Under the pieces are notes generated by a model, which was given only the letters and a program-made list of their open reading frames with translations, was not told the origin of the DNA and did no database searches. From assembly GCF_028737315.1 (NCBI RefSeq), contig NZ_JAQZAO010000002.1, positions 186,001-250,000 of the forward strand: a DNA stretch of 64,000 bases, read 5' to 3'. The DNA is from Actinomycetospora lemnae (GTDB lineage Bacteria; Actinomycetota; Actinomycetes; Mycobacteriales; Pseudonocardiaceae). Shown here piece by piece: positions 1 to 64,000 of the stretch; positions within the stretch are counted from its first letter, which is position 1; the number at the start of each line of letters is the position of its first letter. Position numbers and translations under genes: made by a program.

Positions 1-1030
1 CGTCGCCGCGCAGGGCCGCCGCCGCGCGGTCGCGGGCCCCGGCGCGCCGGTAGAGGCGCGCCCGGCCCCGCACGGTCTCCCCGGCGGGCACGACGACCGG
101 GAGGTCCTCGGTGACGACCGGACCGAGCCGCCGCCCCCGCCACAGCGCCACGGCGAGCCCCGCCACGAGCAGCTGCACCGGACCCCAGACCCAGCCGCTC
201 GGTAGGAGCTCGGTGGTGCTCCGCTCCTGGCCGGGCTCGGCCGGCGGCGGGACCGGGAGGTACCAGAGCAGGTCGGGGTGTGCGCCGAGGAGGTTGAGGG
301 CGAGCGCGGCGTTGCCCTGCTCGTCGAGGACATCGTTGGTGAACGGGGCGGCGTCGCCGACGACGGTGACGGTGCGCCCGCGGTCGCGGACCGCCACCAG
401 GGAGCTCGCGCCGACCGGCTCCTCCACGGGGTAGCAGCGCTGGGCGGCCGGGTCGTCGGTGGCGTAGGCGGCGCCGACGAGGTCGACCGGGCCGGCGCGG
501 ACGGCCGCGGGCAGCCCGCAGGCGGGGTCGGTGGGTTCGGGGAGCGCGAGCAGCTCGGTGCGCACGGCCGGGGCCAGAGCGGCGAGGGAGCGCTCGTCGG
601 GGCGGACGAGGACGAGGTCCGCGCCCGCCGCCGCGAGGGTCTCGCGCTGGCGGGTGCTCATCCGCTCCGGGAAGGTCACGAACACCGTGCGGCCGCGCGC
701 GGCGGTGGCGGCGTCGAGGTCGGCGACGGGCTCGACGCGCACCCCCTGCCCCTCGAGCAGGCGGGCCAGGGCCATCGAGCCCTCGGGCGACGCGGCCTCC
801 GGGTCCAGCCCGCCCGTGCGGGGCGCGGCGCCGAGCAGGGCGATGACCAGCGCGCCGAGCAGCACCGCGGCCACCACCAGCACCGGCCCGCGCCAGCGGC
901 GGATCCCGCCCCTGTTGGCAGCGAACGGCCTGTTCGCTGCTTCTACGCGTCGGAAGTCTCCGTTGATCACCGCGCCGGGCGGCGATTCGGTCACCGGGGT
1001 GCTCGTCGGGCCGGGCGCTCCGGCGGTCAC
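1..1030 (-). CDS. DUF4350 domain membrane protein (3' end beyond window)
   Basis: A cytoplasmic N-terminus of about 45 residues is followed by a transmembrane helix and then an extracytoplasmic region that opens with the DUF4350 pattern DPEAASPEGSMALARLLEGQ. A second hydrophobic segment lies near residue 300, after which the frame runs off the left edge. The family has no assigned reaction; it travels with DUF4129 and MoxR/DUF58 genes and is thought to be part of an envelope or chaperone-like assembly. The GTG start at 1028-1030 overlaps the stop of the DUF4129 gene by two bases, so the two are probably translationally coupled. The codons for residues about 29-38 contain a hairpin repeat found again at 35.3 kb. 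Confidence 0.85.
   Translation of the reverse strand, partial: MTAGAPGPTSTPVTESPPGAVINGDFRRVEAANRPFAANRGGIRRWRGPVLVVAAVLLGALVIALLGAAPRTGGLDPEAASPEGSMALARLLEGQGVRVEPVADLDAATAARGRTVFVTFPERMSTRQRETLAAAGADLVLVRPDERSLAALAPAVRTELLALPEPTDPACGLPAAVRAGPVDLVGAAYATDDPAAQRCYPVEEPVGASSLVAVRDRGRTVTVVGDAAPFTNDVLDEQGNAALALNLLGAHPDLLWYLPVPPPAEPGQERSTTELLPSGWVWGPVQLLVAGLAVALWRGRRLGPVVTEDLPVVVPAGETVRGRARLYRRAGARDRAAAALRGD
918..945. repeat. Palindromic repeat, copy 1 (inside the DUF4350 gene)
   Basis: GCAGCGAAC (918-926), a 5-base loop and GTTCGCTGC (932-940) form a perfect 9-bp stem. The flank GTTCGCTGCTTCTA (932-945) is identical, in reverse complement, to the element at 35290-35305. The element lies in frame in the N-terminal, presumably cytoplasmic, part of the DUF4350 protein. 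Confidence 0.65.
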
Positions 1031-1686
1031 GCGGGCTCCACCGCGCGGGTGGCGGCGACGGCGGCGTCGACCGCGCGCAGGCGGGCGTCGGTGTCGGCGT
1101 CGGCCGGGCGACCGCCGTAGACGGTCTCGTCGAACCGGCGCGCGGCCTCTCGCAGCTCGCCGGCCGCGGTGGGCAGCACCCGCCCGCCCTCCCGCGCGGC
1201 GTCGCCGGCCGTGCGCCCCTGGCGGGGCTCGAGGATCGTGCGCTCCTCGAGCGCGCGCACGATCGCCCGCATCCGCTCGCGCACCGCGTCGTCGTAGGCG
1301 CCGGCGGCGGCGTGGCGGTCGGCGAGGCGGCGGTGCTCGGCGGCGGTGCGCTCGGTGTCGCCGAGCACCGCACCGGGTGCGGCCGCCGCGCGCGCCACCC
1401 GACCGAACCGGCGCCGGACCAGCACCACCACGACCACCAGCACCACCACGAGCACCAGCAGCCCCCACCCACCACCCGGCGAGACGGCGGACGCCGCGCG
1501 CAGCAGCTCGTCGAGGCGCCGGGCGAGCCACTGCAGCGCGGCCGTGACCGGGTCCGGGGCGGCCTCCTGGTACGCCCGCCAGGCCAGCTCCTCGCGGGCC
1601 AGCTCGCGGGCGGGGTCGGCGCCGATGTCGATCGGGACCGCGCCCGGGCCCGGCGCGCCGGGCGGGACGGGCCCCACCGGGTCCAT
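1027..1686 (-). CDS. DUF4129 domain-containing membrane protein
   Basis: A 219-residue protein. The N-terminal 75 residues look extracytoplasmic and include a charged AREELAWRAYQ helix. One strongly hydrophobic helix follows near residues 77-98, then an Arg-rich boundary and a cytoplasmic C-terminal DUF4129 region with the typical DAVRERMRAIVRALEERTIL stretch and an RFDETVYGGR end. The ATG at 1684-1686 overlaps the TGA of the upstream membrane gene, and its own stop overlaps the DUF4350 start, so the three genes form one unit. Function is unknown; the family is associated with MoxR ATPase loci, and such genes may lie just beyond the left edge. Confidence 0.85.
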   Translation of the reverse strand: MDPVGPVPPGAPGPGAVPIDIGADPARELAREELAWRAYQEAAPDPVTAALQWLARRLDELLRAASAVSPGGGWGLLVLVVVLVVVVVLVRRRFGRVARAAAAPGAVLGDTERTAAEHRRLADRHAAAGAYDDAVRERMRAIVRALEERTILEPRQGRTAGDAAREGGRVLPTAAGELREAARRFDETVYGGRPADADTDARLRAVDAAVAATRAVEPA

Positions 1687-3284
1687 CAGCGTCCGCCGGC
1701 CGCGGCCCGCTGCAGCTCGATGTCGAAGCCCTCGCGGCGCATGCGCTGGTCGACGTAGAGGAGGCCGGTGACCCCGGACTGGAAGGGCGTGGTCAGCGTG
1801 CTCGCGATGATCCCGCCGAGCGCGGTGAGCAGCAGCAGCGGCAGCGGCGTCGCGCCCCCGCCGGCGCCACCGCCGAACGCCGCGATGCCGCCGATGATGC
1901 CGAACGGCACCGCGATGATCGCCGAGACGACGAACGCGATGATCGCGCCGAGCAGCTGGATGCCCAGCACCGGCCAGAAGCGTCCCTTGACGAGGAACCA
2001 CGAGCGGCGCAGCGCCTCGGTGACCCCGATGCCCTCGAGCACGTAGGCGGGGGTGGCCAGGGAGAGCATGACGGCCAGCCAGATGGCGACGACGACGGCG
2101 GCGATCACGCCGATGCCGACGACGATGCCGCCGACGACCGGGTCGACGAGCAGCAGGAGCAGCCCGGGGACGACCCCGACGAGCACCACACCGAAGAGGA
2201 TCAGCCCGATCAGCAGCGCGACGCCGATGAGCCCCCAGATGCGCGTCCGGGCGGCCCGCCAGGTCTCGCCGGCGTCCACCGGTGCCCCGAGCACCGCCCG
2301 GCTGATGACGACCATGACGATGCCGGTGAGCACTGCCGTCGCGATCAACGTGATCACGGCGGTGATCAGCGACGAGGCCCCCGAGCCCGCGACCTGCTCC
2401 GTGAGGCGGGAGAGGTCAGGCGATCCGCCCAGCGGCGGCGTCGGCGCCGGTGCGACCAGCGTGACGATCAGCTGGGCGAGCCCGCTGACCACCGCCACCA
2501 GCGCGGACGTCCCGAGCACGATCTTGGGGTGCGCGCGGATGTAGCCCAGCGCACCGTCGAGGATCTCGCCGACGCCCAGCGGCCGCAGCGGCACGATCCC
2601 GGGCTTGGGCGCCCGCGGCGGCACGCCGCCGAAGCCGGGCTGGCCGTAGCCCTGCTGACCCGGCGGCCCGTACCCGGGCTGGCCGTACCCCTGCTGCCCG
2701 TACCCCTGCTGGCCGTACCCCTGCTGGCCGTAGCCGGGCGAGCCCGGCTGGCCCGGCGGCCCGTACCCGGGCTGGCCGTACCCCGGCTGGCCGTATCCCG
2801 GCTGGCCGTAGCCCTGTTGCCCGTAGCCCGCGGGCCCGGCCTGCCCGAAGCCGGGCTGGCCGTACCCCGGCTGCTGCCCGTACCCCGGCTGCTGCCCGTA
2901 CCCGGGCTGCTGGCCGTAGTCCGGCTGCCCGTAGCCCGCCTGACCCTGCCCGGCCCCGCCCCAGGTCGGCTGGCTCGCCTCGGGCCGGGCGAAGCTCGAC
3001 CCCGCGTCGCTGCCCTGGTCCGCGGCCTGACCCTGGCTCCCGCTCCCGCTCCCGCTCCCGGCGTCCGGCGGCGCGAAGCCCTGCCCCTCCCCCGGCCGGT
3101 GCACCTCGGTCGGCGCGGCACCGGACGAGCCGGCGTCGCCGCCGCTCGGGTCCCAGGCCGGGACCGACGACGGGCCGGGCGTGCCTTCCGGAGGCGTGCG
3201 CTCGTCGCCGCGCGCCTCCCGGGGCTCGTCCTCGCCGGGCGATCCCGACGACGAGCCGGACGACGGACCACTCACCTCGGGCAC
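1686..3284 (-). CDS. Membrane protein of the glycerophosphodiester phosphodiesterase membrane-domain type, with a Gly-Tyr-Gln-Pro N-terminus
   Basis: A 532-residue protein in two halves. The first 270 or so residues are disordered: an acidic Ser/Pro/Gly part, then roughly twenty PGYGQQ/QPGYG repeats. The second half holds about six hydrophobic helices after the conserved entry [20 protein letters not shown], the signature of the membrane domain found beside GlpQ domains; no catalytic phosphodiesterase domain is present. The GTG start at 3282-3284 follows a strong GAGGAGGGA site, which is why it is preferred to far longer upstream frames. It overlaps the DUF4129 start by one base. The role is unknown; membrane organisation or scaffolding are guesses. 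Confidence 0.8.
2640..2945 (-). repeat. Low-complexity repeat encoding Gly-Tyr-Gln-Pro units
   Basis: Imperfect 12-15 bp units of the form CCGGCTACGGCCAG (read on the minus strand) encode tandem PGYGQ/QQGYGQ motifs. Units vary at third positions, so this is selection for composition rather than a recently expanded satellite. Confidence 0.75.
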
Positions 3285-3398
3285 GCTCCCTCCTCGCGCC
3301 GGTGACTCCCCGCGCCGGACCGATGAAGTCGCGATCGTGCCACGCGCCTGCGTCCGGCACGCGTCAATCGTGCGCACCGTGTCTGCCACGATCCACCG

Positions 3399-3989
3399 GT
3401 GGCCCTGCACTCCGCACTGTGGCGACGCCTCGACGTCGCCGACGGCCTGGCCCACGGCGCCGTCTCCGACTTCACGCCCGACGCCGAGCACCCCGACGGT
3501 GCGCACCTCCTCGACGGCTCCGCGGTGATGCGCGACGACGCCGGGCCCTGGTCGCTGCGCTTCTCCGTGGTGGCCGACCGCGCCTGGCTGACCCGCACCG
3601 TCTTCGTCGAGGTGCTCGCCGACGACGGGCTCGAGCGCGTCACGCTCTCGGTCGACCAGCTCGGCGAGTGGACCCTCGACGGCCGCCCCTGGCCCGAGCT
3701 GCGTGGCTGCACCGACGTCGACGTCTCGGCCTCCCCGCTGACCAACGCCCTGCCCGTGCGCCGCCTGGGCCTGCCCGTGGGCGGCGAGGCGGCCATCGAC
3801 GTCGCGTGGCTCGACGTGCCGTCGCTGGCGGTCCACCGCGTGCGCCAGGTCTACCGCCGCGGCCCCGACGACGCCCGCGGTCTCGCGACGTACACCTACG
3901 CCGACCCGACCTACGGCGAGTACGGCATCACCGTCGACGCGGCGGGCCTCGTCGTCGCCTACCAGGGCCTGTTCACGCGCGTCGCCTAG
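3399..3989 (+). CDS. Putative glycolipid-binding domain protein
   Basis: A 196-residue soluble protein without a signal peptide, resembling the Glycolipid_bind family (PF06475) along its whole length. It has a beta-rich core with the motif [10 protein letters not shown] near residue 48, a central W-L-D-V strand, and the C-terminal [21 protein letters not shown]. In known members this fold is a lipocalin-like or SRPBCC-like barrel; the ligand here is unknown. The GTG at 3399 is the only sensible start and has no clear Shine-Dalgarno site, so translation may be leaderless. It is divergent from the membrane gene ending its promoter region at 3284 and lies 18 bases upstream of the TVP38 gene. Confidence 0.75.
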
Positions 3990-4007
3990 GTACCCTCGAC
4001 GGGGTCT

Positions 4008-4697
4008 GTGTCCCGGCGAGGTGGAGGGGTGGCCGCGCTGCGCCTGACCTCCGGCCCCACCCGCTGGGTCGTGCTCGCCGCCGCCGTGCTCGCGGTGGTC
4101 GTCCTCCTGCTCACGGTGCCGCTGCCGACGCCGCTCGAGGTGCGCGACCGGGTCGCCGCGCTCGGTGTCTGGGCGCCGGTGACGTTCCTGCTCGTGCACG
4201 CCGTCGTGACCACGTCGCCCCTGCCGCGCACCGCGTTCTCGCTCTCGGCGGGCCTGCTGTTCGGGCCGTGGGTCGGGCTCGCGCTCTGCCTGGTGGCCAG
4301 CACGGTGTCTGCGGCGGCCGCGTTCGCGCTGGTCCGCCGCCTCGGCGGCCGGGCGGCGCGACGGCTCGGGGCGGGCCGCGTGCGGGTCCTCGAGGAGCGG
4401 ATCTCCGCCCGCGGCCTGCTCGCCGTGACGTCGGCGCGGCTCGTGCCCGCGATCCCGTTCGCCCCGCTGAACTACACGTTCGGGCTGACGAGCGTGCGCT
4501 GGCGGCACTACCTGGGCGGCACCGCGGTCGGGCTGGTCCCGGGCACGTCGGCGGTCGTCCTGCTGGGGGACGCGGTCACGGGCACGCTCTCGCCGAGCAT
4601 GCTCGCGGTGTTCGCGGTCAGCGGCGCGATCGGGGTGGTCGGCGTGCTGCTGTGCACGTACGCCCCGACCGCCGGGACCGCCGAGCCGGAGGAGTGA
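4008..4697 (+). CDS. TVP38/TMEM64 (VTT domain) family membrane protein
   Basis: A 229-residue integral membrane protein with about five to six helices. The VTT/SNARE-associated core includes [20 protein letters not shown] near residue 85 and the conserved loop [19 protein letters not shown] near 145, followed by the G-T-x-x-G-x-x-P-G-T re-entrant segment. DedA/TVP38 proteins are thought to act as lipid scramblases or carriers in the cytoplasmic membrane. Start uncertain: GTG at 4008 gives the stated frame, while GTG at 4029 sits almost directly against a GGTGGAGG site. It converges with the lipoprotein gene, one base apart. Confidence 0.85.
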
Positions 4698-4698
4698 C

Positions 4699-5019
4699 TC
4701 AGCTGCCGGGCGGCGGCGCGGGCTCGGAAGGCTCCGGCTCCTCGCCGACGCTGGTGCGCGGGCCCTCGGTCGGCACCGGGCCCTCCTCGGGACGCGGCGC
4801 GTCGGCCGGGGCCGGCGGCGCGACCGGGTCGGGCGTGATGACGCCGGGCTGCGGGGCCGGGCCGGGCGGCGGGAAGCCCTCGGTCGAGTAGCCGTTCGGG
4901 CTCGACGGCGACCCGGGGGCCGGCTCGGCGGGGAACACGCAGGCGCTCACGGCGATGCCTCCGGCGAGCAGCACGCCCGCCAGGGCCGCCGTGCGCCCGG
5001 CCGTCCGTCGGTTCGGCAC
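4699..5019 (-). CDS. Small proline-rich lipoprotein
   Basis: A 106-residue protein with an Arg-containing n-region, a hydrophobic stretch and the lipobox VSAC, giving a predicted lipidated Cys near position 27. The mature part is Pro/Glu/Ser-rich with no hydrophobic core, so it is probably an extended, unstructured surface tether. The GTG start is preceded by a clear GGGAGGG site. No family was recognised; the sequence is too low in complexity to infer a role. Confidence 0.75.
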
Positions 5020-5149
5020 TCGGGTCCCTCCCAGATCGTCCCGGCTCTCCGCCGGGGCCCCGACCCCCGTCGGCGCGGGCAGACGGTATCGCGTCGCCGC
5101 TGCGCCCGCCGCGCTCGCCCCGTGTGAGCGATCTCGTCCGGCAGGCCGT

Positions 5150-6670
5150 TCACCGACGGCCCGCCAGCACCCCCCGCGGCCGGATCGAGCGCATCGGCTC
5201 GGGGCCGGCGCCCTCCTCGCGCAGCACGTCGTTGGCGGCGGTGACCGCGGTGACCGCCGCGCGCTCCATCAGCGCCGACGGCACCTCGCACGCCACCCAG
5301 TCCCCCGCCAGGCGCAGCCCGCGGGCGTCGGTGAGGACGCCGGGGCGCACGAGGTGGTAGCCGGGGTCGAAGCCCGGGGCGTTGGTGTAGCGGTGGGCCT
5401 CGACGTCGAGCACGCGCAGGTCCGCGGCCTCGGGCCACAGCGCCGTGAGCTCGTCGCGCATCGCGGCCACGAGGTCGTCGCGGGACGCGGCCGGCGGGCA
5501 GGCGTAGGAGTGCAGCTCGACGACCGACCCGCCGCGCTCGCGGGCCCAGCGCGCCGACCCGCCCTCGAGCCGGTGGAACAGGCTCACCGAGTCCAGCACG
5601 CGCTCGCGGGTGACGCCGGTGAACGGGGCGCGCGCCGGGTCGACGTCGCCCTCGCAGTACAGGCGCGCCACCACGTACGGCTCGCCGCTCGGCAGCGCGG
5701 CGATCCTCCGCGCGAGCCCGGGTGCGGCGGCGACGAGCTCCGGGGAGGCGGCCACCAGGTCCCGGGTGGCGGGCACGTCGGTCGCGACGACGAGGTGGCG
5801 GGCGTGCCGCGCGGGCTCGGACTCGACGTCCACCGCCCAGCCGCGCGCCCCGTCCGGGCGCAGCGACACCGCTCGCGCACCGGTCGTCACCGTCGCGCCG
5901 TGCTTCTCGAGCAGCCGGGTGAAGGGGTCCCAGAGCGTCGTGCGGTAGTCGTCGACCGGGGCGTCCATGCCCAGGCCCTCGGGGTTGCCGGTGAAGTAGA
6001 AGTGGCACATGGCCAGGAACTCGGCCGCCGAGTAGCGCTGCTCGACGTTGAAGAACGAGTGCGCGAAGACCTCGAAGAGCATCGCCCGGCCGCGGTCGGA
6101 GAAGCCGAGCGAGTCGAGCAGCTCGGCCGCGCTGCGGTGGTCGTGCTCGGCGTAGGTGCGGACCGGGTCGTAGTGCAGCATCGCCAGCGCCTCGTCGGCG
6201 TTGACGTGGCGCAGCTCGCCGAGCTTGAAGCTCGGGCTGCGCAGCACGAGCGCGACGAGGTTGAGCAGCGGCGTGCGCGGCAGGTCGGTGAAGTCCTCGG
6301 GCTCCCACCCGACCGAGGGCCGGCTGGCGATCGGGTAGCCGCCGACGTCGCGCAGGAAGCCGAGCTCCGGGTCGAGGCGGCGCAGGAGGTCGCGCAGCGT
6401 GTAGTACTGCCGGAAGAAGCCGTGGTAGCCGTGCTCGACGATCACCTCGCTGCCGTCGGCCAGCCGCCGGTCCCACGTGCCGAGACGGCCCCCGAGCTGC
6501 GGCGCCGCCTCGAGCAGCTCGACCCGCACGCCGCGCTCGGCGAGCACCAGGGCGGCGCTGACGCCCGCGACGCCGCCGCCGACCACCACCGCCGTGGCGT
6601 CCGGACCCACCCGGTGCGGGAGGTCGGGGCGGGCGGTGACGTGGCGGTGGGGACGGAACGGGCCGGGCAT
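5150..6670 (-). CDS. FAD-dependent oxidoreductase, CrtU/phytoene-desaturase-like
   Basis: A 506-residue flavoprotein. Near residue 28 it has the dinucleotide-binding VVVGGGVAGVSAALVLAERG, then an acidic residue ending the second strand (VELLEAA) and the GGR motif. The EHGYHGFFRQYYTLRDLLRR block, a LFEVFAHSFFN segment and the C-terminal GLRLAGDWVACEVPSALMERA, which caps the flavin, match the isorenieratene synthase (CrtU) branch of carotenoid desaturase-like enzymes. No Rieske domain is present. A role in carotenoid ring desaturation or a related polyene oxidation is inferred. Starts at 6679 or 6685 (GTG) are alternatives; none has a good ribosome site. Divergent from the aldehyde dehydrogenase gene. 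Confidence 0.75.
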   Translation of the reverse strand: MPGPFRPHRHVTARPDLPHRVGPDATAVVVGGGVAGVSAALVLAERGVRVELLEAAPQLGGRLGTWDRRLADGSEVIVEHGYHGFFRQYYTLRDLLRRLDPELGFLRDVGGYPIASRPSVGWEPEDFTDLPRTPLLNLVALVLRSPSFKLGELRHVNADEALAMLHYDPVRTYAEHDHRSAAELLDSLGFSDRGRAMLFEVFAHSFFNVEQRYSAAEFLAMCHFYFTGNPEGLGMDAPVDDYRTTLWDPFTRLLEKHGATVTTGARAVSLRPDGARGWAVDVESEPARHARHLVVATDVPATRDLVAASPELVAAAPGLARRIAALPSGEPYVVARLYCEGDVDPARAPFTGVTRERVLDSVSLFHRLEGGSARWARERGGSVVELHSYACPPAASRDDLVAAMRDELTALWPEAADLRVLDVEAHRYTNAPGFDPGYHLVRPGVLTDARGLRLAGDWVACEVPSALMERAAVTAVTAANDVLREEGAGPEPMRSIRPRGVLAGRR

Positions 6671-6790
6671 GCGCAGCACGGGCACGGAGCCTAGGCCGGA
6701 CGGGCGGCATGAGCCTGCGGGGACGGGGGCACCTTGCCGCCACGGAGGACGCGTCACACCACCGCGGCGCGTCGAGGCGGGAGGGCACCC

Positions 6791-8254
6791 ATGCAGACCG
6801 ACCGGGAACGCCGTGTCATCGACGAGGTCACGAAGGGGCTGATCATCGGCGGGTCGGTGCGCGACGCGACCGAGGGCAGGACGTTCGGGGTCGAGGACCC
6901 GTCCACCGGCGAGATCCTCTGCGACGTCGCCGACGCCTCGCCCGAGGACGGGATGGCCGCCCTCGACGCCGCCGTCGCCGCGCAGCCGGAGTGGGCGGCG
7001 ACCGCGCCGCGCGAGCGCGGGGAGATCCTGCGCCGCGCGTTCGAGCTGATCACCGAGCGCGCCGACGACATCGCCATGCTCATGACGCTCGAGATGGGCA
7101 AGCCGCTGGCCGAGTCGAAGGCCGAGATCACCTACGCCGCCGAGTTCTTCCGCTGGTTCTCCGAGGAGGCCGTGCGGATCAGCGGCGAGTGGAAGGTCAA
7201 CGCGACCGGCAGCGGCCGCGTGCTCGTCATGCGCCAGCCCATCGGGCCCTGCCTGCTCATCACGCCGTGGAACTTCCCGCTGGCCATGGGCACCCGCAAG
7301 ATCGGCCCGGCGATCGCCGCGGGCTGCACGATGGTGATCAAGCCGGCCTCGCTGACGCCGCTGACGATCCTGAAGCTGGCCGACGTCCTCGCCGAGGCCG
7401 GCCTGCCCGACGGCGTGCTCAACGTCGTCACGACGAAGTCGACCGGCAAGGTGATGGGCCCGCTGATCACCGACGGGCGCATCCGCAAGCTGTCGTTCAC
7501 CGGCTCCACCGAGGTCGGGCAGAAGCTGCTGCAGCAGTCGGCGGAGCAGGTGCTCAAGACGTCGATGGAGCTCGGCGGCAACGCCCCGTTCGTCGTGTGC
7601 GCCGACGCCGACGTCGACGAGGCCGTCCAGGGCGCGATGCTGGCCAAGATGCGCAACATCGGCGAGGCCTGCACCGCGGCGAACCGGTTCTACGTGCACG
7701 CCGACGTCGCCGAGGAGTTCACGAAGAAGCTCACCGAGCGGATGGGCGACATGAAGGTCGGCCGCGGTACCGAGGAGGGCGTCGAGGTCGGGCCGCTCGT
7801 GGAGGCCGATCAGCGCGACAAGGTCGCCGAGCTCGTCGACGACGCGGTGCAGAAGGGCGCGACGGTGCGCACCGGCGGCGAGGTGCCCTCGGGCGCGGGC
7901 TACTTCTACCCGCCGACCGTGCTCGCCGACGTCCCCACCTCCGCCCGCCTGGCCAAGGAGGAGATCTTCGGTCCGGTCGCGCCGATCTTCACGTTCACCG
8001 AGGACGACGAGGCGATCCGCGCGGCCAACGACACCGAGTTCGGTCTGGTCAGCTACCTGTACACCCGGGACCTGAGCCGGGCGATCCGCCTGTCCGAGCG
8101 CCTCGAGGCCGGCATGGTCGGGCTCAACCAGGGCATGGTGTCCAACGCCGGCGCGCCCTTCGGCGGCTGGAAGCAGTCGGGCCTGGGCCGCGAGGGCGGC
8201 AGCGTCGGCATCGACGAGTACCTCGAGATCAAGTACGTGGCGATGAACGTGTAG
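6791..8254 (+). CDS. gabD: NAD(P)-dependent succinate-semialdehyde dehydrogenase
   Basis: A 487-residue aldehyde dehydrogenase of normal length. It carries the cofactor loop PWNFPLAM, the catalytic general base in MELGGNAP and the nucleophilic cysteine in GEACTAANRFY, followed by EEIFGPVAP. The overall pattern (LTLEMGKPLAESKAEI, FGGWKQSGLGREGG) is that of GabD-type succinate-semialdehyde dehydrogenases, which make succinate for the TCA cycle. ATG at 6791 is preferred over an upstream in-frame ATG at 6734 because of the GGCGGGAGGG site just before it. It could complete the lactone/hydroxybutyrate route suggested by the genes at 18.5-20.7 kb. Substrate is inferred, not shown. Confidence 0.85.
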   Translation: MQTDRERRVIDEVTKGLIIGGSVRDATEGRTFGVEDPSTGEILCDVADASPEDGMAALDAAVAAQPEWAATAPRERGEILRRAFELITERADDIAMLMTLEMGKPLAESKAEITYAAEFFRWFSEEAVRISGEWKVNATGSGRVLVMRQPIGPCLLITPWNFPLAMGTRKIGPAIAAGCTMVIKPASLTPLTILKLADVLAEAGLPDGVLNVVTTKSTGKVMGPLITDGRIRKLSFTGSTEVGQKLLQQSAEQVLKTSMELGGNAPFVVCADADVDEAVQGAMLAKMRNIGEACTAANRFYVHADVAEEFTKKLTERMGDMKVGRGTEEGVEVGPLVEADQRDKVAELVDDAVQKGATVRTGGEVPSGAGYFYPPTVLADVPTSARLAKEEIFGPVAPIFTFTEDDEAIRAANDTEFGLVSYLYTRDLSRAIRLSERLEAGMVGLNQGMVSNAGAPFGGWKQSGLGREGGSVGIDEYLEIKYVAMNV

Positions 8255-8263
8255 GCGCCCCGA

Positions 8264-10030
8264 TCACCGGTTCCGGGGGTCGGAGCCGGGCAGGTGCTCC
8301 TGTCCGGTGGCCCCTGCGGCGCTCTCGCCGATGCTCGGGGCGCCGCTGCCGGTGTGCGCCTCCATCCGCAGACGATCGGCCATGTGCGGGTAGTGCAGCT
8401 CGAACGCCGGGCGCTCGGAACGGATGCGGGGCAGGTCGGTGAAGTTGTGCCGCGGCGGCGGGCACGAGGTCGCCCACTCCAGCGAGTTGCCGTGACCCCA
8501 CGGGTCGTCGACCTCCACCGGCCGGCCGAAGCGGTAGCTGTGGAACACGTTCCAGAGGAAGGGCAGCGTCGAGGCGCCCAGGATGAACGCGCCGATCGTC
8601 GAGATCGTGTTCAGCAGCGTGAAGCCGTCGGTCCCGAGGTAGTCGGCGTAGCGGCGCGGCATGCCCTCGTTGCCCAGCCAGTGCTGCACCAGGAACGTCA
8701 GGTGGAACCCGATGAACGTCAGCCAGAAGTGGACCTTGCCGATGCGCTCGTCCATCATCCGGCCGGTCATCTTCGGGAACCAGAAGTAGATGCCGGCGTA
8801 GGTGGCGAACACGATCGTGCCGAACAGCACGTAGTGGAAGTGCGCCACCACGAAGTACGAGTCGGACACGTGGAAGTCCAGCGGCGGGCTGGCGAGCAGC
8901 ACGCCGGTGAGGCCACCGAACAGGAACGTCACCAGGAAGCCGATCGAGAACAGCATCGGCGTCTCGAACGTCAGCTGGCCGCGCCACATCGTGCCGATCC
9001 AGTTGAAGAACTTGATGCCGGTCGGCACGGCGATGAGGTAGGTCGTGAAGGCGAAGAACGGCAGCAGCACGGCCCCGGTGGCGAACATGTGGTGTGCCCA
9101 CACGGCCACCGACAGCGCCCCGATCGCCACGGTGGCGAACACGAGCGTCTTGTAGCCGAAGATCGGCTTGCGGCTGAACACCGGGAAGACCTCGGTGACG
9201 ATGCCGAAGAACGGCAGCGCCACGATGTAGACCTCGGGGTGCCCGAAGAACCAGAACAGGTGCTGCCACAGGATCGCCCCACCGTGCTCGGGCGCGAAGA
9301 GCTGCGCGCCCAGGTGCCGATCGGCCTCCAGGCCGAGCAGTGCGGCCGTGAGGATCGGGAACACCATCAGCACCAGGATGACCGTCACCAGGATGTTCCA
9401 GGTGAAGATCGGCATCCGGAACATGGTCATGCCCGGGGCGCGCAGACAGACGATGGTCGTCACGAAGTTGACGCCACCGAGGATGGTGCCGAGACCGGCG
9501 ACGACCAGACCGAGCAGCCACAGGTCGGCGCCGAGGCCCGGCGAGTGCACGACGTCCGAGAGCGGCGTGTAGGCGAACCAGCCGAAGGCGGCCGCGCCGT
9601 CCGGGGTGAAGAAGCCGAAGAGGACGATGGACCCGCCGAAGAGGAACAGCCAGTACGAGAAGGCGTTCAACCGCGGGAACGCCACGTCGGGCGCCCCGAT
9701 CTGGAGCGGCACGATGTAGTTGGCGAACCCGAACAGGATCGGTGTGGCGTAGAGCAGCAGCATGATCGTGCCGTGCATGGTGAACAGCTGGTTGTACTGG
9801 TCCACCGACAGGATCTGCAGCCCCGGCTGCGCCAGCTCGGCGCGCATGAGCAGCGCCATGAGCCCGCCGATCAGGAAGAACCCGAACGACGTGACGAGGT
9901 ACAGGATCGCGATGTCCTTCGGGTCCGTCGTCCGCAGGTAGTGCGCGAACCCCGACCCGCGCTTCGCCTCCCGCGCCGGGTACGGCGTGGTGACGATGGG
10001 TGTGGGTACGTCGCGAGGGATGGTCGACAT
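8264..10030 (-). CDS. ctaD: Cytochrome c oxidase subunit I (aa3 type)
   Basis: The 588-residue catalytic subunit of the haem-copper oxidase, with about 12 membrane helices. It shows the low-spin haem ligand region [10 protein letters not shown], the FGHPEVYI motif with the His-Tyr cross-link of Cu-B, the WAHHMFATG pair of copper ligands, the K-channel [11 protein letters not shown] and the haem a3/a ligands in AHFHYVLFG. The C-terminal 50 residues form a hydrophilic tail ending in Gly/Ser/Ala-rich sequence. ATG at 10030 has GAGGAG about ten bases upstream. Other oxidase subunits are not in the window, as is common in actinobacteria where ctaD stands alone. It converges with gabD, nine bases apart. 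Confidence 0.97.
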
Positions 10031-10092
10031 GGTCGACAGAGCTCCTCGGTTCCGGGCGTTCGGATACGAGGTGTGGAAGTGGTCCACGTCAC

Positions 10093-10098
10093 ACGGTA
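10093..10098 (-). promoter_or_regulatory. Possible -10 element of ctaD
   Basis: TACCGT, read on the minus strand, fits the actinobacterial TAnnnT -10 pattern and lies about 63 bases upstream of the ctaD start. No convincing -35 is visible. Confidence 0.3.
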
Positions 10099-10161
10099 GG
10101 AGCGGTCCCGCACGGCGGCAAGAGGGCCGGTGTCGGCGACACGGCGACCGCGAGGGGTGCC

Positions 10162-11214
10162 TCACGGCCTCCCGGAGACGTGCCACAGGTCGCCCACCAG
10201 GTGCTCGCCGTCGAGGCGGTGGGGCGCGGGGGTGTCGTGTAGGACGAGCAGGCCCTCCGGCAGGGCGGCCAGCCCCTCGGGCCGGTCGCAGCCCCGCCCG
10301 ACCGCGACCTCGGTGACCAGCGTCAGCTCCTCGGCCCGGGTCGCCGGCGGCAGCGGTCCCGCCGCGCCGCCGGGCAGGCGCAGCACGCGGGCCGGGCCGT
10401 CGAGCACCATCGTCGGCCCCGCCAGCACGAGCAGGTCGTCGCCGTCGCGGGCGAGGTCGCGCACCCCGAGGCCCTCGAGGTCCACGAAGTGCTTGGTCAC
10501 GCCGTCGAGCGCGAGCTCGGCCCCGTCGGCGTGCACCGCGACCTCGAGCAGCACCGCCCAGCCGCGCAGCACCGGGCCCCGCAAGCCGAGCACCACGCCC
10601 CCGCCGGCCGACGCGTCCCGCACGGCGAGGCCCTCGACGTCGAACCCGTTGTCCTTGCCCGGGATGCCGAGGAACGGGCCGAGGTGCTCGTCGTGCGCCA
10701 GCGCGCCCCACAGACCCCGCTTGCCCGACGGCAGGCGCGCCGCCACTCCGAGCCCGCGCACCTCCTCCCCCGCCGGGACCGTCACGCATCCGTCCGGTCC
10801 CTCGCGCAGCGGGAGCCGGGCCAGCACGCGGCGCGACTTCTCCGGCGACACCCGCGCGAGCCGCTCCCCGATCTCGTCGAGCGGGGTCTCCGGCCTGACC
10901 CGCCGGCGCTTGGCGCTGTGCGACCCGGCGACCCACAGGCACCCGTCGACCACGTCGAGACCCTCGGCGTCGACCTCGTCCTCGGGCGTGCCGCGCAGCC
11001 CGACCGCGTCGTGGAGCGGGACCTCCTGCGGGTCCTCCCAGTCCAACGAGCCGCCGGGAACGCGGCGCAGCCGCAGGAGCGAGGAGCCCTCGTCCGGCGC
11101 GAGGAACATCGTGTCGCCGACGACGGCCACGCCCGAGAGGTCGAGGCCGGCGGTCGGGGCGTGCGCGCCGAGGTGGAGGCGGACGGGGATCGGGTCGCTC
11201 ACGGTCTCGGCCAC
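10162..11214 (-). CDS. DUF3616 domain-containing protein
   Basis: A 350-residue protein with repeated beta-propeller-like strands ([67 protein letters not shown]). The SHSAKRRR motif near residue 100 and the DVEGLAV core are typical of DUF3616, which relates to esterase-like/phytase-like propellers. No signal peptide is visible, so it is probably cytoplasmic. Substrate unknown. GTG at 11214 gives the full frame; a second GTG twelve bases downstream is equally plausible. It lies head-to-tail with the lipoprotein gene upstream (21 bases) but its regulation cannot be read. Confidence 0.75.
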
Positions 11215-11235
11215 CCCCCGATCATCGCCGCCCGC

Positions 11236-11673
11236 TCACCGCCGACGGAAGGTGAACACGGCGGTTCGGCCGTCCGACGACTCGAGGCGCACCGTCGACC
11301 CGTCCTCGACGAACGTCCCACCCTGCTGGACGCGGGTCACGCGGCCGTCGTCCTCGACGTCCACCCAGCCCGGGCCCATCGCGGTGACCCCGAAGTCCAC
11401 CCCGTCGTTGTCCCGCGGCGGCCGGCGCTTCGTGCTGCGGGCCGAGCGCGTCGACTGGTTCGCGTCCGGCTGGTCCACCTCCACCGGTGCGCCGGTGACC
11501 GTCGCCCGGCAGTCGGCGCCGCGGCAGCTCACCGAAGTGCTCGAGCCGCCGCTGCACCCGGCGAGCAGGCCGCCCGCGACGAGCGCGACGGCGAGCGCGC
11601 CGAGCACCGGGCGGCGCGTCGCGGCGTGCCGGCTCGTGGCGGGCAGGGTGGTCTCGGGGGGCAGGGCAGGCAC
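11236..11673 (-). CDS. Small lipoprotein
   Basis: A 145-residue secreted lipoprotein. A basic n-region is followed by a hydrophobic core and the lipobox LLAGC, placing the acylated Cys near residue 38. The mature part contains two adjacent cysteines in SCRGADCRA and short beta-like segments ending in GRTAVFTFRRR. The pattern resembles small mycobacterial Lpp/Lpr proteins, but no named family was recognised. GTG at 11673 is preferred to an upstream extension because GAGGTG stands just before it and the signal peptide then has a normal length. Confidence 0.7.
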   Translation of the reverse strand: MPALPPETTLPATSRHAATRRPVLGALAVALVAGGLLAGCSGGSSTSVSCRGADCRATVTGAPVEVDQPDANQSTRSARSTKRRPPRDNDGVDFGVTAMGPGWVDVEDDGRVTRVQQGGTFVEDGSTVRLESSDGRTAVFTFRRR

Positions 11674-11896
11674 GGCGCACCTCGTCGTCGCTCGGCTGGG
11701 GATGATCTCGCCGCGTCTGACGTCCGGGCCACGACGGAATGTTCCGGTGACTTTCCGGGAAGATGCGCACCGTCGCTCACTCGGCGCGCCGGTCGTCGGG
11801 CCAGGCTCATCGCGTGGAGCGCGCACCGGCTCGAGGAGGCACCGGACGGCGGGGAGCACTGACCCGGACCACGGGCCCGGGACGAACCCCGCGACG

Positions 11897-12679
11897 TCAG
11901 CCGAGGACGCGCTCCAGGACCGCGGCCATGTCCGCGGGCGCCCATCCGTGCTCCGCGCCGGGCACCTCGGCGCGCGCGGCGTCGGGCAGCGCCGCGACCA
12001 GCGCGTCGGCGGCCTCCACGAAGAACGGCCAGGCGGCGCTGCCGGTCAGCACGGTCGTGGGCACGGTGACGGCGCGCGGGAGCGTGCCGTCCGCCAGCGC
12101 GTCGGCGGCCCACGCCAGCGCCTCGGCGTCGGCGGCGGTGGTGGGGGCGAGGCGGAGGTAGCGATCGCGGTCGGGGCCCGCGAGCATCTCGTCGAGCCAC
12201 CCCGGCGGCATGCCCTCCATCGCGAACCGCAGGACCGCCTCGGGGTCGCCGGCCGCTCCGCGCTCGACGATGCCGGCGTGCCAGGCCCGGGCGTCGTCAC
12301 CGCCGGCCGTCCCCAGCGGCACCTCCCACAGCACCAGCCGGTCGACCCCGGCCAGCTGCGCCGCGGCGGCCAGCGCGATCGCCCCGCCCGACGAGCTGCC
12401 GTAGAGCGCCGCACGCCCGCCGACCTCGTCGACCAGCGCGGAGATCGCCGCGACCTCGCCGGCCAGCGAGAACGGGGCCTCGCCGCCGGAGTCGCCGCGC
12501 CCGGGCCGGTCGTGGTGCACGACGTCGAAGCCCCGGCCGGCGAGCTCCGTGGTCAGCGCGCGGGTGGCCGTGTCGGTCGCGCGCATCTGCCCCAGCCCAC
12601 CGACCAGCACCAGCGGGCGCCCGCCCGACCCCTCGCGGTCGTAGGCGATCCGCCGGCCGTCGTCGGTGCGGACGTACAC
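11897..12679 (-). CDS. Alpha/beta hydrolase
   Basis: A 260-residue single-domain alpha/beta hydrolase. The oxyanion region is LVLVGGLGQM, strand and turn follow in HHDRPGRGDSG, and the nucleophile elbow is YGSSSGGAIAL (central Ser of S-S-S-G-G). The catalytic His is in GAEHGWAP near the C-terminus, and an acid probably lies on the strand before it. Substrate unknown; esterase, lipase or haloperoxidase-like activities are all possible. The GTG start at 12677-12679 lies one base beyond the gltX stop on the same strand, so the two genes are probably co-transcribed. Confidence 0.8.
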   Translation of the reverse strand: MYVRTDDGRRIAYDREGSGGRPLVLVGGLGQMRATDTATRALTTELAGRGFDVVHHDRPGRGDSGGEAPFSLAGEVAAISALVDEVGGRAALYGSSSGGAIALAAAAQLAGVDRLVLWEVPLGTAGGDDARAWHAGIVERGAAGDPEAVLRFAMEGMPPGWLDEMLAGPDRDRYLRLAPTTAADAEALAWAADALADGTLPRAVTVPTTVLTGSAAWPFFVEAADALVAALPDAARAEVPGAEHGWAPADMAAVLERVLG

Positions 12680-12680
12680 G

Positions 12681-14360
12681 TCAGCCCGCCAGGGCCCGCA
12701 GGCGCCGGACGACCTCGTCGGCGCCGAGTGCCCGGGTGACCTCGTAGAGGTCGGGGCTGCGCTGCGCGCCGGTGATCGCGACGCGGGCGACGTTGGCGGC
12801 GTCGCGCAGCATGCCCGGGTAGGCGTCGGGGTCCTTCTTGTACGTCTTCGGGTTCGGCGCGAAGCCGTGCCGGTTCGCCAGGTCACGGATCTGCTGGAAC
12901 CAGGTCGGCTGGTCGCCCTCGTGGACGTAGGTGTCGGCGAGGTCGGCGGCGACGGCCCGGACCAGGGCCGGGTCCAGGCCGCCGAAGCGCTCGTCGGCCG
13001 GGTCGGTGACGTCGGTGAACAGCTCGGGGAAGAAGAAGCCGTACGCCTCGCGGAAGTCCGACCACTTCGCGAGGTCCTTGCGCGGGTTCTCGACGCCGAC
13101 CCGCTCGACGTCGATCGCCGCGGCCGCCAGCTCCGGGTTCGCGTCGAGCACCTTGACGACCTCGGGGTCGTACTCCGCGGCCCACGCCCGCACGCCGGCG
13201 AGGACGTCCGGGCCGGGGAGCGTCGCGATGTGGTCGGCGGAGATGTCGCTGAGCTTCACCGTGTCGACCAGCGGTCCGGCGAGCCCGAACTCGTCGAGGC
13301 GCAGTGGCGTCGCCAGCGCCTCGGGCAGCGGCACCTCCGCCAGCCGCGGGTTCGCCAGCCCGCGCAGGTAGTACTGCACGGCGGGCACGGGGTAGCCGGC
13401 CTCGAGGTAGAAGTCGACCGACGCCTCGGCGTCCTTGCGCTTGGAGAGCTTGCGCTTCGACCCACCCTCCTGCTTCATCAGCGGCGCGAGGTGGGCGTAG
13501 TCGACGGGCTCGAACCCGAGCGCGGCGAAGAGCTGGCGGTGCACCGGCACCGACGAGAGCCACTCCTCGGTACGCACCACGAGGGTGGTGCGCATGAGGT
13601 GGTCGTCGACGGCGTGCGCGAAGTGGTAGGTCGGCAGCCGCACGGGGTTGTCCGACGACTTGAGGATGACCACGTCGTTGTGGTTGTCCTCCATCTCGAC
13701 CCGGCCCCGCAGGCGGTCGGAGAACGCGAACCGCTCCCCCACCACGCCGTCGGACCGGAACCGCGCGACCCACGGCTTGCCCTCGTCCAGCGCCGCGCGG
13801 ACGTCGTCCTCGCTCGCGTCGCGCCACGGCGCCCAGCGGCCGTAGTAGCCGGTCGGGAGCTTGAGCGTCCGCTGCGCGTCGGAGATCGCGGCGAGCTCGT
13901 CCTTGGTGGCGAAGTCGGGGTAGGCCTTCCCCTGGCGCATGAGCTCGCGCACGTAGGTCTGGTAGATCGCCGCGCGCGCCGACTGGTGGTACGGCCCGTA
14001 GTCGCCGCGCGGCGCCGGCAGGGCCCCGATCTCCAGGTCGCCCTCGTCGGGCACCAGGTCGAACGCCTCGAACGCGCGCCGGAACTGCTCGTCAGCGCCC
14101 GCCACCTCGCGGCTCTGGTCGGTGTCCTCGATGCGCAGGACGTAGACGCCGCCCGTCGAGTGCGCGAGGTCGCGCGACACCATCGCCGTGTAGAGACCCC
14201 CGACGTGCACGAACCCCGTGGGGCTCGGGCCGAAGCGGGTGACCAGCCCCGGCTGACCGTCCCGCCCGCCCAGGTCGCGCGGCGGGTAGCGCTCCTCGAG
14301 CTCGGCGGGCTCGGGCAGGTCGTCCGGGAACAGGCCGTCGACGAGGGCGCGGTCCAGCAT
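12681..14360 (-). CDS. gltX: Glutamate-tRNA ligase, divergent class
   Basis: A 559-residue class I aminoacyl-tRNA synthetase that charges tRNA-Glu. The HIGH-type motif is in PSPTGFVHVGGLY near residue 52, RIEDTD follows near 75, and KRKLSKRKD is the KMSKS equivalent. Unlike the usual actinobacterial enzyme it begins with a helical extension of about 38 residues (LPEPAELEERYPPRDL) and the core motif spacing differs; it looks like the GluRS type I associate with clostridia and some other phyla. Whether it is the only GluRS of this genome cannot be seen. It overlaps nothing upstream and precedes the hydrolase by one base. Confidence 0.85.
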   Translation of the reverse strand: MLDRALVDGLFPDDLPEPAELEERYPPRDLGGRDGQPGLVTRFGPSPTGFVHVGGLYTAMVSRDLAHSTGGVYVLRIEDTDQSREVAGADEQFRRAFEAFDLVPDEGDLEIGALPAPRGDYGPYHQSARAAIYQTYVRELMRQGKAYPDFATKDELAAISDAQRTLKLPTGYYGRWAPWRDASEDDVRAALDEGKPWVARFRSDGVVGERFAFSDRLRGRVEMEDNHNDVVILKSSDNPVRLPTYHFAHAVDDHLMRTTLVVRTEEWLSSVPVHRQLFAALGFEPVDYAHLAPLMKQEGGSKRKLSKRKDAEASVDFYLEAGYPVPAVQYYLRGLANPRLAEVPLPEALATPLRLDEFGLAGPLVDTVKLSDISADHIATLPGPDVLAGVRAWAAEYDPEVVKVLDANPELAAAAIDVERVGVENPRKDLAKWSDFREAYGFFFPELFTDVTDPADERFGGLDPALVRAVAADLADTYVHEGDQPTWFQQIRDLANRHGFAPNPKTYKKDPDAYPGMLRDAANVARVAITGAQRSPDLYEVTRALGADEVVRRLRALAG

Positions 14361-14388
14361 GCCCCCAATCTACGAGGTGGGCTCCGGC

Positions 14389-15564
14389 TCAGCGGGTGTC
14401 GGTCTGCCCGTCGCCGGTGGCGTGGCGACCGGCACCGTTCGACTCCGGCTCGGCGATCGCCGCGTCGGCGTGCTGCTCGGCGGCCGCGACGACCTTGGCG
14501 ATCTCCGGGTCGGTGCTGGTGTCGAACCAGTCGGCGACGTCGGCGTCGTCCGCCCCGGGGCGCGACGCCGTGGTGCCGTCGTCGGGCGAGGGCTGGTAGC
14601 GGAAGACGCCGTCCTCGCCGGGCGCCCCGAGCATGCGGGTGAAGCCCTCGAGGGCCTTGCCGAAGTCGCTCGGCACCATCCAGACCTTGTTCGCCTCGCC
14701 CTGCGCCATCTGCGGCAGCGTCTGGAGGTACTGGTAGGCGAGCAGCTCCGGCGTCGGGCGCCCGGCCTTGATCGCCGCGAAGGTCTTCTCGATGGCCTTC
14801 GCCTCGCCCTGGGCCTGGTAGTACTGCGCGGCCCGCTCGCCCTGGGCGCGCAGCATCGTCGACTGCCGGTCGGCCTCGGCCTCGAGGATCGCCGCCTGCT
14901 TGGCGCCCTCCGCCGAGAGGATGGCGGCCTGCTTGTTGCCCTGCGCCTCGGCGATCGCGGCCTCGCGGTGGCCCTCGGCGGTGAGGATCATCGCCCGCTT
15001 CTCGCGGTCGGCCTTCATCTGCCGCTCCATCGAGTCCTGGATCGACGGCGGCGGGTCGATGGCCTTGAGCTCGACGCGTACCACGCGCAGCCCCCACGGC
15101 CCGGTGGCGTCGTCGAGGGCCCGGCGCAGGCGCGAGTTGATCGTCTCGCGGGACGTCAGCGCCTCCTCCAGGCTCATGCCGCCGACGACGTCGCGCAGCG
15201 TCGTCGTGGTGAGCTGCTGGACGCCGTTGATGTAGTCGGAGATCTCGTAGACGGCGTCGCGCGGCACGGTGACCTGGTAGTACACGACGGTGTCGATCGA
15301 CACCGTCAGGTTGTCCTGGGTGATCACCGGCTGCGGCGGGAACGAGACGACCTGCTCCCAGAGCGCCACGCGCTCCCGGATGCGGTCGATGAACGGCAGC
15401 AGGAACGTCAGGCCCGGCGCCGCGGTGCGCTGGTAGCGCCCGAGCCGCTCGATGACCGCGGCCTCGGCCTGGCGGACGACCGTGATGCTCTTGACCACCG
15501 CCGTGATGATGAGGATCAGCGCGGCCGCGATGGCCACGTACAGCACGAGCGTGACGGGTTCCAT
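14389..15564 (-). CDS. SPFH/band-7 domain membrane protein (stomatin/QmcA type)
   Basis: A 391-residue protein with an N-terminal membrane helix (residues 5-25), then the SPFH domain starting VVRQAEAAVIERLGRYQR and containing SFPPQPVITQDNLTVSID. A long Ala/Glu-rich coiled coil (about residues 200-260, with AEGHREAAIAEAQGNKQAA) drives oligomerisation, and the tail is Asp/Ser-rich and disordered. Stomatin-like proteins form large membrane cages and partner NfeD proteins. Its ATG overlaps the stop of the NfeD gene upstream (TGATG), so the pair is coupled. The same NfeD-SPFH pair follows the DUF3097 gene in mycobacteria. Confidence 0.9.
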   Translation of the reverse strand: MEPVTLVLYVAIAAALILIITAVVKSITVVRQAEAAVIERLGRYQRTAAPGLTFLLPFIDRIRERVALWEQVVSFPPQPVITQDNLTVSIDTVVYYQVTVPRDAVYEISDYINGVQQLTTTTLRDVVGGMSLEEALTSRETINSRLRRALDDATGPWGLRVVRVELKAIDPPPSIQDSMERQMKADREKRAMILTAEGHREAAIAEAQGNKQAAILSAEGAKQAAILEAEADRQSTMLRAQGERAAQYYQAQGEAKAIEKTFAAIKAGRPTPELLAYQYLQTLPQMAQGEANKVWMVPSDFGKALEGFTRMLGAPGEDGVFRYQPSPDDGTTASRPGADDADVADWFDTSTDPEIAKVVAAAEQHADAAIAEPESNGAGRHATGDGQTDTR

Positions 15565-16097
15565 CAGCTCTCTCCCTGCAGGGGCGGGCGGGACGGGTGG
15601 GCCGAGGGGTCGGCGCCGGTCGGGTCGGAGCCGGACGGGCCGGTGCCCGTGACCACGGCGGTCGCCCCGCGGATGTCGACGACGACCACGGCGGCGCCGG
15701 GGCGCAGCGCGGCGTCGTCGTGCAGCGCGGTGGCGGTCCAGAGCGCGCCGCCGATGCGCACGGTGCCGGCGTCACCCGGCGTGATGGCCTCGACGACCTC
15801 GGCCTGCGTGCCGAGCAGCGCCTGGGGACCGGCGTTGACGGTGCCGTCGGCCGTGTCGGTGCGCACCCGGCGCTGTAGTGCGGGGCGGGCGAGCAGGATC
15901 AGCACCAGCGACGACAGCCCGAACACGGCGACGTCGACCCCGAGCGGGGCGCCGAGCGCGGAGGCCCCGGCGGTGACGAGCGCGGCGAGCCCGAGCATGA
16001 GCAGCACGAAGGTGCCGGTCACGAGCTCGACCGCGACGAGCACCACCCCCGCGATCGCCCACAGCAGCGGGATCACACTGCTGAGTGTGCCAGACAC
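15564..16097 (-). CDS. NfeD family membrane protein
   Basis: A 177-residue NfeD of the short type, without the N-terminal ClpP-like protease domain. Three to four membrane helices occupy residues 5-90 (PLLWAIAGVVLVAVELVTGT). An OB-fold of the NfeD C-terminal type follows, with LLGTQAEVVEAITPGDAGTV and RIGGALWTATA. The protein partners the SPFH scaffold encoded directly downstream and probably acts in membrane-domain quality control. GTG at 16097 or the adjacent GTG at 16100 are possible starts, both with a weak GGACGA site. The DUF3097 gene ends 20 bases upstream, suggesting one transcript. Confidence 0.85.
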   Translation of the reverse strand: MSGTLSSVIPLLWAIAGVVLVAVELVTGTFVLLMLGLAALVTAGASALGAPLGVDVAVFGLSSLVLILLARPALQRRVRTDTADGTVNAGPQALLGTQAEVVEAITPGDAGTVRIGGALWTATALHDDAALRPGAAVVVVDIRGATAVVTGTGPSGSDPTGADPSAHPSRPPLQGES

Positions 16098-16117
16098 CAC
16101 TCGTCCGACGGGCCGAT

Positions 16118-17041
16118 TCAGGCACCCACGGTGACGAAGTCGATCAATTGCTCCATCGCGGTGATCAGGGGCGTCTCGAGGTCGGTCCACGTCGACACCG
16201 ACGACAGCACCCGGCGCGCCCCGGCCCGCTCGTCGCCCCAGCCCAGCGCCTCGCACACGCCGCGCTTCCACTCGATGCCGCGCGGGATCGTCGGCCACGC
16301 CTCGATCCCGACCGTCCGCGGCTTCACGGCCTCCCAGATGTCGATGTACGGGTGCCCGAGCACCAGCACGTGGGCGGCCGCGGGCCCGAGGTCGCGGCGC
16401 AGGCCCTCGGCGATCCGCGACTCCTTCGACCCGGTCACCAGGTGGTCCACGAGCACCCCGAGACGCCGGTCCGGCCCCGGCCCGAACTCGCGCGCGGCCT
16501 CCACCAGCACGTCGGCGCCGTGCAGGGGTTCGACGACGACGCCCTCGACGCGCAGGTCGTGACCCCAGACCCGCTCGACGATCTCCGCGTCGTGCAGGCC
16601 CTCCACCCAGATGCGGTGCGGGAGCGCCGTGCGCGCGCGGACGTTCTCGACCCGCCGCGACCCCGACGCCGACCGCTGCTGCGTCGCGGCCTTCTCCGGG
16701 CCCGCCGCGCGCTGCGGCGGCACGAGCGTCGCCGGACGGCCCTCGTGCAGGAACGCGGCGGGCTTGTTGGGGAACAGCCGGCGACGACCGGCGGCGTCCT
16801 CCAGCACGACCTCGCGGACGTCGGCCCGGATCACCGCCCCGCAGAAGGTCTCGGCGGCGTCCTCGACGACCAGCCCGGGCTCGGCGACCACCGAGACCAC
16901 CTCGCGCGCGGGCTTGTGCGGCGCGAGCCCCGGCAGCCCGCCGGTGCGCCCGGCCCCGGACGAGGGCGACCCGCCCCGCCCCGGCACGCGCACGGCGCCG
17001 CCGGTCGTGCGGAATCCGGCGTCCCCGGTGGAGCCGTGCAT
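16118..17041 (-). CDS. DUF3097 domain-containing protein
   Basis: A conserved actinobacterial protein of about 307 residues. The N-terminal part carries a small beta-barrel-like region (REVVLEDAAGRRRLFPNKPAAFL). The C-terminal two thirds resemble a Toprim-like nucleotide fold: IWVEGLHDAEIVERVWG, GVLVDHLVTGSKESRIAEGL and VLVLGHPYIDIWEAV. Those acidic and lysine positions fit Toprim-type catalytic centres, but no activity is established. ATG at 17041 is used here; GTG at 17065 would add eight residues. The position upstream of NfeD and SPFH matches what I recall of the Mycobacterium Rv1486c locus. Confidence 0.85.
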   Translation of the reverse strand: MHGSTGDAGFRTTGGAVRVPGRGGSPSSGAGRTGGLPGLAPHKPAREVVSVVAEPGLVVEDAAETFCGAVIRADVREVVLEDAAGRRRLFPNKPAAFLHEGRPATLVPPQRAAGPEKAATQQRSASGSRRVENVRARTALPHRIWVEGLHDAEIVERVWGHDLRVEGVVVEPLHGADVLVEAAREFGPGPDRRLGVLVDHLVTGSKESRIAEGLRRDLGPAAAHVLVLGHPYIDIWEAVKPRTVGIEAWPTIPRGIEWKRGVCEALGWGDERAGARRVLSSVSTWTDLETPLITAMEQLIDFVTVGA

Positions 17042-17226
17042 GCCCCGGCCCTGCGTCCTCGCCACGGACGGCGACGCTAACGGTGCGTGGTGATCGTCCG
17101 GGGCCGACACGCCCGTGGGGGCGCGATCGACGAGCCCCGGCGCCTGCCGACCGTGCCCCTCGCGGCGACGTGGGGCACCGCCGACCTCGCCGGCTCCACC
17201 CGCGAGGTCCCGGTAGCGTTGATCGG

Positions 17227-18018
17227 GTGCCTTGTGCCAGTGCCTCCCTGGCCGTGTGGAGCGCGGCGTGGCTCGCCGGCCCGGTCGCGGCCGACGACGT
17301 CCTCGACGCGCTGACCCCGTGGTCCGAGGCCCACGACGTGGTCGCCGCGGACACGGCCGCCGCCGCGGTCACCGACCTGCCGACCCCGGACCGCGCGGGC
17401 ACCGGCCTCGCCGCCCTGCTCGTCCTCGCCCGCCGGCGGGTCGGTCCCCTGGGTCCCGACGCGCGCCTCGTCATGCCCGCGCCGGGCGACGTCCGCGGGC
17501 TGCCCGGCCCCGACGCGCTGCGCATCGCCGCGATGGAGGCCGGCGAGTGCGCGGTGCTGGCCGGCGCGGGGCTCGCCGCCGTCCCGTCCCCCGTCGCCGA
17601 CGGCGTGCTGCGCTGGACCGTGCACCTCGTCGACGACGTCCCGCCCGCCCCGCACCCGAGCCTGGCCGAGGCCGAGCACGACCTGCGCGGATCGGTGCGT
17701 GACGCCGCGGACACCCTCGCCGCCATGGACGTCGCCCGCCCCCGCGCCGGGGTGCGCGAGGAGATCGCCGACGCCCTGCGCCGCCGCCCCCGTCCGACCT
17801 GGCCGGCGGGCACCCCGGGGCGCCCGCTGCGGGTGCTCCAGCACGCCGACGAGGTCGAGGCGATCGTCGTCGCGGCCGCGGGGGACGACCCGGGCGGCGC
17901 CGTCTCGTCGTCCGCCACCCTCGCCCGCACCGACGCCCTGCGCCCGCTCGCCACGGCCGTGCGCGCGGCGCGGGTCGCGGCCGTCGCCGAGACCGTGCGG
18001 GCGCTCACCGCCGCCTGA
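17227..18018 (+). CDS. Conserved hypothetical protein
   Basis: A 263-residue, Ala-rich soluble protein without a signal peptide or membrane helix. It looks like an actinobacterial family with a RIAAMEAGECAVL core near residue 100 and a VRWTVHLVDDV-like strand, but I could not assign it. The GTG at 17227 stands about eight bases after a TAGCGT sequence that fits a -10 element, which suggests leaderless transcription; a longer frame opening near 17083 would overlap the divergent DUF3097 promoter. A strong hairpin terminator follows its stop. Confidence 0.65.
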   Translation: MPCASASLAVWSAAWLAGPVAADDVLDALTPWSEAHDVVAADTAAAAVTDLPTPDRAGTGLAALLVLARRRVGPLGPDARLVMPAPGDVRGLPGPDALRIAAMEAGECAVLAGAGLAAVPSPVADGVLRWTVHLVDDVPPAPHPSLAEAEHDLRGSVRDAADTLAAMDVARPRAGVREEIADALRRRPRPTWPAGTPGRPLRVLQHADEVEAIVVAAAGDDPGGAVSSSATLARTDALRPLATAVRAARVAAVAETVRALTAA

Positions 18019-18025
18019 CCGGGAA

Positions 18026-18070
18026 CGAGGGACGCCCCCGCCGCGACGTGCGCAGCGGGGGCGTCCCTCG
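18026..18070. terminator. Bidirectional hairpin terminator
   Basis: A perfect 16-bp stem (18026-18041 paired with 18055-18070) with a 13-base loop lies between two convergent genes. There is no U-tract, as is usual for actinobacteria. Confidence 0.8.
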
Positions 18071-18081
18071 GTCACCGTGGA

Positions 18082-18543
18082 TCAGTGGCCGTGACCGTGA
18101 CCGTGACCGTGACCGTGACCGTGGCCATGGCCGTGCCCGGACGACGACCCGCCGCCGGACTCCTTCGTGGTGCCGGACCCGGACGAGTGCCCCAGGTACG
18201 GCTCCCCCGCACGCAGCGGCGCCTGCTCGTACCGACCCTCGTGCGCCGCGACGGGGCGCGTGTCCCCGCGGAGCTCGGGGTGCTTCGCCTCGAGGCGCTG
18301 GCGCTGCTCCCACTTGCGCTGCATGCCGGTGACGTACTCCCGGTCGCCGTTGTAGGTGCCCCGCCAGGTCTGCGGCATCTGCTCCTTGGACAGGCCGGCG
18401 TCCGCGGTCCCGGTCAGCGCCGGGCGCGACGGCACCTTGCGCGTCTCGCCGCCGCACTCCGGGCACGCCGGCGCCGGCGCGTCCAGCCCGACCAGCCGGT
18501 CGAACCGCGCCCCGCACCCGCAGCGGTAGTCGTAGATCGGCAC
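18082..18543 (-). CDS. FmdB family zinc-ribbon protein with a Gly-His tail
   Basis: A 153-residue protein. The N-terminal FmdB zinc ribbon has Cys at about 8, 10, 27 and 30 (MPIYDYRCGCG, CPECGGETRKV). The middle is charged and helical. The C-terminus ends in nine consecutive Gly-His dipeptides after a Ser/Gly linker, a strong candidate for binding Zn, Ni or Cu. FmdB proteins were first noted in formamidase operons and are often called regulatory, without firm proof. It starts with GTG four bases after the stop of the iron-dependent transhydrogenase gene, so it is probably in the same operon; a metal-handling role for that enzyme is speculation. Confidence 0.85.
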   Translation of the reverse strand: MPIYDYRCGCGARFDRLVGLDAPAPACPECGGETRKVPSRPALTGTADAGLSKEQMPQTWRGTYNGDREYVTGMQRKWEQRQRLEAKHPELRGDTRPVAAHEGRYEQAPLRAGEPYLGHSSGSGTTKESGGGSSSGHGHGHGHGHGHGHGHGH

Positions 18544-18547
18544 GCGG

Positions 18548-19840
18548 CTACCAGTTCTCGATCGACTTGCGGAAGATGTCCGCGATGTCGTCCTCGGTGG
18601 GCGTCCGCGGGCAGGTCGCGAGCAGCCGCTGCTGCTTCATCGTCCCGTCGACGAGGTCGGGGATGTCGCCCTCGCCGAAGCCGACCGCGCCGATCCCGTT
18701 GGGGATGTCGATGTCGCGCATCAGCTCGGTGACCACGTGCGGCAGCTGCTCCGCGGCGTTCGACTGCGTCTCCGCGTTCGGCCCGAGCAGCCGCGCGGCC
18801 GCCATGTGGCGGTCGGGGGCGGACTCGAAGCTGAACCGGAACGCCTCGGGCGCCGTCAGCGAGACCGACATGCCGTGGGGCACCATCGGCTCGTCCTGCG
18901 GGTAGCCCGCCGGGCGGAAGTCCCGCACCTGCCCGGCGATCGGGTAGGCGTTGGCGTGCGGGATGTGCACCCCGGAGTTGCCGAAGCCCATGCCGGCGAA
19001 GGTCGCCGCCATCATCATGTCCATCCGGGCGTCGACGTCCTCGTCGCCCCGCTCCACCGCCGTGCGGAACGAGCGCGCGAGCAGCGACATCGACTTCTCG
19101 CACCACAGGTCGGAGACGGGGTTCGACCCGCAGTAGGTCACCCGCTCCTCGGGCTTCTTGCGGTCGAACGTCGTGTACCAGCGGGCGGTGTACGACTCGA
19201 GCGCGTGGCAGACGATGTCCATGCCCGACGCCGCGGTGACCTGCGGCGGGAGGGTCATCGTCAGCAGCGGGTCGACGACGGCCAGCGTCGGGCGCAGCCG
19301 CCAGTGGCTGATGCCCGTCTTCACCCGCAGCGAGAGCACGTCGAGGATGCACATCGCCGTGGACTCCGAGCCCGTGCCCGCCGTCGTGGGCACCGCGATC
19401 AGCGGCTTGAGCTGGCCCGGGGGGACCTGGGCGTTGCCGACCGGCTTGTTGATGTAGTCCATCAGGTCGCCGGGGTAGGTCGTCAGCAGGTTGACGGCCT
19501 TCGCCGTGTCGATCGCCGACCCGCCGCCGACCGCGACGAACCCGTCCCACGGGCCCTGCTCGGAGGCGTAACCGATGGCCTTGTTCATCGAGTCGTCGGT
19601 GGGCTCGACGTGGACGCCGTCGAAGATCTCGACGGTCATGTCGTACCGCCGGATCTGGTCGGCGATGCGGTCGGGCAGGCCCGTCTGCTGCATGCCCGGG
19701 TCGGTGATGAGGAGGATTCGCTTCGCGCCGTACTGGGCGAGGTCGAAGCCGATCTCGTCGCAGGCGCCGGCGCCGAACTTCAGGGGCGGGGCGCCCCAGG
19801 TGAAGACCGACTCTTCGCTGGGGACCGGGGGAACGGTCAT
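18548..19840 (-). CDS. Iron-dependent alcohol dehydrogenase, hydroxyacid-oxoacid transhydrogenase type
   Basis: A 430-residue group III metal-dependent alcohol dehydrogenase. The opening FTWGAPPLKFGAGACDEIG is very close to human ADHFE1/HOT. The nucleotide-binding loop GGGSAIDTAKAVN lies near residue 105, and metal ligands are expected in GMDIVCHALESYTA and IPHANAYPIAG. HOT transfers hydride between gamma-hydroxybutyrate and 2-oxoglutarate, yielding succinic semialdehyde and 2-hydroxyglutarate; the bacterial homologue could equally be an NAD-linked 4-hydroxybutyrate dehydrogenase. It lies 28 bases downstream of a metallo-beta-lactamase lactonase gene and four bases upstream of fmdB, an evident operon. 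Confidence 0.85.
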   Translation of the reverse strand: MTVPPVPSEESVFTWGAPPLKFGAGACDEIGFDLAQYGAKRILLITDPGMQQTGLPDRIADQIRRYDMTVEIFDGVHVEPTDDSMNKAIGYASEQGPWDGFVAVGGGSAIDTAKAVNLLTTYPGDLMDYINKPVGNAQVPPGQLKPLIAVPTTAGTGSESTAMCILDVLSLRVKTGISHWRLRPTLAVVDPLLTMTLPPQVTAASGMDIVCHALESYTARWYTTFDRKKPEERVTYCGSNPVSDLWCEKSMSLLARSFRTAVERGDEDVDARMDMMMAATFAGMGFGNSGVHIPHANAYPIAGQVRDFRPAGYPQDEPMVPHGMSVSLTAPEAFRFSFESAPDRHMAAARLLGPNAETQSNAAEQLPHVVTELMRDIDIPNGIGAVGFGEGDIPDLVDGTMKQQRLLATCPRTPTEDDIADIFRKSIENW

Positions 19841-19868
19841 CCTGGTGTGCTCTCCGATCAGGTGTCGA

Positions 19869-20693
19869 TCAGGTGTAGTGGCCGCCGCCGTTGCCCACGG
19901 TCTTGAGCTGGTGGATCTGCTCGGCGTCGTGCCCGAACACCACGGTCGCGTTGGTCTTCTCGGCCACGCCGCGGATCTTCTCGACCGACGAGTAGAACTG
20001 GCCCATGTCGTTGACGATGGCGGCCGGCGTCGTCGGCGGGCCGTAGCTCTCCCCCATGTACACGGCGTCCGACGTGAAGATCATCGTGCCGCTGTCGGGG
20101 AGGTCGACCTGCATCGACATGGTGCCGGGCGTGTGCCCCGGGGTCTGGAGCAGCGTGACGCCCGGGAGGAACTCGGTGTCGCCCGAGACCGTCTCCCAGT
20201 TCAGGTCCTCGTAGTCCGTCTTGAGGTGGGCGCCGTTGAACAGGCCGTCGAAGCCGAACGCCCACTCCTTCTCCTTGTCGCTGCAGATCAGCTTCGCGGA
20301 GGAGTCCTTGAACATGTCGGCGTTGCCGCAGTGGTCGAAGTGCAGGTGCGAGAGGACCACGTAGTCGATCTGGTCGGTCGAGACGCCGATCTGGCGCAGC
20401 CGCGAGTCGAGGTACTCCTCCTCGCTGACCTTCTCGTACGGGAAGAAGTCCTGCAGACCCGTGGGGCCCCAGCGCTCCTCCCAGTCACGCGGGCAGCTGG
20501 TGTCCCAGAGGATCGTCCCGTCGGGCGTCTCGACGAGGACGGTGTGGGTAGGGACGTCGGCCCACTCGGTGGGCTGGTCGCGCATCTGACGGGGGCGGAT
20601 CGACCGCCCCGGCTTGAGCAGCAGCCACGTCAGGTCCGCGGTCATCGCTCCGCAGTCCAAGATGCTGACCTTGATCTCGCCACTGGCAGCCAT
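19869..20693 (-). CDS. Metallo-beta-lactamase fold lactonase, AttM/BlcC-like
   Basis: A 274-residue protein with the dinuclear zinc motif HxHxDH in SHLHFDHCGN (His116, His118, Asp120, His121), a further ligand His in QTPGHTPGTMS, the bridging Asp in FTSDAVY and a C-terminal His in VFGHDAEQIHQ. The sequence around EKEWAFGFDGLF is characteristic of the AttM/AiiB lactonases, which open gamma-butyrolactone or N-acyl homoserine lactones. Beside a hydroxybutyrate transhydrogenase gene, gamma-lactone catabolism is more likely than quorum quenching. The start has a GGAGGAGCGG site. A palindrome lies 150 bases upstream. Confidence 0.85.
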   Translation of the reverse strand: MAASGEIKVSILDCGAMTADLTWLLLKPGRSIRPRQMRDQPTEWADVPTHTVLVETPDGTILWDTSCPRDWEERWGPTGLQDFFPYEKVSEEEYLDSRLRQIGVSTDQIDYVVLSHLHFDHCGNADMFKDSSAKLICSDKEKEWAFGFDGLFNGAHLKTDYEDLNWETVSGDTEFLPGVTLLQTPGHTPGTMSMQVDLPDSGTMIFTSDAVYMGESYGPPTTPAAIVNDMGQFYSSVEKIRGVAEKTNATVVFGHDAEQIHQLKTVGNGGGHYT

Positions 20694-20845
20694 TCAGCCG
20701 CTCCTCCGCTCCTCGCGTACCTGTCCCGGTCGACGTGGTGCGGGCGGGCCGGAGGGCTCGGGGTCGCGGTGGGTGACGGCGCGCGGTCCCGTATCGGGCG
20801 AGCACCGTTGCCGCACCTCCCCGACGTCGAGCGGGACCGCCGCAC

Positions 20846-20867
20846 CCGGCGATGCATGCATCACCGG
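20846..20867. promoter_or_regulatory. 22-bp palindrome, candidate operator of the lactonase operon
   Basis: CCGG, one base, GATGCATGCATC, one base, CCGG: a 22-bp inverted repeat with a single mismatched pair, in the 297-bp region between the lactonase gene and the divergent membrane-protein gene. The size and symmetry suit a dimeric TetR- or IclR-type repressor. No regulator gene is adjacent. Confidence 0.5.
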
Positions 20868-20967
20868 CCACGTGACGGGCGACACTAGCCACGCTCACGA
20901 TCATTGTCCACACGGGAGGGGCGGCACTCATCCGTCCCCGGATCGTCTCCGGGCGCTACTCCATCAC

Positions 20968-20986
20968 GGTGACACAAGCTGTCACC
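20968..20986. promoter_or_regulatory. Inverted repeat GGTGACA-5-TGTCACC
   Basis: Perfect 7-base arms separated by CAAGC end four bases before the proposed GTG start of the membrane-protein gene. Either it is an operator overlapping the promoter or the true start is the later GTG at 21015. Confidence 0.4.
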
Positions 20987-20990
20987 GACA

Positions 20991-21887
20991 GTGACCTTCG
21001 GGCACGGTGGTCCCGTGGTCGCTCCTCCCCCGCCGCCGGGTACGTCGACGCGTCGCCCGGCGGTCCCGGTCCGCCGCTCACGCCTCGCGACCGCTCGCCG
21101 TGCCCCCTTCTGGGTCCTCCTGACGTCGGGTCTCGTCGCCCTGGCCAGCGCGCCGGTCGTCCACCTCGCCTTCACCGACCGGTGGCGCGACGCCGACGGG
21201 ATGCTGCCCGAGGGCCTCGTCCGCCTCACGGTCCTCGCGTTCTTCGCGCTGGTGATCAGCACCCCGACCGCCCTCACGAGCCTGGTGCTGGCGATCCGCG
21301 CGCTCGAGGAGGCGCCCGTCGAGGACGTCGCGGAGTACGGCGGTGGACGGCGCGTCGACCTCGTGTGGCCCGACCGCTACGCGACGCGGGGCCGGATCAC
21401 CCTCGAGGAGCTCCCGGACGCCCGCGTGACGGCGACCCGCCGTCCCACCGGCGGCCGCATCCTCCCCGCCACCGTCGCCGTGGCGGGCGAGCCCGGATGC
21501 CGGGTCGTCCCGCGGCTCCAGCCGTTCGGGGCGACCTCCTACGAGGTGACGTCCGAGGGCCCGGCGATTCGGGTGACCGTCGCCGAGCGGGCGGGCGGCG
21601 TCGACACGACCTTCGAGGACGGCCGGGGGACGCGGTTGCGCTGGCGCCACCGCCCCGTCGCGGGCGTGACCCGGCTGACGCTCCTCGACGACCACGGCAC
21701 GGCCTGGTGGGTCCGCCGGACGGGCCGGACGTCGGTGCGCGCCGAGCTGCCCGACGAACTGGACCCCGTGGCGGCCCGGGCCCTGGTGCTCGTCGCCGAG
21801 GACCAGATGACCGACGCGACCCGCCACGGCAGCGTCGTGCACATCCCGGGCAGGGACGTCGGCGCCGTCGCGACCGGCGGTGACTAG
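20991..21887 (+). CDS. Hypothetical membrane protein
   Basis: A 298-residue protein. A basic, Pro-rich N-terminus is followed by two hydrophobic helices (about residues 38-58 and 78-102). The remaining 190 residues are hydrophilic with beta-strand-like segments (RVTVAERAGGVDTTFEDGRG, LTLLDDHGTAWWVRR) and no cysteine-based motif. I did not recognise the family. GTG at 20991 is the longest start; GTG at 21015 is the alternative. The last four bases overlap the end of the convergent ferrochelatase gene. Confidence 0.6.
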   Translation: MTFGHGGPVVAPPPPPGTSTRRPAVPVRRSRLATARRAPFWVLLTSGLVALASAPVVHLAFTDRWRDADGMLPEGLVRLTVLAFFALVISTPTALTSLVLAIRALEEAPVEDVAEYGGGRRVDLVWPDRYATRGRITLEELPDARVTATRRPTGGRILPATVAVAGEPGCRVVPRLQPFGATSYEVTSEGPAIRVTVAERAGGVDTTFEDGRGTRLRWRHRPVAGVTRLTLLDDHGTAWWVRRTGRTSVRAELPDELDPVAARALVLVAEDQMTDATRHGSVVHIPGRDVGAVATGGD

Positions 21888-22957
21888 CGTCCGGGGCGCT
21901 GTGCGGGTCGGCGGGCCGGCTCGCAGCACCCGGGGTGGCAGAGCTCGCCGTTGCACCCGACGCCCGCCCGCGGCGCGCTGCCGAGGCCGCGGACCGGGGC
22001 GCCGTCGACCTGCTCGGCGATCAGCTCGGTGATCATCTCCACGAACCGCGGATCCGATCCCGCGCTCGCGGCCCGGACGAAGCCCATGCCGAGCTTCTCG
22101 GCGTGCTCGGCGGCCTCGTTGTCCAGGTCCCAGACGACCTCGAGGTGGTCGGAGACGAACCCGACCGGGCTGACGACGACGGCGACGACGCCGCGGTCGT
22201 GCAGGTCGTCGAGGTGGTCGACGATGTCGGGCTCGAGCCACGGGATCTGCGGCGGGCCGGACCGCGACTGCCACACGAGGTCGTGCTCGGGTGCCCCGAC
22301 CGCCTCGGCGACGAGCCGCGCCGCGTCGGCCATCTGCCGCGAGTAGCGGTGCCCGCCCTCCTCCGGCGGCCCCGCGGTCCTGTCGGCCGACTCCGGGATC
22401 GAGTGCGCCGTGAACACCAGCCGCGTGTCGTGCCCTGCGTCGAGGCGCTCGCGCGCCGAGCGGACCCCGTCGGCGACCGCGGCGACGAACAGCGGGTGGT
22501 CGTAGAAGTGGCGCAGCTTGACGAGGTCCGGCGCCGCGCCCGTGCGGTCGATCGCCGCCTCGCGGGCCCGGGCGATGTCCTCGTGGTACTGCCGGCAGGC
22601 GGAGTAGCCGCCGTAGGCGCTCGTCGCGAAGACCAGGGCCCGCCGGATGCCGTCCTGCGCCATCGCCGTCACGGTGTCCTCGGCGAAGGGGTGCCAGTTG
22701 CGGTTGCCGAAGTACACCGGCAGATCGCGGCCGGCCTCGCGCAGCGCCCGGGACAGGTCGGCGACGAGGCGACGGTTGAGCTCGTTGATCGGGCTGACCC
22801 CGCCGAAGTGCTGGTAGTGCTCCTCGACGGCGTCGAGCCGCTCGGACGGCACCCCGCGCCCGCGCGTCACGTTCTCGAGGAACGGCCGCACCTCGTCGGG
22901 ACCTTCCGGTCCCCCGAACGACAGCACCAGCACCGCGTCGAACCCATCACCGCTCAC
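21884..22957 (-). CDS. cpfC: Coproporphyrin III ferrochelatase
   Basis: A 357-residue class II chelatase that inserts iron into coproporphyrin III in the Gram-positive haem pathway. It opens with AVLVLSFGGPEGPDEVRPFL and carries the metal-site His in FTAHSIPESAD and the matching Glu in DHLEVVWDLD. A cysteine in YSACRQYHED and the cluster C-N-G-E-L-C-H-P-G-C-C at the C-terminus are the ligands expected for the [2Fe-2S] centre of actinobacterial enzymes. The GTG start is at 22955-22957. It lies downstream of inhA on the same strand, as in mycobacteria, but a convergent carrier gene now separates them. Confidence 0.95.
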   Translation of the reverse strand: MSGDGFDAVLVLSFGGPEGPDEVRPFLENVTRGRGVPSERLDAVEEHYQHFGGVSPINELNRRLVADLSRALREAGRDLPVYFGNRNWHPFAEDTVTAMAQDGIRRALVFATSAYGGYSACRQYHEDIARAREAAIDRTGAAPDLVKLRHFYDHPLFVAAVADGVRSARERLDAGHDTRLVFTAHSIPESADRTAGPPEEGGHRYSRQMADAARLVAEAVGAPEHDLVWQSRSGPPQIPWLEPDIVDHLDDLHDRGVVAVVVSPVGFVSDHLEVVWDLDNEAAEHAEKLGMGFVRAASAGSDPRFVEMITELIAEQVDGAPVRGLGSAPRAGVGCNGELCHPGCCEPARRPAQRPGR

Positions 22958-23000
22958 GCGGCCAGCATCCCCCGACCCACCGTCGGGTACACGCGCGGGC

Positions 23001-24545
23001 GTGACCGACACCGAGCCCGCGCCGACCACCGACGCCCCGGCCGACGAGCGAGCGGAACGGCAGTTCGGGCCGGTCTTCTGGATCTCGGTCGGGATCTCCG
23101 CGACCTTCGTCGCCGTCTCGTTCCTCGCCGTCGGCCCGGTCGGGGCGGCGCTGACGGCCGCCGTCTCGGCCGTCGTCGCCCACCTCGGCTGGGCCTACCT
23201 CCTCATCACCTCCGGTTTCGTGGTGTTCGCGCTCTACCTCGCCCTGGGGCGCTTCTCCCGTGTACGGCTGGGCGGTCCGGACGCGCGGCCGGAGTTCGGG
23301 CGCTGGGCGTGGTTCGCGATGCTGTTCCAGGCCGGCATGGGGGTCGGGCTGCTGTTCTGGGGCGTGGCCGAACCGGTGATGCACGCCCGCGAGCCCGCGC
23401 CCGGTACCGCGGTGCCCGGCACGCCGGAGGCCGCCGAGGTCGGGATGCAGTACGCGTTCTTCCACTGGACGCTGCACCCTTGGGCGGTCTACGCCGTGGT
23501 CGCGCTCGCCGTGGCCTACACGAGCTTCAACCGCGGCAGCGCGAGCCTGCGCCTGTCGGCGGTGCTGCGCCCGCTGCTCGGCGACCGGGTCGACGGTCCC
23601 CTCGGCACGGCCGTGGACGTCCTGGCCGTCGTCGCGACCCTGTTCGGGGTGGCGGTGTCCCTCGGGCTCGGGACGCTGCAGATCACCGCGGGGCTCGCTG
23701 ACGTGTTCGGCGTGCCCGGCGGCGTGACCCTCTCGCTCGCGGTCATCGCCGTGACCGCCGTCGGCTACATGCTCTCCGCGTCGACCCCGATCTCCCAGGG
23801 CGTCAACCGGCTGAGCCAGCTGAGCCTGGTGCTCGCGGTGGTCCTGCTCGCCTACTTCGTCGTCCTCGGCCCGACGACGTTCCAGCTCAACCTGCTGACC
23901 CAGGAGACCGGGAACTACCTCGCGCGGGTGGTACCGATGAGCCTGCGCACCTACCCCTTCGCCGGCCCGTCCTGGCTCACCGACTGGACGATCTTCTTCT
24001 GGGCGACCTGGATCGCCTGGGCGCCCTACGTCGGCGCGTTCATCGCCCGCATCTCGCGCGGCCGCACGATCCGCGAGTTCGTCCTCGGCGTCATCGTCGC
24101 CCCGAGCATCTTCAGCATCGTCTGGTTCTCGGTCCTCGGCGGTGCGGGACTCGACGCCGACGCCCGCACCGGCGGGGCGATCGGCGCGGCGGCCGGCCAG
24201 GACGAGGCGCTCGCGACGTTCCGGTTCCTGCGCGAGTACCCCGCTTTCGGGTTCACCGCGGTACTGGTGCTCGTCCTCGTCTGGATCTTCTTCGTCGCCG
24301 GCGCGGACGCGGGCACCGTCGTGCTCGGCAGCATGTCCGGCGGCGGGCTCGACCCGGCCCGGCGCAGCAAGCTGACGTGGGGCGTGATCATGGCCGCGCT
24401 CGCCGCCGCCCTGCTGGTCATCGGTGGGCTCGACGCGCTGCAGAACGCCGAGATCCTGGTGGCGACGCCGTTCGCGCTGCTCATGGTGGCGATCTGCGCC
24501 GCCCTGTACCGGGCGCTCGCCATCGACCACCCGCGCGGGGAGTGA
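23001..24545 (+). CDS. BCCT family transporter (betaine/choline/carnitine)
   Basis: A 514-residue secondary carrier with 12 predicted helices. The glycine motif GAGxGxG equivalent is MFQAGMGVGLLFWGVAEP near residue 120, and the tryptophan-rich signature is FFWATWIAWAPYVGAFIARI near 335, followed by SRGRTIREF. No long osmosensing C-terminal tail is present; the protein ends about 20 residues after the last helix. Probable substrates are glycine betaine, choline or carnitine taken up with Na+ or H+. The GTG start lies 43 bases from the divergent cpfC start, and the gene stops four bases short of inhA. Functional link to the choline oxidase operon at 38-43 kb is inferred. Confidence 0.92.
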   Translation: MTDTEPAPTTDAPADERAERQFGPVFWISVGISATFVAVSFLAVGPVGAALTAAVSAVVAHLGWAYLLITSGFVVFALYLALGRFSRVRLGGPDARPEFGRWAWFAMLFQAGMGVGLLFWGVAEPVMHAREPAPGTAVPGTPEAAEVGMQYAFFHWTLHPWAVYAVVALAVAYTSFNRGSASLRLSAVLRPLLGDRVDGPLGTAVDVLAVVATLFGVAVSLGLGTLQITAGLADVFGVPGGVTLSLAVIAVTAVGYMLSASTPISQGVNRLSQLSLVLAVVLLAYFVVLGPTTFQLNLLTQETGNYLARVVPMSLRTYPFAGPSWLTDWTIFFWATWIAWAPYVGAFIARISRGRTIREFVLGVIVAPSIFSIVWFSVLGGAGLDADARTGGAIGAAAGQDEALATFRFLREYPAFGFTAVLVLVLVWIFFVAGADAGTVVLGSMSGGGLDPARRSKLTWGVIMAALAAALLVIGGLDALQNAEILVATPFALLMVAICAALYRALAIDHPRGE

Positions 24546-24549
24546 GGGC

Positions 24550-25317
24550 TCAGGCGCCCATCGCGTGGTAGCCGCCGTCGGCGTGGACCACCTCGCCGGT
24601 GGTGGCGGGCAGCCAGTCCGACAGCAGCGCGCAGATCGTCTTCGCGACGGGCGTCGGGTCGCCGAGGTCCCAGCCCAGCGGCGAGCGCTGCACCCAGGCC
24701 TCCTCGAACGTGTCGAAACCGGGGATCGACTTCGCCGCCATGGTGCGCACCGGGCCGGCCGCGACGAGGTTCGCGCGGATGCCCTCGGGACCGAGGTCGC
24801 GGGCGAGGTAGCGCGTGGTCGCCTCGAGCGCGGCCTTGGCGACGCCCATCCAGTCGTAGCCGGGCCAGGCGACGGTGTTGTCGAAGTCCATGCCGACCAG
24901 CGACGACCCGCGGCCCAGCAGCGGCTTGCAGGCCATGGCGAGCGACTTGAAGGAGTAGGCCGAGACCTCGACCGCGGTCGCGACGTCGGACCACTGCGTG
25001 TTGAGGAAGTTGCCGCCGAGGGCGTCCATGGGCGCGAACCCGATGGAGTGCAGGACCCCGTCGAGGCCGTCGACGTGCTCGCGGACGTTGTCGGCGAGGG
25101 CGTCGAGGTGCTCCTGGTTCTGGACGTCGAGCTCGATCACCGGCGCCTCCTGCGGGAGGCGCTGCGCGACGCGCTTGACCAGCGACAGGCGTCCGAAGCC
25201 GGTGAGCACCACGGTGGCGCCGGCCTCCTGGGCCGCCTTCGCCGCGTGGAAGGCGATCGAGGCGTCGGTGATGATCCCGGTGACCAGGATGCGCTTGCCG
25301 TCCAGCAGTCCAGACAC
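24550..25317 (-). CDS. inhA: NADH-dependent enoyl-ACP reductase
   Basis: A 255-residue short-chain reductase that performs the last step of fatty acid elongation. Nucleotide binding is in VTGIITDASIAFHAAKAAQ; HSIGFAP contains the Ser at 91 equivalent to Mycobacterium tuberculosis Ser94. The catalytic pair is Tyr154 and Lys161 in GYDWMGVAKAALEA, and the substrate loop AAGPVRTMAAKSIPGF follows. It is much closer to mycobacterial InhA than to E. coli FabI. It lies 43 bases downstream of fabG on the same strand, the classic mabA-inhA operon arrangement. Confidence 0.95.
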   Translation of the reverse strand: MSGLLDGKRILVTGIITDASIAFHAAKAAQEAGATVVLTGFGRLSLVKRVAQRLPQEAPVIELDVQNQEHLDALADNVREHVDGLDGVLHSIGFAPMDALGGNFLNTQWSDVATAVEVSAYSFKSLAMACKPLLGRGSSLVGMDFDNTVAWPGYDWMGVAKAALEATTRYLARDLGPEGIRANLVAAGPVRTMAAKSIPGFDTFEEAWVQRSPLGWDLGDPTPVAKTICALLSDWLPATTGEVVHADGGYHAMGA

Positions 25318-25360
25318 GGACGCGTTCCTCCCTGATGGATGCGGTGGGTGGTGGCCGGTG

Positions 25361-26065
25361 CTAATGACCCATGCCGATGCCGCCGTCGACCGGCAGCACC
25401 GCGCCGGTGACGTAGGCGGCGTCGTCGGAGGCGAGCCAGGCGACGGCCTTGGCGATGTCCTCCGGGGCGGCGGTGCGGCCGAGCGGGATCGAGCTCAGGA
25501 TCTCCTCGCGCCGCTTGTCGGTGAGCTCGGCGGTCATGTCGGTGTCGACGTAGCCGGGTGCGACGACGTTCGCGGTGATCCCGCGCCCGCCCAGCTCGCG
25601 GGCGGTGGACCGGGCCAGCCCGACCAGGCCGGCCTTCGAGGCGGCGTAGTTGGCCTGGCCCGGCGCGCCGGTGAGCCCGACGACGCTGGAGATGTAGATC
25701 AGGCGCCCGAAGCGGGCCTTGACCATGCCGCGGATCGCCCGCTGGGTCACCCGCCAGGCGCCGGTGAGGTTGGCGTCGAGCACCTCGGTGAACGCGTCCT
25801 CGGGCATGCGCATGAGCAGCCCGTCGCGGGTGATGCCGGCGTTCGCGACGACGACCTCGACCGGGCCGTGCTCCGACTCCACCTGCGAGAACGCGGCGTC
25901 GACGGCGGCGGAGTCGGTGACGTCGGCCTGCACCCCGTGCAGCCCCTCCGGCGGCTCGCCCGAGCGGTGGGTGACCACCACCGTGTTCCCCCGCTCGGCG
26001 AGCTCGCGCGCGGTGGCGAGCCCGATCCCGCGGTTGCCTCCCGTGACCAGCACGACGCGGCTCAC
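25361..26065 (-). CDS. fabG: 3-oxoacyl-ACP reductase (MabA/FabG1 type)
   Basis: A 234-residue short-chain dehydrogenase, the first reductive step of FAS-II elongation. The cofactor motif VTGGNRGIGLATAREL is at residue 8, NAGITRDGLLMRM near 80, the catalytic Ser in YISSVVGLTGAPGQANY with Tyr and Lys in YAASKAG, and the C-terminal VTGAVLPVDGGIGMGH closes the fold. The GTG start has AGAGGAG nine bases upstream. It heads the operon with inhA, as in mycobacteria; no obvious operator was found in the 200 bases upstream. Confidence 0.95.
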   Translation of the reverse strand: MSRVVLVTGGNRGIGLATARELAERGNTVVVTHRSGEPPEGLHGVQADVTDSAAVDAAFSQVESEHGPVEVVVANAGITRDGLLMRMPEDAFTEVLDANLTGAWRVTQRAIRGMVKARFGRLIYISSVVGLTGAPGQANYAASKAGLVGLARSTARELGGRGITANVVAPGYVDTDMTAELTDKRREEILSSIPLGRTAAPEDIAKAVAWLASDDAAYVTGAVLPVDGGIGMGH

Positions 26066-26270
26066 GCGACTCCTCTCGGTGGGGGGACGGTCGCCGCCGG
26101 ACGCAGCCGGAGCCGGCCCGTGGCAGCGGCGGAAGGCTACCCACATCGCGCCCCGGGGCCCACCGGAACTCGCTGGTAGGGGCGGCCGAACGGCTCTTGG
26201 CCGCGTGTGGGCCACGCCATAGGCTCGATCGCGAGTCGATCAATACTGTTCGTCGAGCCGGGAGGACCCC

Positions 26271-27386
26271 GTGACCGCGACCGACGCCTCGCCGACCCTC
26301 CCGGGACGGCTCGGTGACCCCGCCCTCGACCTGCGCACCGACCCGCGGGCGAAGCCCGACCTCGTCGCGGCGCTGGCCGCGGTCGGCCTCGACGGCCCGG
26401 CCGCGGAGCCCCCGATCACCCGCGAGGCCGGGCGCGACGCGGTGTCCGAGGCCGTCGGCGGGCTGCACGCCGCGTTCAGCGGCCTGTACGCGAGCCTCCC
26501 CCTCGACCTGCCCGGCGACGCCCCGGACGACGCCGTCGAGATCACCGACACGTCGGTCGCGTCGCCCGACGGGCACCTCGTACCGCTGCGCCTCTACCGC
26601 CCGGCCGGGGTCGCGGGCCCGCTGCCCGGCGTCGTCTACCTCCACGGCGGCGGCATGACGATCCTGGACGCCGAGACCCGCGTGCACGACCGCTGGTGCC
26701 GCGAGCTCGCCCTGACGGGGGTCGTCGCGGTACGGGTCGGGTTCCGCAACGCGTGGACCGAGCTCGGCCCGCACCCCTTCCCCGCGGGCCTCGACGACTG
26801 CGCGACGGCCGTGCGGTGGCTCGACGACCAGCGCGGCGAGCTGGGCCTCACGCGGCTGGTGCTCCAGGGCGAGTCCGGCGGGGCGAACCTCGTGCTCGCC
26901 ACGACGCTGCGCGCCAAGCGCTCGGGCGACCTCGAGGCCATCGACGGCGTGTACGCCTCGGTGCCCTACATCAGCGGCGGCTACGGGTGGGACCGCGCGC
27001 GCAAGCTGCGCGAGCTCCCGTCGATGATCGAGAACGACGGCTACTTCATCAACTGCGCGCTGATGGACCTGCTGGTCGCCCAGTACGACCCGGAGGGCCG
27101 GCACGCCGAGGACCCGCTGGCCTGGCCGTACTTCGCGACCGCCGACGACCTCGCGGGCCTGCCGCCGCACGTCATCACCGTCAACGAGCTCGACCCGCTG
27201 CGCGACGAGGGCCTCGCGTACTACCGCAAGCTCCTCGCCGCCGGTGTCCCGGTCGAGGGGCGCGTGCACCTCGGCATCACCCACGGCGCGGAGATGATCT
27301 TCCGGCAGGCGCTGCCCGCCGAGCACCGCGCGGCGATCGCGGACATCCGCGCGTTCGTGGACCGGCTGACGGTCGACCACATCTAG
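26271..27386 (+). CDS. Alpha/beta hydrolase of the hormone-sensitive lipase type
   Basis: A 371-residue esterase-like protein. The oxyanion motif is YLHGGGMTILD, the nucleophile elbow is QGESGGANLVLA, the acid is in NELDPLRDEGLAYYRKL and the catalytic His in GITHGAEM. An N-terminal cap of about 90 residues precedes the core. HSL-family members cleave short acyl esters; the natural substrate is unknown. The GTG start has GGGAGGA eight bases upstream. The short dyad GATCGCGAGTCGATC lies upstream at about 26226-26240. It abuts the convergent VWA gene end to end. Confidence 0.85.
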   Translation: MTATDASPTLPGRLGDPALDLRTDPRAKPDLVAALAAVGLDGPAAEPPITREAGRDAVSEAVGGLHAAFSGLYASLPLDLPGDAPDDAVEITDTSVASPDGHLVPLRLYRPAGVAGPLPGVVYLHGGGMTILDAETRVHDRWCRELALTGVVAVRVGFRNAWTELGPHPFPAGLDDCATAVRWLDDQRGELGLTRLVLQGESGGANLVLATTLRAKRSGDLEAIDGVYASVPYISGGYGWDRARKLRELPSMIENDGYFINCALMDLLVAQYDPEGRHAEDPLAWPYFATADDLAGLPPHVITVNELDPLRDEGLAYYRKLLAAGVPVEGRVHLGITHGAEMIFRQALPAEHRAAIADIRAFVDRLTVDHI

Positions 27387-28358
27387 CTAGGGGAGGCGCT
27401 GCCCCGTGACGATCGCCGTGGCCGCGCCGAGCAGGACGAGGATGGTGGCCGCGAGGAACCAGCGCCCGGACAGGTCGACGGTGCGCTCCTCGTAGCCGAC
27501 CTGCTCGGCGAGGTTCGCGTACGTCTCGCGCAGGTCGAGCTCGGTGGACGCGCGGCGGAAGTCGCCGCCGGACACCTGGGCGATCTCGCGCATCTGGTCG
27601 TCGGCGACCGCGACGGACACGGGCCGGCCGTCGATCTCGATCTCGCCGTACTCGGTGCCGAACGAGATCGCCGAGATCGGCACGCCCGCGGCCCGGGCCT
27701 CGGCGGCGGCCGGGTAGGCGCCGCGGTCGTCGGCGGGGTCGGTGGTCGGCGTCGTCTGCTTGCCGTCCGAGAGCAGGATGATCCGGGCCGGCGGCGGGCC
27801 CTCGGGGCCGCGGATCTGGCTGCCGAACGCCCGGATCGCGGCGAGGCTCGCCCGGATCGCGTCACCGGTGCCCGTCGACTCGGCGAGCTGCAGGCTGCCG
27901 ATCGCGTTCTTCACGGCCTGCCGGTCGGTGGTGGGCGTGACGAGCGTGGACGGGGTCGCGGCGAACGACGACAGCCCCAGGTTGATCCCGGCCGGGAGCT
28001 GGTCGGCGAACGCCGAGGCCGCGGTCTGGGCGACCTGCAGGCGCGAGGGCTCGACGTCGGTGGCGCGCATCGACAGCGACACGTCGATCGTCAGCATCAC
28101 CGTCGCGCGGTTGCGGGGCACCTGCGCGGTGCCCTGCGGACCGGCGAGCGCGATCGTCATGAGCACGAGCGCGACCAGGACCAGCACCATCGGCACGTGG
28201 CGCCACCGGCCCGGCCCCTTCGGCGCGACGCGCTCGAGCAGCGCGAGGTTGGTGAAGCGCATCGTGTAGCGCTGGCGCCGCCGGTTGATCCACCAGTAGC
28301 CCACCGCCAGCGCGGCGACCACGATCAGCAGCAGGAACCACCACGGGTGCGCGAACAT
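27387..28358 (-). CDS. VWA domain membrane protein of the MoxR locus
   Basis: A 323-residue protein with an N-terminal helix (PWWFLLLIVVAALAVGYWW), a second helix near residues 55-75, a von Willebrand A domain and a C-terminal helix (FLAATILVLLGAATAIV). The metal-ion-dependent adhesion site is intact: D-V-S-L-S in MLTIDVSLSM, Thr in the T-G-T-G-D loop and Asp in ILLSDGKQ. It resembles Rv1481. With the MoxR ATPase and DUF58 protein it probably forms a chaperone-like module at the envelope. Its ATG overlaps the DUF58 stop. Confidence 0.9.
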   Translation of the reverse strand: MFAHPWWFLLLIVVAALAVGYWWINRRRQRYTMRFTNLALLERVAPKGPGRWRHVPMVLVLVALVLMTIALAGPQGTAQVPRNRATVMLTIDVSLSMRATDVEPSRLQVAQTAASAFADQLPAGINLGLSSFAATPSTLVTPTTDRQAVKNAIGSLQLAESTGTGDAIRASLAAIRAFGSQIRGPEGPPPARIILLSDGKQTTPTTDPADDRGAYPAAAEARAAGVPISAISFGTEYGEIEIDGRPVSVAVADDQMREIAQVSGGDFRRASTELDLRETYANLAEQVGYEERTVDLSGRWFLAATILVLLGAATAIVTGQRLP

Positions 28359-29497
28359 CAGCGGATCCCGGTGGGAGACGCAGCGGAGTGCAGTTCGACC
28401 CCTGTCCGGGCCGGGGACGGCACGATCCCCGTCGACGAGCCGCCCGACCAGCCGCGCTTGCGGGCGACGGCGAAGCGCACGACGTCGGCGATCCAGTCGC
28501 GGTCCGTGCGCAGCACGAGGTGCCCGGCGCCGCAGCCGCGCAGGGCCGCGGCGACGCGCCCCCGGTGGGCGGCGGCCTCGGCGGCGAAGCGCCGGCGCAG
28601 GGTCGGGGTGGTGGTGACCTCGCGGCGCCGACCGGTCTCGGGGTCGGCGAGCACGACGGTGCCGACGTCGGGCAGCTCCTCGTCGCGCGGGTCGACGACC
28701 TCGACGGCGAGCAGGTCGTGGCGCGCGCGCAGGGCCCGCAGGGCGCGCTCCCAGTCGACGTCGCCGAGGAAGTCGGACACCACGACGACCAGCCCGCGCC
28801 GCCGCGGCGGGCGGCGCAGGGCCTCGAGCGCGCCGGGCAGGTCGCCGCGCGTGCCCTCGGGCGCGGGCGGGGTGGCGGCGATGCGGCGCAGGAGCTCGCG
28901 GGCCGCGGTCTCGCCGCCGCGCGCGGGCAGGCGCAGCGTGCGGTCCCCGGTGGCGACGACGGCGCCGACGCGGTTGCCCCCGCCACGGGTGAGGTGCACG
29001 ACGGCCGCGCAGGCGGCCACCGCCAGGTCGCGCTTCTCGCAGGCCGCCGTGCCGAAGTCGAGGCTCGGCGAGAGGTCGACGACGAGCTGGGTCTCGAGCT
29101 CGCGGTCGGCGATGGTCTCGCGGATGTGCGGCTCGGTGGTGCGCGCGGTGACCGCCCAGTCCATCCGCCGCACGTCGTCGCCGGGCTGGTAGGGCCGCGG
29201 CTCCCCCGGCTCGGTGCCCGGGCCCGGCACGAGACCCAGGTGGTTGCCCTGCAGCAGCCCGTCGAGGCGACGCCGCACGGTGAGCTCGAGGGTGCGCAGC
29301 GAGGCGGCGAGCCGGGCCTGGGTGCCCTCCCCCGCGACGTCGGCACCCGACGGCACGGGCGAGGTCGGCGGCGGCGCCCAGGCCGGGCGCGGATCGCCGG
29401 CGGGGGTCGTCGGGGCCGGGGCGCTCGGCGGCCGCGGGCCCAGCTCGGGCACCCGCGCGGCCGGCGTGTCGTCGGGCGGGGTGCCGGGCGAGGTCAC
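28358..29497 (-). CDS. DUF58 domain protein
   Basis: A 379-residue protein. The first 60 or so residues are Pro-rich and disordered. The DUF58 signature is clear: YQPGDDVRRMDWAVTARTTE near residue 105 and VVDLSPSLDFGTA, a degenerate MIDAS-like strand, near 135. There is no membrane helix. DUF58 proteins are the usual partners of MoxR ATPases and VWA proteins. GTG at 29497 overlaps the MoxR stop by four bases (GTGA), so translation is coupled. Orthologous in position to mycobacterial Rv1480. Confidence 0.9.
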   Translation of the reverse strand: MTSPGTPPDDTPAARVPELGPRPPSAPAPTTPAGDPRPAWAPPPTSPVPSGADVAGEGTQARLAASLRTLELTVRRRLDGLLQGNHLGLVPGPGTEPGEPRPYQPGDDVRRMDWAVTARTTEPHIRETIADRELETQLVVDLSPSLDFGTAACEKRDLAVAACAAVVHLTRGGGNRVGAVVATGDRTLRLPARGGETAARELLRRIAATPPAPEGTRGDLPGALEALRRPPRRRGLVVVVSDFLGDVDWERALRALRARHDLLAVEVVDPRDEELPDVGTVVLADPETGRRREVTTTPTLRRRFAAEAAAHRGRVAAALRGCGAGHLVLRTDRDWIADVVRFAVARKRGWSGGSSTGIVPSPARTGVELHSAASPTGIR

Positions 29498-30561
29498 CGA
29501 CCCGCCGCCGGCACGGGCGCCGGCCCCATCCCCACGGGACGGGCCGACACCTGCGGCAGCGGCACGGTCTGTAGCACGCGGGTGACGACGTGGTCGACGG
29601 GCACGCCGTCGGCCAGCGCGTCGTAGGACAGCACCAGGCGGTGGCGCAGCACGTCCGGTGCGATGTCGACGACGTCCTGGGGCAGCACGTAGTCCCGCCC
29701 GCGCACCAGCGCGAGGGCACGGGCGCCGGCGATGATGCCCAGCGACGCGCGCGGCGAGGCACCGTAGGCGACCCAGCCGCCGACGTCGGCCATCCCGTGC
29801 TCCGCCGGCGAGCGCGTGGCGACGACGAGGCGCACGACGTAGTCGACGAGCGCGTGGTGGACGAACACCTGCGCGGCGACGTCCTGCAGGCGGCGCAGCT
29901 CGCCGGGGTCGAGGACGCGGTGCGGCGACGGCGGGCTCACGCCCATCCGGTAGACGATCTCGCGCTCCTCGTCGGCCGTCGGGTACTCGACGAGGATCTT
30001 GAACAGGAAGCGGTCGCGCTGCGCCTCGGGCAGCGGGTAGACGCCCTCGTTCTCGATGGGGTTCTGCGTGGCGAGCACGAGGAACGGGTCGGGCATCGGG
30101 TGGGTCTGCCCGCCGATGGAGACGTGGCGCTCGGCCATCACCTCGAGCATCGCCGACTGCACCTTGGCCGGCGCGCGGTTGATCTCGTCGGCCAGCACGA
30201 AGTTCGACACGACCGGGCCGAGCTCGACGTCGAACTCCTCGCGGCCCTGGCGGTAGATGCGCGTGCCGAGGATGTCGGCGGGCACGAGGTCGGGCGTGAA
30301 CTGGATGCGGGCGAACGACCCGCCGACCACGCGCGCGAACGTCTCCACCGCGAGCGTCTTGGCGACACCGGGCACGCCCTCGAGCAGCAGGTGCCCCTTG
30401 GCCAGGAGGCCGACGAGCATGCGCTCGACGAGGCGGTCCTGGCCGACGATCACCCGCTTGACCTCGAGCACCGTCCGCTCGAGCTGCTCGGCGTCGTGCG
30501 CGGGCGTCGAGGGTCCCGACGGCCCCGTCTGGCCCTGCTGCTCGCTACCGGGCTCGGTCAC
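29494..30561 (-). CDS. moxR: MoxR family AAA+ ATPase
   Basis: A 355-residue AAA_3 ATPase. Walker A is LLEGVPGVAKT near residue 63, Walker B is FVLADEINRAP, sensor 1 is FLVLATQNPIENEG and the arginine finger region is PEAQRDRFLFK. The C-terminal helical lid ends with Pro-rich sequence. MoxR proteins act as chaperones in metal insertion or envelope maturation with VWA partners. The GTG start has GGGGAGGA nine bases upstream. The NlpC/P60 gene ends of the same strand lie upstream, as in Mycobacterium, where ripAB precede moxR1. Confidence 0.92.
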   Translation of the reverse strand: MTEPGSEQQGQTGPSGPSTPAHDAEQLERTVLEVKRVIVGQDRLVERMLVGLLAKGHLLLEGVPGVAKTLAVETFARVVGGSFARIQFTPDLVPADILGTRIYRQGREEFDVELGPVVSNFVLADEINRAPAKVQSAMLEVMAERHVSIGGQTHPMPDPFLVLATQNPIENEGVYPLPEAQRDRFLFKILVEYPTADEEREIVYRMGVSPPSPHRVLDPGELRRLQDVAAQVFVHHALVDYVVRLVVATRSPAEHGMADVGGWVAYGASPRASLGIIAGARALALVRGRDYVLPQDVVDIAPDVLRHRLVLSYDALADGVPVDHVVTRVLQTVPLPQVSARPVGMGPAPVPAAGR

Positions 30562-30679
30562 CGGTGTTCCTCCCCGACTGCGGTCTCTCCCGCCCACACC
30601 GGACGTGGACGTCCGGGGCGGCACGCTACCCGTCGTCCTCCCAGGCAACCGGGCGGCCGGTGTGGGTGCGGTGAACAGG

Positions 30680-31999
30680 TCAGACGAGTCGCGTGACGGT
30701 CGGGAGGATCTCCTCGTCCATCCGCACGGGCGCGATGCGGACGGTCTTGCCCGACTCGGGCGCCTCGACCATCTGGTCGTCCCCCAGGTAGAGCGCGACG
30801 TGGTGGACGGCGCCCGCGCCGTCGTCGTCCGCCCAGAACAGGAGGTCGCCGGGCTTCCGCTCGGCCAGCGGCACCTGCCGCCCGGCCTCGGCCTGGTAGC
30901 CGCTGTAGTGCAGGAGCTCCTTCCCGGCGGCGGCGAAGGCGTAGATCATGAGCCCGGAGCAGTCGAAGCCGGTCTTCTCGTAGTCGCCGTGCGCGTCGGC
31001 CACGCCGCCGTCGCGGATGCCCTGCGTCGGCCCGTCGGCGTCCCCGCCGCCCCACGCGTAGACCACGCCGAGCTGCGAGAGCGCACGCGCCAGGACCTGC
31101 TCGACGGTGTCCGACATGCCGTCGGTGGCGATGCCGGCCGCGGCGAGCGGGTCCTCCGCCTCGGTGCGGGCGAGGCCGACGCGGGTGAGCCCGGCGCGCG
31201 CGGCGTCGCGCACCCGGGCGTCGCGGGCGGCGTCGCGCGCGGTGGCCGCGGCCTCGAAGGCCTCGGCGCGGTCGCGCTGGGCGGCGAGCCCCGGGTCGGC
31301 GTCCTCGAGCGCGCGCAGGCGGCCCTCGGCCTCGTCGCGCTCGGCGGTGAGCTGCGCGAGCTGCGCCTGCTGGGCGTCCGCGTCGCCCCGCACCCGGGCG
31401 AGCTCGGCCTCGGCGGCGGTCCGGGCGTCGGCGGCGCGCACCGCCTCGGCGTCGGCGACGATCCGCGCGGCCCGGGCCCGCGAGTCGGCGTTGGCGGCCT
31501 CGATCCGCGCGTGCTCGGCCCGGTCGAGGGCGGCGCGCTGGTCGGCGGTGACGACGTCGCCGGGACCCGCCGCGCCGGACAGCACCGAGAGCGGGCCGAG
31601 GACGTCGGCCTGCTGGAACCACGCCGCCACCCACGCGTCGACCTCGGCGCGCGCCCGCTCGGCGTCCGCGGCGGCGGCGTCGGCGCCGCGGCGGCTCTCC
31701 TCGGCGACCCGCCGGGACTCGTCGGCGCGCACCCGCGCGGCGGCCTCGTCGGCGAGGGCGCGGTTCGCGAGCTCCTGGCGCTGCCCCAGGTCGGCGGTCA
31801 GGGCGTCGAGGGCGGCGCGGGCGGTGGCGATCCGCGCGACGAGCGAGCCCGCGTCGTCGGCGGGATCCTCGACCGGCGCCGGCGCCCCGGGGCCGGCCGC
31901 GGCGACCGGGACGAGCGTCGGGGTCAGGGCGAGCACGGCGGCGAGCAGGGTGACGAGCAGGGCGGCGACCAGGGCCGGGACGGTGACGAGCGCGCGCAC
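30680..31999 (-). CDS. Secreted NlpC/P60 peptidoglycan endopeptidase (RipA-like)
   Basis: A 439-residue secreted protein. Residues 1-30 form a signal peptide. About 260 residues of Ala/Glu/Arg-rich coiled coil follow, like the RipA inhibitory stalk. The C-terminal NlpC/P60 domain has the catalytic Cys in KTGFDCSGLMIYAF, His in AVHHVALYLG and polar third residue downstream. It is expected to cut D-iGlu-DAP bonds in peptidoglycan for daughter-cell separation. Mycobacterium has two such genes (ripA, ripB) before moxR1; here there is one. GTG at 31999 follows a strong GGAGGAGG site. Confidence 0.9.
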   Translation of the reverse strand: MRALVTVPALVAALLVTLLAAVLALTPTLVPVAAAGPGAPAPVEDPADDAGSLVARIATARAALDALTADLGQRQELANRALADEAAARVRADESRRVAEESRRGADAAAADAERARAEVDAWVAAWFQQADVLGPLSVLSGAAGPGDVVTADQRAALDRAEHARIEAANADSRARAARIVADAEAVRAADARTAAEAELARVRGDADAQQAQLAQLTAERDEAEGRLRALEDADPGLAAQRDRAEAFEAAATARDAARDARVRDAARAGLTRVGLARTEAEDPLAAAGIATDGMSDTVEQVLARALSQLGVVYAWGGGDADGPTQGIRDGGVADAHGDYEKTGFDCSGLMIYAFAAAGKELLHYSGYQAEAGRQVPLAERKPGDLLFWADDDGAGAVHHVALYLGDDQMVEAPESGKTVRIAPVRMDEEILPTVTRLV

Positions 32000-32393
32000 G
32001 CCGCCTCCTCCCCCGTCGACCGGCCGGCACGAGCGCCCGGAGCCTCCCGGTCGGGCGAGCCGTCGTCGGGCTCCGACACGCGGCGATGTGGCGGGGATCG
32101 CCCGCTCGTGGGCCCCGATCGAGCTCCGCGGGGGTGCACGGCGGGCGGCCCGTCCGGGTACCTGGTCGTAGGCTGGCAGGGCGGGGGTGCGGGCACCGCG
32201 AGGGTGCGCGAGACTCCCGCCCGACCCCCGGGTCGAGCGACGGCGGACCACCACTCCGCACGGGCCTCGGCCGGCCCGTGCAGGTGGGGACGGCCCGGGA
32301 CCGCCTCGACGAGGCCGCCGGGATGGGAAGCGACCCCGGTCGCGCGCGAACGCCACTCGCCGCGGCCGTGAGGAAACAAGGAGGAACGTGCCC
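32000..32393. other. 394-bp intergenic region between the NlpC/P60 gene and acnA
   Basis: No supported gene lies here. It must hold divergent promoters. A TAGGCT -10-like sequence on the plus strand at 32169-32174 would give acnA a leader of about 210 bases. Two hairpin-forming stretches are visible: around 32093-32120 (GGGG...GCCC...GGGC..CCCC) and at 32258-32281. No known riboswitch was recognised. Confidence 0.5.
32258..32281 (+). promoter_or_regulatory. Hairpin in the acnA leader
   Basis: GCACGGGCC and GGCCCGTGC form a perfect 9-bp stem around a 6-base loop, about 113 bases upstream of the acnA start and well clear of its ribosome site. A role in mRNA stability or attenuation is possible; it could also be chance in DNA this rich in GC. 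Confidence 0.35.
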
Positions 32394-35249
<2,856 letters not shown>

Positions 35250-35265
35250 GCGAGCCCGGCCTGGA

Positions 35266-35316
35266 TCGAGCGAACGCGCTGTTCGTTGCGCTAGAAGCAG
35301 CGAACGGCGCGTTCGC
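35266..35316. repeat. Palindromic repeat, copy 2 (between acnA and the SIP gene)
   Basis: Two adjacent hairpins: a GAAC/GTTC arm pair at about 35270-35284, and GCGAACG-gcg-CGTTCGC at 35300-35316. The intervening TAGAAGCAGCGAAC is identical in 14 positions to the hairpin in the DUF4350 gene at 932-945. It sits between convergent genes and may serve as a terminator. Confidence 0.65.
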
Positions 35317-35333
35317 CCCGTCCTGGGGAAGGC

Positions 35334-36179
35334 TCAGTCCTCGGCGGGCTCGGCGGTGCCGTCCATCGCGGCGCGCACCTCCTGCTCCTCGGTGCGCCCG
35401 CGACGCCAGTAGCCCGTGAAGCACACGTCGCCCTTGGGCACGCCGCGCTCGCGCACGACGTGGCGGCGCATCAGCTTGACCTGCGACGCCTCGCCGGCGA
35501 GCCAGACGTACGGGCGCTCGCCGGGCAGGTCGAGCTCGCGGAGACGGTCGGCGAGCGCGTCGGGCGTCGTCCACACGACCTCGACGTCGCCGGCGGTCTC
35601 CCAGCGCTGCTGCTCGGTGACGTCCCGGACGGCCGCGAGGACGACCGCGCGCCGCCCGGGCGGCAGGTCCTCGACGATCGCGGCCATCGCCGGCACCGCG
35701 GTCTCGTCGCCGGCGAGCAGCACGCCGTCGTGCTCGTCGCGCGGCGCGTAGAGCCCGTAGGGGCCGGTGAACGCGATGTGCTCGCCCGGCACGGCGCGCA
35801 GCGCCCAGTCGCGCGCCGGGCCCTCGTCGTGCAGGACGAAGTCGACGTCGAACTCCACGGGGTCCTCGCGGCGCCGGCGCAGCGTGAAGGTGCGCATCGG
35901 CGGGCGGACGTCGTCGGGCAGCGCGAGGTAGCGGCGGAACCAGCCGCCGACGTCGTCGTCCTCCAGCGCCGGCACGTGCGGCTCGATCTCGTCCGGGCGG
36001 GGGAAGAAGAGCTTGAGGTAGCCGTCGGGCGCGACCACCGGGAGGTCCGCCAGCTCGGGGCCCGCGAGGGTCACCCGGATCACCCGGGGCGTCGGGCGCG
36101 CCACCGCGCGCACCACCGCGCGTCGCAACCGGACCGCCGGACGAGTCGACGCCGCCGTCACACGTGCCCCTTCCGTCAC
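35334..36179 (-). CDS. Siderophore-interacting protein (ferric-siderophore reductase, ViuB/SIP type)
   Basis: A 281-residue flavin-dependent reductase. The N-terminal FAD-binding barrel includes RVIRVTLAGPEL and the flavin motif MRTFTLRRRR near residue 95. The NAD(P)H-binding SIP domain contains LAGDETAVPAMAAIVEDLP and ends with VWLAGEASQVKLMRRHVV and CFTGYWRRGRTEEQ. Such enzymes release iron from imported ferric siderophores in the cytoplasm. The GTG start lies immediately downstream of an IdeR/DmdR-like iron box, which predicts induction under iron limitation. No siderophore synthesis or uptake genes are adjacent. Confidence 0.9.
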   Translation of the reverse strand: MTEGARVTAASTRPAVRLRRAVVRAVARPTPRVIRVTLAGPELADLPVVAPDGYLKLFFPRPDEIEPHVPALEDDDVGGWFRRYLALPDDVRPPMRTFTLRRRREDPVEFDVDFVLHDEGPARDWALRAVPGEHIAFTGPYGLYAPRDEHDGVLLAGDETAVPAMAAIVEDLPPGRRAVVLAAVRDVTEQQRWETAGDVEVVWTTPDALADRLRELDLPGERPYVWLAGEASQVKLMRRHVVRERGVPKGDVCFTGYWRRGRTEEQEVRAAMDGTAEPAED

Positions 36180-36181
36180 CG

Positions 36182-36200
36182 CCAGGTGAGGTCACCCTAA
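36182..36200 (-). promoter_or_regulatory. IdeR/DmdR1-like iron box
   Basis: On the minus strand the 19 bases read TTAGGGTGACCTCACCTGG, matching the IdeR/DmdR consensus TTAGGTTAGGCTAACCTAA at 12 of 19 positions, with an internal perfect dyad GGTGA-gg-TCACC. It lies two bases upstream of the SIP start codon. Confidence 0.6.
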
Positions 36201-36273
36201 CTTCCGTGGACGTCGCGGGCGAGCATGCCGCGCGCCGTCGCGGTCAACCCTGCGCACGACGGAAGGAGTAGCG

Positions 36274-37299
36274 ATGGCCGACGTGACGACACTGCAGGAC
36301 ACCGCACGCGAGATCCTCGCCGACGGGAAGGGCATCCTGGCCGCCGACGAGAGCACCGGGACGATCACCAAGCGCCTGGAGGCCGTCGGGGTCGAGTCCA
36401 CGGAGGAGAACCGGCGCCGCTTCCGCGACCTGCTGTTCACCACCAAGGACGTCGAGGAGCGCCTCGGGGGCGTGATCCTCTACGACGAGACCGTCCGGCA
36501 GGACGCCCTCGACGGGACCGGCATGGTCGACCTGCTGCGCGGGCGCGGCATCGTGCCCGGCATCAAGGTCGACGCGGGCGCGAAGGACCTCGCGGGCTTC
36601 CCCGGGGAGAAGGTCACCGAGGGGCTCGACGGCCTGCGCGAGCGGTTCGCCGAGTACGCCGACCTCGGGCTGCGCTTCGCCAAGTGGCGCTCGGTCATCA
36701 GCGTCTCCGAGACGCTGCCGAGCGCGACCGCGATCGAGCTCAACGCCACCGGCCAGGCGCGGTACGCCGCGCTGGCGCAGGAGGCGGGCCTGGTGCCGAT
36801 CGTCGAGCCCGAGTCGATCATGGACGGCGACCACGGGATCGACCGCTCGGCCGAGGTGACCGAGGCGGTCCTCGCCGCCACGATCGAGGCGCTGCGCCGC
36901 CAGCGCGTGGCGCTCGAGGGCGTGATCGTCAAGACGAACATGGTGGTCTCGGGGTACGGGGGCAGCGACCAGGCCGGTCCCGACGAGGTCGCCGACCGCA
37001 CCCTCCAGGTGCTGCACCGCACGATCCCGGCGGCCGTGCCCGGGATCGTGTTCCTCTCCGGCGGGCAGGACGACGAGCAGGCCAACGCCAACCTCGACGC
37101 CATCGCGCGCCGCGGCCCCCAGCCCTGGACGGTGAGCTTCTCCTACGCCCGCGCGCTGCAGGGCCGCCCGATGTCGGTCTGGGGCGGCGCGGAGGAGAAC
37201 GTCGCGGCCGCCCAGGACGCGTTCGCCGAGCGCGTGCGCGTCACGGGCGCCGCCAACCGCGGCGAGTGGACCCGGGACGCCGAGCGCTCGGCGTCCTGA
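36274..37299 (+). CDS. Class I fructose-bisphosphate aldolase
   Basis: A 341-residue class I (Schiff-base) aldolase, normal in length for the eukaryote-like family. KGILAADESTGTITKRLEAV opens the barrel, CSE-like acid positions occur in LRFAKWRSVISV, and the Schiff-base Lys is in EGVIVKTNMVVSG near residue 228. FSYARALQGRP marks the phosphate site near the C-terminus. It catalyses reversible cleavage of fructose 1,6-bisphosphate in glycolysis. Many actinobacteria rely on a class II enzyme, so this may be a second isozyme. The ATG has GGAAGGAG eight bases upstream. Confidence 0.95.
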   Translation: MADVTTLQDTAREILADGKGILAADESTGTITKRLEAVGVESTEENRRRFRDLLFTTKDVEERLGGVILYDETVRQDALDGTGMVDLLRGRGIVPGIKVDAGAKDLAGFPGEKVTEGLDGLRERFAEYADLGLRFAKWRSVISVSETLPSATAIELNATGQARYAALAQEAGLVPIVEPESIMDGDHGIDRSAEVTEAVLAATIEALRRQRVALEGVIVKTNMVVSGYGGSDQAGPDEVADRTLQVLHRTIPAAVPGIVFLSGGQDDEQANANLDAIARRGPQPWTVSFSYARALQGRPMSVWGGAEENVAAAQDAFAERVRVTGAANRGEWTRDAERSAS

Positions 37300-37307
37300 G
37301 GCGTCCT

Positions 37308-37383
37308 CGACGGCTCCGAGCGAGGGGCACCTCCGGTCGCACCGAGCGAGCGAGGGTGCCCCTCGGTCACTGCGGAGCCGTCG
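37308..37383. terminator. Large convergent hairpin terminator
   Basis: An outer 10-bp stem (37308-37317 with 37374-37383) and an inner 10-bp stem (37322-37331 with 37355-37364) form a long double-stem hairpin just after the aldolase stop. Its right arm overlaps the last codons of the convergent HAD gene. Confidence 0.75.
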
Positions 37384-38044
37384 CCTCGCGGGGCTCGAGC
37401 CCGGCCACGTCCTTGATCAGCTCGTCGACGGACTCGTACACCGACGTCGCCCCGGCCTCGCGCAGCTCTTCGTTCGAGAACCCGCCGGTGCGCACCGCCA
37501 CCGACGGCAGGCCGACGCGCGCGGCCGCGCGGCAGTCCCACACCGAGTCGCCGACGACGACGGCGGCCTGCGCGCCGATGCGCTCCATGGCGACCTGCAG
37601 CAGGTCCGGCGCGGGCTTCGTCTGCTCGACGTCGCCCGAGCTCACCCAGGCGTCGGCGAGGTCGCCGGCCTCGATCAGCTCCGCGTAGCGCTCGACGTGG
37701 TGCGGCTTGCCGGAGCTCGCCATCACCAGCCCGAACCCGGCGTCCCGCACCGCAACGAGCAGCTCGTGGGCGCCCGGCAGGGCGCTGATCTCGTCGAGCA
37801 TCGCGTCCGCCTGCTCGGTCCAGGCGGCGCGGATCTCGTCGCCGTGCGCGCGCTCGACGTCGTCACCGGCGACGGCCCCGACGAGCTGGTCGCCGCCCAT
37901 GCCGATGTGTCGGTGGATCGTCCACACGGGCACCGTCACGTCGTAGCGACGGAACGCCCGGTACCACGCGAGCGCGTGGTGGTAGTTGGTGTCGACGAGG
38001 GTCCCGTCGACGTCGAGGATCACCGTGCCCTGGGAGTCGGCCAT
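37367..38044 (-). CDS. HAD superfamily phosphatase (phosphoglycolate phosphatase-like)
   Basis: A 225-residue HAD hydrolase with a C1 cap. Motif I is ILDVDGTLVDTN (two catalytic Asp), motif II is VMASSGKP, motif III Lys lies in VEQTKPAPD, and motif IV is VVVGDSVWDCRAA. Together these identify a small-molecule phosphatase of the Gph/beta-phosphoglucomutase-like subfamily; the substrate is unknown. Its final residues are encoded within the arm of a shared terminator hairpin. It is not obviously co-transcribed with the choline genes further upstream, since a 28-bp palindrome separates them. Confidence 0.88.
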   Translation of the reverse strand: MADSQGTVILDVDGTLVDTNYHHALAWYRAFRRYDVTVPVWTIHRHIGMGGDQLVGAVAGDDVERAHGDEIRAAWTEQADAMLDEISALPGAHELLVAVRDAGFGLVMASSGKPHHVERYAELIEAGDLADAWVSSGDVEQTKPAPDLLQVAMERIGAQAAVVVGDSVWDCRAAARVGLPSVAVRTGGFSNEELREAGATSVYESVDELIKDVAGLEPREATAPQ

Positions 38045-38147
38045 GGGAGCCGGGATGCCCCGGAGGGCCCGGTGGACATGCGCATGGTGACGTGGGCAGC
38101 GCTCCGGACATCCCGGACGCTGCGCCGCGCACCTCGACCCCCTGCTC

Positions 38148-38175
38148 GGTGGCGGGTCCCGCGGGACCCGCCACC
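38148..38175. terminator. 28-bp perfect palindrome, probable terminator of the choline operon
   Basis: GGTGGCGGGTCCCG followed by its exact reverse complement, 18 bases downstream (minus strand) of the choline oxidase stop. With no unpaired centre it would form a stem with a minimal loop. Confidence 0.6.
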
Positions 38176-38192
38176 GCCGCCGTCGGACGCCG

Positions 38193-39782
38193 TCAGCGGG
38201 GGTTGCGGATGAAGTCGGCGCAGCGCTCGCCGATCATCATCGTGGTGATGCACGGGTTGACCGTGATCAGGTCCGGCATGATCGACCCGTCGGCGACGCG
38301 CAGGCCGTCGACGCCGCGCACGCGCAGCTGCGGGTCCACCGGCGCCATCGGGTCGGAGTCCGGGCCCATCTTCACCGTGCAGGACGGGTGGTAGACCGTG
38401 TTGTGGGTCTTCGAGATGTAGTCGAAGATCTCCTCGTCGGTCTGGGCGGCGTCGCCGGGCGCCTGCTCCTTGCCCACCCAGTCCTGCAGGGCCGGCGCCG
38501 CCGCGATCTCCCGCGCCACCCGCACCCCGCGGATCATCACCTCGCGGTCGTGCTCGTGGGTGAAGTACCGCGGGTCGACGGCGGGCTTGTCCCGGAAGTC
38601 GCGCGTGCGCAGCCGGACGGTGCCCGTGGACTGGGCGCCGGTCACGTTCGGCGTGAGGCAGAACGTGTTGTCGCTCGACGGGTAGCCGTAGCGGATCAGG
38701 TTGAGGTCGAACGGCACCGAGCCGTAGTGGAACATCAGGTCCGGCGTCGTCCGGCCCTCGGCCCCGGCGAAGATGCCGATCTCCCACCACTGCACCGACT
38801 CGGTCGGCATCGGCTGCAGGGCCTCCCACTGGACCAGGCCCTCGGGGTGGTCCTGCAGGTTCTCCCCCACGCCCGGTGCGTCGACGCGCACCTCGATGCC
38901 CACCGAGCGCAGGTGCTCGGCCGGCCCGATGCCCGAGAGCATGAGCAGCTTCGGCCCGTCGATCGCCCCCGCCGACACGATCGTCTCGCGGCGCGCGGTG
39001 ACCTCGATCGTCCAGCGCGTGTCCGGCGTGCGCAGGGCGACGCCGGTCGCGCGCGGGCGCGGGCCGGAGTCGTCGAACGTCAGCCGCTCGGCCCGGTAGC
39101 CGGTCCAGACCTCGAGGTTCTTGCGCTGCGCCATGATCGGGTGCAGGTACGCCGCCGACGCCGAGCTGCGCGTGCCGTCGGGGTTGGCGTTGACCTGGAA
39201 CCAGTTGGCGCCGCGGAGCACCGTCCGCCCGGTGTTGAACGGCGTGACCGGCAGCCCGACCTGCTCACAGGCCTCGAGCAGCGCTCGCCCGCAGGGGTCC
39301 TTCGGCGCGATCGAGCGGATCGTCACCGGCCCGTCGGTCCCGCGGCCCGGCGGCTCGGCCTGGTCGGCGCCGTCCAGCGCGGTCTCGAGCTTGCGGTAGA
39401 AGGCGTAGCTCTCGTCGGCGCCCCAGCCGGTGCAGCCCTGGGCCTCCCAGTCGTCGAGGTTCTCCCGCGGCGCCCAGAAGGCGATCGCGGAGTTGTGCGA
39501 CGAGCAGCCGCCGAGCACCTTGGCCCGCGCGTGGCGCATGTAGGAGTTGCCGAACTCCTGCGGCTCGATGGGGTAGTCCCAGTCGTAGCCGGACTCGAGC
39601 AGCTCCATCCAGCGCCAGAGGTTGAGGATCGCCGGGTCGCCGACGTCCGACGGGCCCGCCTCGACGAGCAGGACCGAGACCTCCGGGTCCTCCGAGAGCC
39701 GTGCGGCCACCGCCGAGCCGGCGGTCCCGCCACCGACGACGACGTAGTCGAACTCGCGTCCCGACGTCTGCGGGCTGCTCAT
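38193..39782 (-). CDS. codA: Choline oxidase (GMC flavoprotein)
   Basis: A 529-residue GMC oxidoreductase, very similar to Arthrobacter choline oxidase throughout. FAD binding starts at DYVVVGGGTAGSAVAARLSE. His96 in GGCSSHNSAI corresponds to the covalent flavin His99, with the neighbouring Ser equivalent to Ser101. DHPEGLVQWEA carries the choline-binding Glu. Catalytic His465 (NTVYHP) and Asn509 (TVNPCIT) match His466 and Asn510. It oxidises choline to betaine aldehyde and on to glycine betaine with O2. Its ATG overlaps the TGA of the permease gene, the last gene of a coupled three-gene operon. Confidence 0.92.
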   Translation of the reverse strand: MSSPQTSGREFDYVVVGGGTAGSAVAARLSEDPEVSVLLVEAGPSDVGDPAILNLWRWMELLESGYDWDYPIEPQEFGNSYMRHARAKVLGGCSSHNSAIAFWAPRENLDDWEAQGCTGWGADESYAFYRKLETALDGADQAEPPGRGTDGPVTIRSIAPKDPCGRALLEACEQVGLPVTPFNTGRTVLRGANWFQVNANPDGTRSSASAAYLHPIMAQRKNLEVWTGYRAERLTFDDSGPRPRATGVALRTPDTRWTIEVTARRETIVSAGAIDGPKLLMLSGIGPAEHLRSVGIEVRVDAPGVGENLQDHPEGLVQWEALQPMPTESVQWWEIGIFAGAEGRTTPDLMFHYGSVPFDLNLIRYGYPSSDNTFCLTPNVTGAQSTGTVRLRTRDFRDKPAVDPRYFTHEHDREVMIRGVRVAREIAAAPALQDWVGKEQAPGDAAQTDEEIFDYISKTHNTVYHPSCTVKMGPDSDPMAPVDPQLRVRGVDGLRVADGSIMPDLITVNPCITTMMIGERCADFIRNPR

Positions 39783-41353
39783 GGGGCCTCCGTCCGGGGA
39801 GTGGTGGGCGTGCTGTCGACGCGGGCGTGCTCGGCCACGACGCCGGTCTTGTGGCGCTGCACGGTCCAGTAGTAGGCGAACCCGGCCCCGAGGATGACGC
39901 CGGGCAGCAGGACACCGCCCCACTGCAGGTACCAGTGGAACGGCTCGCTGGCGTTGTAGACCTCGTTGCGCGGCCAGGCGAGGTTGACGGCCATGACCCC
40001 GCCCCACAGCACGGCGAGGATGTTGACCGGCAGGCCCCAGCGCCCGAGGGAGAACGCGCCCTCGCGCGGCTCCCACCGCCCGCGGAGGCGCTGGACCAGC
40101 ATCGGCACCGTGACCAGCAGGTAGGCCGTGTAGATCATGATGATCGCGATCGAGGTGACCACCGTGTAGATCTGCGGGCTGAACGTCACGAGCAGCAGGG
40201 CGATCGCGAGCGCGCCGATGACCACCGAGGCGACCACCGGCGTGCCGAACCGGGGGCTGATCGTGCACAGCTTCGGGCCGGCGGGCAGGTTGTTGTCCCG
40301 ACTCATCGCGAACGCCAGGCGGATCGCCGCGGCGTGCACCGCGAGGGCGCAGACGATGACCGCGATGACGACCGCGACGAGGATCACCGAGCCGGCCGGT
40401 CCCCCGAGCACCGCGAGGATGAGGTTCTGGAGACCGCCGAGGCTCGAGAAGCTCGGGTCGCTGAGGTCCGGAGCCGACATGAGCGCGAACAGCAGGATGA
40501 GCCCGCCGAGCAGGAACGAGAAGAAGAGCGCCCGCAGGATCGCCTTGGGGGCGTTGCGCCGCGGGTCGTGCGACTCCTCGGCCAGCGAACTCGCGGTGTC
40601 GAACCCGTACATGACGTAGAGCGAGGCGAACATGGCCACGAGGAAGGCGCCGGCGTAGCCCAGCGGCCGGCCGCTCGCGTCGATGCCGCCGGTGTCGAAC
40701 ACGATCTGCGGACCGCGCACGATGTTGACCGCGAGCAGGACGATGAGCAGCACCGCGGCGATCAGCTCGATGAACACGCCGGCGGAGTTGATGCGCGCCA
40801 TCAACTGGGTGCCGAAGGCGTTGATCGCGGTGGTGAAGAGGATGAGGACCGTGGCCAGGATGACACCGTTGAGCGCCTGGGCGGTCGTGTCCTCGCCGGT
40901 CGGGTCCGGGATGAACTGGAAGCCCGACCACAGCTCGGGCAGCGTCGCCTGCAGCGCCAGCGCGACCGCGGCGATCGAGACGATCGACGCCGTCAGCATC
41001 GTCCAGCCCGCGAGCCACGCCGTGCTCGGCTTGGCCAGGCGCTTGGACCAGTTGTAGATCGAACCGGCCACCGGGAAGCGCGCGGCGAGCTCGCAGAAGC
41101 ACAGCGCGACCATGAGCTGGCCGACGAAGACCAACGGCCACGACCACCAGTACGCCGGTCCGCCGGAGCCGAGGCCGAAGTAGAACAGCTGGAACGTGCC
41201 GGTCAGGATCGAGATGTAGCTGATCCCGGCGGCGAAGGTGTGGAAGCTGCCGAGCGAGCGCACGAGGCTCGGCTTGTAACCGAACTCGCTGACGTCCTCG
41301 TGGTCGGTGCTGCCGGTGCTGCCGGTACTGCCGCTGTGGTTGGCGCTGGTCAC
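39779..41353 (-). CDS. APC-superfamily permease (amino acid/choline transporter family)
   Basis: A 524-residue permease with 12 predicted helices. The N-terminal 25 residues are hydrophilic with STGSTG repeats; SEFGYKPSLVRSLGSFHTFA begins the transporter core, and FCELAARFPVAGSIYNW is the conserved segment of helix 2-3. The family (ACT, TC 2.A.3.4) includes yeast choline permease Hnm1 and GABA permeases. Its position between betaine aldehyde dehydrogenase and choline oxidase makes choline or a choline precursor the probable substrate. The GTG start overlaps the upstream stop (GTGA), and its TGA overlaps the next ATG. Confidence 0.85.
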   Translation of the reverse strand: MTSANHSGSTGSTGSTDHEDVSEFGYKPSLVRSLGSFHTFAAGISYISILTGTFQLFYFGLGSGGPAYWWSWPLVFVGQLMVALCFCELAARFPVAGSIYNWSKRLAKPSTAWLAGWTMLTASIVSIAAVALALQATLPELWSGFQFIPDPTGEDTTAQALNGVILATVLILFTTAINAFGTQLMARINSAGVFIELIAAVLLIVLLAVNIVRGPQIVFDTGGIDASGRPLGYAGAFLVAMFASLYVMYGFDTASSLAEESHDPRRNAPKAILRALFFSFLLGGLILLFALMSAPDLSDPSFSSLGGLQNLILAVLGGPAGSVILVAVVIAVIVCALAVHAAAIRLAFAMSRDNNLPAGPKLCTISPRFGTPVVASVVIGALAIALLLVTFSPQIYTVVTSIAIIMIYTAYLLVTVPMLVQRLRGRWEPREGAFSLGRWGLPVNILAVLWGGVMAVNLAWPRNEVYNASEPFHWYLQWGGVLLPGVILGAGFAYYWTVQRHKTGVVAEHARVDSTPTTPRTEAP

Positions 41354-42852
41354 GAACCACTCCCTGGTGTGGAACGGCTGGTGGAGGAGGGGAACCACCC
41401 GGTCGGTCCTGGCCGGGTGTTGGTCCAGATGTGCTTGGCCTCCTGGTATTCGGCGAGGCCGGCGCGCCCGAGCTCGCGGCCGACGCCGGAGTGGCCGAAG
41501 CCGCCCCACTCGGCGGCCGGGACGTACGGACCGAAGTCGTTGATCCAGATGGTGCCGTGGCGCAGGCGGGCGGCGACCTCCTCGCACGTCCCGTGGTCGG
41601 ACGAGAAGACCGCGCCGGCCAGGCCGTACTCGGTGTCGTTGGCGATGCGCACGGCGTCGTCGAGGTCGGTGAACGTCTCGACGGTGAGCACCGGGCCGAA
41701 CGACTCGTCGTGCACCACGGACATGTCCTGGGTGCAGCGGTCGAGGATCGTCGGCGGGTAGTAGTAGCCGTTCGCCAGGCGCTCGTCGGTGGGGCGCTCG
41801 CCCCCGCAGCGCAGCACGGCGCCCTCGGCGATCCCGGCGGCGACGTAGCGCTCGACCTTGTCGCGGTGCGCCGCGGAGATCAGCGGGCCGGTCTCGGTCT
41901 CGGGGTCGTCGGGGCCGCCGAGGCGGATCCGCTGCGCCCGTTCCACGAGGTCGTCGACGATCCGGTCGTGCGCGGACTCCTCGACGACGAGCCGCGCGCC
42001 GGCGGAACACACCTGTCCGGAGTGCAGGAAGATCGCGGTGAGGGCGTTGTCGACGGCGGTCTCGTGGTCGGCGTCGGCGAACAGGACGAACGGGTTCTTG
42101 CCGCCCAGCTCCAGGGCCACCTTCTTCACGGTCGGTGCCGCCGACTCCATGATCTTCCGGCCGGTCAGGAGCCCGCCGGTGAAGCTGACCATGTCGACCC
42201 GCGGGTCCGACGACAGCGGCGCCCCGGCCGTCGCCCCGGCCCCGAGCACGAGGTTGGCGACGCCGTCGGGCACGCCGGCCTCGGCCAGCAGCTCCATGAG
42301 GATGATCGCGGTGTGCGGCGTGAGCTCGCTGGGCTTGAGGACGAACGAGCACCCTGCGCCGAGCGCCGGCGCGACCTTCCAGGCGGTCTGCAGCAGGGGG
42401 TAGTTCCAGGGCGTGATGAGCCCGCACACGCCGACGGGCTCGTGGACGACCTTGCTGCGCGCGGTGGCGATACCGGTCTCGACGAGCCGGCCGTCGTCGC
42501 TGGCGGCGAGGTGGCCGAACCAGCGGAAGCAGTTCGTGATGTCGTCCATGTCGATCTCGGACTCGGCGAGCCGCTTGCCGGTGTCGTCGGTCTCGGCCTG
42601 GGCGAGCCGGGCCTTGTCGCGCTGGAGCAGGTCGGCGACCCGCAGCAGGAGCCCACCCCGCTCGGCGGCCGGGACCGACGACCACCGGCCGTCGTCGAAC
42701 GACCGCCGCGCCGCCGCGATCGCGAGCTCGGTGTCCTTCGCCCCGGCCTCGTCGACCTCCGCGACCAGCGACCCGTCCGCGGGAGACCGGATCTCCCGGC
42801 GCCCCCCGTCGACCGCTGAGGTCCACGCTCCGTCGATGAACAGCTGACCCAC
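41350..42852 (-). CDS. betB: Betaine-aldehyde dehydrogenase
   Basis: A 500-residue NAD-dependent aldehyde dehydrogenase. The cofactor loop is PWNYPLLQTAWKVAPAL, the general base is in LELGGKNPFVL and the nucleophile Cys in SGQVCSAGARL. The C-terminal EYQEAKHIW is typical of the BetB/GbsA group, followed by a 20-residue Pro/Ser tail not usual in the family. It oxidises betaine aldehyde to the osmoprotectant glycine betaine. First gene of the operon; GTG start with GAGGAGG about ten bases upstream, and a short dyad about 50 bases upstream may be an operator. Confidence 0.9.
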   Translation of the reverse strand: MGQLFIDGAWTSAVDGGRREIRSPADGSLVAEVDEAGAKDTELAIAAARRSFDDGRWSSVPAAERGGLLLRVADLLQRDKARLAQAETDDTGKRLAESEIDMDDITNCFRWFGHLAASDDGRLVETGIATARSKVVHEPVGVCGLITPWNYPLLQTAWKVAPALGAGCSFVLKPSELTPHTAIILMELLAEAGVPDGVANLVLGAGATAGAPLSSDPRVDMVSFTGGLLTGRKIMESAAPTVKKVALELGGKNPFVLFADADHETAVDNALTAIFLHSGQVCSAGARLVVEESAHDRIVDDLVERAQRIRLGGPDDPETETGPLISAAHRDKVERYVAAGIAEGAVLRCGGERPTDERLANGYYYPPTILDRCTQDMSVVHDESFGPVLTVETFTDLDDAVRIANDTEYGLAGAVFSSDHGTCEEVAARLRHGTIWINDFGPYVPAAEWGGFGHSGVGRELGRAGLAEYQEAKHIWTNTRPGPTGWFPSSTSRSTPGSGS

Positions 42853-42901
42853 GCCCGGCGCCTCCTCGTTCGTGTCACCCGGTCGGCCCTGCCGCCGGTC
42901 C

Positions 42902-42914
42902 GTCGAGTATCGAC
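42902..42914. promoter_or_regulatory. Dyad GTCGA-tac-TCGAC upstream of betB
   Basis: A perfect 13-bp inverted repeat 50 bases upstream of the betB start (GTCGAGTATCGAC on the plus strand). The GATACT it contains on the minus strand could be the -10 element, so a bound protein would block transcription. No betI-like regulator gene is adjacent. Confidence 0.4.
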
Positions 42915-43099
42915 CCCGCGCACCGTCAGCACCATCCTCGACCGATCACACGCGTGCCGCGCCGGTGAAGTGGGGCAGCCCGGCCGAGGTGCACGCGTGG
43001 CGCTCATCTCCCGCGCCCCGCCGCCGCGCTCGACGGCGACGTCGTGACGCCGCCGGGGCCCGTCGTCCGAGCACGTCTGGGCCGGGTGCGTCGGGGCAC

Positions 43100-43484
43100 C
43101 CCGCCCAGGTGGCGGGACGGGCGCTGGTGGTGGGGGCGTCGGGGCCTGCGCCGGCATCGCCCCGCACGGCGGCGGCCGCGTCCACCTGTGGGCGGTGGTC
43201 CCGGCCGGCGAGCCCGCCGCGTCCGACCTCGACGCCCTGCGCCGCCGCCTCGCCGGCTGGCACGACCCGATCCCGGCGCTGCTCGACCGCGCCGACTCGG
43301 CGGCGGCGCTGGTCACGGAGCTGCGCTGGCTGCCGCCCCTGCGGCGCACCGTGGCCGGGCGCACCGTGCTCGTCGGCGACGCCGCACGCGATGACGCGTG
43401 CGGGACGGCCTCGGGCGCCTGGTCCCGACCGCGGTCACCGTCCGGGGGCTCGACGGGATCCTGGACTGGCGCCCGCCGACGTGA
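43100..43484 (+). pseudogene. Remnant of an FAD-dependent monooxygenase
   Basis: Fragments of a PHBH-type flavin monooxygenase occur in different frames. A GRALVVGASG piece (normally ALVVGADG) near 43115 is followed at once, in another frame, by GIAPHGGGRVHLWAVVP and LAGWHDPIPALLDRA...LRWLPPLRR, and then VLVGDA. The frame then shifts so that HAMTRAG continues GDAAHAMTP, and shifts again for the C-terminal VRGLDGILDWRPPT and stop at 43482. The central 100 or so residues of the FAD domain are missing. At least two frameshifts and a deletion show it is not functional. Confidence 0.65.
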
Positions 43485-43992
43485 GGGGACGGCGGGCCAC
43501 GAGGCTCGCCTCGTGATCGCCGTCCTCGTGGTGCAGGACGTCGAGGTGTCCGAACGCCGCGCGCAGCTCGCCGGGGGCGGCGCGGAAGGCGCCCTCGCCG
43601 ATCAGCACCGTCACCACCAGCAGCCCGCCCGGGACCAGCGCGTCGACCAGGGCAGGGTAGAGCGCGGGGTCGCGGAAGCGCTGGCAGACGACGACGTCGA
43701 ACGGGCCGGCGGCGGGCAGCCCGTCGTCGAGGTCCGCCTCGATCCAGCGCACCTCCGGCGCCAGGGCCCGACCGGCCGCCAGCGCGACGGGCGAGACGTC
43801 GACGGCCGTGACGGCGAGGCCCCGCCGGGCGAGCCAGACGGCGACCGCGCCGCGCCCGCAGGCGACGTCGAGGGCCCGGCCCGTCGTGGGCACGAGGTCC
43901 TCGCGACCGGCGAGGGCGCTCGGCGGGCCCGGCTGGACGGGCTCGAGGTCGGCGAAGCGGGCGTCCCAGCGCGCCCGGTCCGTGTCGCTCAG
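43435..43992 (-). CDS. Class I SAM-dependent methyltransferase, possible
   Basis: About 185 residues with a Rossmann methyltransferase core: motif I is ALDVACGRGAVAVWLARRG, the acidic residue follows in VTAVDVS, and IEADLDDGLP and DVVVCQRFRDP are later motifs. It resembles small UbiE/TehB-like enzymes; substrate unknown. No ATG or GTG stands at the expected place: the CTG at 43990-43992, overlapping the TGA of the upstream gene, is the best start, so initiation is uncertain. The last 16 residues read into the remains of the flavin monooxygenase on the other strand, which suggests an original stop was lost. Confidence 0.65.
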   Translation of the reverse strand: MSDTDRARWDARFADLEPVQPGPPSALAGREDLVPTTGRALDVACGRGAVAVWLARRGLAVTAVDVSPVALAAGRALAPEVRWIEADLDDGLPAAGPFDVVVCQRFRDPALYPALVDALVPGGLLVVTVLIGEGAFRAAPGELRAAFGHLDVLHHEDGDHEASLVARRPLTSAGASPGSRRAPGR

Positions 43993-44828
43993 GGCTTGCG
44001 ACCCACCACGCCCGCGATGCAGCGCTGGGCGGCCACGACGGGCTTGAGCTGCGGGCCGTCCGGCCACCACTCGAAGCACCGCACGAGGCCGGGCTGGACG
44101 AGCTCGAGGCCGGGCAGCATCGCGAGGATCTGGTCGCGCGTGCGGAAGCGTCCGGTGCCCATCGGGCTGTGGACGAAGACGTCCTCCATGCGGCGGGCGA
44201 GCTGGCTGTCCTCGTCCTCGGGGTCGAGGAAGTGTGCGATCGTCACGTACGAGCCCGAGGGCAGGGCCTCGATGTACTGCGACATGAGCTCCGGGATGGA
44301 GAGCCGGCCCTCGTCGTAGTGGTGCAGGGTCCCGACCTGCAGCAGCGCGATCGGCCGGTCGAAGTCGAGGGCCCGGCGGACGACCGCGTCCTCGAGGACC
44401 TGCCGGGGCTCGGTCAGGTCGCCCGGGGAGAAGGCCGTGAGCTCGTTCTCCTCCAGCAGCGCACGCCCGTGCGCGACGACCGTCGGGTCGTTGTCGACGT
44501 AGACGACCCGCGCCTCGGGCCGCAACCGCTGGGCGACCTGGTGGGTGTTCTCGGCGGTGGGCAGGCCCGACCCGCAGTCGAGGAACTGGTCGATCCCCAC
44601 CTGGCCGGCGAGGAAGCGCACCGCGCGCACGAGGAACGCGCGGTTGTCGACGGCGAGGATCTCGGCCTCCGGCGCCGCCCGGCGGAGGTCCTCGATGACG
44701 TCACGGTCGATGGGGTAGTTGTCCTTGCCGCCCAGCGCGAAGTCGTAGACCCGCGCGATGCTCGCCCTCGACGTGTCGATGTAGGCGGGAGCGGACCCCG
44801 AGCGGGACGAGGAGTGCGCAGCGGTCAT
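43989..44828 (-). CDS. DUF574 SAM-dependent methyltransferase
   Basis: A 279-residue member of the actinobacterial Methyltransf_19 family (PF04672). The N-terminal signature SIARVYDFALGGKDNYPIDR is nearly invariant in the family. The SAM site contains QFLDCGSGLPTAENTHQVAQ and VVYVDNDPTVVAHG, followed by ALLQVGTLHHY. Members cluster with XRE/DUF5753 regulators and DUF397 proteins in morphologically complex actinobacteria; the methylated substrate is not known. On the minus strand, divergent from the regulator gene; a -10-like TAGGGT inside the palindrome ACCCTAGGAGGGT (44867-44879) may start its transcript. Confidence 0.9.
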   Translation of the reverse strand: MTAAHSSSRSGSAPAYIDTSRASIARVYDFALGGKDNYPIDRDVIEDLRRAAPEAEILAVDNRAFLVRAVRFLAGQVGIDQFLDCGSGLPTAENTHQVAQRLRPEARVVYVDNDPTVVAHGRALLEENELTAFSPGDLTEPRQVLEDAVVRRALDFDRPIALLQVGTLHHYDEGRLSIPELMSQYIEALPSGSYVTIAHFLDPEDEDSQLARRMEDVFVHSPMGTGRFRTRDQILAMLPGLELVQPGLVRCFEWWPDGPQLKPVVAAQRCIAGVVGRKP

Positions 44829-45004
44829 CTGCTTCCCATCAGGCGTGCGGTCGCGAACGGGCGCTCACCCTAGGAGGGTAACGGCGCAGGGCCCGGGACG
44901 GGTCAGGGAACGACCACACGCTGCGTCGGGCGTGTAACCTCTCGTGCTCGGCGGTACGAGCCGGGGGTCTCCGGCGGCCGGACGACAACGGGGAGCGCAC
45001 GACG

Positions 45005-45892
45005 GTGGTCGAGCGGGAGCAGACCGGGGCCGACGGCGGGGCGGAGGGCGCCGGCCCCACCGCACGCCGCATCATCCTGGGCGCCCAGCTCCGCCGCCTG
45101 CGCGAGCGGGCCGGGGTGGCCCGGTCCGACGCCGCGTGGTCGATCCGCGGGTCGGACTCCAAGATGAGCCGCCTCGAGGCGGGCAAGGTCGGCTTCAAGG
45201 AGCGCGACGTCGCCGACCTGCTGACGATGTACGGCGTCACCGACGAGGGCGAGCGCGAGCTGCTCCTCGACATGACCCGCCGCAGCAACGAGCCCGGCTG
45301 GTGGCAGCCCTACGGCGACGTCCTGCCCGACTGGTTCGAGGACTACGTCGGCCTGGAGATGAGCGCCTCGCGCATCCAGACCTACGAGCTGCTGTTCGTC
45401 CCCGGCCTGCTGCAGACCGAGGACTACGCGCGCGCCGTCATCACCTCGGGCCACCCGGACCGGGCCACCTCCGACGACGAGCGCCGCCTCACCGTGCGCA
45501 TGCGCCGCCAGCAGATGCTCGGGCGCCGCGACGCGCCGACGTTGTGGGCGATCATCGACGAGTCGGTGCTGCACCGGCCGATCGGCGGCCACGGCACGCT
45601 CGTCGCCCAGGTCGAGCGCCTGCTCGAGCTCTCGGCGCTGCCGAACGTCGTCGTCCAGGTGCTGCCGTTCACGCTGAGCGGCTACGCCGCCGAGAGCACG
45701 TTCTCGATCCTGCGCTTCGCCGAGCCCGAGCTGCCCGACCTCGTCTACCAGGAGCACCTCACCGCCGCCGTCTACCTGGACAAGCGGCCCGAGGTGGAGG
45801 CCTACAGCCGTGTCATGGACCGTGTGGCCGTCGACGCGCTGACGCCCGACGAGACGCGCCAGTACCTCACGAAGCTCGTCGCCGAGCGCTGA
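45005..45892 (+). CDS. XRE-type regulator with DUF5753
   Basis: A 295-residue transcription factor. The helix-turn-helix lies at residues 24-80 (AQLRRLRERAGVARSDAAWSI, SDSKMSRLEAGKVGF). DUF5753 fills residues 105-290, with LLFVPGLLQTEDYARAVI, LPNVVVQVLPFT and YLDKRPEVEAYSRVMD. This is the WhiJ-like family of Streptomyces, whose members pair with small DUF397 partners that modulate them and act in development or antibiotic regulation. GTG at 45005 follows GGGGAG. A DUF397 gene lies 100 bases downstream behind a palindromic site. Confidence 0.92.
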   Translation: MVEREQTGADGGAEGAGPTARRIILGAQLRRLRERAGVARSDAAWSIRGSDSKMSRLEAGKVGFKERDVADLLTMYGVTDEGERELLLDMTRRSNEPGWWQPYGDVLPDWFEDYVGLEMSASRIQTYELLFVPGLLQTEDYARAVITSGHPDRATSDDERRLTVRMRRQQMLGRRDAPTLWAIIDESVLHRPIGGHGTLVAQVERLLELSALPNVVVQVLPFTLSGYAAESTFSILRFAEPELPDLVYQEHLTAAVYLDKRPEVEAYSRVMDRVAVDALTPDETRQYLTKLVAER

Positions 45893-45917
45893 GCCGGCCC
45901 GGCGACGGGCCCGGGCG

Positions 45918-45976
45918 TGCACGTGCAGATGATCCTTTCGCTTGCTAGTGTCGGTGCACTGTCGGATGCACGTGCA
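45918..45976. promoter_or_regulatory. Pair of TGCACGTGCA palindromes flanking a promoter
   Basis: Identical 10-bp palindromes at 45918-45927 and 45967-45976, 49 bp apart, with a GTGCAC half-site at 45954-45959 between them. A TTTCGCTTGCTAGTGT stretch between them may hold the promoter of the DUF397 gene. Good candidate operators for the DUF5753 regulator encoded immediately upstream. Confidence 0.5.
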
Positions 45977-45994
45977 CATGAGCGAGGCGGTCGC

Positions 45995-46252
45995 ATGGGC
46001 CAGGTGCCGAACGCACAGGACGGCCTTCCCGACGTGACGTGGCGCAAGAGCGCCCGCTCGGGCAAGCAGGGCAACTGCGTCGAGCTCGCGCCGGTGCCGG
46101 CGCGCCGGGTCGCGGTCCGCAATTCGCGGTTCCCCGAGGGTCCGGCCCTCCTGTTCTCCGTCGCGGAGATGAGCGCGTTCCTCGCTGACGTCAAGCGCGG
46201 CGCCTACGACGACCTCCTGGGTCCCGACGACGTCGCCGGCCTCGCGTCGTGA
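45995..46252 (+). CDS. DUF397 domain protein
   Basis: An 85-residue protein with the full DUF397 pattern: VTWRKSARSGKQGNCVELAP at the start, VAVRNSRFPEGPALLFS in the centre and AFLADVKRGAYD at the end. DUF397 proteins are small partners, sometimes described as antitoxin-like or co-regulators, of DUF5753 transcription factors. ATG at 45995 follows GAGGCGG; an upstream GTG at 45917 in the same frame would translate the palindromic promoter and is rejected. Its stop overlaps the start of a small cysteine-containing protein (GTGA), so the two are coupled. Confidence 0.9.
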   Translation: MGQVPNAQDGLPDVTWRKSARSGKQGNCVELAPVPARRVAVRNSRFPEGPALLFSVAEMSAFLADVKRGAYDDLLGPDDVAGLAS

Positions 46253-46521
46253 GGCGCCCGACCGGGGGCCGGCTCATGTGGTTGACGTGCGCCGTCGACG
46301 GCGCCGACCACGCCGTCTCGGACGCGGCGTTCCTCGCCGCGCAGGGCGGCGACGGGCGGTTCGAGGCGCTCTGCGAGGCGACCGTCTGGGCCTCGTCGCT
46401 CTCGTCTCCCCCGGCCTCGCGCTGCCCGTCGTGCTGCTCGGCCGCGGGCGAGCCCGCCCCCGGGGCGGGCGACCGTCGCGGCGGGCTCTGGTCGCGTCTC
46501 GTGCCGCGGGCGTCGGCGTGA
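46249..46521 (+). CDS. Small cysteine-containing protein coupled to DUF397
   Basis: A 90-residue protein. WLTCAVDGADHAVSDAAFL is followed by FEALCEATVWASSLSSPP and CPSCCSAA, giving two single Cys plus a C-x-x-C-C cluster that could bind zinc. Similar short proteins with the L-T-C-A-V-D-G opening occur beside DUF397 genes in other actinomycetes; no function is known. The GTG start overlaps the DUF397 stop by four bases, as expected of a coupled pair. Confidence 0.65.
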   Translation: MRRPTGGRLMWLTCAVDGADHAVSDAAFLAAQGGDGRFEALCEATVWASSLSSPPASRCPSCCSAAGEPAPGAGDRRGGLWSRLVPRASA

Positions 46522-46666
46522 CGGCCCGGTCGTCCCGCTCGGCGTAGATTCGCGGCACGGACAGAGCAGACGCTCATCGCGTAGGGCCGTTCGGCGTAGA
46601 GTAATCGATCAGTCTCCGGACGGCCCGCTGCATCACCCGGACAGGCAGCCGTACCCGTTTGGCCAA

Positions 46667-46694
46667 TTGCAGAGCGTCACCGATGCGCTAGGCT
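46667..46694 (+). promoter_or_regulatory. Possible promoter of the roadblock operon
   Basis: TTGCAG (46667-46672) and TAGGCT (46689-46694) are separated by 16 bases, a reasonable sigma-70-like arrangement 35 bases upstream of the first gene. The 207-bp gap before the gene holds nothing else but two copies of TCGGCGTAGA at 46539 and 46591. Confidence 0.4.
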
Positions 46695-46728
46695 CGTGAT
46701 GTCATCGAGCTGGCAGCGAGAGGATTCC

Positions 46729-47886
46729 GTGACCACGGCGGCGACGCGCCCGGCCCCTGCAGGGCCTGCTCCCGGGGCCCCACCGGCCCCGGCCGCCGCT
46801 ACCCCGCACCCCGGCCTGCTCGAACCCCTGCGTGACCTGCCCGGCCTGGCCCAAGCGCTCGCCCTCGACGCCGACGCGCCCGAACGGCGCGTGATCGCGG
46901 AGATCGGCGCCGACGAGGGCACGGCGCCCACGGTGCTCACGTGGGGGCGCCGCGCGGCCGCCGTCGCGGCCGACCGGGCTCTCGCCCTCGATGACCTCAT
47001 CGTCACCACCGATGCGGCGTACCACCTGCTGCGTCGGGCCGGCAGCACCTGGATCTACCTGCGGGTGCGCCGCGCCGACGGCAACCTGGCCCTCGCCCGC
47101 CGGCGCCTCGCGGCCGTCACCGGCGCGCGCGCCCATCCAGCTCCCGCGGCGAGCTCCACCCCGGCCCGGCCGGTCGAGCTCCCCGCGGGCCGGTTGTCGA
47201 CCACGCCGACCCCGGCGTCGTCCACGGCCCCCTCCCCTGCGGGCCGGTGGAACACCCGGCCGGACCGCCGACCCACCGACGCGTCGACAGCGCCGTCGAC
47301 GACACCGGCGACCAGCGCTCCGGCGGCCTCGCCGAGCCGGGCTCCGGCCGCCCTGCCTGCGCCGTCCGCACCGGCCGCCGCGGCTCCGTCCGCACCGGCA
47401 CCGGCACCGGCTCCGTCGGCACCGGCTCCGTCGGCACCGGTTCCGTCGGCTCCGTCGCCTCCGTCGGCACCGTCGGCTCCGTCGGCACCGGCAGCGGCTC
47501 CGTCCGCACCGGCAGCGGCTCCGTCCGCACCGGCAGCGGCTCCGTCCGCACCCGCGGCGCTGTTCGCTCCGGCGACGGCACCGTCGACCCCGGCCCCACC
47601 GGCCGCCGTGGCCCTGCCGACCCCCCGCCGGCCCCCGGGCGCGTCGCTGCCGGCCGCCGCCCGGAACCCGGCCCCCGCCGCCACCGAGGGCGACCGGGGC
47701 CCGTCCCCGCCGCGGGACTCGGCCGGTGTGCTCGGCCAGCGCTGGCGCACCGACCCCGAGACGTTGCGGCGGGTCCTCGCCGGCCTGCTCCGCCTGGGCC
47801 GTGCGCCCCAGGCAGCGCTCGCCGGCACCACCCCCGAACCGACCACCCGCTCCCCCGGAGCGACCCCGACACGGAGGAATCCATGA
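46729..47886 (+). CDS. Roadblock/LC7-like protein with long Pro-Ala linker
   Basis: A 385-residue protein in three parts. Residues about 30-135 resemble the following gene's product: LDDLIVTTDAAYHLLRR and the NLALARRRLAAVTG helix correspond to its ITLDTQYHLIRP and NLAMARRDLKI. Residues 135-320 are a Pro/Ala/Ser linker with repeated PSAPAA units. The C-terminus (VLGQRWRTDPETLRRVLAGL) is a predicted helix pair. No catalytic or GTPase motif is seen. GTG at 46729 follows AGAGGA. Its TGA overlaps the next ATG. Probably a scaffold for protein-protein contacts; function unknown. Confidence 0.65.
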   Translation: MTTAATRPAPAGPAPGAPPAPAAATPHPGLLEPLRDLPGLAQALALDADAPERRVIAEIGADEGTAPTVLTWGRRAAAVAADRALALDDLIVTTDAAYHLLRRAGSTWIYLRVRRADGNLALARRRLAAVTGARAHPAPAASSTPARPVELPAGRLSTTPTPASSTAPSPAGRWNTRPDRRPTDASTAPSTTPATSAPAASPSRAPAALPAPSAPAAAAPSAPAPAPAPSAPAPSAPVPSAPSPPSAPSAPSAPAAAPSAPAAAPSAPAAAPSAPAALFAPATAPSTPAPPAAVALPTPRRPPGASLPAAARNPAPAATEGDRGPSPPRDSAGVLGQRWRTDPETLRRVLAGLLRLGRAPQAALAGTTPEPTTRSPGATPTRRNP

Positions 47887-48323
47887 GTGACATCGAGTAC
47901 GCCCTCAACGCGGCCGCCAACATCAAGGGCGCGTTCGCCGTGGCCATCGTCGACTACGACAGCGGCATGACCCTCGGCTCGCGGGGCGGCAGCGCGGAGT
48001 TCGACCTCGACGTCGCCGCGCCCGGCAACAGCGAGGTCGTCCGCGCCAAGTTCGACGTCATGCAGAAGCTGGGCCTGCGCGAGACGATCGAGGACATCCT
48101 CATCACCCTCGACACGCAGTACCACCTGATCCGGCCGATCTACGGCAACCCGGACGACAAGATGTTCTTCTACCTGGTGCTCAACCGCCAGCAGGCGAAC
48201 CTCGCGATGGCCCGCCGGGACCTGAAGATCATCGGTCAGCGCTTCTACCTCGACGACCCGTCGTCGGCGGCGGCCGTCCCGCAGCAGGACCAGGGCTACT
48301 ACCAGCAGGTCGGGCGGCGCTGA
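47883..48323 (+). CDS. Roadblock/LC7-like protein
   Basis: A 146-residue protein of the actinobacterial roadblock-like type. It opens with DIEYALNAAANIKGAFAVAI and VDYDSGMTLGSRGG, continues with NSEVVRAKFDVMQKLGLRET, then EDILITLDTQYHLIRPIYG and NLAMARRDLKIIGQRF. This is a single alpha-beta roadblock fold, which usually dimerises and binds small GTPases or kinases. The last 25 residues are Gln/Tyr-rich and flexible. Its start overlaps the stop of the upstream paralogue by four bases. No MglA-like GTPase gene is in the window. Confidence 0.8.
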   Translation: MSDIEYALNAAANIKGAFAVAIVDYDSGMTLGSRGGSAEFDLDVAAPGNSEVVRAKFDVMQKLGLRETIEDILITLDTQYHLIRPIYGNPDDKMFFYLVLNRQQANLAMARRDLKIIGQRFYLDDPSSAAAVPQQDQGYYQQVGRR

Positions 48324-48351
48324 CGACGGTCGACGGACGGGAGCGGCGAGG

Positions 48352-49062
48352 GTGGGGCGACACCGCCACCTGACGTGCGTGCGGTCGGACGGGCTGTCGG
48401 CGGTGCTCCGCCCGCTGCTCGACGACCGCCGCATCGTCGCCGCCACCCTCGTCGACGCCGACAGCGGCCTGGTCCTCGACGGCTGTGTCGACGACCCCGG
48501 CGAGCACCCCGCGCTCGCCGACCTCGAGCTGCTGGGGGCGGCCCACGCCGACATGGTGCGGGCCGCCCTCGCGATCACCCCGACGCTCACGGAGCTGTCC
48601 GTGAGCACCGACGACGGCCACCACCACCTGCTCCACGCCGTGCCCGACCCGCACGGAGAGCGGCTGGTGGTGGCCGTCGTCGTCCGCGGCGCCCCCCGCC
48701 ACGTCGCCAAGGCCCGCCTGCGGCTGCGCACGGTGTCGGTGGAGGCGCTGACCGCCGGGCCGACGCTCCAGCGACGTCCGGTGAACGGCAGCTGGGTGGT
48801 CGAGGCGCCCGGCCCCGACGGCGCCGCCGCCACGGACGACCCCCAGGACCACCCCCACAACGGATCCCCCGACCGAGCCGACGGCCCACGACCGTCGGCC
48901 CCGGCGCCGTCGCTCGCCCCCCTGTCGGCGATGTCGCCCCGGAGCCCGACGCTGCCGTCCGGCCCGGGCGCGACCCCTCCGCCACCGACGGTCTCGTCGG
49001 TCGCGTCGTCGGCCGACGGCGTCGGTCAGCGCTCTCCGGGCCGGACGAGCCCGCTCTCGTAG
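48352..49062 (+). CDS. Roadblock-like protein with disordered tail
   Basis: A 236-residue protein, the third paralogue. LDDRRIVAATLVDADSGLVLDG is equivalent to the VDYDSGMTLG strand of its neighbour, and LTELSVSTDDGHHHLLHAVPDP to the ILITLDTQYHLI strand. VAKARLRLRTVSVEAL corresponds to the last helix. Residues 150-236 are Pro/Ser-rich and disordered. GTG at 48352 follows GGAGCGGCGAGG, 28 bases after the previous stop. Its final 37 bases overlap the 3' end of the convergent response-regulator gene. Confidence 0.65.
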   Translation: MGRHRHLTCVRSDGLSAVLRPLLDDRRIVAATLVDADSGLVLDGCVDDPGEHPALADLELLGAAHADMVRAALAITPTLTELSVSTDDGHHHLLHAVPDPHGERLVVAVVVRGAPRHVAKARLRLRTVSVEALTAGPTLQRRPVNGSWVVEAPGPDGAAATDDPQDHPHNGSPDRADGPRPSAPAPSLAPLSAMSPRSPTLPSGPGATPPPPTVSSVASSADGVGQRSPGRTSPLS

Positions 49063-49688
49063 GCCGCGACCACGAGCTGCGCCCGGTCGCGGGCGCCCAG
49101 CTTGGCGAGGAGGCGCCCGACGTAGGTCCGGGCCGTGTCCGGGCTGAGGTACAGCGCTGCGCCGATCTCGGCGTTGGACAGGCCCGCGCCGACGTGGGCG
49201 AGGACCTCGCGCTCCCGCGGCGTGAGCCCGGCCAGCCGGCCCGGGTCCACGGCGGGGCGGTCGGCCACCGCGGCCAGCACGCGACGGGTGACCGCCGGCG
49301 AGAGCAGGGCGTCGCCCCGCGCGACCGTGCGCACCGCCTCGCGGAGGGCGTCGGGAGCGGTGTCCTTGAGCAGGAACCCGGCGGCGCCCGCCCGGATCGC
49401 CTCGAAGAGGTACTCGTCGTCGTCGAACGTCGTCAGCATGACCACCCGGACGTCGGCGAGGACCGGGTCCGCCACGATCTGGCGAGCGGACCGGAGCCCG
49501 TCGGTGCCCGGCATCCGCACGTCCATGAGGACGACGTCCGGGCGCACCGTCCGGACGACGGCGAGGCCGGCCGCCCCGTCCGCGGCCTCCCCGGCCACGT
49601 GGATGTCCGGCGCCCGCTCCAGGAGCGCGCGCAGGCCCTCCCGCACGAGGTGCTGGTCGTCGACGATCACCACCGCGACGGTGCTCAC
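49026..49688 (-). CDS. NarL/LuxR-type response regulator
   Basis: A 220-residue response regulator. The receiver has acidic residues Asp10-Asp11, phosphoacceptor Asp56 in VVLMDVRMPG, and the conserved Lys in GFLLKDTAP. The LuxR/NarL HTH lies at about residues 155-205 (LTPREREVLAHVGAGLSNAEI, SPDTARTYVGRLLAKLGARD). It is the partner of the histidine kinase encoded immediately upstream; the kinase stop overlaps this GTG start by four bases. Its targets are unknown; the DUF1772 gene divergent from the kinase is one guess. Confidence 0.93.
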   Translation of the reverse strand: MSTVAVVIVDDQHLVREGLRALLERAPDIHVAGEAADGAAGLAVVRTVRPDVVLMDVRMPGTDGLRSARQIVADPVLADVRVVMLTTFDDDEYLFEAIRAGAAGFLLKDTAPDALREAVRTVARGDALLSPAVTRRVLAAVADRPAVDPGRLAGLTPREREVLAHVGAGLSNAEIGAALYLSPDTARTYVGRLLAKLGARDRAQLVVAAYESGLVRPGER

Positions 49689-50830
49689 GCCGCTCCCCCG
49701 CCGAGGGGGAGGCGGGCGTGCACGCGGTAGCCGCCGTCGACGCCGGGGCCGGCCGCGACCTCACCGCCGAGCAGCTCGACGCGTTCGGCCATGCCCCGCA
49801 GCCCGTGGCCGGCGTCCCCGGCGTGTCCCGGCGGGCCACCGCGCCCGTCGTCGGTGATCAGCAGGGTGAGGTCCGCCGCTCCGACGTCCACCCGGACCAC
49901 GGCGCGCGTCGCGTCGGCGTGGCGCAGGGCGTTGGTCAGCGCCTCCTGCACGACGCGGTAGGCGGTGGTGCCGGCGACCACGGGCAGGGCGTCCACCTCG
50001 CCCGCCACCCGCAGGTCGACCGGGAGCCCGCCGTCCCGCACCCGCTCCGCCAGCGCGGGGAGCTGGTCGATCCCCGGTGCCGGCTCCCGGCCGGCCTCGG
50101 CGCGGAGGGTGCCCAGCGTCGCGCGCAGCTCGGTCATGGCGCCGCCGCTCGCCGCCCGGATGGCGTCGAGGGACGCGCCCACCTCGGCGTACGCCCGGTC
50201 CGCGAGGGCCTCCTGCGCCACCGCCGACCGCATCGTCACGATCGACATCGTGTGGCCCAGGGTGTCGTGCAGCTCCCGGGCGATGCGGACACGCTCGGCG
50301 TCGACCTGGCGCGCCGCGTCGCGCCGGCGCTCCTCGTCCGCGGCCGCGGCCCGCCGGGCGAACTCCGCCTGCGCCACGCGGCGGCTGCGGACGGCGTCGC
50401 CGAGCGCGATCACCGCCGTCATGAGGGCCGCGTCGGTCACCAGGCCGAACGTGAGCAGGACGGTGAGGTCGTCGCCCTCGAGGAGGCGGACGCCCACCGA
50501 CACCGCGAGCAGTCCCGCACCGACCACCGCGGCGGCGAGCACCCGCCCGCGCTCGGCGGCGAGGTAGAGCACCGGCGCCATCGGCGCGGCGAGGCCGACC
50601 GCGGGGAGGTCGAGCGCGTAATACAGGACGAGGACCGCCGCGGTCGCGAGGAGGGCCGGCAGGGGCCACCGCCCGGCGGCGAGCACCAGGGCCGCGACCA
50701 CCAGCGCGCACCCGGCCGTGAGGACGGCCCGGGCGGGCGAGCCGGGGTCGGTGAGCAGCGCGACCGCGACGAGGCCCAGGACCGCGACGGCGAGCGCCAC
50801 CTCGAGGCGGCGGGGACGGGCGGGCTCCAC
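49685..50830 (-). CDS. Sensor histidine kinase (HisKA_3 type)
   Basis: A 381-residue membrane kinase. Four to five helices occupy residues 10-140 without an obvious extracytoplasmic sensor domain. A coiled segment leads to the HisKA_3 dimerisation box ERVRIARELHDTLGHTMSIV containing the phosphorylated His. The HATPase_c domain has an N-box in VVQEALTNALRHADA and G-boxes DDGRGGPPG and GHGLRGMAERV. It phosphorylates the adjacent NarL-type regulator. GTG at 50830 is the preferred start; a GTG at 50866 would add 12 residues. The stimulus cannot be read from the sequence, perhaps membrane stress. Confidence 0.9.
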   Translation of the reverse strand: MEPARPRRLEVALAVAVLGLVAVALLTDPGSPARAVLTAGCALVVAALVLAAGRWPLPALLATAAVLVLYYALDLPAVGLAAPMAPVLYLAAERGRVLAAAVVGAGLLAVSVGVRLLEGDDLTVLLTFGLVTDAALMTAVIALGDAVRSRRVAQAEFARRAAAADEERRRDAARQVDAERVRIARELHDTLGHTMSIVTMRSAVAQEALADRAYAEVGASLDAIRAASGGAMTELRATLGTLRAEAGREPAPGIDQLPALAERVRDGGLPVDLRVAGEVDALPVVAGTTAYRVVQEALTNALRHADATRAVVRVDVGAADLTLLITDDGRGGPPGHAGDAGHGLRGMAERVELLGGEVAAGPGVDGGYRVHARLPLGGGAA

Positions 50831-51005
50831 CCTGCCGCAGCGTAGGCCCGGTCCCCGCGCCCGCACCGTCGTCGGGAGGCGTCACTCGCCGCGCCGGTCG
50901 TACGTCGAGGAGCGACACCGGCGCACGCCACCGCCCGGACGCCCCACCGCCGCGGCGTCCCTAGCGTCGTCGAGCGCCCGCACCGCTCGACCGAGGAGGC
51001 TCCGC

Positions 51006-51542
51006 ATGTCCCGCGCCACGCTCACCACCGTCGTGCTCGCCGCGATGGTCTGGACGACGATGACCGCGTTCGGCGGGATCGCCGCCGAGACCGTGATCCT
51101 CTACCCGAACATCTTCGACGACCCGCCCGCGTCGCTGGAACGCGCCCGCGCGTTCCTCGTCGTCGCCGGCCCGGGCGACTACTACCCGCCGCTCGGCGCG
51201 GCGACGGTGCTGACCCTGCTCGCCGCGAGCGTGCTCACCTGGCGGGACCGGCGTCTGCGGTGGTGGGTCGTCGGCGCGGCTGCCGTGTTCGTCACGTGCG
51301 AGTTCCTCTTCTCCGCCGCGTTCTTCTGGCCGCGCAACACGATCATGTTCGTCGACCCGATCGGCATGCACTCCCCCGCCTACCTGCGGGAGGTCGCGGC
51401 GGAGTTCGTGGCGGGGCACCGGGTGCGCCTGGTGGGCAGCGCCGTCACCGCCGCGCTGGCGTTCGTCGCCCTGTGGCGTCGCCTCCGGTCGACCACCGCG
51501 CCGCGCCCGGTGGCCGGGCCGCCCCTCGAGACCGCACGATGA
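51006..51542 (+). CDS. DUF1772-like membrane protein
   Basis: A 178-residue protein with four predicted helices. A long loop after helix 1 contains AETVILYPNIFDDPPASLER, and the segment FFWPRNTIMF followed by GMHSPAYLREVAAEFVAGHR resembles the DUF1772/anthrone-oxygenase-like group, in which an N and R in the loop are conserved. Reaction unknown. The ATG has GAGGAGG seven bases upstream. It is divergent from the histidine kinase gene and is followed 40 bases later by a cupin gene on the same strand; the two are probably co-transcribed. Confidence 0.7.
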   Translation: MSRATLTTVVLAAMVWTTMTAFGGIAAETVILYPNIFDDPPASLERARAFLVVAGPGDYYPPLGAATVLTLLAASVLTWRDRRLRWWVVGAAAVFVTCEFLFSAAFFWPRNTIMFVDPIGMHSPAYLREVAAEFVAGHRVRLVGSAVTAALAFVALWRRLRSTTAPRPVAGPPLETAR

Positions 51543-51582
51543 GGCCCGACGCCGTCCCGCGACCCGGCCCGGAGGTGCCGCG

Positions 51583-52077
51583 ATGACCGAGCACCCCGAG
51601 GACGCCCGCGTGCTCCACCTGCCCACCGGCGAGACCGTCACGATCCTGCGGTCGGGCCGTGACGCGGACGGCGTCCTCGAGATCGAGGGCCTGCTCCCGC
51701 CCGGACTCGCGGGTCCGCCGCGGCACCGGCACCGGGCGCAGACCGAGACGTTCACGGTGCTCGAGGGACGGCTGCGCGTGACGGTCGGGCGGGAGACCCG
51801 CGTGCTGCGCGTCGGGGAGACCGCGGTGGTCCCCCCGACGGTGGTGCACGCCTTCGCCAACCCCTTCGACGAGCCCGCCCGCATCCGCGCGACCGAGGAG
51901 CCCGCCGGGCCGCTCGAGGAGCAGTTCCGCGCCCTGGCCCGGGCGGGCCGCGTGCCGCCGGTGCGGGAGCTCGCGGCCATCAACGTCCGGCACGGGCTCC
52001 CGTTCGCCCTCGCCGGGGTGCCCGAGGCGGTGCAGCGGCCGGTCTGGCGGCTCCTCGCCCGGCTGCACCGCGGCTGA
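51583..52077 (+). CDS. Cupin domain protein
   Basis: A 164-residue single-domain cupin. The first motif is GPPRHRHRAQTETFTVLEG, with two His and the Glu expected at the metal site, and the second is VPPTVVHAFANPFDEPARI with the third His. The C-terminal helical extension (about residues 110-164) is unlike a plain cupin and may cover the site. Its place after the DUF1772 gene suggests a small-molecule or polyketide-like role, as anthrone oxygenases and cupins co-occur, but this is speculation. It converges with egtD, 13 bases apart. Confidence 0.85.
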   Translation: MTEHPEDARVLHLPTGETVTILRSGRDADGVLEIEGLLPPGLAGPPRHRHRAQTETFTVLEGRLRVTVGRETRVLRVGETAVVPPTVVHAFANPFDEPARIRATEEPAGPLEEQFRALARAGRVPPVRELAAINVRHGLPFALAGVPEAVQRPVWRLLARLHRG

Positions 52078-52090
52078 CGCGGGCCCGTCC

Positions 52091-53062
52091 TCAGCGACGC
52101 ACAGCGAGGGACAGCGCGAACCGGCCCTGCGGGTCGGTGAACCACCCGTCGTGGGCGAACCCCGCGGCGTCCAGCTCCGCGCGGATCCCCTCGCGCGTGA
52201 ACTTCGTCGAGATCTCGGTGCGCATCTCCTCGCCCGCCGCGAAGTCGATCTCGAGGTCCAGCTCCGGCACCCGCACGTGCATCGCGCGCCGGGCCCGCAG
52301 GCGCATCTCGATGCGGCTGGCCTGCGGCACCCAGACGGCGAGGTGCTCGAAGCCGTCCGGGTCGAAGTCGGCGCCCAGCACGCGGTTGAGCACGGCGAGC
52401 ACGTTGAGGTCGAACGCCGCGGTCACGCCCTCGGCGTCGTCGTAGGCGGCCACGAGCGTCGCCTCGTCCTTGACGAGGTCGGTCCCGAGGAGGAACGCCT
52501 CCCCCGGGTCGAGCTCGTCGGCGAGGGCGGCGAGGAAGGCCTGGCGGTCCCCGGGCTCGAAGTTGCCGAGCGTCCCGCCGAGCAGCGCCACGAGCCGCCG
52601 CCCGTCGCGGGGGATGCTGCGCAGGTCGCTGGTGAAGTCGGCGACGACCCCGTGCACGTCGAGCCCCGGATAGGCCTCGATCAGCCCCGGCACCGCCTCC
52701 TCGAGCGCCGACGGCGACACGTCCACCGGCACGTAGCGGCGGAGGGTGCCGGCGCGGTCGAGGGCGTCGAGCAGCATCGGCGTCTTCGACGACGACCCCG
52801 ATCCCAGCTCGACGAGGGTGTCCGCCGCCGCGGCGCGGGCGATGGTGTCGGCGTGCTCGGCGAGGGCCTCACGCTCGGCCGTGAAGGGGTAGTACTCCCG
52901 CAGCGCGGTGATCTGCTCGAACAGCTCGCTCCCCCGCGCGTCGTAGAGCCACTGCGGGCTGAGCACCTTCGGGGTCGAGGTCAGGCCCCGCCGGGCGTCG
53001 GCGCGGAGGGCGGCGTCGGCGTCGGCGGCGGTGAGGTGTACGTCGAGCGCGGGCAGGCTCAT
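52091..53062 (-). CDS. egtD: L-histidine N-alpha-methyltransferase
   Basis: A 323-residue methyltransferase that trimethylates histidine to hercynine, the first committed step of ergothioneine synthesis. SPQWLYDARGSELFEQITAL near residue 35 and REYYPFTAERE are the family signature. The SAM site is VELGSGSSSKTPMLLDAL, and ALLGGTLGNFEPGDR follows. The C-terminal RTEISTKFTREGI and DGWFTDPQGRFALSLA complete the histidine pocket. ATG at 53062; the 84-base gap to egtC holds nothing notable. Last gene of an egtA-B-C-D operon. Confidence 0.93.
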   Translation of the reverse strand: MSLPALDVHLTAADADAALRADARRGLTSTPKVLSPQWLYDARGSELFEQITALREYYPFTAEREALAEHADTIARAAAADTLVELGSGSSSKTPMLLDALDRAGTLRRYVPVDVSPSALEEAVPGLIEAYPGLDVHGVVADFTSDLRSIPRDGRRLVALLGGTLGNFEPGDRQAFLAALADELDPGEAFLLGTDLVKDEATLVAAYDDAEGVTAAFDLNVLAVLNRVLGADFDPDGFEHLAVWVPQASRIEMRLRARRAMHVRVPELDLEIDFAAGEEMRTEISTKFTREGIRAELDAAGFAHDGWFTDPQGRFALSLAVRR

Positions 53063-53146
53063 CGGTGTCGGGTCACGTCCTGGGGTCGGGGCGCGCCCGC
53101 GGTCGGGCGCGCCGGCGTTCACGGCGTCGGGAACGGGAGAGCGCGG

Positions 53147-53947
53147 CTACAGGGCCGTGACGGTCACGGCGGGCGGGACGTGCGGCGCACCGGCCCGGGC
53201 GACGAGCAGCGAGCCGTCGGGCACCGGCACCCAGGCGGCGTCGTCGTCCAGGGGCTCGGAGGCCACCGTCACCGCGCCGTCGGGACGGACGCGGTAGGAC
53301 AGGGCGTGGTCGACGGCCGTCGCGACGATCTGCTCGCCGTCGCCGAGCAGCAGGTTCAGCCGGGAACCCGGCGCGGCGGCGAGGGTGTCGGCGACGACGC
53401 CGGCCAGCGCGTCGGCGGGGTCCTTGCCGGCCGCCAGCCGCGCGCGGACCAGCGCCCAGAGCAGGGCGGAGTCGGTGGCGGCGTCGAGGGTCAGCAGGTC
53501 GACCGGCGCCAGCGTGCCGGCGAGGTCGGCCATGCTGTGGGGCCAGCCGCGCACGACGCCGTTGTGGCTGAACAGCCGCCCGCCGTCCGCGGAGTCCCGG
53601 AAGGGCGCGCAGGCGGCGGTGGACACCGGCATGCCGACCGTCGCCGAGCGCACCGCGGCCACCAGTGCGGTGGTCTCCACGGCCCGCGCGAGGTCGAGGA
53701 ACGACGCGTCGGTCCACATCGGGTCGTCGCGCCGGTAGAGCGCCGGTCCTCGTGAGCGATCTTTCGAGCCATGGCTCGGAAGATCGCTCACGTACCAGCC
53801 GACGCCGAACCCGTCGGCGTTGACGGTGCCGCCGCCGCGCATGTCGGCGGGGGCGTAGCTCTGGACGAGCAGCGCGTGGGACGGCTCGGTCAGCAGCGAC
53901 GCGAGCGTCACCGGCGTCGGGCCCACGTGGGCCAGGTGGCGGCACAC
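53147..53947 (-). CDS. egtC: Gamma-glutamyl-hercynylcysteine S-oxide hydrolase
   Basis: A 266-residue Ntn-type amidotransferase. It starts with GTG and Cys2 in VCRHLAH, the catalytic nucleophile exposed after removal of Met. NADGFGVGWY, FSHNGVVRGW and ATDSALLWALV are class II glutaminase motifs. It removes glutamate from the EgtB product. Between YV and ALYRRD (about residues 53-67) lies a short extra segment encoded by a 40-bp palindrome, absent from the homologues I know. Start lies five bases after the egtB stop, so it is co-translated with egtB. Confidence 0.92.
   Translation of the reverse strand: MCRHLAHVGPTPVTLASLLTEPSHALLVQSYAPADMRGGGTVNADGFGVGWYVSDLPSHGSKDRSRGPALYRRDDPMWTDASFLDLARAVETTALVAAVRSATVGMPVSTAACAPFRDSADGGRLFSHNGVVRGWPHSMADLAGTLAPVDLLTLDAATDSALLWALVRARLAAGKDPADALAGVVADTLAAAPGSRLNLLLGDGEQIVATAVDHALSYRVRPDGAVTVASEPLDDDAAWVPVPDGSLLVARAGAPHVPPAVTVTAL
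53752..53791. repeat. 40-bp near-perfect palindrome inserted in egtC
   Basis: GTGAGCGATCTTTCGAGCC-AT-GGCTCGGAAGATCGCTCAC: twenty-base arms matching except for one pair (T/G). It is in frame and encodes about 13 residues of EgtC (V-S-D-L-P-S-H-G-S-K-D-R-S). The first eleven bases recur alone at 5124-5134. Confidence 0.8.
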
Positions 53948-53952
53948 GTCGG

Positions 53953-55392
53953 TCAGGCGTCCCGGGCGCAGCGGAAGCCCGAGAAGATCTGCCGGCGGAT
54001 CGGCAGGTCCCAGTTGCGGAAGGTCGCGCGCGCGTTGGGGGTCCCGACGCCGAACGACGAGCCGCGCAGCATGCGGAAGTCGCCGCCGAAGAAGACCTCG
54101 GAGTACTCCTTGTACGGGAACGGCTCGAAGCCCGGGTAGCCCTCGAACCCCGAGTCGCACCACTCCCACACGTCCCCGATCAGCTGGTGCACGCCCAGCG
54201 GGGAGGCGCCGGCCGGGTAGGCACCCACAGGCGCGGGCTGCAGGTGGCGCTGGTCGAGGTTCGCGCGCTCGGGGGTCGGGTCCTCGTCGCCCCACGGGAA
54301 GCGGCGGGTGGTGCCGGTGGCGTGGTCGTAGCGCGCGGCGAGCTCCCACTCGGCCTCGGTGGGCAGGCGCTTGCCCGCCCACGCCGCGTACGCCGCGGCC
54401 TCGTGGAAGCTGACGTGCAGCACGGGCTGGTCGGCCGGGATCTCCTCGCGCACCCCGAACGAGGTCCGGTACCAGCGCCCGTCGTCCTTCTCCCACGTCA
54501 TCGGCGCGGTCCAGCCCTCGGCACGGATGTGCTCCCAGCCGGCCTCCGACCACCACCGCCGGTCGTCGTAGCCGCCGGCGTCGACGAACCGGGCGTACTC
54601 GGCGTTGGTCACCGGCGCGGCGTCGAGCCAGAAGTCCGCGACCGTCACGGGGTGCGCGGGCTTCTCGTTGTCCAGCGCCGCCGGCTCGTCGGAGCTCGAT
54701 GGTCCAGCTCCCCCATCGGCGTGCTCCCCTGCCCGCTGCGCGTCCCCGGTGCCCATCAGGAAGGTCGCCCCCGGGTGGAACACCTCGGTGCCCGCGAGAC
54801 CCGGCACCACCGACGGCGGGGGCGGGTCGGCGTGCAGCACCGGCGCCCCGGCGCGCAGCTGGTGGGTGGCGAGCATCGTCTCCACGTGCTGCTGCTCGTG
54901 CTGCACGATCATGGAGAACAGGAAGCCGCCGGCGAGCGTGCGGCGCTCGTCGAACCTCCCGGCCTCGAGGTGCTCGAGCGCCCGCTCGCGCACGCGGTCG
55001 CCGTAGACCCGCGCCTCGGCGGGATCGAGCAGCGGGAGCTGCGTGCGGCCGGCCCGGGGGTTGGTGAAGGCGTCGTAGAGCCCGTCGACGTCCTCCCGCA
55101 CGCCCTCGGTGATCTCGGTGTCGGGAGCGCCCCGGCGCACCAGCCAGAAGTCCTCCATGTTCGCGATGTGCGCGACGTCCCAGTGGAACGGCGACATCAG
55201 CGGGGAGTGCTGGCGCGTCATGTCGGGGTCGTCGGGGTCGAAGACGTCGTGGGTGAGCGCGCGCGTGCGCGCGCGGGCCGCGGCCAGCTCGGCGGCCAGC
55301 CGGCGGCGCAGGGCGGCGGTGTCGGCGGTGTCGGCGGTGTCGGCGGTGTCGGCGGTGTCGGTGCGGCCGGGTGCGGGATCCGTGGCGGTCAC
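53953..55392 (-). CDS. egtB: Hercynine oxygenase (sulfoxide synthase)
   Basis: A 479-residue non-haem iron enzyme that joins hercynine and gamma-glutamylcysteine with O2. The N-terminal DinB_2 domain gives iron ligands in SPFHWDVAHIANMED and in IVQHEQQHVETML. The C-terminal FGE-sulfatase domain contains FLMGTGDAQ, VSFHEAAAYAAWAGKRLPTE and GDVWEWCDSGFEGYPGF. The N-terminus has five Asp-Thr-Ala repeats from a 9-bp tandem array. The GTG start overlaps the egtA stop (GTGA). Confidence 0.93.
   Translation of the reverse strand: MTATDPAPGRTDTADTADTADTADTAALRRRLAAELAAARARTRALTHDVFDPDDPDMTRQHSPLMSPFHWDVAHIANMEDFWLVRRGAPDTEITEGVREDVDGLYDAFTNPRAGRTQLPLLDPAEARVYGDRVRERALEHLEAGRFDERRTLAGGFLFSMIVQHEQQHVETMLATHQLRAGAPVLHADPPPPSVVPGLAGTEVFHPGATFLMGTGDAQRAGEHADGGAGPSSSDEPAALDNEKPAHPVTVADFWLDAAPVTNAEYARFVDAGGYDDRRWWSEAGWEHIRAEGWTAPMTWEKDDGRWYRTSFGVREEIPADQPVLHVSFHEAAAYAAWAGKRLPTEAEWELAARYDHATGTTRRFPWGDEDPTPERANLDQRHLQPAPVGAYPAGASPLGVHQLIGDVWEWCDSGFEGYPGFEPFPYKEYSEVFFGGDFRMLRGSSFGVGTPNARATFRNWDLPIRRQIFSGFRCARDA
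55318..55362. repeat. 9-bp tandem repeat in the egtB start region
   Basis: Five copies of GGTGTCGGC (the last ending in T), in frame, encode the Thr-Ala-Asp repeat near the EgtB N-terminus. Because the unit is a multiple of three, copy-number change would alter length but not frame. Confidence 0.8.
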
Positions 55393-56849
55393 GGGCGCTC
55401 ACCTCGCTGGAGGGATCGGACGCCCTCGGGGGTGTCGGGGCGGTCCGGGGCGATCTGGTCGTCGAGCTCGTCCGGGATCACCGGGACGGGGTCGGGCGGG
55501 AGGAAGGTCTCGGCGGGGTCGAGCGGCTCGTCGGCCGGGGAACGGCCGCGCAGCACGCGCTCGGTGATGACGCGGTCGACGAGCTCGCGCACGTCGGGGG
55601 GCAGGTCGGCGAACGCGGGACCGGCGAGGGTGCGGTGGGCCTGCTCGAAGACGTCACCGGCGGCGCGGCGCAGCACGCGGTCGGCGAGGCCGTGGCGCGC
55701 GGCGGCCGCCCACCGGCCCACCGCGGGCTCGGCCGCGGCGCGAGCGCGGGCCACCGTGTCCGGGTCGTGCATCAGCGCGGCCACGACGACCAGCGGCACG
55801 ACCCACTCGTCGCCGGCCTGCTGGTCGAGGTACCGGACCTCGAGGTGCCCCTGGGGCCGCACCGGGGGGAAGAGCGTCGTCAGGTGGTAGTCGAGGTCGG
55901 CGCGGGTCGGCGGCGGCGCGAGCGCGCCGTCGACCCACTGCGCGAACGTCGCGTCCGGCGCCGCCCACGAGTCGCCGTCCCCGTCCTCGCGGCGGACGCA
56001 CAGCAGCCGGGTGTCCACGGCGCGCCGTGCGTACTCGGCGGCCGGGTCGGGGCCGAGGACGCGGGGCGGGCCGGTGCGCTCGGGGTCGAGGGCCATCCAG
56101 GCCGCCCAGCGCGACGACTTCCAGCCGGTGCGGCGCCCGTGCACCGCCGGGGAGTTCGCGAACGCGGCGAGCAGCACGGGCCCGAGCTCGTGCAGCGCCG
56201 CCCAGCGGCGGGCGACCTCCTCGCCCTCACCCGCGTCGACGCACACCTGGACCGCGGTCGTCGAGCACATCATCGTGCGCCCGTGCGGGCCGATGCGGTC
56301 GAAGGTGGCCTCCATCGCCGCGTAGCGCGGGACCTGCAGCACCCGGCGGGGCGGGCGCAGCGCGTCGCCGGCGCGGGGGACGGTGGTGAGGCGCTCGGTG
56401 GCGAGGAGCCCGCGCAGCGCGGCGTGGTCGGCGCGCACGGCGCGGACGAGGGCGCCGAGCCCGGGCAGCGGCGGGCTGGCGATCTCGACCTGCCCACCGG
56501 GCTCGACGGTGATCACACCGCCCGCGGGGAGCGGGGCGGGGCCGGAGCCGTTCGACGGCGGGTGGGGCGAGAGCGTGGCCGGGGCGTGGGGTCCGAGGGC
56601 CCGGGCCAGGCGGTCGGGGTCGACGGGGCGGGTGGGGTCGTCGTCGTGGCGGACGAGCCATTCGAGCTCGGTGCCGACGAGGCGCGGCGGCCCGTGCTTG
56701 AAGCACACCGACGCCACGTACGCCTCGGCCGCCGCCCGGTCGGGGACCGGGCCGTTCGGGTCGATCGCGACGCGGTGTCGGGTCGTCGCGAAACCTCCCG
56801 GCGCGCCGTGGCCGCCGGTGGGGTGTACGGAGGATGTCCGAGCCGGCAC
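55389..56849 (-). CDS. egtA: Glutamate-cysteine ligase of ergothioneine synthesis
   Basis: A 486-residue GCS2-type ligase that makes gamma-glutamylcysteine from ATP, glutamate and cysteine. Glutamate and metal binding are in VGTELEWLVRHDD near residue 62 and GGQVEIASPPLPGL near 122. RTMMCSTTAVQVCVDAGEGEE is the central strand, and ANSPAVHGRRTGWKSSR holds conserved Arg and Ser. EVRYLDQQAGDEW lies near 360. The GTG start at 56849 follows AAGGAGG. First gene of the egt operon. EgtE, the C-S lyase of the last step, is not encoded in the window. Confidence 0.92.
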   Translation of the reverse strand: MPARTSSVHPTGGHGAPGGFATTRHRVAIDPNGPVPDRAAAEAYVASVCFKHGPPRLVGTELEWLVRHDDDPTRPVDPDRLARALGPHAPATLSPHPPSNGSGPAPLPAGGVITVEPGGQVEIASPPLPGLGALVRAVRADHAALRGLLATERLTTVPRAGDALRPPRRVLQVPRYAAMEATFDRIGPHGRTMMCSTTAVQVCVDAGEGEEVARRWAALHELGPVLLAAFANSPAVHGRRTGWKSSRWAAWMALDPERTGPPRVLGPDPAAEYARRAVDTRLLCVRREDGDGDSWAAPDATFAQWVDGALAPPPTRADLDYHLTTLFPPVRPQGHLEVRYLDQQAGDEWVVPLVVVAALMHDPDTVARARAAAEPAVGRWAAAARHGLADRVLRRAAGDVFEQAHRTLAGPAFADLPPDVRELVDRVITERVLRGRSPADEPLDPAETFLPPDPVPVIPDELDDQIAPDRPDTPEGVRSLQRGERP

Positions 56850-57015
56850 GGGGCCTCCTTGTTGGACCGGCCGGCACCGACGATCACCGCCGGCGCCGAC
56901 TGGTGGACGCACACGGACCGGGACGACGCTACACGCGGGTCAGGGCCCTCGCAGGGGTCCGGGAACGGGTTGTCCCGGATGCGAAGGTCACTCCCCGGCC
57001 CCGCGCGAGGGCCGT

Positions 57016-58878
57016 TCAGGCCGCCGCGCGGGGCGGGGCGAACTGGGTGTGGTAGAGGTCCGCGTACCGCCCACCGCGCTCCAGCAGCGTGGTGTGCGTG
57101 CCCTGCTCGACGACGCGCCCGTGCTCCACGACGGCGATCGTGTCCGCCGCGCGGACGGTCGACAGGCGGTGGGCGATGACCACCGAGGTGCGCCCGACCA
57201 GGGCCTCGGTCAGCGCCTCCTGCACCGCCTGCTCGGACTCCGAGTCCAGGTGGGCGGTGGCCTCGTCGAGGATCACCACCCGCGGCGACGCCAGCAGCAG
57301 GCGCGCGATCGTGAGGCGCTGGCGCTCGCCGCCGGAGAGCCGGTGGCCCCGCTCCCCCACCACCGTGTCGAGCCCGGCCGGCAGCTCGTCGAGCAGCTCC
57401 CCGAGGCGAGCGCGGACCATCGCCGCGCGCAGCTCCTCGTCGGTCGCGTCCGGGGCGGCGTAGCGCAGGTTGGCGCGCACCGTGTCGTGGAAGAGGTGCC
57501 CGTCCTGCGTGACGACACCCACGGCGCCCCGCAGGTCGGCGAAGGACAGATCGCGCACGTCCACCCCGCCGATCGTGATCTGCCCCTCGTCGACGTCGTA
57601 CAGGCGCGGCAGGAGCGAGGCGATCGTCGACTTCCCCGCCCCCGACGGCCCGACCAGCGCGAGCATCTCCCCCGGCCCCACCTCCAGGTCGACGCCGTGC
57701 AGGACCTCGTGGCCCCGCCGGTCGTCGAGCCGGGTGACCTCCTCCAGCGAGGCCAGCGACACCGACGAGGCCGACGGGTAGGTGAACCGCACCCCGCGCG
57801 CGGCGACCGCGAGCGGGCCCGCGGGCAGGGGCGTCGGGCGCTCGGGCTCGGTGAGCGCGGGCTGCAGGTCGAGGACCTCGAAGACGCGCTCGAAGCTCAC
57901 CAGCGCGCTCATGACGTCGACGCGGGCGGTCGAGAGCGCCGTCAGCGGCGCGTAGAGGCGCGTGAGCAGCAGCGCGAGGCTCACGACGGTGCCGGCGTCG
58001 AGCTGGCCGGTGACCGCGAGCCAGCCGCCGAGGCCGTAGACGAGGGCCTGGGCGAGGGCGGCGACGAGGGTCAGGCAGGTGAGGAAGACGCGGCTGACCA
58101 TCGCCGTGCGCACCCCGACGTCCCGGACCCGGTCGGCCCGCTCGCCGAAATCGGCGGCCTCCGCCTCCGGGCGTCCGAAGAGCTTCACCAGCGTCGCGCC
58201 GCCGGCGGAGAAGCGCTCGGTCATCTGCCCGGTCATCGCGGCGTTGAGGTCCGCCGACTCGCGCTGCAGCGCGGCGATACGCCGGCCCATCCGCCGGGCG
58301 GGCAGCAGGAAGACCGGCAGCAGGACGAGCGCCAGCAGCGTCACCTGCCACGCGAGAGCCAGCATGACGACCACCGCGAGCACCAACTGGATGACGTTGG
58401 TGACGAGGCCCGAGAGCGTCGAGGTGAACGCGCGCTGCGCCCCGATGACGTCGTTGTTCAGCCGGCTGACCAGCGACCCGGTGCGCGTGCGCGTGAAGAA
58501 CGCCAGCGGCATGCGCTGGACGTGGCCGAACACCGCGAGCCGCAGGTCGTAGATCAGCCCCTCGCCGATCCGCGACGACAGCCACCGCTCGAACAGCGTC
58601 AGCCCGGCGTCGACCACGGCGAGGCCCGCGATGACGAGCGCCAGCGTGATCACCACCGACGGCGCCGACCGGCCGGTGATCGCCGTGACGACCCGCCCCG
58701 CGAGCACGGGCGTGGCCACGCCGATCACCGCCGAGGCCGTGGCCAGCAGCAGGAAGACCGCGAGCATCCGGTGGTGGCGCGCGGCGAAGCGCCAGATCCG
58801 CGGCAGCGTCCCCTTCGGCACCGACCGGGGCACCTGATCCGCCCGGGCGGCGGACATCATCAACGACCAGGCGTCCAA
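57016..58878 (-). CDS. ABC exporter, fused membrane and ATPase domains
   Basis: A 620-residue type IV (ABCB-like) half-transporter. Six helices fill residues 30-310, followed by an ATPase domain: Walker A LVGPSGAGKSTIASLL, Q-loop VTQDGHLFHDT, signature GHRLSGGERQRLTIARLLL, Walker B VVILDEATAHLDSES and H-loop AHRLSTVRAA. It probably acts as a homodimer exporting lipophilic compounds or drugs. The TTG start at 58878 is supported by GGGAG eight bases upstream; ATG-ATG codons six residues downstream are alternatives. A MerR-type operator lies upstream, implying induction by a small molecule. Confidence 0.9.
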   Translation of the reverse strand: MDAWSLMMSAARADQVPRSVPKGTLPRIWRFAARHHRMLAVFLLLATASAVIGVATPVLAGRVVTAITGRSAPSVVITLALVIAGLAVVDAGLTLFERWLSSRIGEGLIYDLRLAVFGHVQRMPLAFFTRTRTGSLVSRLNNDVIGAQRAFTSTLSGLVTNVIQLVLAVVVMLALAWQVTLLALVLLPVFLLPARRMGRRIAALQRESADLNAAMTGQMTERFSAGGATLVKLFGRPEAEAADFGERADRVRDVGVRTAMVSRVFLTCLTLVAALAQALVYGLGGWLAVTGQLDAGTVVSLALLLTRLYAPLTALSTARVDVMSALVSFERVFEVLDLQPALTEPERPTPLPAGPLAVAARGVRFTYPSASSVSLASLEEVTRLDDRRGHEVLHGVDLEVGPGEMLALVGPSGAGKSTIASLLPRLYDVDEGQITIGGVDVRDLSFADLRGAVGVVTQDGHLFHDTVRANLRYAAPDATDEELRAAMVRARLGELLDELPAGLDTVVGERGHRLSGGERQRLTIARLLLASPRVVILDEATAHLDSESEQAVQEALTEALVGRTSVVIAHRLSTVRAADTIAVVEHGRVVEQGTHTTLLERGGRYADLYHTQFAPPRAAA

Positions 58879-58925
58879 CGCCGGCTCCCGTCGCTCGTGA
58901 GGACCGAGTACCCCGCGAGCGTGCG

Positions 58926-58948
58926 ACCTCGACCAAGGTCGAGGTCAA
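58926..58948 (-). promoter_or_regulatory. MerR-family type operator/promoter of the ABC exporter
   Basis: A perfect 20-bp dyad ACCTCGACC-TT-GGTCGAGGT (58926-58945) overlaps a TTGACC -35 (58943-58948, minus strand); a CACGCT -10 candidate follows after 19 bases, the overlong spacer typical of MerR-family promoters. No merR gene is visible nearby. Confidence 0.65.
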
Positions 58949-59032
58949 GCGGAGGGACGCGACGCGGGGCCGGCGGGTGGTGGTCCGCCGGGTCCTCCCG
59001 GCGTGCGGGTACCCCGGGACGAGCCGGGTGCG

Positions 59033-59242
59033 CTACTTCTTCTTCGTGCGCGTGGCGCCACCGCGCCCGCGCAGCGTGACCCCGGACTCGGAGAGCACGC
59101 GGTGCACGAATCCGTACGAGCGGCCGGTGGACTCGGCCAGGGAGCGGATGCTCGCACCCTTCTCGTACTTCTTCTTCAGATCCGTGGCGAGCTTGTCGCG
59201 CTGGGTGCCGGTGATCCGAGCACCCTTCTTCAGATCGGCCAT
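59033..59242 (-). CDS. Small helix-turn-helix protein
   Basis: A 69-residue basic protein. LKKGARITGTQRDKLATDLK leads to a helix-turn-helix (KGASIRSLAESTGRSYGFVH), followed by RVLSESGVTLRGRGGATR and a Lys tail. It is the conserved actinobacterial short HTH family that resembles the DNA-binding half of larger regulators or recombinases; targets unknown. ATG at 59242 gives the family's usual length and follows GGTGAG; the frame stays open further upstream but without a plausible start. Confidence 0.8.
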   Translation of the reverse strand: MADLKKGARITGTQRDKLATDLKKKYEKGASIRSLAESTGRSYGFVHRVLSESGVTLRGRGGATRTKKK

Positions 59243-59417
59243 CTCGATCTCACCCCTCGTCCGACCGCAGGTCCGGTCGAACCATGATGATCGGCGAGCG
59301 GGGTGTGCGCCACGGCACAATTGTCGTGATCGGTAAGCGGTTCGGCCGATCGGCGTGATCGACGTCCGTTCGTCGGATCCTTCGGGACCTGCACGAACTC
59401 CCTGCACAGCGCGCCGG

Positions 59418-61058
<1,641 letters not shown>

Positions 61059-61161
61059 CGGGGAGGTCCTCGAGGACGGGGATCGGTGCGGGCGCCGACC
61101 GGGAGCACAGCGCCACGCTGACCCTCCCAGTGTAGGCGGCCCCCGCACCCGGATTCGGCTC

Positions 61162-61167
61162 TAGGGT
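61162..61167 (+). promoter_or_regulatory. -10 element of a leaderless SDR gene
   Basis: TAGGGT ends six bases before the ATG at 61174, so the transcription start would fall on the initiation codon itself. No ribosome site precedes the ATG. Confidence 0.5.
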
Positions 61168-61173
61168 GCGCGC

Positions 61174-61956
61174 ATGACCGAGGCCACTCCCCCCGCGCAG
61201 GATCTCGCCGGCCGCTCCGCGCTGATCACCGGCGCCAGCCGGGGCATCGGCCTCGGCGTCGCGCGCCACCTGCTCGACCGCGGCGCGTCGGTGACCCTGA
61301 CCGCCCGCAAGCAGGGTCAGCTCGACGAGGCCGTGACGTCGCTGGCCGATCTCGGCGCTCCGGAGCGGGTCCTCGCCGTCGCGGGCAACTCGGGCGACGC
61401 GGCGGCCCGGGCGCGCGCGGTCGACGCCGCCGTCGAGCGCTTCGGGTCGCTGGACGTGCTGGTCAACAACGCCGCCACCAACCCGCAGTACGGCCCGCTC
61501 ATGGAGGCCGACCTCGGCGCGGTCGCGAAGATCTTCGACGTCAACGTCGTCGCCGCCCTGGGCTTCGTGCAGGAGGCCCACCGGGCGTGGATGGGCGAGC
61601 ACGGGGGCGCGGTGGTCAACATGGCCTCGGTCGGCGGCTTCCGCTCCAGCGGCGTCATCGGCGCGTACGGGGCGTCGAAGGCGGCGCTGATCCGGCTCAC
61701 CGAGGAGCTGGCCTGGGAGCTCGGGCCCGCGATCCGCGTCAACGCCGTCGCGCCCGCGCTGGTGAAGACCCGGATGGCCGAGGCGCTGTGGTCGGGCCAG
61801 GAGGAGGAGATCGCGGCCCGCTACCCCATGCGGCGCCTCGGCACCACGGGCGACGTCGCCGCCCTCGTCGGGTTCCTCGTCTCCGACGCCGCCGCGTGGA
61901 TCACCGGTGAGACCGTGCGCGTCGACGGCGGCCTCCTCGCGACCGGGAGCACGTAA
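61174..61956 (+). CDS. Short-chain dehydrogenase/reductase
   Basis: A 260-residue classical SDR. The cofactor motif ITGASRGIGLGVARHL is near residue 19, with Arg after the second strand (TLTARK) suggesting NADP. VNNAATNPQYGPL follows near 98, catalytic Ser in MASVGGF, Tyr and Lys in YGASKAALIRL, and C-terminal VRVDGGLLATGST. It most resembles FabG-like oxidoreductases annotated in mycobacteria; substrate unknown. Transcription is probably leaderless. It is divergent from the ABC-F gene and followed by two plus-strand genes after 55 bases. Confidence 0.88.
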   Translation: MTEATPPAQDLAGRSALITGASRGIGLGVARHLLDRGASVTLTARKQGQLDEAVTSLADLGAPERVLAVAGNSGDAAARARAVDAAVERFGSLDVLVNNAATNPQYGPLMEADLGAVAKIFDVNVVAALGFVQEAHRAWMGEHGGAVVNMASVGGFRSSGVIGAYGASKAALIRLTEELAWELGPAIRVNAVAPALVKTRMAEALWSGQEEEIAARYPMRRLGTTGDVAALVGFLVSDAAAWITGETVRVDGGLLATGST

Positions 61957-62011
61957 ACGGCCACCACAACCACGTGCGGGCAGAATGGGTGGTGATCGGG
62001 AGGTGGTCTCC

Positions 62012-62413
62012 ATGGGGCTCTTCAGCAGGTGGCGCCGCGGCGGCGGTGGGAGCGGTGCCGGTGCCGGGGGGCAGCGCCAGGTGCTCGACCGCGAGGCGAC
62101 GGGCGCCGATCTCGAGCACCTCCGGGCCTTCGCCCGGAGCCGCGAGGGCGTCGCGTTCTACGTCGAGCCCGAGACCACGGCCACCGACACGACGGTCGTC
62201 GCGGTGGCCTTCGACGGCGAGTGGACCCGCCGTCGCGTCGGCACGCCCCGGGCCGCCGAGAAGCTCGCGCGCTCGGTGAAGGTCGCGTGCCACGACGTCA
62301 CGGTCACCGGCTACCCGCCGGAGATGCGGCGCTGGAACGCGCGCGCCAAGGCCGACCGGGCCGCGCTCGAGGAGATGACCCGGGCCGAGTCGGAGCGGGA
62401 CCGCGAGCGGTGA
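62012..62413 (+). CDS. Conserved hypothetical protein
   Basis: A 133-residue soluble protein. After a Gly-rich flexible N-terminus the conserved core runs LEHLRAFARSREGVAFYVEP, TTVVAVAFDGEWTRRRVGTP and a VTGYPPEMRRWNARAK end. I recall similar proteins as common uncharacterised neighbours in Pseudonocardiales, sometimes called oxidoreductases without evidence. ATG at 62012 follows GGGAGG. Its stop overlaps the GTG start of the lycopene cyclase gene, so the two may be coupled. Confidence 0.7.
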   Translation: MGLFSRWRRGGGGSGAGAGGQRQVLDREATGADLEHLRAFARSREGVAFYVEPETTATDTTVVAVAFDGEWTRRRVGTPRAAEKLARSVKVACHDVTVTGYPPEMRRWNARAKADRAALEEMTRAESERDRER

Positions 62414-63660
62414 GCCCCGGCGCGGCCGTGCCGGTCGCCGACGTGGTCGTGGCCGGGGCCGGTCCCGCCGGCCGGTCGCTGGCGCGCGCCTGCGCGGCGC
62501 GCGACCTGCGCACCCTGATCGTCGACCCCAAGCCCCACCGTCCGTGGACCCACACCTACGGCGCCTGGTCCCACGAGCTGCCCGACGACCTGCCCGGTGA
62601 GGTCGTCGCCGCCCGCGGCCGGGGGGTGGCGATCGCGCAGCGCACCCACGAGCTCGACGACGAGTACGTCGTGCTCGACACCGCCGCGCTCCAGGCGCAC
62701 CTCACCGACCCGGCGGTGGCGGTGCGGCGCGGCCGGGGCGTCGGCGCGGTGCCCGCCGGGCCGGGCCGGCACCCCGCGGTCCTGCTCGACGACGGCACGA
62801 GCGTCACCGCCCGCGTCGTCGTCGACGCCACGGGCGCCCGGCAGGCCCTGGGCCGCCGCGGCACCGCCCGCGAGCTCGACGCCGGGCCGCCGCGCGCCGA
62901 GCAGACCGCGTTCGGCGTCGTCGTGCCGCGCGAGGTCGCGGCGCGCGTCAGCGGCGACCGGTTGCTGTTCATGGACTGGCGTCCCGCCCACGGGCGCCCG
63001 GGCTGGCCGACGTTCCTCTACGCGATCCCCCTCGACGACGAGCGCGTGCTGCTCGAGGAGACCTCGCTCGCCCGCCGCCCCGGGCTGCCGATGCCCGAGC
63101 TGCGCGCGCGGCTGCGGGCCCGGCTGCGCGCCGCGGGCCTCGCCGAGGCCGAGATCCCCGACGCACCCGCCGACGTCGAGAAGGTGCGCTTCCCCGTCGA
63201 CTCGCCGCGACACCGCTCGCCGTCGGGCGTGGTCGCCATCGGCGCCGCCGACCCGCTCGTGCACCCGGCGTCGGGCTTCAGCCTGGCGACGTCGCTGCGC
63301 CTCGCCCCGCGCCTGGCCACGGTGCTCGCCGACGCGCTGCGCGGTGGCACCGAGCCGGTCGGGGTCGCTCGCGCGGCCCGTCGGGTGATCCGCTCCCCCG
63401 GCGCGCTCACCGTGCACGCCCTGCGTCGCCGCGGGCTCGAGACGCTGCTGGCGATGCCGCCGGCGGAGGTGCCCGCGTTCTTCGAGCGGTTCTTCACGCT
63501 GCCGCCGGCGCACCGCCGGGCATACCTCGACGCGCGGGAGGACGTCACCGCATCGGTGGCGGCCATGTCGTCGTTGTTCGGACGGCTGACACCGCGGCTG
63601 CGCGTCCACCTGATCAGGGGAACGCTCCTCGGGGCCCGCAGCGTCCGAACGGAGCAGTAA
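62410..63660 (+). CDS. crtY: Lycopene cyclase family flavoprotein (CrtY/CrtL type)
   Basis: A 416-residue flavoprotein. The dinucleotide motif VVVAGAGPAGRSLARAC is near residue 12, then LIVDPKPHRPWTHTYGAWSHE, the characteristic opening of lycopene beta-cyclases. Later come FMDWRP and FLYAIPLDDERVLLEETSLA, the family block that includes the acid and Thr/Glu for proton transfer, and GFSLATSLRLAPRLA. The enzyme is expected to convert lycopene to gamma- and beta-carotene by acid-base catalysis. It is unlike the small CrtYc/CrtYd pair of some actinobacteria. No phytoene synthase or desaturase gene is adjacent. Confidence 0.8.
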   Translation: MSPGAAVPVADVVVAGAGPAGRSLARACAARDLRTLIVDPKPHRPWTHTYGAWSHELPDDLPGEVVAARGRGVAIAQRTHELDDEYVVLDTAALQAHLTDPAVAVRRGRGVGAVPAGPGRHPAVLLDDGTSVTARVVVDATGARQALGRRGTARELDAGPPRAEQTAFGVVVPREVAARVSGDRLLFMDWRPAHGRPGWPTFLYAIPLDDERVLLEETSLARRPGLPMPELRARLRARLRAAGLAEAEIPDAPADVEKVRFPVDSPRHRSPSGVVAIGAADPLVHPASGFSLATSLRLAPRLATVLADALRGGTEPVGVARAARRVIRSPGALTVHALRRRGLETLLAMPPAEVPAFFERFFTLPPAHRRAYLDAREDVTASVAAMSSLFGRLTPRLRVHLIRGTLLGARSVRTEQ

Positions 63661-63728
63661 CGGTACGCTCGCGAACCGGCATCGTGACGGGTTCGTGACC
63701 CGCCACCGACGAGAAGGGGACTTCCGCC

Positions 63729-64000
63729 ATGGGTGCCTACCAGACCGTGGCCGTCGGGACGGACGGCTCGGAGTCGTCGTACCGCGCGGTCGACCGGGCG
63801 GCGACGATCGCGGCCGACGCGAAGGCGCTGCTGCTGATCATCTGCGCCTACAAGCCGGCGAAGTCGACCGGCGAGGCCGAGCAGGCGCTCGGCGAGGACG
63901 CGGCGTTCCACGTCGTCGGCTCGACGCCCGCCGAGGAGACGCTGCGCGACGCCCGGGAGCGCGCCGCCGCCAAGGGCCCGGTGGAGATCGACACCGTCGC
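63729..64000 (+). CDS. Universal stress protein (5' part; truncated by the window end)
   Basis: The first 90 residues of a UspA-family protein: TVAVGTDGSESSYRAVDRAA gives the first strand and the conserved Asp, followed by helix and strand with LLLIICAYKPAK. The ATP-binding glycine motif would lie beyond the edge. ATG at 63729 follows AAGGGG. The family is induced by stress and stationary phase. The 68-base gap after lycopene cyclase contains a GGGTTCGTGACCC dyad of unknown meaning. Confidence 0.85.
   Translation, partial: MGAYQTVAVGTDGSESSYRAVDRAATIAADAKALLLIICAYKPAKSTGEAEQALGEDAAFHVVGSTPAEETLRDARERAAAKGPVEIDTV

Follow-up and report, generated by a model that had tools for sequence, protein, structure and literature searches.

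A tandem trio of diverged roadblock-like proteins without a neighbouring GTPase gene in Actinomycetospora lemnae

The window, a 64,000-nucleotide stretch of the Actinomycetospora lemnae genome, contains three consecutive plus-strand open reading frames (ORF1–ORF3; Table 1), located exactly where a sequence-only reading had placed them. ORF1 and ORF2 share four bases (ATGA, 47883–47886), as that reading had also stated, a GGAGG motif lies close 5' of the ORF2 start, and ORF3 follows ORF2 after a gap of 28 bp. The three genes form one putative operon. The architectures proposed for the products were recovered as well: ORF1 consists of an N-terminal roadblock-fold domain, a Pro/Ala/Ser linker of ~200 residues and a C-terminal helix-like stretch, ORF2 is a bare domain, and ORF3 ends in a Pro/Ser tail.

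Table 1. Features of the three-gene locus, in positions of the window.
Feature	Position	Strand	Remarks
ORF1	46729–47886	+	GTG start, 385 aa; frame already open from 46696
ORF1 roadblock-fold domain (modelled part)	46798–47139	+	N-terminal
LPxR-like stretch LPTPRRPPGASLPAAA in ORF1 linker	47614–47661	+	Degenerate; PSSM p=0.094, not significant
ORF1 C-terminal helix-like stretch RTDPETLRRVLAGLLRL	47746–47796	+	Resembles end of DUF4388/wHTH (B) proteins; p=0.0085
ORF2	47883–48323	+	ATG start, 146 aa; bare roadblock-fold protein, D family
ORF3	48352–49062	+	GTG start, 236 aa; roadblock-like domain and disordered-looking Pro/Ser tail

Roadblock proteins are small scaffolds that are usually read as partners of GTPases (Ras-like switches) or of motors. 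Pfam returned nothing above cut-off over ORF1–ORF3, with no match to PF03259 (Robl_LC7), and NCBIfam returned no matches; the single weak Pfam line for the trio was a reovirus protein (E 0.041, below its cut-off). Likewise, 31 diverse members of the D family, to which ORF2 belongs, gave no Pfam match at E 0.01, PF03259 included, hhalign comparison of D with classic roadblocks was not significant, and a PDB sequence search yielded only a dynein roadblock chain (E 0.8) and a ribosomal protein (E 0.74). The silence of Pfam and NCBIfam prompted a reading of the trio as something other than roadblocks, which was ruled out by predicted structures. Models of ORF2 and of the ORF1 domain both adopt an alpha-beta-beta-alpha-beta-beta-beta-alpha fold that superposes on solved roadblocks, at 10–19% identity among the best 50 Foldseek matches listed. 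By fold, ORF2 and the ORF1 domain are thus predicted members of the Roadblock/LC7 superfamily, while ORF3 is assigned to the roadblock-like group via profile comparison only; a structure check suggested along with the sequence-only reading therefore stands for the first two proteins, and for the third it is replaced by profile evidence.

In profile-profile comparisons with hhalign, the ORF1 family matched the D family at 98.7% (E 1.6e-16), the ORF3 family matched D at 97.5% (E 6.3e-12), and the ORF3 and ORF1 families matched each other at 96.9% (E 1.6e-10), scores that argue against chance similarity among the three. Together with the models, they uphold the original description of the products as three diverged roadblock-like paralogues. 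Window ORF1 and ORF3 scored 138 and 183 bits with the HMMs of their respective orthologues (window sequence in each seed), and ORF2 scored 185 bits over its full length with D profile A1 (ORF2 itself in the alignment). ORF2 also contains the conserved D-family stretches IEDILITL and NLAMAR, which places it in that family.

Using profile searches, we found homologues of ORF1, ORF2 and ORF3 adjacent to each other in 21 of 22 Actinomycetospora/Pseudonocardia-type loci, a count for which the ORF1 and ORF3 HMMs contained many of the orthologues retrieved; at the remaining locus (L045), the contig begins 53 bases before ORF2. Plain tblastn with window ORF1 gave no match in seven Pseudonocardia-type loci (L047–L052, L098), and with window ORF3 none in L052 and L098; the ORF1 match at L098 is weak (32 bits) with the HMM as well. 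Four Pseudonocardia contigs (L047–L050) break off within the ORF3 region, no more than ~1.2 kb past ORF2, possibly because assemblies fail at the repetitive ORF3 tail. The sequence-only reading had named unrelated folds, or homologues that are never adjacent, as outcomes that would speak against it; as the folds are related, that of ORF3 by profile only, and the homologues adjacent, neither was observed, and we regard its observation as confirmed and its interpretation as partly supported.

The surroundings of the trio vary. Seven of the 22 loci have most of thirteen tested flanking window genes in common, and 15, some of them cut short, have no flank gene clearly in common with the window, with distant flank matches of 36–39% in five of these. 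An XRE/DUF5753 regulator and DUF397 pair lies upstream (45005–46252) and is found in seven of the 22 loci only. On the other side, an HK/response regulator pair (49026–50866) is convergent with the trio. It is present in one of the 22 loci (L053), four loci (L047–L050) ending at a contig edge on that side, and its response regulator also matches L041 at 37%, i.e. at paralogue level. As the pair is kept at one locus only, we dropped a functional link between it and the trio. Further downstream, genes for an EgtD-like methyltransferase (PF10017) and a glutamine amidotransferase (52091–56912) probably belong to an ergothioneine cluster, in which EgtB and EgtA are guesses from position.

The three proteins evolve at different rates. 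Compared with a congener (L034), ORF2 is 97%, ORF3 72% and ORF1 56% identical; the copies of ORF2 in Actinomycetospora straminea and in another genome of the genus are each 99% identical to that of the window. Simple dN/dS values between window and congeners were 0.08–0.23 for ORF2 (five pairs), 0.23–0.34 for the ORF3 domain (four pairs), 0.30–0.48 for the ORF1 domain (three pairs) and 0.38–0.65 for the ORF1 linker (two pairs). Constraint is therefore strongest on ORF2, followed by the ORF3 domain and then ORF1, and, given these values, all three look like real genes.

The D family occurs in 97 of 297 genomes sampled from the window's family and in 18 of 296 genomes sampled across the phylum (own genome counted in each case), in 28 plasmid-collection records, including Streptomyces, Deinococcus, Hymenobacter, Comamonas, Acinetobacter and Agarilytica, and as D-like stretches in six IMG/VR contigs. 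D is a slowly evolving, Pfam-dark family spread over several phyla; besides Actinomycetota, its range takes in Deinococcus, Hymenobacter, Proteobacteria and IMG/VR contigs. On Comamonas and Hymenobacter plasmids, two D or D-like genes sit in tandem (L102:11222–12360, L107:9469–10309, L124:5473–6327). Solo D genes lie near positions 5940–6350 of the phage-like contigs L108, L111 and L112, by eye with HNH- or terminase-like genes nearby in L108 and L111 only. PHROGs gave no family for six proteins queried, D proteins included, and an annotated phage collection gave no match for two queries; a phage protein family was therefore rejected, despite the D-like stretches in IMG/VR contigs. A role in anti-phage defence was rejected as well, PADLOC being blank for ORF1–ORF3 and for four proteins of related operons.

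D genes outside the trio clade frequently belong to another gene arrangement. Among 26 actinobacterial D loci fetched with their flanks, 12 show the order A-B-C-D, in which A is a D-like paralogue, B combines a DUF4388-like region with a winged-helix-like (wHTH) region, often below Pfam cut-off, and C is a PF03259 roadblock. In a further locus (L105), A-B-C is divergent from D. Four loci (L093, L096, L097, L099) combine D and C but lack A, B being present in L096, and at the other nine none of A, B and C adjoins D. This Streptomyces-heavy, non-random sample comprises seven plasmid records and 19 further loci (L098 omitted), and other genomes hold uncounted D loci (e.g. G045, G146, G167, G210, G259, G269). 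The D proteins of A-B-C-D operons are 43–54% identical to ORF2 (six rows). The trio resembles these operons of Streptomyces-like and other actinomycetes in having D and an A-like first gene, but it lacks B and C beside D, carries ORF3 instead and has overlapping ORF1 and ORF2, and so is not itself an A-B-C-D operon. In a quick tree with long branches (102 rows, 123 columns; ten loci and, except in three loci, rows below 40 bits excluded), all 60 D rows fell on one side (SH-aLRT 97), with A, ORF1 and ORF3 opposite, and ORF1 grouped with some A rows with a support of only 81. The tree weakly fits a scheme in which ORF1 would derive from A by divergence, with ORF3 as an additional paralogue on that side.

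Two other D operons do contain a GTPase gene. In genome G285, D is followed closely, on the same strand, by the gene of a PF03029 GTPase, in which a Walker A motif is recognisable by eye, and then by that of a PF03259 roadblock. On the Agarilytica plasmid pSU2 (L115:7001–9072), the genes that come after D encode, in this order, a BLUF photoreceptor, a GTPase of Ras/MglA-like type and a roadblock matching PF03259, possibly constituting a blue-light roadblock/GTPase switch.

No such gene accompanies the trio. PF03029 had no match in the window (C21:186001–250000), and a scan of nine flanking window proteins found no GTPase family, in agreement with the original claim that none stands beside the three genes. 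The locus thus has neither an MglA-family GTPase within a few genes, as in an MglA/MglB unit, nor the ordered series of kinase, roadblock, DUF742 and GTPase genes that makes up a conservon. Across the whole genome, PF03029 matched at C10:82409, at C21:449944 and, weakly, on C29. The two strong matches each adjoin a PF03259 gene, away from the trio, and both PF03259 genes of the genome lie outside the trio locus. These two PF03259+PF03029 gene pairs could act in trans on the trio.

With moderate confidence, we suggest that the trio is a heteromeric roadblock adaptor without a GTPase of its own, the latter having been lost or being supplied in trans. What we infer about its assembly, docking, direction of loss and signalling output runs as follows. 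ORF2 would be a slowly evolving core subunit, with ORF1 and ORF3 as faster-evolving partner subunits of the same fold. As roadblock domains generally dimerise, which is also visible in the titles of PDB matches, ORF2 probably forms homodimers as well as pairs with ORF1, ORF3 or both. The C-terminal helix of ORF1, on its long flexible linker, would act as an arm that docks on another roadblock surface. A PSSM of B-protein tails scored p<0.01 against shuffled linkers in 12 of 21 ORF1 sequences (L045 left out) and in none of 18 ORF3 tails (L047–L050, cut by contig ends, left out). This PSSM was built from eight tails chosen from ten of 14 B proteins; those of L118 and L125 carry close variants of the tail, outside the PSSM, and those of L096 and L105 have no tail. 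The C-terminal helix of RomR binds MglC with a KD of 2.6 nM (PMC12719032), and by analogy the ORF1 tail helix may dock on a roadblock surface. The module is related to operons of D, an MglA-like GTPase and a classic roadblock; in the lineage of the trio, the GTPase was probably lost, and it would either be dispensed with or be borrowed from the two PF03259+PF03029 loci.

A bolder version of this idea, possible though rather unlikely in our estimate, is a bacterial Ragulator-like platform, with three roadblock subunits, each specialised, bound in an obligate complex whose signalling needs no GTPase at all. The trio would then stand at the end of a series in which the GTPase of D was lost, with a DUF4388/winged-helix protein in its place, and the classic roadblock was lost thereafter, the docking tail passing to ORF1. 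Ragulator/LAMTOR itself differs in being eukaryotic and in serving Rag GTPases, and the assembly of the trio is conjectural.

Alternatively, the trio might use a GTPase in trans via conservon (CvnA–D, also AGPS) pathways, ORF1 mimicking a kinase tail (LPxR motif and terminal helix) to engage CvnB/CvnC/CvnD; we regard this as conceivable rather than probable. Like conservons, the trio comprises a roadblock-fold protein in an actinomycete operon, but it differs in lacking a kinase gene of the unit as well as DUF742 and GTPase genes, with the PF03259+PF03029 pairs elsewhere. At one of these pairs (L126), a neighbouring ORF does bear a LPRRRPRAQLVPG tail; the other (L127) has no such tail, nor have four of 23 other loci examined. 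An LPxR motif of CvnA kinases has been described (PMC4316618), and we built an LPxR PSSM from 17 tails of ORFs that adjoin PF03259 genes and presumably encode CvnA-type kinases, the tails being chosen by eye at 19 of 24 loci (two duplicates; none used from L127, L136, L147, L148 and L149). With it, six of 20 ORF1 linkers scored p<0.01, all from one Actinomycetospora group and with a layout similar to kinase tails, i.e. the motif, a spacer of ~30 residues and a terminal helix. The other 14 fell short, however, and the motif of the window is degenerate. ORF3 (1/21) and B (1/13) lent the motif no support (two ORF1 loci, one ORF3 locus and, for B, L096 were omitted). Two solo D genes (genomes G232 and G063; loci L083 and L085) are followed, ~4 kb downstream on the same strand, by a PF03259/PF03029 pair, which favours a conservon connection. 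Including these and G285, PF03029 occurs within 5 kb of D in at least three of 20 D loci in 13 genomes, whereas the remaining 17, which count against this explanation, have none within that distance among the matches listed; in most genomes the first look covered 104 scored candidates, and a missed GTPase is possible.

It is unlikely, in our judgement, that the trio is a GTPase-independent regulator whose roadblock platform acts directly on a partner that it controls, DNA-binding or otherwise, as the B protein hints. Besides the domain composition of B, one member of which has a weak DUF742-like match (E 0.027, below cut-off), this explanation draws on the linkage or fusion of D to DUF4388 in three settings: the A-B-C-D operons, Deinococcus QL22, where a DUF4388 gene lies 5' of a D gene divided between two frames, and a viral metagenome contig with DUF4388 fused to a D domain (L109:5476–6363; PF14332 1.3e-16). 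However, a DUF4388 search at E 0.5 found none in G000, G021 or 12 of 14 congeners, with insignificant matches only in the congeners G006 and G007 (0.28 and 0.05), and the trio has no Pfam DNA-binding domain. Finally, a relic of diverging roadblock duplicates, redundant or fading in function, would account for the fast divergence and variable linkers of ORF1 and ORF3 but is very improbable given the strong purifying selection on ORF2 and the retention of the trio in two genera despite differing surroundings.

The adaptor that we favour also departs from other known systems. Unlike MglB/MglC of Myxococcus and Thermus, the trio has no MglA-type GTPase beside it, no PF03259 match and three tandem paralogues, with models at the low Foldseek identities given above. 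Roadblocks without a GTPase neighbour are already known as orphans (PMC4316618), and the trio resembles the exclusively orphan actinobacterial MglB clade of Wuichet and Sogaard-Andersen in lacking GTPase or conservon neighbours; it differs in that its three proteins fail the roadblock sequence model. The C genes of A-B-C-D operons may belong to this clade, and according to the same article (PMC4316618), no orphan MglB had been characterised as of 2014. Our literature searches found no description of the tandem trio, the D family or the four-gene relative, which is no proof of absence from print.

Whether a scaffold can part with its switch, or draw on one encoded elsewhere, can be tested on the trio, and a conserved set of three roadblock paralogues without a neighbouring GTPase makes the function of orphan roadblocks testable, with the D-GTPase-roadblock and D-BLUF-GTPase-roadblock operons as natural controls. 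At its core stands a family that has no Pfam model, yet extends over several phyla, plasmids and IMG/VR contigs.
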